In this document: one piece after another, positions 1 to 12,725 of the stretch | How positions within the stretch are numbered: position 1 is the first letter of the stretch | Layout of the letters: every line of letters starts with the position of its first letter | NCBI GenBank assembly: GCA_937881145.1 | Contig: CALGFL010000127.1 | Coordinates: 1 to 12,725 of the forward strand | Source of the DNA: an uncultured Bordetella sp. | Lineage (GTDB): Bacteria; Pseudomonadota; Gammaproteobacteria; Burkholderiales; Burkholderiaceae_B | Reading direction: 5' to 3' | DNA length: 12,725 nucleotides | Notes under the pieces: generated by a model | Databases searched by the model: none | Seen by the model: only the letters and a program-made list of their open reading frames with translations | What the model was told of the DNA's origin: nothing | Program-made: the position numbers and the translations under genes

Positions 1-1
1 C

Positions 2-79
2 TACAACGAGACCAGCCTGGGCGTCATCGAGCGTCCCTGGACGCTGTGGAAGCGGCAGGTTCAAGCGCTGCGCGATTGA
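2..79 (+). CDS. 3' end of an unidentified protein (partial)
   Basis: An open frame runs from the left edge of the window to a TGA at 77-79 and encodes 25 residues ending ERPWTLWKRQVQALRD. It has no start codon in the window, so it is the carboxyl end of a gene that begins outside. The segment is too short for a family assignment. The Trp-rich, basic tail (two Trp, three Arg, one Lys in the last 16 residues) looks like ordinary protein but the reading could be accidental. The next gene on the same strand starts 137 bp downstream. The gap contains a perfect 12-bp palindrome (86-97), which could be part of a transcript end but has no U tract. Confidence 0.4.
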   Translation, partial: YNETSLGVIERPWTLWKRQVQALRD

Positions 80-216
80 TCCGGAGCCGTGCACGGCCGG
101 GCTGGTAGCGATTTATGCAAGCCGGGTGGTTCGGCTCTATGATGAAAAACTTCCCGATGCTTTTTCCGGCCTCGTAGCGCCTGCCGTTTGGCGTGCGCCG
201 TACGCCGAATTCCAAG

Positions 217-1605
217 ATGTCTGCCAAGCATTCTCAATCCGCATTCCTATGGCTTGTCGCCGCCGGCTTCTTCATGCAGACGCTGGACACGACGATCATC
301 AATACGGCGCTACCGGCCATTGCCCATAACCTGAACGAGAAGCCGCTGGCCATGCAGCCGGTGGTGGTGGCGTACGCGCTGACCATGGCCATCCTGACGC
401 CCGCGTCGGGATGGCTGGCCGACAAGTTCGGCACGCGGCGGGTTTTTTTCACCGCGATTTTGGTCTTCGTCATCGGCTCGCTGTGCTGCGCCTGCGCCCA
501 CACGCTGGGCCAGCTGACTGCCGCGCGCGTACTGCAAGGCGTGGGCGGATCGATGCTGCTGCCCATCGGCCGCTTGTCTCTCCTGCGTGGTGTGCCGGGC
601 GAGCAATACGTGACCGCGCTGGCGTTCACATCGGTCGCGGGGCAGGCCGGACCTATCCTCGGGCCGACCTTGGGCGGGTGGTTCGTCGAGGCCGCGTCGT
701 GGCACTGGATCTTCCTGGTCAACGTGCCCATCGGCATCGTCGGTTTGTTCGCGGTGCGGCGCCATATGCCCGACGGCCGCGCCGATCGCGTGCCGCGCTT
801 TGACATGATCGGCTGCGGACTGCTGTCGCTCTGCATGGCGGCGTTTTCGCTGGCGGTCGATGCGCCCATGCAGAATCATCGCGCCGCGTGGTCGATCGGC
901 CTGTTCGCGCTGAGCATGGCCGCCGTGCTGGCCTACATTTTCCATGCGCGGCGCCATCGCGAGCCGCTGTTTCGGCTCGGCCTGTTCCGCGAGCCCAACT
1001 TCGGCGTCGGCCTGGCCGGCAATCTGGTTGCGCGCATCGGCGCCAGCGCCATGCCTTTTCTCGTGCCGCTGCTGATGCAGATGCAGCTGGGCTACACCCC
1101 GATCCGTTCCGGCCTGATGATGCTGCCGGCCGCGCTGTGCGGAACGCTGGCCAAGGGCTGGATCGTGCCGCTGGTCAAGCGCTTCGGCTATCGCGGCTTT
1201 CTGCGCGTCAATACGCTGATCGTCGGGGCGTCCATCATGGCATTCGCCTTGGTGTCGCCCGCATCGTCGCCCATCGTGGCCCTCGTCATCCTTGCGATCT
1301 TCGGCGGCGCCAACTCGATGCAGTTCGCCGCGATGAATAGCGCCACGCTCAAGGACTTGTCGCGCGAGGACGCCGGCAGCGGCAACAGCCTGTTCTCGAT
1401 GGTGCAGATGCTGGCGCTGGGCCTGGGCGTGTCGATCGGCGGCGGCCTGGTGCAGGCCTTCGCCGCGCACTGGGGCTCGACACAGGGCGGCTTCGAGTTC
1501 AGCTTTGTCTGCGTGGGCGGCATCACACTGTTGTCGGCGCTGCTGTTTCGCCGCATCGACAATGCGCCGCCGGCGCGAATGACGACAGCCGCGCCGGCGC
1601 AATAG
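217..1605 (+). CDS. mdtD: MdtD-like MFS multidrug exporter (DHA2 family)
   Basis: This is an inner-membrane proton-driven exporter of the drug:H+ antiporter DHA2 group, 462 aa from the ATG at 217. It is very hydrophobic and long enough for the 14 membrane helices usual in this group. Helix 1 carries the DHA2 signature around Asp24 (LDTTIINTALP). Motif A is at residues 65-75 (GWLADKFGTRR) and the antiporter motif C near 145-154 (GPILGPTLGG). From memory it follows E. coli MdtD closely through these regions, including the GFFMQ(T/S)LDTTI start and the LQGVGG(S/A)M segment. A GTG at 193 in the same frame would add eight residues; I chose the ATG because MdtD-type proteins begin shortly before helix 1. 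Neither start has a strong Shine-Dalgarno. Unlike E. coli, no mdtABC or baeSR partners are visible here. Substrate is unknown; the family assignment is firm, the gene symbol is by similarity. Confidence 0.8.
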   Translation: MSAKHSQSAFLWLVAAGFFMQTLDTTIINTALPAIAHNLNEKPLAMQPVVVAYALTMAILTPASGWLADKFGTRRVFFTAILVFVIGSLCCACAHTLGQLTAARVLQGVGGSMLLPIGRLSLLRGVPGEQYVTALAFTSVAGQAGPILGPTLGGWFVEAASWHWIFLVNVPIGIVGLFAVRRHMPDGRADRVPRFDMIGCGLLSLCMAAFSLAVDAPMQNHRAAWSIGLFALSMAAVLAYIFHARRHREPLFRLGLFREPNFGVGLAGNLVARIGASAMPFLVPLLMQMQLGYTPIRSGLMMLPAALCGTLAKGWIVPLVKRFGYRGFLRVNTLIVGASIMAFALVSPASSPIVALVILAIFGGANSMQFAAMNSATLKDLSREDAGSGNSLFSMVQMLALGLGVSIGGGLVQAFAAHWGSTQGGFEFSFVCVGGITLLSALLFRRIDNAPPARMTTAAPAQ

Positions 1606-1619
1606 ACTTGCCGGCGCGG
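1589..1619. terminator. Inverted repeat between convergent MFS genes
   Basis: Ten bases (1589-1598) are exactly repeated in inverted orientation at 1610-1619, with an 11-nt loop that contains the TAG stop of the mdtD-like gene. The stem is almost entirely G/C. No U tract follows on either strand. Its place between two genes that converge with a 22-bp gap suggests a bidirectional transcription stop or a 3'-end stabiliser. Confidence 0.55.
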
Positions 1620-1627
1620 GTAGGCGA

Positions 1628-2917
1628 TCAGGCTGCGACGGGCTCGGGCGTGGCGCGCTGGCGCTTGACCATCAATGCGATCACCGCGGCGGCGATGCCC
1701 GTGGCGCCCGAAATCACGAACGCCATCAAGTAGCTGCCGGTGGCCTGACGGATGGCGCCGCCCATCCAGGCGGCCGTGGCGGCGCCGATCTGGTGGCCGG
1801 CCACGATCCAGCCGAACACGATCGGGGCATCGCGTTCGCCGAAGGCGTCGGTGGCCAGGCGCAGTGTCGGCGGCACGGTGGCGATCCAGTCCAGGCCGTA
1901 GAACACGGCGAAGATGGACAGGCTGTAGAACGAGAAGTTGGTATAGGGCAGGACGATCAGCGACACGCCGCGCAGGCCGTAGTAGACGAAGAGCAGCCTG
2001 CGCGGGTCGTAACGGTCGGTGAGCCAGCCCGAGGCCGTGGTGCCGATCAGGTCGAACACGCCCATCAGCGACAGCAGGCCGGCGGCGGCGACCGGCGCGA
2101 TGCCGTGGTCGCCGCATAGCGCGATCAGGTGCGTGCCTACCAGGCCGTTGGTGGTGAAGCCGCAGACCCAGAAGGTGGCGAACAGATACCAGAAGGCCGC
2201 GGTGCGGCTGGCGCGCTTGAGCGCGCCGAACGTAGTGGCAATGAAGCCGACGCGCGGCGCGGCGGGCGCAGGCGGATTGGCTGGGTCGCTGCCGTAGGGC
2301 AGCAGGCCTACGTCGGCCGGACGGCCGGGCACCAGCTTCCAGACCAGCGGCACCATGACCAGCATGGCAATGGCCACGGCCCAGACGGCACGCCGCCAGT
2401 CGCTGGAGGAGGCCAGCGCGGCCAGCACCGGCAGGAAGATCAGGTTGCCGGTGGCGGTGCTGGCGGTCAGGATGCCCATGGCCAGCCCGCGGTGCTTGAC
2501 GAACCAGCGGTTGGCGATGGTGGCGCCCAATACGGTGGCGACGGCGCCCGAGGCGATGCCCGAGAACAGGCCCCACAGGGCGATAAGGTGCCAGGTCTGG
2601 GTCATATAGGCGCTGGCCGCGCTGGACACGGCCATGGCGACCAGGGAAACCAGCACGACGCGGCGCAGCCCGAAGTGGTCCATGGCGGCTGCCGCGAAGG
2701 GGCCGACCATGCCGTAAAAGAAGATGCCGATGGCGGCTGCCAGCGAGATGATCGAGCGGCTCCAGCCGAAGGCCTGTTGCAGCGGATCGAGCAGCACGCT
2801 GGGCGTGGAGCGCAGGCCGGCCGAGAACAGCAGGCAGAAGAAGATAACGCCGACCACCACGAAGGCGTAGCGTTGGCCCAAGCGGGGAACGGGAGCGGTA
2901 TTGACGGTAGAAGGCAT
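1628..2917 (-). CDS. MFS transporter, OFA/monocarboxylate-porter-like
   Basis: This is a 429-aa polytopic membrane protein with about 12 hydrophobic segments, the normal size for a 12-helix major facilitator. The first helix begins near residue 18. A motif A-like turn (MDHFGLRRVV) follows helix 2 near residue 80, and the second half repeats it as LTDRYDPRRLLF. Between the halves lies a polar loop rich in Pro and Ala. The opening pattern (GLRSTPSVLLDPLQQAFGWSRS) is typical of the oxalate/formate antiporter and monocarboxylate porter branch, which moves small organic anions. The real substrate cannot be read from sequence. It is divergently transcribed from a TetR-type regulator, and its predicted promoter contains one of two matching palindromic operators, so expression is probably de-repressed by a ligand of that regulator. 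The start at 2917 has only a weak ribosome site (GGTAAC) overlapping the promoter-proximal operator. Confidence 0.8.
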   Translation of the reverse strand: MPSTVNTAPVPRLGQRYAFVVVGVIFFCLLFSAGLRSTPSVLLDPLQQAFGWSRSIISLAAAIGIFFYGMVGPFAAAAMDHFGLRRVVLVSLVAMAVSSAASAYMTQTWHLIALWGLFSGIASGAVATVLGATIANRWFVKHRGLAMGILTASTATGNLIFLPVLAALASSSDWRRAVWAVAIAMLVMVPLVWKLVPGRPADVGLLPYGSDPANPPAPAAPRVGFIATTFGALKRASRTAAFWYLFATFWVCGFTTNGLVGTHLIALCGDHGIAPVAAAGLLSLMGVFDLIGTTASGWLTDRYDPRRLLFVYYGLRGVSLIVLPYTNFSFYSLSIFAVFYGLDWIATVPPTLRLATDAFGERDAPIVFGWIVAGHQIGAATAAWMGGAIRQATGSYLMAFVISGATGIAAAVIALMVKRQRATPEPVAA

Positions 2918-2924
2918 GGGATGT

Positions 2925-2936
2925 TACCGATCGGTA
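2925..2936. promoter_or_regulatory. TetR-type operator 1
   Basis: TACCGATCGGTA is a perfect 12-bp palindrome. It lies at about +9 to +20 of the predicted MFS transcript and over the place where a -35 for the divergent tetR promoter would fall. In the wider 15-bp frame (2923-2937) it matches the inverted second site in 12 of 15 positions. Palindromes of this size and position are usual for local TetR-family repressors. Confidence 0.65.
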
Positions 2937-2951
2937 CTTTGAGATTGGCGT

Positions 2952-2981
2952 ATAGTACGTACTGGTCAGTAACATCGTCAA
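2952..2981 (-). promoter_or_regulatory. Sigma-70 promoter of the MFS gene at 1628-2917
   Basis: On the minus strand TTGACG (2981-2976) and TACTAT (2957-2952) are separated by 18 bp, a good -35/-10 pair. Transcription would start near 2945, giving a leader of about 28 nt before the ATG at 2917. A TATAGT on the + strand (2951-2956) almost coincides with the -10 and may be the -10 of the divergent tetR gene, although no good -35 accompanies it. Confidence 0.6.
2960..2971. promoter_or_regulatory. TetR-type operator 2
   Basis: TACTGGTCAGTA is an imperfect palindrome related to operator 1 and lies in the 18-bp spacer between the -35 and -10 of the predicted MFS promoter. Its centre is 35 bp from that of operator 1. 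Binding here would directly block RNA polymerase at the transporter promoter. Confidence 0.6.
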
Positions 2982-3046
2982 GTCGTTTTCCGGACTTTTC
3001 TCATCCCGCTTCGGACGGAGCTCGTTCGGGCAGGGGAGCAGCAGGC

Positions 3047-3643
3047 ATGGCAAAAGAACAACGCCCCGAAACCGCGCCGCCGCGTGCGGCCGACCGCATC
3101 CGCCGTAGCGCGCGCAATCTCTTCTATCACCAGGGCATCCGCGCCGTGGGGGTGGACGCCATCGTGGCCGAAGCGGGCGTGACCAAGCCCAGCCTCTACC
3201 GCACCTTCGCCTCCAAGGACGAACTGGCCGCGGCCTACCTGCGCGATTACGAGGTGGAGTTCTGGCGCCGCTTCGATGCGTCCGTGGATGCGCATCCCGG
3301 CGACCCGCGCGCGCAGATCCTGGCCTATTTCAACGGCCTGGCCCAAAGGGCGGCCACCACGCCGGACTACCGCGGTTGCGGCCTGACCAATGCCTGCATC
3401 GAATATCCCGAACGCGATCATCCGGCCCGGCGGGTGTCGGTGGCCAACAAGCGCCAGGTGCGCGAGCGCCTGGTCGACATGGCCCGCCGCATGGGCGCGC
3501 GCGATCCCGAAATGCTGGGCGACGGCTTGCAGCTGTTGATGGAAGGCGCCTACGCTTCCAGCCAGTTGCTGGGAGAGGGCGGACCGACGCGGCATCTGGT
3601 GGACGCGGCGACGCGCCTGATCGACGCCTGCGTGGATAAATAA
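3047..3643 (+). CDS. TetR/AcrR-family transcriptional repressor
   Basis: This 198-aa protein has the usual TetR layout and length. The N-terminal helix-turn-helix covers about residues 17-62, with the recognition region AEAGVTKPSLYRTFASKDEL. A helical ligand-binding domain follows. The segment RGCGLTNACIEYP (109-121) holds two cysteines, Cys111 and Cys117, and belongs to a common TetR subgroup with an RGCxxxNA motif; redox or electrophile sensing is possible but is only inference. The ATG at 3047 is preceded by AGGGGAG (3032-3038) at 8-nt spacing, which decides the start; the open frame upstream of it has no such signal. The gene is divergent from the MFS transporter and shares a 129-bp region with two matching palindromes, so it probably represses the transporter and itself. 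The inducer is unknown. Confidence 0.85.
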   Translation: MAKEQRPETAPPRAADRIRRSARNLFYHQGIRAVGVDAIVAEAGVTKPSLYRTFASKDELAAAYLRDYEVEFWRRFDASVDAHPGDPRAQILAYFNGLAQRAATTPDYRGCGLTNACIEYPERDHPARRVSVANKRQVRERLVDMARRMGARDPEMLGDGLQLLMEGAYASSQLLGEGGPTRHLVDAATRLIDACVDK

Positions 3644-3662
3644 ATCTTTCGTTTCGCCACGC

Positions 3663-3691
3663 AAAAAAAACGGCGCCATCGTGGCGCCGTT
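3663..3691 (-). terminator. Intrinsic terminator of the glnK-amtB operon
   Basis: A perfect 10-bp stem with a 3-nt loop (3669-3678 and 3682-3691, AACGGCGCCA with its complement) is followed on the minus strand by eight U residues (3670-3663). It lies 55 bp beyond the amtB stop. On the + strand the stem is followed only by TCCCC, so it serves amtB primarily; it may also limit read-through from tetR. Confidence 0.85.
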
Positions 3692-3745
3692 CCCCTTGGG
3701 GCGACCCGTCCGTTTTCCGGCCGGTCTCGCTGGACCCCTCTTGTT

Positions 3746-4996
3746 TCAGCTGTGGTAGGCCGATTCGCCGTGCGTGGTGATGTCCAGGCCTTCGCGCTCT
3801 TCGTCTTCCGGTACGCGCAGGCCGCAGAGCTTGTCGGCGATCTTGTAGGCGATCAGCGCCACGACGCCCGACCACACCAGGGTGGTGACCACGGCTTCGG
3901 CCTGGATGAGCAGTTGGCCGCCGATGGCGCCCAGCGTATCCAGGCTCGTGCCGCCCAGGGCCTTGGCGCTGAACACGCCGGTGAGCAAGGCGCCGCAGAT
4001 GCCGCCCACGCCGTGCACGCCGAACACGTCCAGTGCGTCGTCGGCGCGCAGCATGCGCTTCAGGCCATTGACGCCCCACACGCAGATCATGCCCACGAGA
4101 ATGCCGATGACGAAGGCGCCCACGGGGCCCACGAAACCGGCGGCCGGGGTGATTCCCACCAGGCCGGCGACGGCGCCGGAGGCCGCGCCCAGCATCGAGG
4201 GCTTGCCCTTGAGCACTTTTTCGGTGAACAGCCAGGCCAGCGAAGCGGCGGCGGTGGCGATGAGGGTGTTGAAGAAAGCCAGCGTGGCCAGCTCGTTCGA
4301 GGCGTTGGCCGAACCGGCATTGAAGCCGAACCAGCCCACCCACAGCAGCATGGCGCCGATATAGGTCATGACCAGATTGTGCGGCTGCATCGATTCGCGG
4401 CCGTAGCCCACGCGCTTGCCGATCACATAGGCGCCCACCAGGCCGGCGATGCCGGCATTGATGTGCACCACCGTGCCGCCGGCAAAGTCCAGGGCGCCGG
4501 CGGCCGCGAACAGGCCCGAGGTTCCCTTCTGGCCCGCGGGCACCGCATACCAGACCATGTGAGCGATGGGCACGTAGGCGAACGTGAACCAGATCACCGT
4601 GAACACCAGCACGGCCGAGAAGCGGGCGCGTTCGGCGAAGCTGCCCACAATCAGCGCGCAGGTGATCCCGGCAAAGGTGGCCTGAAAGGACGCGTACAGC
4701 AGTTCGGTCAGCGTGTTGCTCATGGCGTACTTGCCGTCCGCCGGATTGAACATGCCCGAGAAGAACAGGCGCGAGAATCCGCCGAAGAAGGCGTTGCCGT
4801 CGGTGAACGCCAGCGAATAGCCGTAGGCGAACCAGAGGATCAGGCCCAGCGTGAAGGTGCACGAAACCTGCATCAGCACGGACAGCATGTTCTTGCTGCG
4901 CACCAGGCCGCCGTAGAACAGGCCCAGGCCCGGCACGGCCATCATCAGCACGAGCAGGGTCGAGACCAGCATCCAGGAAATATCTGCTTTATCCAT
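3746..4996 (-). CDS. amtB: Ammonium transporter AmtB
   Basis: This 416-aa Amt/Rh-family channel conducts ammonium across the inner membrane as a trimer. The two pore histidines are present: His178 (GGTVVHINAG) and His328 (VFGVHGVGG). The FGFNAGSA segment at 224-231 and a Trp149 equivalent of the outer recruitment site are also in place. About 11 membrane helices are expected. The cytoplasmic tail keeps the PEDEEREGLDITTHGE element that GlnK docks onto and that is needed for regulation in E. coli AmtB. The protein starts MDKADISWML directly before helix 1 and lacks the cleaved signal peptide known from E. coli AmtB. It lies 54 bp downstream of glnK on the same strand, with its own GGAG ribosome site, and is followed by a strong terminator. 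Nitrogen limitation probably induces it through the sigma-54 promoter upstream of glnK. Confidence 0.97.
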   Translation of the reverse strand: MDKADISWMLVSTLLVLMMAVPGLGLFYGGLVRSKNMLSVLMQVSCTFTLGLILWFAYGYSLAFTDGNAFFGGFSRLFFSGMFNPADGKYAMSNTLTELLYASFQATFAGITCALIVGSFAERARFSAVLVFTVIWFTFAYVPIAHMVWYAVPAGQKGTSGLFAAAGALDFAGGTVVHINAGIAGLVGAYVIGKRVGYGRESMQPHNLVMTYIGAMLLWVGWFGFNAGSANASNELATLAFFNTLIATAAASLAWLFTEKVLKGKPSMLGAASGAVAGLVGITPAAGFVGPVGAFVIGILVGMICVWGVNGLKRMLRADDALDVFGVHGVGGICGALLTGVFSAKALGGTSLDTLGAIGGQLLIQAEAVVTTLVWSGVVALIAYKIADKLCGLRVPEDEEREGLDITTHGESAYHS

Positions 4997-5038
4997 TATC
5001 GAGAACTCCAGTTTTTTTGCGTGATTCGTTGCGGCTGC

Positions 5039-5523
<485 letters not shown>

Positions 5524-5527
5524 ATAA

Positions 5528-5862
5528 GGCCCGGATTCATGGCGCAGAGTGGGGCGCGGCGCGCGGCAGCCGGCCGTAATGGAAGATTTGTAGCAAATTG
5601 AAAACCGTCCCCTCGCGGCGATAGCCTGGGTGCGGCGGGGCAGGGGTGGGATACGCCGATTTACAAGCCAGTGTTTGTGCAGCGCGAGATATTCGTGAAC
5701 AATGCGTTTCAGGCGTTAGGCAATGCGCCCTTTTGCGGCCCGCTGGCAGGTGGGCCGATTCTTTTTTTGCCTTCAGTCCTCTCCAAGACACGCATCCTTC
5801 GCGCGGCGCAAGGCCGGCGGGGCTACACTGGCGGCATCGGCTATATCGGCACGGAGGCAGCC
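5528..5862. other. Intergenic region without a convincing gene
   Basis: Open frames cross this stretch on both strands but none has a ribosome site, a recognisable composition or a familiar product. It holds a terminator-like hairpin on the + strand (5736-5768) and a -10-like TACACT (5824-5829) about 35 bp before the ubiK ATG, without a clear -35. A TTGAAA (5598-5603) followed after 16 bp by GATAGC is a weak + strand promoter candidate upstream of the hairpin, which would allow a transcript of roughly 135 nt. Confidence 0.5.
5736..5768 (+). terminator. Terminator-like hairpin with no gene in front of it
   Basis: CGGCCC (5736-5741) pairs with GGGCCG (5752-5757); G-U and C-G pairs inside the 10-nt interval can lengthen the stem. 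After ATTC come seven T residues (5762-5768). The U run is on the + strand only. No + strand gene ends upstream, since the flanking gene glnK runs leftwards, so it may end a small RNA or an upstream leader. Confidence 0.5.
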
Positions 5863-6129
5863 ATGAACCGTACCCAGTGGATGGAAGATTTCCAGAAGAA
5901 TATTTCCGAGCTCATCGCCAAGAGCCCGGCCGCGGACATCGAGCGCAACGTCCGTTCGATGATGACCCAGGCCTTTACCCGCATGGATCTGGTCACGCGT
6001 GAAGAATTCGACGTACAGGCCGACATGCTGGCCCGCGCGCGGACCAAGGTGGACCAGTTGAGCGAGCAACTGCGGCAACTGCAGTCCCGTCTGGACGCCA
6101 TCGAAGCCGGCAAGACCACGACCGAATAA
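5863..6129 (+). CDS. ubiK: Ubiquinone biosynthesis accessory factor UbiK (BMFP family)
   Basis: This 88-aa soluble protein belongs to the BMFP/YqiC family, whose E. coli member assists aerobic ubiquinone synthesis together with UbiJ. The family core is clear: an N-terminal amphipathic part, the conserved LTR/FTRMDLVTREEFDVQ segment (38-52) and a C-terminal coiled coil from about residue 53 to 82 (LSEQLRQLQSRLDAIE), followed by a short polar tail. Length is normal for the family. GGAGG (5853-5857) lies 5 nt before the ATG at 5863 and fixes the start. Two TPR/ATP-grasp genes follow on the same strand after 38 bp, so a shared transcript is possible, but I see no functional reason linking ubiquinone synthesis to them. 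Confidence 0.9.
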   Translation: MNRTQWMEDFQKNISELIAKSPAADIERNVRSMMTQAFTRMDLVTREEFDVQADMLARARTKVDQLSEQLRQLQSRLDAIEAGKTTTE

Positions 6130-6134
6130 TCTCA

Positions 6135-6155
6135 CCGCGACGCCGCCGGTCGCGG
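6135..6155 (+). repeat. Short GC hairpin between ubiK and the ATP-grasp gene
   Basis: CCGCGAC (6135-6141) and GTCGCGG (6149-6155) form a 7-bp stem with a 7-nt loop, starting 6 bp after the ubiK stop. There is no U tract. It could weaken read-through or separate translation of the two genes. Confidence 0.35.
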
Positions 6156-6167
6156 CGGGCAATATCC

Positions 6168-7616
6168 ATGCTCACACTCGATACGGCGGGCGTCGTCGCG
6201 CCGCAAGACGCCGCCGTGCATCTGGACGAAGTGGCCTCGCGCCTGCTTGCCCAAGGGCATGCATTGCTGATGGCCGGCCAGATCGAAGAAGCCATCAAGC
6301 CGCTGCAGCAGGCCACGGTGGTCCGGCCGCTCGAGCCGGGTCTCTATGAGGTTCTGGCCAACGCCATGCAGGCCGCGGGCCATGATGCCGACGCCACGGC
6401 GGCGCGTCTGGCCGCCCAGGCGATCCGGGAGCGCGCGGCGAGAGACCTCATCGCCATCGGCACCTCCTATGCCCGCCATAAGCAGTGGGACGCGGCAGGC
6501 TACTGGTTTCTGCGCGCGGTGCTGCTGGACCCGGACATGGCCGACGCGCACCTGCACATGGGCATCGCCCTGCACGAACTGGGCCGCGACGACGAATCCG
6601 AAATCTGCGCGCGCAATGCCTGTATGCGGCAGTCGATTTTCATCGACCAGGCGTGGCCCACGCAGCGGCGCGCCGTCCTGGTGCTTTGCACCAGCGGCCA
6701 GGACAACGTGCCGCTGCAATTTCTCATGCCTGCGCCGTTCAGCCGCCAGATACGCTGGACGATCGAGTTCGGCATCGTCGGGCCGGTGCGGGAACTGCCA
6801 TCTTACGACCTGGTGTTCAACGCCATCGGCGACACCGACCGGGCGCCGCGGGGGCTGGAAGCGGCGGCGCGCTTCGTGCCCAAGGCCGGCAAGCCGGTGC
6901 TCAATCCGCCGGACCGCATCCTGCGCACGTCGCGCGATCAGATTCCCGCGCTGCTGGCGGGCCTGGACGGCGTTCACGTGCCGTGCACTGCGCGCTGGGA
7001 CCCCGGCGCGGGCACGAGCCTGACCGCGTCGATCGCGGCGGCCGGCCTGCAATACCCCGTGACCATCCGCCCTGTGGGCAAGCACGGCGGCGCCGGACTG
7101 CGGCGCCTGGATTCGGGGCAGGAAGCCGAAGAAGCGGGGCGCGGCGAGAAGGGCGAGATGTACCTGAGCCGCTACTGCGACTACCGCGGCGCCGACGGGT
7201 ATTTCCGCAAGTACCGCGCGGTGTTCGTCGACCGCGAGCCTTTGCCCTATCACCTGGCCATCGGCGAGAACTGGGTGCTGCACTATGTGACGGCGGACAT
7301 GCGGGCCCATGCCTGGAAGACCGAGGAAGAACGCCGCTTTCTGGAGGATCCGCAGGCGGCGCTGGGCGCCGCGGCCTGGGCGGCGGTGCGCGAGATCGGC
7401 AAGCGCCTGGATCTGGATTACTGCGGCGTGGATTTTTCGCTGCTGCCCGACGGCCGCGTACTGGTGTTCGAAGCCAACGCCACCATGCTGGTGCATGCGG
7501 AAAGCGGCGAAGACGAAGTCCTGCGTTTCAAGAATCCGTACGTGCAGCGTATTTTCGATGCGTTCGAAGGCATGCTGGCGCGGCGGATGGTGCAGGGTCG
7601 GGAGCGGCGGTCTTGA
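6168..7616 (+). CDS. TPR and ATP-grasp domain protein (copy 1)
   Basis: This 482-aa cytoplasmic protein has three parts. Residues 24-160 are TPR-like helical repeats (for example EEAIKPLQQATVVRPLEPGLYEVLANAM and the AAGYWFLRAVLLDPDMADAHLHMGIALHELG unit, quoted here only by their ends: E40-M66 and A109-G139). Residues 167-245 form a Rossmann-like pre-grasp domain (VLVLCTSG, then LVFNAIGD). Residues 246-470 are an ATP-grasp fold: a glycine-rich loop RPVGKHGGAGL at 301-311, and the metal-binding strand DYCGVDFSLLP with Asp422, then VFEANATM with Glu435 and Asn437. Members of this fold join a carboxylate to an amine or thiol using ATP. Substrate and partner are unknown; the TPR part may hold a protein. 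The start at 6168 has a weak ribosome site. The gene overlaps the next by one base. Confidence 0.8.
   Translation: MLTLDTAGVVAPQDAAVHLDEVASRLLAQGHALLMAGQIEEAIKPLQQATVVRPLEPGLYEVLANAMQAAGHDADATAARLAAQAIRERAARDLIAIGTSYARHKQWDAAGYWFLRAVLLDPDMADAHLHMGIALHELGRDDESEICARNACMRQSIFIDQAWPTQRRAVLVLCTSGQDNVPLQFLMPAPFSRQIRWTIEFGIVGPVRELPSYDLVFNAIGDTDRAPRGLEAAARFVPKAGKPVLNPPDRILRTSRDQIPALLAGLDGVHVPCTARWDPGAGTSLTASIAAAGLQYPVTIRPVGKHGGAGLRRLDSGQEAEEAGRGEKGEMYLSRYCDYRGADGYFRKYRAVFVDREPLPYHLAIGENWVLHYVTADMRAHAWKTEEERRFLEDPQAALGAAAWAAVREIGKRLDLDYCGVDFSLLPDGRVLVFEANATMLVHAESGEDEVLRFKNPYVQRIFDAFEGMLARRMVQGRERRS
6243..7580 (+). repeat. Tandem module, copy 1 (TPR/ATP-grasp)
   Basis: This stretch (residues 26-471 of the first protein) is paralogous to 8456-9796 in the same orientation. 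Copies are colinear, with a net length difference of one residue, placed between residues 313 and 332. Over residues 167-222 I count 38 of 56 identical residues by eye; the ATP-grasp half is more alike and the TPR half less. Several DNA stretches in the grasp half, such as the one coding DFSLLPDG, are nearly identical. Confidence 0.85.
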
Positions 7617-9811
7617 TGGGGGGCGGGCTTTTGGAAAAGACGATGATTGCGCCGGGCCGGGCCGTCTGCAAATGCTGCGGCGGCGCCAGCCATTTGTGCG
7701 GCGTGGTCGATTTCTCGCGCTCTTGCGAGGATCGCACTGCGGGCACGAATGTCGAGCCTCATGCCGGCGTGCCTATCTCCTATTTTCGCTGCGGCCAATG
7801 CGGCTTCGTTTTCACGCCGGCGATGGACGAGTGGACGAGGCAGGATTTCTCCACCCATATCTACAACGACGACTACGCCCGGCACGATCCGGACTACCTT
7901 GGCAAGCGGCCGGTGGCGAACGCGGATTTCATCGCCCGGAATTTTCCGGAGATGGCGTGGGGAAATATGCTGGACTTCGGCTCCGGTTCCGGTTTGCTCG
8001 AAAAAGAGCTGAAATCGCGCGGGTTCGCGCAAGTCGATTCCTGCGATCCGTATGCAAGCGAAGCCGGCACGGGGCCGACTCCCGCGGAAAAATACCAGAC
8101 GCTGGTGTGCTTCGAGGTGTTCGAGCATCACCCGCAGCCGCGCGAGTTGATGGCCGAACTGAAGAAACTCCTGGCCGACGACGGCGCAATCCTGTTCAGC
8201 ACGTTGCTGGTCACCGACCAGGTGATGGCCGAAGGCATCGAGAACTGGTGGTACTGCGCGCCGCGCAACGGGCATATCTCTCTCTTTACCTCGCGCGCCT
8301 TGGCGGTTCTTGCCGCGCAGAACGGTTTCAAAGTGGGAAGCTTCAACGACGATCTGCATGTGTTCTACAAGGATTCGGTTCCCGCATGGGCAGTGAAATT
8401 CATTGAAGGCGATGCCGCGCAAAGTTCTTCATCTTCTTGCGGCGCCGCTGCGTCGCTGATCGTCCAGGGGCGCAAACTGCTCGAAGCGGGGCGGTTCGAT
8501 CAGGCCATGGACGCGCTGGAACAGGCTTCGACTGTCGATCCGCTCGAACCCGAAGCTTATCGTTTGTATGCCCAGGCTTTGCAGGCGGCGGGCATGCCCA
8601 TGAACGCCGAGGTGGCGCGCCTGGGTTACGAGGCGCTCCTGCGCAACTGCGCCACCGACCTGTGCGACCTGGGACAGGCGCTCTTGCAGCGCAGCGACTG
8701 GGGCATGGCCGGCTACTGGTACAAGCGCGCCTTGCTGCTCGACCCCGATCTGGTCCAGGCTCATCTGGGCATGGGCAAGGTCATGCTCGAACTGGACCGC
8801 GGCCAGGAGGCCGAACGCTACGCCCACCAGGCGCATCAATTGCAATCGCTGTATGTCGACGCGGACCAGCCGGCGCAGCGGCGCAGCGTGCTGGTCCTGT
8901 GCAGCAGCGGCCTGAGCGACATTCCGGTGAAATTCCTGATGCCCAGCGAACACAATCGCCAGATACGCTGGGCGATCGAATACGGCATCACCGGCCCCAT
9001 CCGGGAACTGCCGCCCTATGACCTGATTTTCAACGCCATCGGCGACGCGGACAAGGCGCAATGGGGCTTGAAGGTGGCGCAGGCGCTGCTCGCCACGGCC
9101 GACAAGCCGGTACTCAATCCGCCGGATCGCGTCATGCTCACTTCGCGCGATCAGATCGTGCACCTGCTCTCGGGCATCGAAGGTGTCACCATGCCGCCGA
9201 CGGTGCGCTGGGACAGCCGCTCGGGCACAAGCCTCGGGGCGGCGATCGAGGCGGCCGGCCTGGCCTATCCGGCGACACTGCGGCCGGTGGGCGGGCATGG
9301 CGGCAAGGGGCTGGTGCGACTCGAAACCCCGCAGGATGCGCAGGCGCAAGGCAGCCAAGTCGAACCGGGCGAGCACTACCTGAGCCGCTATCGCGACTAT
9401 CGTTCGCCCGACGGCTACTACCGCAAATACCGCGTAGTGTTCGTCGACCGCGAGCCTATGCCGTATCACCTGGCCGTCGGCGAGCGGTGGATGCTGCACT
9501 ACGTGACGGCCGACATGCGATCGCATGCCTGGAAGACCGAAGAAGAGCGCCGCTTCCTGGACGATCCGCAGCGAGCCTTGGGGCCCGCGGCCTGGGTTGC
9601 GCTGTGCGAGATCGGCAAGCATTTGGACCTGGACTATTGCGGCGTGGATTTTTCGCTGCTGCCCGACGGACGCGTGCTGGTGTTCGAGGCCAATGCCACC
9701 ATGCTGGTGCATCTCGAAAACCCGGACGATCCGGTGCTCGGTTTCAAGAACCCCTATGTGCAGCGCATTTTCGATGCTTTTGAAAGCATGCTGGCGCGGT
9801 GCGTGCCGTAG
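7616..9811 (+). CDS. Zn-finger SAM methyltransferase fused to TPR/ATP-grasp (copy 2)
   Basis: This 731-aa protein joins two enzymes. Residues 18-62 carry two CxxC pairs (Cys18/Cys21 and Cys59/Cys62), a likely zinc site as in sugar C-methyltransferase-type proteins. Residues 117-200 are a class I methyltransferase core: SAM-binding motif MLDFGSGSG (118-126), CFEVFEHHPQP (165-175) at the acidic motif IV/EH position, and a following ILFSTLL strand. A serine-rich linker (SSSSSC, 270-275) leads to a complete second TPR/ATP-grasp module (281-727), with the loop RPVGGHGGKGL (556-566), Asp678, Glu691 and Asn693. The ATG at 7616 overlaps the previous stop as TGATG, with GGGAG 11 nt upstream; a second ATG at 7643 is an alternative that would keep all domains. 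Role is inferred: ATP-dependent ligation plus methylation of one unknown substrate. It converges with the next gene, 16 bp away. Confidence 0.8.
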   Translation: MGGGLLEKTMIAPGRAVCKCCGGASHLCGVVDFSRSCEDRTAGTNVEPHAGVPISYFRCGQCGFVFTPAMDEWTRQDFSTHIYNDDYARHDPDYLGKRPVANADFIARNFPEMAWGNMLDFGSGSGLLEKELKSRGFAQVDSCDPYASEAGTGPTPAEKYQTLVCFEVFEHHPQPRELMAELKKLLADDGAILFSTLLVTDQVMAEGIENWWYCAPRNGHISLFTSRALAVLAAQNGFKVGSFNDDLHVFYKDSVPAWAVKFIEGDAAQSSSSSCGAAASLIVQGRKLLEAGRFDQAMDALEQASTVDPLEPEAYRLYAQALQAAGMPMNAEVARLGYEALLRNCATDLCDLGQALLQRSDWGMAGYWYKRALLLDPDLVQAHLGMGKVMLELDRGQEAERYAHQAHQLQSLYVDADQPAQRRSVLVLCSSGLSDIPVKFLMPSEHNRQIRWAIEYGITGPIRELPPYDLIFNAIGDADKAQWGLKVAQALLATADKPVLNPPDRVMLTSRDQIVHLLSGIEGVTMPPTVRWDSRSGTSLGAAIEAAGLAYPATLRPVGGHGGKGLVRLETPQDAQAQGSQVEPGEHYLSRYRDYRSPDGYYRKYRVVFVDREPMPYHLAVGERWMLHYVTADMRSHAWKTEEERRFLDDPQRALGPAAWVALCEIGKHLDLDYCGVDFSLLPDGRVLVFEANATMLVHLENPDDPVLGFKNPYVQRIFDAFESMLARCVP
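8456..9796 (+). repeat. Tandem module, copy 2 (TPR/ATP-grasp)
   Basis: This is residues 281-727 of the fusion protein, the paralogue of 6243-7580. The two stretches lie about 2.2 kb apart in direct orientation, separated by the methyltransferase-coding part. The divergence is too great for a recent duplication but the shared order and lack of gaps show common descent. Confidence 0.85.
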
Positions 9812-9827
9812 CGCATCGCGCGAGGGC

Positions 9828-11393
9828 CTAGCCGATCTTGCCGGCCAGCTGGGCCGGGCTGGTCGGCAGGCCGATCAGGCTGTGGATGTTGTTCAGCACC
9901 GCCTGCGAGGTGCCCGGGTCCTGCTGCGCGTTATTGATGAGATCCAGCAGGTTCTTCGACCATGATTGCCGGCTGGGCGTGGTGATGTCCTCCACCAGAT
10001 CGCCCATCACGTATTTTTGCAGGTGCAAGGACGCGCTGGCGGACTGGCTCAAGGTCGCCTGCGCCAGCGCGCCGTCGATATAGCTGATCGTCGCCTGGCT
10101 CTGCGCGCTGTCGTTGATCTGATCGTAGTAATAGTTTTGCGATGCCTTGCTGCCGTCGAGCGCGAGCGGGCCGCCGGCCTGCAGCGGCGCGTGAAAGCTG
10201 GCCTGCAGCCGGGACTGCTGCGTTTGCGTGATCGTGTAGTCGTATCGGCCGCGGCTTTGCACAGTGGTGTTCTGCGAAACCTGGTACGAGTAGCTGTCCA
10301 CCTCGCCCGGCTGCATGGGATTGACCGGCTGCGTGGCCTGCGTCAGCGTGGCGCTGAAGTCGGCCAGGCCGGTCATCACGCTGTGGGCCGCCTCGCCGAG
10401 CACGGGCGACTGCGGCCAAGTGCGGGAAGCCGTCGCGCCGTAGTGGCTGTTGAGCGACTGGAAGGCCGACGAGAACATGGCGATGAGCTGCGCATTGCCG
10501 TGTCCGCGCGTGCCTTGGGCGGCGAACTGCTGCTGGTAATTGCTGATCGCCTGGGCCTGCTGGCTGGCGCTGCCCAGGATGGCGGCGTTGGACGTGTTCA
10601 CGCTGATCTGCATGGAACCCAACGGGCCGCTCGTCCGCACCGAACGCTGCGTGCCATCGATGTGAAAATCCACGGTCTGCGCGCCTTGCCCGGTGGCGTC
10701 GACGGACGCATGCAGTTCGACCGAGGCAAACACGCTGGCGTCGAACTGCTGCACGAGCCCGTCCAGGGCGAGCGTGGGCTGGCCGGACGAGGTCAGGCCG
10801 TCGATGGCTTGCTGGAAGCCGCCGGCCATCTTCAACAGGGCCGAGCGGTCCGCGTCGCTCAGCGCGCCGCCGGTGACCGCGATGGCGGCCGCGAGACCGT
10901 TGCTCTGATCGCCGAGCGTGAGCTGCACCTTGGCGCCGTCGCGCAGGGTGACTTCGAGCGAAATCTGGTTGTCGGCCCCCGTATGCAGGGCGGACTGCAT
11001 CGCGCTTGCCAGCGTGGCGCTGGGTACCGCATTGGTGGAGGGCAGGTATACCGATTGCGAGAAATCGTTCTCGCCGCCACCCAATTGCTGCAGCATGAGC
11101 CGGCCCAGGCCCTGCAGACGCCCCGAGAGCGTCGGCGCCGGGAAATTCTGCGCCATGGCCTTGCTGATGCCGTCCACCGCATTGTTTTCCCAGACCGGTT
11201 GCGGCGCGGGAATGGTATAGGTCGGCGGCGTCACCGACTGGATGCCGGTGATTGAAACGGTAGTCGAGTCGGGTGCGGTCTGCGAGGAAACGGCTGCCTG
11301 CGACAAAGCGCTTCCAGCAAAAGTGCTGGAAGCGGTCTGTACGGCTTGTGTTGGTGCCAGGACGGGTGCGCCCAAGGCGGCGACGGCGATCAT
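9828..11393 (-). CDS. Cysteine-free, Gln/Ser/Ala-rich protein of unknown function
   Basis: I do not recognise a characterised family. The 521-aa product contains no cysteine and is rich in Ser, Gln, Ala and Thr, with long low-complexity-like polar stretches, as in secreted or axial structural proteins. Its N-terminus (MIAVAALGAPVLAPTQ) is mildly hydrophobic but lacks the basic residues of a normal signal peptide. Regions that look conserved rather than random are GRLQGLGRLMLQQLG (91-105), DGTQRSVRTSGPLGS and KYVMGDLVEDIT near the C-terminus. It reminds me of proteins in pseudomonads and relatives that databases sometimes label 'lactate dehydrogenase' without an enzyme fold; this is from memory and unchecked. 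The ATG at 11393 has AGGGG six bases upstream. A sigma-28-like promoter precedes it, hinting at flagellar co-regulation. Confidence 0.75.
   Translation of the reverse strand: MIAVAALGAPVLAPTQAVQTASSTFAGSALSQAAVSSQTAPDSTTVSITGIQSVTPPTYTIPAPQPVWENNAVDGISKAMAQNFPAPTLSGRLQGLGRLMLQQLGGGENDFSQSVYLPSTNAVPSATLASAMQSALHTGADNQISLEVTLRDGAKVQLTLGDQSNGLAAAIAVTGGALSDADRSALLKMAGGFQQAIDGLTSSGQPTLALDGLVQQFDASVFASVELHASVDATGQGAQTVDFHIDGTQRSVRTSGPLGSMQISVNTSNAAILGSASQQAQAISNYQQQFAAQGTRGHGNAQLIAMFSSAFQSLNSHYGATASRTWPQSPVLGEAAHSVMTGLADFSATLTQATQPVNPMQPGEVDSYSYQVSQNTTVQSRGRYDYTITQTQQSRLQASFHAPLQAGGPLALDGSKASQNYYYDQINDSAQSQATISYIDGALAQATLSQSASASLHLQKYVMGDLVEDITTPSRQSWSKNLLDLINNAQQDPGTSQAVLNNIHSLIGLPTSPAQLAGKIG
11309..11334 (-). 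repeat. Strong hairpin inside the first 30 codons
   Basis: CGCTTCCAGCA (11309-11319) has an exact inverted copy at 11324-11334 with a 4-nt loop, giving an 11-bp perfect stem over codons 20-29 of the cysteine-free protein gene. It could slow early translation or mark a processing site. Confidence 0.6.
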
Positions 11394-11424
11394 GCATTAC
11401 CCCTGGCGCGCCTGAGCTGCGATT

Positions 11425-11459
11425 CGGCCGCCGAGATTGCTCTTATCTCTTAACGGCCG
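11425..11459. repeat. Nested inverted repeat upstream of the cysteine-free protein gene
   Basis: CGGCCG occurs at 11425-11430 and 11454-11459, and between them GAGAT (11433-11437) pairs with ATCTC (11445-11449). It lies between the stop of the binding-protein gene and the start of the next minus-strand gene, so it may end the former transcript. No U tract follows; it also overlaps the sigma-28-like -10. Confidence 0.35.
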
Positions 11460-11476
11460 GTGGCTGGAGAATTTAA
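11450..11476 (-). promoter_or_regulatory. Sigma-28 (FliA)-like promoter
   Basis: On the minus strand TTAAATTC (11476-11469), 11 bp, then GCCGTTAA (11457-11450). The enterobacterial FliA consensus is TAAAGTTT-N11-GCCGATAA; the -10 matches in 7 of 8 positions and the -35 in 5 of 8, with the exact spacing. Transcription would begin near 11443, about 50 nt before the ATG at 11393. Confidence 0.55.
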
Positions 11477-11477
11477 C

Positions 11478-12311
11478 TCAGTCTTTCGCCTGGTTGACCG
11501 CGGCGGGCAGGGTGGTCGATTGCAGGCCGTATTTGGCGAGGATCTTGTCGTAGGTGCCGTTGGACTGCAGGGTCTTGAGCGCTTGCAGCACGGCGTCGCG
11601 CAGTTTGGGCTGCGTCTTGGAGATCGGGATGCCGGTGGGTTCGGTGGCGATGGGCGCGCCGATCAGCGCATAGGTGTTGGGCTCGAGCTTCTGGAAGTAG
11701 GGCAGCGATTCCGAGCCCTGGACGGCGGCATCGATGCGGCCGCTCTTGAGCTGGGTGCGGGCGTCGACCGAGCCTTCGGTGCCGGTCACCACGATGGCCG
11801 GCTTGCCGTGGGCTTCGCAGTGGGTCTTGCTCCAGGCGGCGATCTGGCCGGGCCAATTGGTGCTGCGGCTGGCACCCACCTTGGCGCCGCAGAGCGCCTC
11901 GATGTTCGGGTATTTGGCGGCGTTGGCCTGCTGAGTGAAGAATTGCGGGCCGCTTTGCATGTAGTCGACGAAGTCGACGGTCTTTTCGCGCTCCTTCGTG
12001 TCGGTGATGCCGATCATGGCCATGTCGACGCGGCCGGTGGCCAGCGAGCTGAACGCCTGCACGAAAGAGGTTTCCTGCCATTCGATCTTCAGGCCCAGCT
12101 GCTTGGCGATGGCCGTGCCCATGTCGATGTCCAGGCCGGTGTACTGGCCGGTGGCCAGATCCTTGTAGGCGATGGGCGGGTAGTTGGGCTGGGTGGCGAC
12201 CACCAGCTTGCCGGACTGTTGGATGTGGGCGGGCAGGTCGGCGGCCGAGGCCGAAGCGGCGAAGAGGCCGGCGCAGGCCAGGGCGAGGGGAAGGGCGGTC
12301 AGTTTTTTCAT
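11478..12311 (-). CDS. Periplasmic amino-acid-binding protein of an ABC importer
   Basis: This is a 277-aa family 3 solute-binding protein that captures an amino acid in the periplasm and delivers it to an ABC permease. A Sec signal peptide occupies residues 1-23 (MKKLTALPLA start, ASA cleavage site before ADLP). The mature part has the usual two-lobe pattern: GKLVVATQPNYPP, the GLDIDMGTAIAKQLG motif at 59-73 and DMAMIGITDTKERE near 96-109, where the arginine normally binds the ligand carboxylate. Cys141 and Cys165 may form a disulfide. AAGGA eight bases before the ATG at 12311 supports the start. The ATPase gene lies 76 bp upstream on the same strand, so they are probably co-transcribed. The exact amino acid cannot be told from sequence; polar or basic ligands are typical. 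Confidence 0.9.
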   Translation of the reverse strand: MKKLTALPLALACAGLFAASASAADLPAHIQQSGKLVVATQPNYPPIAYKDLATGQYTGLDIDMGTAIAKQLGLKIEWQETSFVQAFSSLATGRVDMAMIGITDTKEREKTVDFVDYMQSGPQFFTQQANAAKYPNIEALCGAKVGASRSTNWPGQIAAWSKTHCEAHGKPAIVVTGTEGSVDARTQLKSGRIDAAVQGSESLPYFQKLEPNTYALIGAPIATEPTGIPISKTQPKLRDAVLQALKTLQSNGTYDKILAKYGLQSTTLPAAVNQAKD

Positions 12312-12387
12312 GGTGTTGTTCCTTGCGAGCGTTGCGTGGGAAGGCGGTGTGAGTGTGACGCCGTGCGGGGCGATTGCGGGTGGCGCG

Positions 12388-12725
<338 letters not shown>

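Follow-up and report, generated by a model that had tools for sequence, protein, structure and literature searches.

The two adjacent genes described here, A and B, each join a TPR arm to an ATP-grasp domain, and B carries in addition a zinc-ribbon methyltransferase. They lie in the window, a stretch of 12,725 nucleotides from an uncultured Bordetella sp. that was analysed as a whole. Our preferred reading, to which we assign a probability of roughly 0.4, is that A and B are TPR-guided ligases with the same chemistry and different targets, and that B also methylates its product. That both are ATP-dependent ligases is very probable; for a macromolecular acceptor the chances are about even.

Organisation and neighbourhood of the two genes

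Gene A (6168..7616 on the forward strand, 482 amino acids, stop included) is supported by its open reading frame, its homologues and an AlphaFold2 model (pLDDT 90.5). It comprises TPR helices (residues 13-154, 6204..6629, forward strand; Pfam TPR_11, 3.2e-10; paired helices in the model) and a RimK/LysX-type ATP-grasp domain (residues 157-482, 6636..7613, forward strand; invariant R301, D422, E435 and N437). Gene B (7616..9811, forward strand, 731 amino acids; open reading frame and AlphaFold2 model, pLDDT 89.3) starts at an ATG that overlaps the stop codon of A by one base; an alternative in-frame ATG is found at 7643. All parts of B are on the forward strand: a zinc-ribbon-like segment (7667..7801), a class I SAM-dependent methyltransferase core (Methyltransf_23; residues 94-240, 7895..8335), a variable serine-rich linker (about residues 263-273, 8402..8434; low pLDDT at 266-273), TPR helices (residues 274-409, 8435..8842; Pfam TPR_11, 5.2e-11; AlphaFold2 model) and a RimK/LysX-type ATP-grasp domain (residues 412-731, 8849..9808). 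The linker differs in sequence among orthologues and is absent from one of the six. Based on Pfam and the models, the TPR array is N-terminal in A and comes after the methyltransferase in B; the B model, whose pTM is 0.61, does not settle how the domains are arranged. The domains and the duplication proposed in the initial annotation are confirmed by Pfam profile matches, predicted structures and homologues, and the models give the ATP-grasp fold in both proteins and the methyltransferase fold in B.

The genes of the window are, in order, MFS, MFS, TetR, an ammonium transporter, P-II, ubiK, A, B, a gene without a family and an amino-acid-type ABC transporter. The ubiK gene (BMFP; 5860..6129, forward strand; Pfam BMFP, 2.5e-23) ends 38 bases upstream of A and is regarded as context outside the system; A and B overlap by one base and the next gene follows B after 16 bases. 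With gaps of 38, -1 and 16 bases, a precursor gene would not fit beside the pair, and therefore a peptide (RiPP) pathway at this place, one of the kinds mentioned initially, is not supported. No glycan, polysaccharide or flagellar genes were recognised in the annotated window. The gene at 9828-11393 was rejected as a dedicated partner: it has matches in 10 of the 15 genomes of the genus, seven of which lack A/B. Flagellin was likewise rejected as a target by position; it is present in all three carrier genomes of the genus (3/3), never near A/B. A GT41 protein is encoded beside flagellin in one of these three carriers (FB-8).

The ATP-grasp domain

In the predicted structures, the grasp domains of A and B have the RimK/LysX-type ATP-grasp fold. 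With the grasp domain alone as query, a PDB profile search had no significant match (best E 0.1); the assignment was decided by matches of the predicted structures. The scores against TIGR00768 (18.4 bits for A and 30.5 for B) miss the curated RimK cut-off of 143.4, and PF08443 is not listed for either protein in the Pfam search. Some other members of the family may pass Pfam cut-offs. The fold matches include the graspetide ligase PsnB at rank 42, TupA-like proteins are absent among the rows listed for the A and B models, and ATPgrasp_ST (sugar-transfer associated) is weakly matched by 12 of 26 members (E <= 1, best 0.0022).

R301, D422, E435 and N437 are invariant in 122/122 rows of an alignment in which A and B are joined by the best 120 of at least 1663 homologues. 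Based on hhalign, D422, E435 and N437 line up with the Mg-binding Asp, Glu and Asn of a RimK-type protein, the sole RimK at E <= 1e-15 from a RimK family search of 14 genomes; R301 presumably occupies the position where lysine is usual in ATP-grasp enzymes. Enzymes of this fold form acyl phosphates, which are then joined to amines or thiols, and RimK and LysX/ArgX modify proteins.

The wider TPR/ATP-grasp family

A and B form one branch within a large TPR/ATP-grasp family, which contains at least 1663 proteins at E <= 0.001 (8000 candidates scored) and is found in 68 of 399 sampled Burkholderiales genomes at E <= 1e-30, about one in six. In the 80 loci examined, its members are for the most part single genes scattered among differing contexts. 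The TPR regions vary in length, some having a few repeats and others long arrays. Flagellin has no match in these 80 loci, which contain one fliD-like match (L064). A methyltransferase homologue as the usual neighbour was rejected, the 80 loci yielding one weak match (L064, 25% identity, E 8e-4).

A more specific association is seen for SerC. A search of the 399 genomes gave 17 copies above 370 bits, each adjoining a TPR/ATP-grasp gene of the same orientation, with 17-150 bases between the match ends; SerC is also found in 19 of the 80 named loci. Among the controls, none of 18 lower-scoring SerC places adjoins any of the 20 grasp places compared, and none of 22 lower-scoring places in grasp-carrying genomes lies within 2 kb of a grasp gene. 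SerC matches were listed down to about 302 bits, and the SerC and grasp searches each scored at most a few candidates in any one genome; further, weaker cases may therefore exist. Solved phosphoserine aminotransferases are close relatives of the SerC-like protein (E 4.1e-101). The strict adjacency suggests phosphoserine or a derivative as the donor. When 83 grasp domains are placed in a tree, one group of 34 rows takes in 16 of the 17 rows labelled SerC, and the remaining one belongs to a distant group. A and B fall in neither; the clue therefore concerns the family rather than A/B directly, and may not be transferable to them. A PLP decarboxylase is another recurrent neighbour (FB-8, 1 of the 80 named loci and a Rhizobium plasmid). 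It is a rather speculative extension that TPR/ATP-grasp proteins in general are a new class of widespread targeted modifiers, parallel to OGT and FlmG, adding to proteins picked by the TPR arm, or to the glycans of these proteins, an amide-linked, phosphoserine-derived amine supplied through a dedicated SerC paralogue, with B both ligating and methylating.

The methyltransferase part of B

The methyltransferase part belongs to what we call the METHYLTRANSFERASE family. Conservation was computed on the best 120 of 762 homologues: both CxxC pairs (C18/C21 and C59/C62) are invariant where aligned (115/115 and 119/119). The SAM-motif residues D120, G122 and G124 are likewise invariant, together with Y213, P216, G219 and H220. 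In the profile search, Zn_ribbon_8 is touched at E <= 1 by nine members out of 25, the best E being 0.0017. In the B model the fold resembles that of TcaB9-type sugar methyltransferases (VIA-align list), the best of these matches ending near chain residue 277. Solved relatives found by sequence are headed by UbiG-type O-methyltransferases (E 9e-12), with TcaB9 at just E 0.94; the substrate could therefore be other than a sugar.

A match to the METHYLTRANSFERASE family at E <= 1e-55 is present in 6 of the 399 Burkholderiales genomes, that of the window included, and free-standing relatives reach 64% identity (Burkholderia). There are 38 matches of fused size, seven of which are B proteins (one essentially that of the window). 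Among the other 31, TPR domains occur in 10, an FkbM methyltransferase domain in 4 and a glycosyltransferase domain in 5 (GT9 twice, GT41, GT4 and GT2); a sixth carries PF05637, which we take to be a glycosyltransferase. Flagellar genes, as judged by eye, are present in four of eight loci of relatives (L146, L147, L148 and L150), and in L146 and L150 the flagellin is backed by a match to one confirmed with Pfam; in the other four loci a flagellar link was not seen. The methyltransferase is fused to TPR and GT9 in L148 and L150, and to TPR and GT41 in L146. Separately, the metagenome-assembled genome clean401 has an FkbM methyltransferase on the contig of A, separated from A by two genes and similar to the FkbM proteins that adjoin the family in L149 and L150.

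Duplication, gene conversion and probable loss

The genome of the window (77% complete) contains four matches below E 1e-90: A, B and copies on contigs C543 and C236. A match is present in three of the 15 genomes of the genus. In a 33-row tree, a group of eight A-type proteins is sister to one of seven B-type proteins (97/91); three unfused relatives branch outside the two, and all seven B rows carry the methyltransferase fusion. Contigs of equal length suggest that A and B share one contig in four more cases (P0002/P0010, P0004/P0011, P0006/P0009 and P0007/P0013).

In 8 of the 12 non-carrier genomes of the genus ubiK is followed by comM (1.5 kb fetched), and FB-8 has A and B, together with the family-less gene, between these two; the block therefore looks like an insertion. 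The contig of the window itself shows no comM. In clean401, A and the family-less gene precede comM, with no B between A and the downstream gene. Because A adjoins that gene and pairs with the A of FB-8 in the tree (100/100), B was, judging from the sequences, probably lost in clean401.

In FB-8, nine overlapping 30-codon windows (A-frame codons 295-444) are identical in nucleotides between A and B, and the TPR windows show 23-50% protein identity. As far as can be read from the sequences, these 150 identical codons in the grasp cores are the product of gene conversion. The A and B genes of the window share no identical 30-codon stretch (best 89% in nucleotides). A common grasp core with diverged TPR arms points to one chemistry with different targets as the best explanation. 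The initial proposal, in which two ligases could make successive bonds on one substrate, is not supported, given the converted cores and diverged TPR arms of FB-8.

Proposed function and alternative explanations

In the preferred reading, the TPR arm would hold a macromolecular acceptor, either a protein or a glycan carried on a protein. The grasp domain, with ATP and Mg, would turn a carboxylate into an acyl phosphate and couple it to the amine of an amino acid or amino alcohol. A and B would catalyse the identical reaction, the diverged TPR arms choosing differing targets, and the zinc-ribbon methyltransferase would methylate the ligation product of B, most likely a sugar on it. Several points speak against this reading: the window has no recognised glycan or flagellar gene, flagellin has no match in the 80 loci of the wider family, the SerC-linked members belong to other clades than A/B, R301 presumably takes the place of the usual lysine, and UbiG-type O-methyltransferases head the solved relatives of the methyltransferase by sequence.

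A doubtful alternative is a small-molecule pathway, in which A and B build a metabolite by ligating amino acids or amines in free form, the methyltransferase tailors the product and the TPR arms just assemble the enzymes; however, no pathway genes are annotated beside the pair, the variable TPR length resembles that of protein-modifying TPR enzymes, and the nearest folds to the grasp domains act on proteins. We consider it unlikely that capsule or LPS is decorated, its uronic acids being amidated by the ligases with an amine derived from phosphoserine and the same sugar being methylated by the methyltransferase. Cj1438 of Campylobacter jejuni is a precedent in the published description (PMC11800379), and the divergent SerC that adjoins a family member in 17/17 cases, the weak ATPgrasp_ST matches (12/26) and the sugar-methyltransferase fold all fit, but no polysaccharide gene was recognised within the window and the A/B clade excludes the SerC-linked members.

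Graspetide-like (RiPP) peptide maturation with an unlinked precursor is very improbable. Loci combining ATP-grasp ligases and methyltransferases are described for RiPPs (PMC8939145) and PsnB is among the fold matches, yet the pair has no space for a precursor gene next to it, the graspetide model is touched by 1 of 26 members (E 0.025), and the transporters of the window are two MFS proteins and an importer-type ABC set, none adjoining A/B. The least we can credit is an inactive or regulatory pair from an expanding paralogue family: the scattered single genes of the family, their varied contexts and the probable loss of B in clean401 would agree with this, but the metal-site residues of the grasp domain are invariant (122/122 rows) and many methyltransferase residues are fixed across the best 120 homologues.

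Comparison with known systems

The initial statement that no characterised system has this architecture holds in that no equivalent was found in the titles and abstracts searched; none of those matching describes TPR with ATP-grasp, and subscription literature is thinly covered. TPR fusions may be mentioned in the survey of ATP-grasp amidoligases that Iyer and colleagues published in 2009. RimK (glutamate ligase of S6/RpsF) and LysX/ArgX (amino-acid ligases of LysW) show 10-18% identity in the nine best rows; A and B differ from them in the extra TPR arm and do not reach the RimK cut-offs. The deoxysugar C-methyltransferases TcaB9, KijD1 and MtmC, at about 14-15% identity, appear to share with B zinc-binding-type cysteines and a class I methyltransferase, but the second half of these enzymes (about 405 residues) is missing in B, which runs on into TPR. 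Graspetide synthetases are alike in combining an ATP-grasp ligase with a methyltransferase, and differ in that A/B have no adjacent precursor peptide gene.

Cj1438, as described, is a multidomain protein like A and B, consisting of GT2 and a TupA-like ATP-grasp amidoligase that forms an amide with phosphorylated amino alcohols, serinol-P or ethanolamine-P (PMC11800379). Relatives of A/B have SerC or PLP decarboxylase neighbours. Cj1438 has neither TPR nor methyltransferase, A/B lie outside a capsule locus, and the likeness is one of description. FlmG, whose TPR is reported to bind flagellins, provides a precedent for TPR-directed modification (PMC7591256). FlmG, GT41/OGT and TPR-GT9 proteins, as described, resemble A/B in placing a TPR arm ahead of a C-terminal catalytic domain, and fusions to such TPR glycosyltransferases occur among the relatives of the B methyltransferase. 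In FlmG and OGT that domain is a glycosyltransferase, whereas in A/B it is an ATP-grasp domain, and the window has no flagellin gene. If A and B are indeed TPR-targeted ligases, amide ligation would join the known TPR-targeted chemistry; in its design, the pair would parallel FlmG and other TPR protein glycosyltransferases, with an ATP-grasp domain as the catalytic part.

Genes neighbouring the TPR/ATP-grasp family

Among the matches listed from the 399 Burkholderiales genomes searched, 17 divergent SerC paralogues score >370 bits, and all 17 adjoin a gene for a TPR/ATP-grasp protein; the genomes are G356, G540, G313, G336, G468 and 12 more. The genome of Bordetella sp. FB-8, which carries both genes of the tandem pair (A and B), contains an operon-like array (L152, 5932-14287) composed of a PLP decarboxylase, a distant ATP-grasp protein, a SerC-like transaminase, a TPR/ATP-grasp member, a family III CoA transferase and a TPR/GT9 protein. 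Part of this array is also present in the window's own genome (contig C236, L010) and in clean401, a MAG with A only.

Directly downstream of the pair, the gene at 9828-11393 of the window encodes a 521-residue protein with zero matches in Pfam and NCBIfam. Its relatives are found in 10 of the 15 genus genomes, seven of which lack A and B.

On the Cupriavidus plasmid p352-3, a P-II regulator gene adjoins an ATP-grasp relative (L190, 7722-9529), and both are surrounded by nickel/cobalt resistance genes. A P-II gene is also located near A and B in the window; this common proximity is perhaps due to chance. A Rhizobium tumorigenes plasmid carries three genes in a row (L188, 7716-12467), encoding a protein with a TPR annotation and a match to the grasp domain, a protein of 514 residues without known family and a PLP decarboxylase.

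TPR glycosyltransferases and flagellin

Flagellin genes adjoin a 1821-residue frame (L146, 4363-9828) combining a methyltransferase of the type found in B, TPR repeats and GT41 (Pfam). In FB-8, flagellin directly adjoins a 1320-residue TPR, GT41 and GT2 frame (L162, 9087-13049), followed by genes which, judged by eye, resemble those of nucleotide-sugar synthesis; this is probably a flagellin glycosylation locus.
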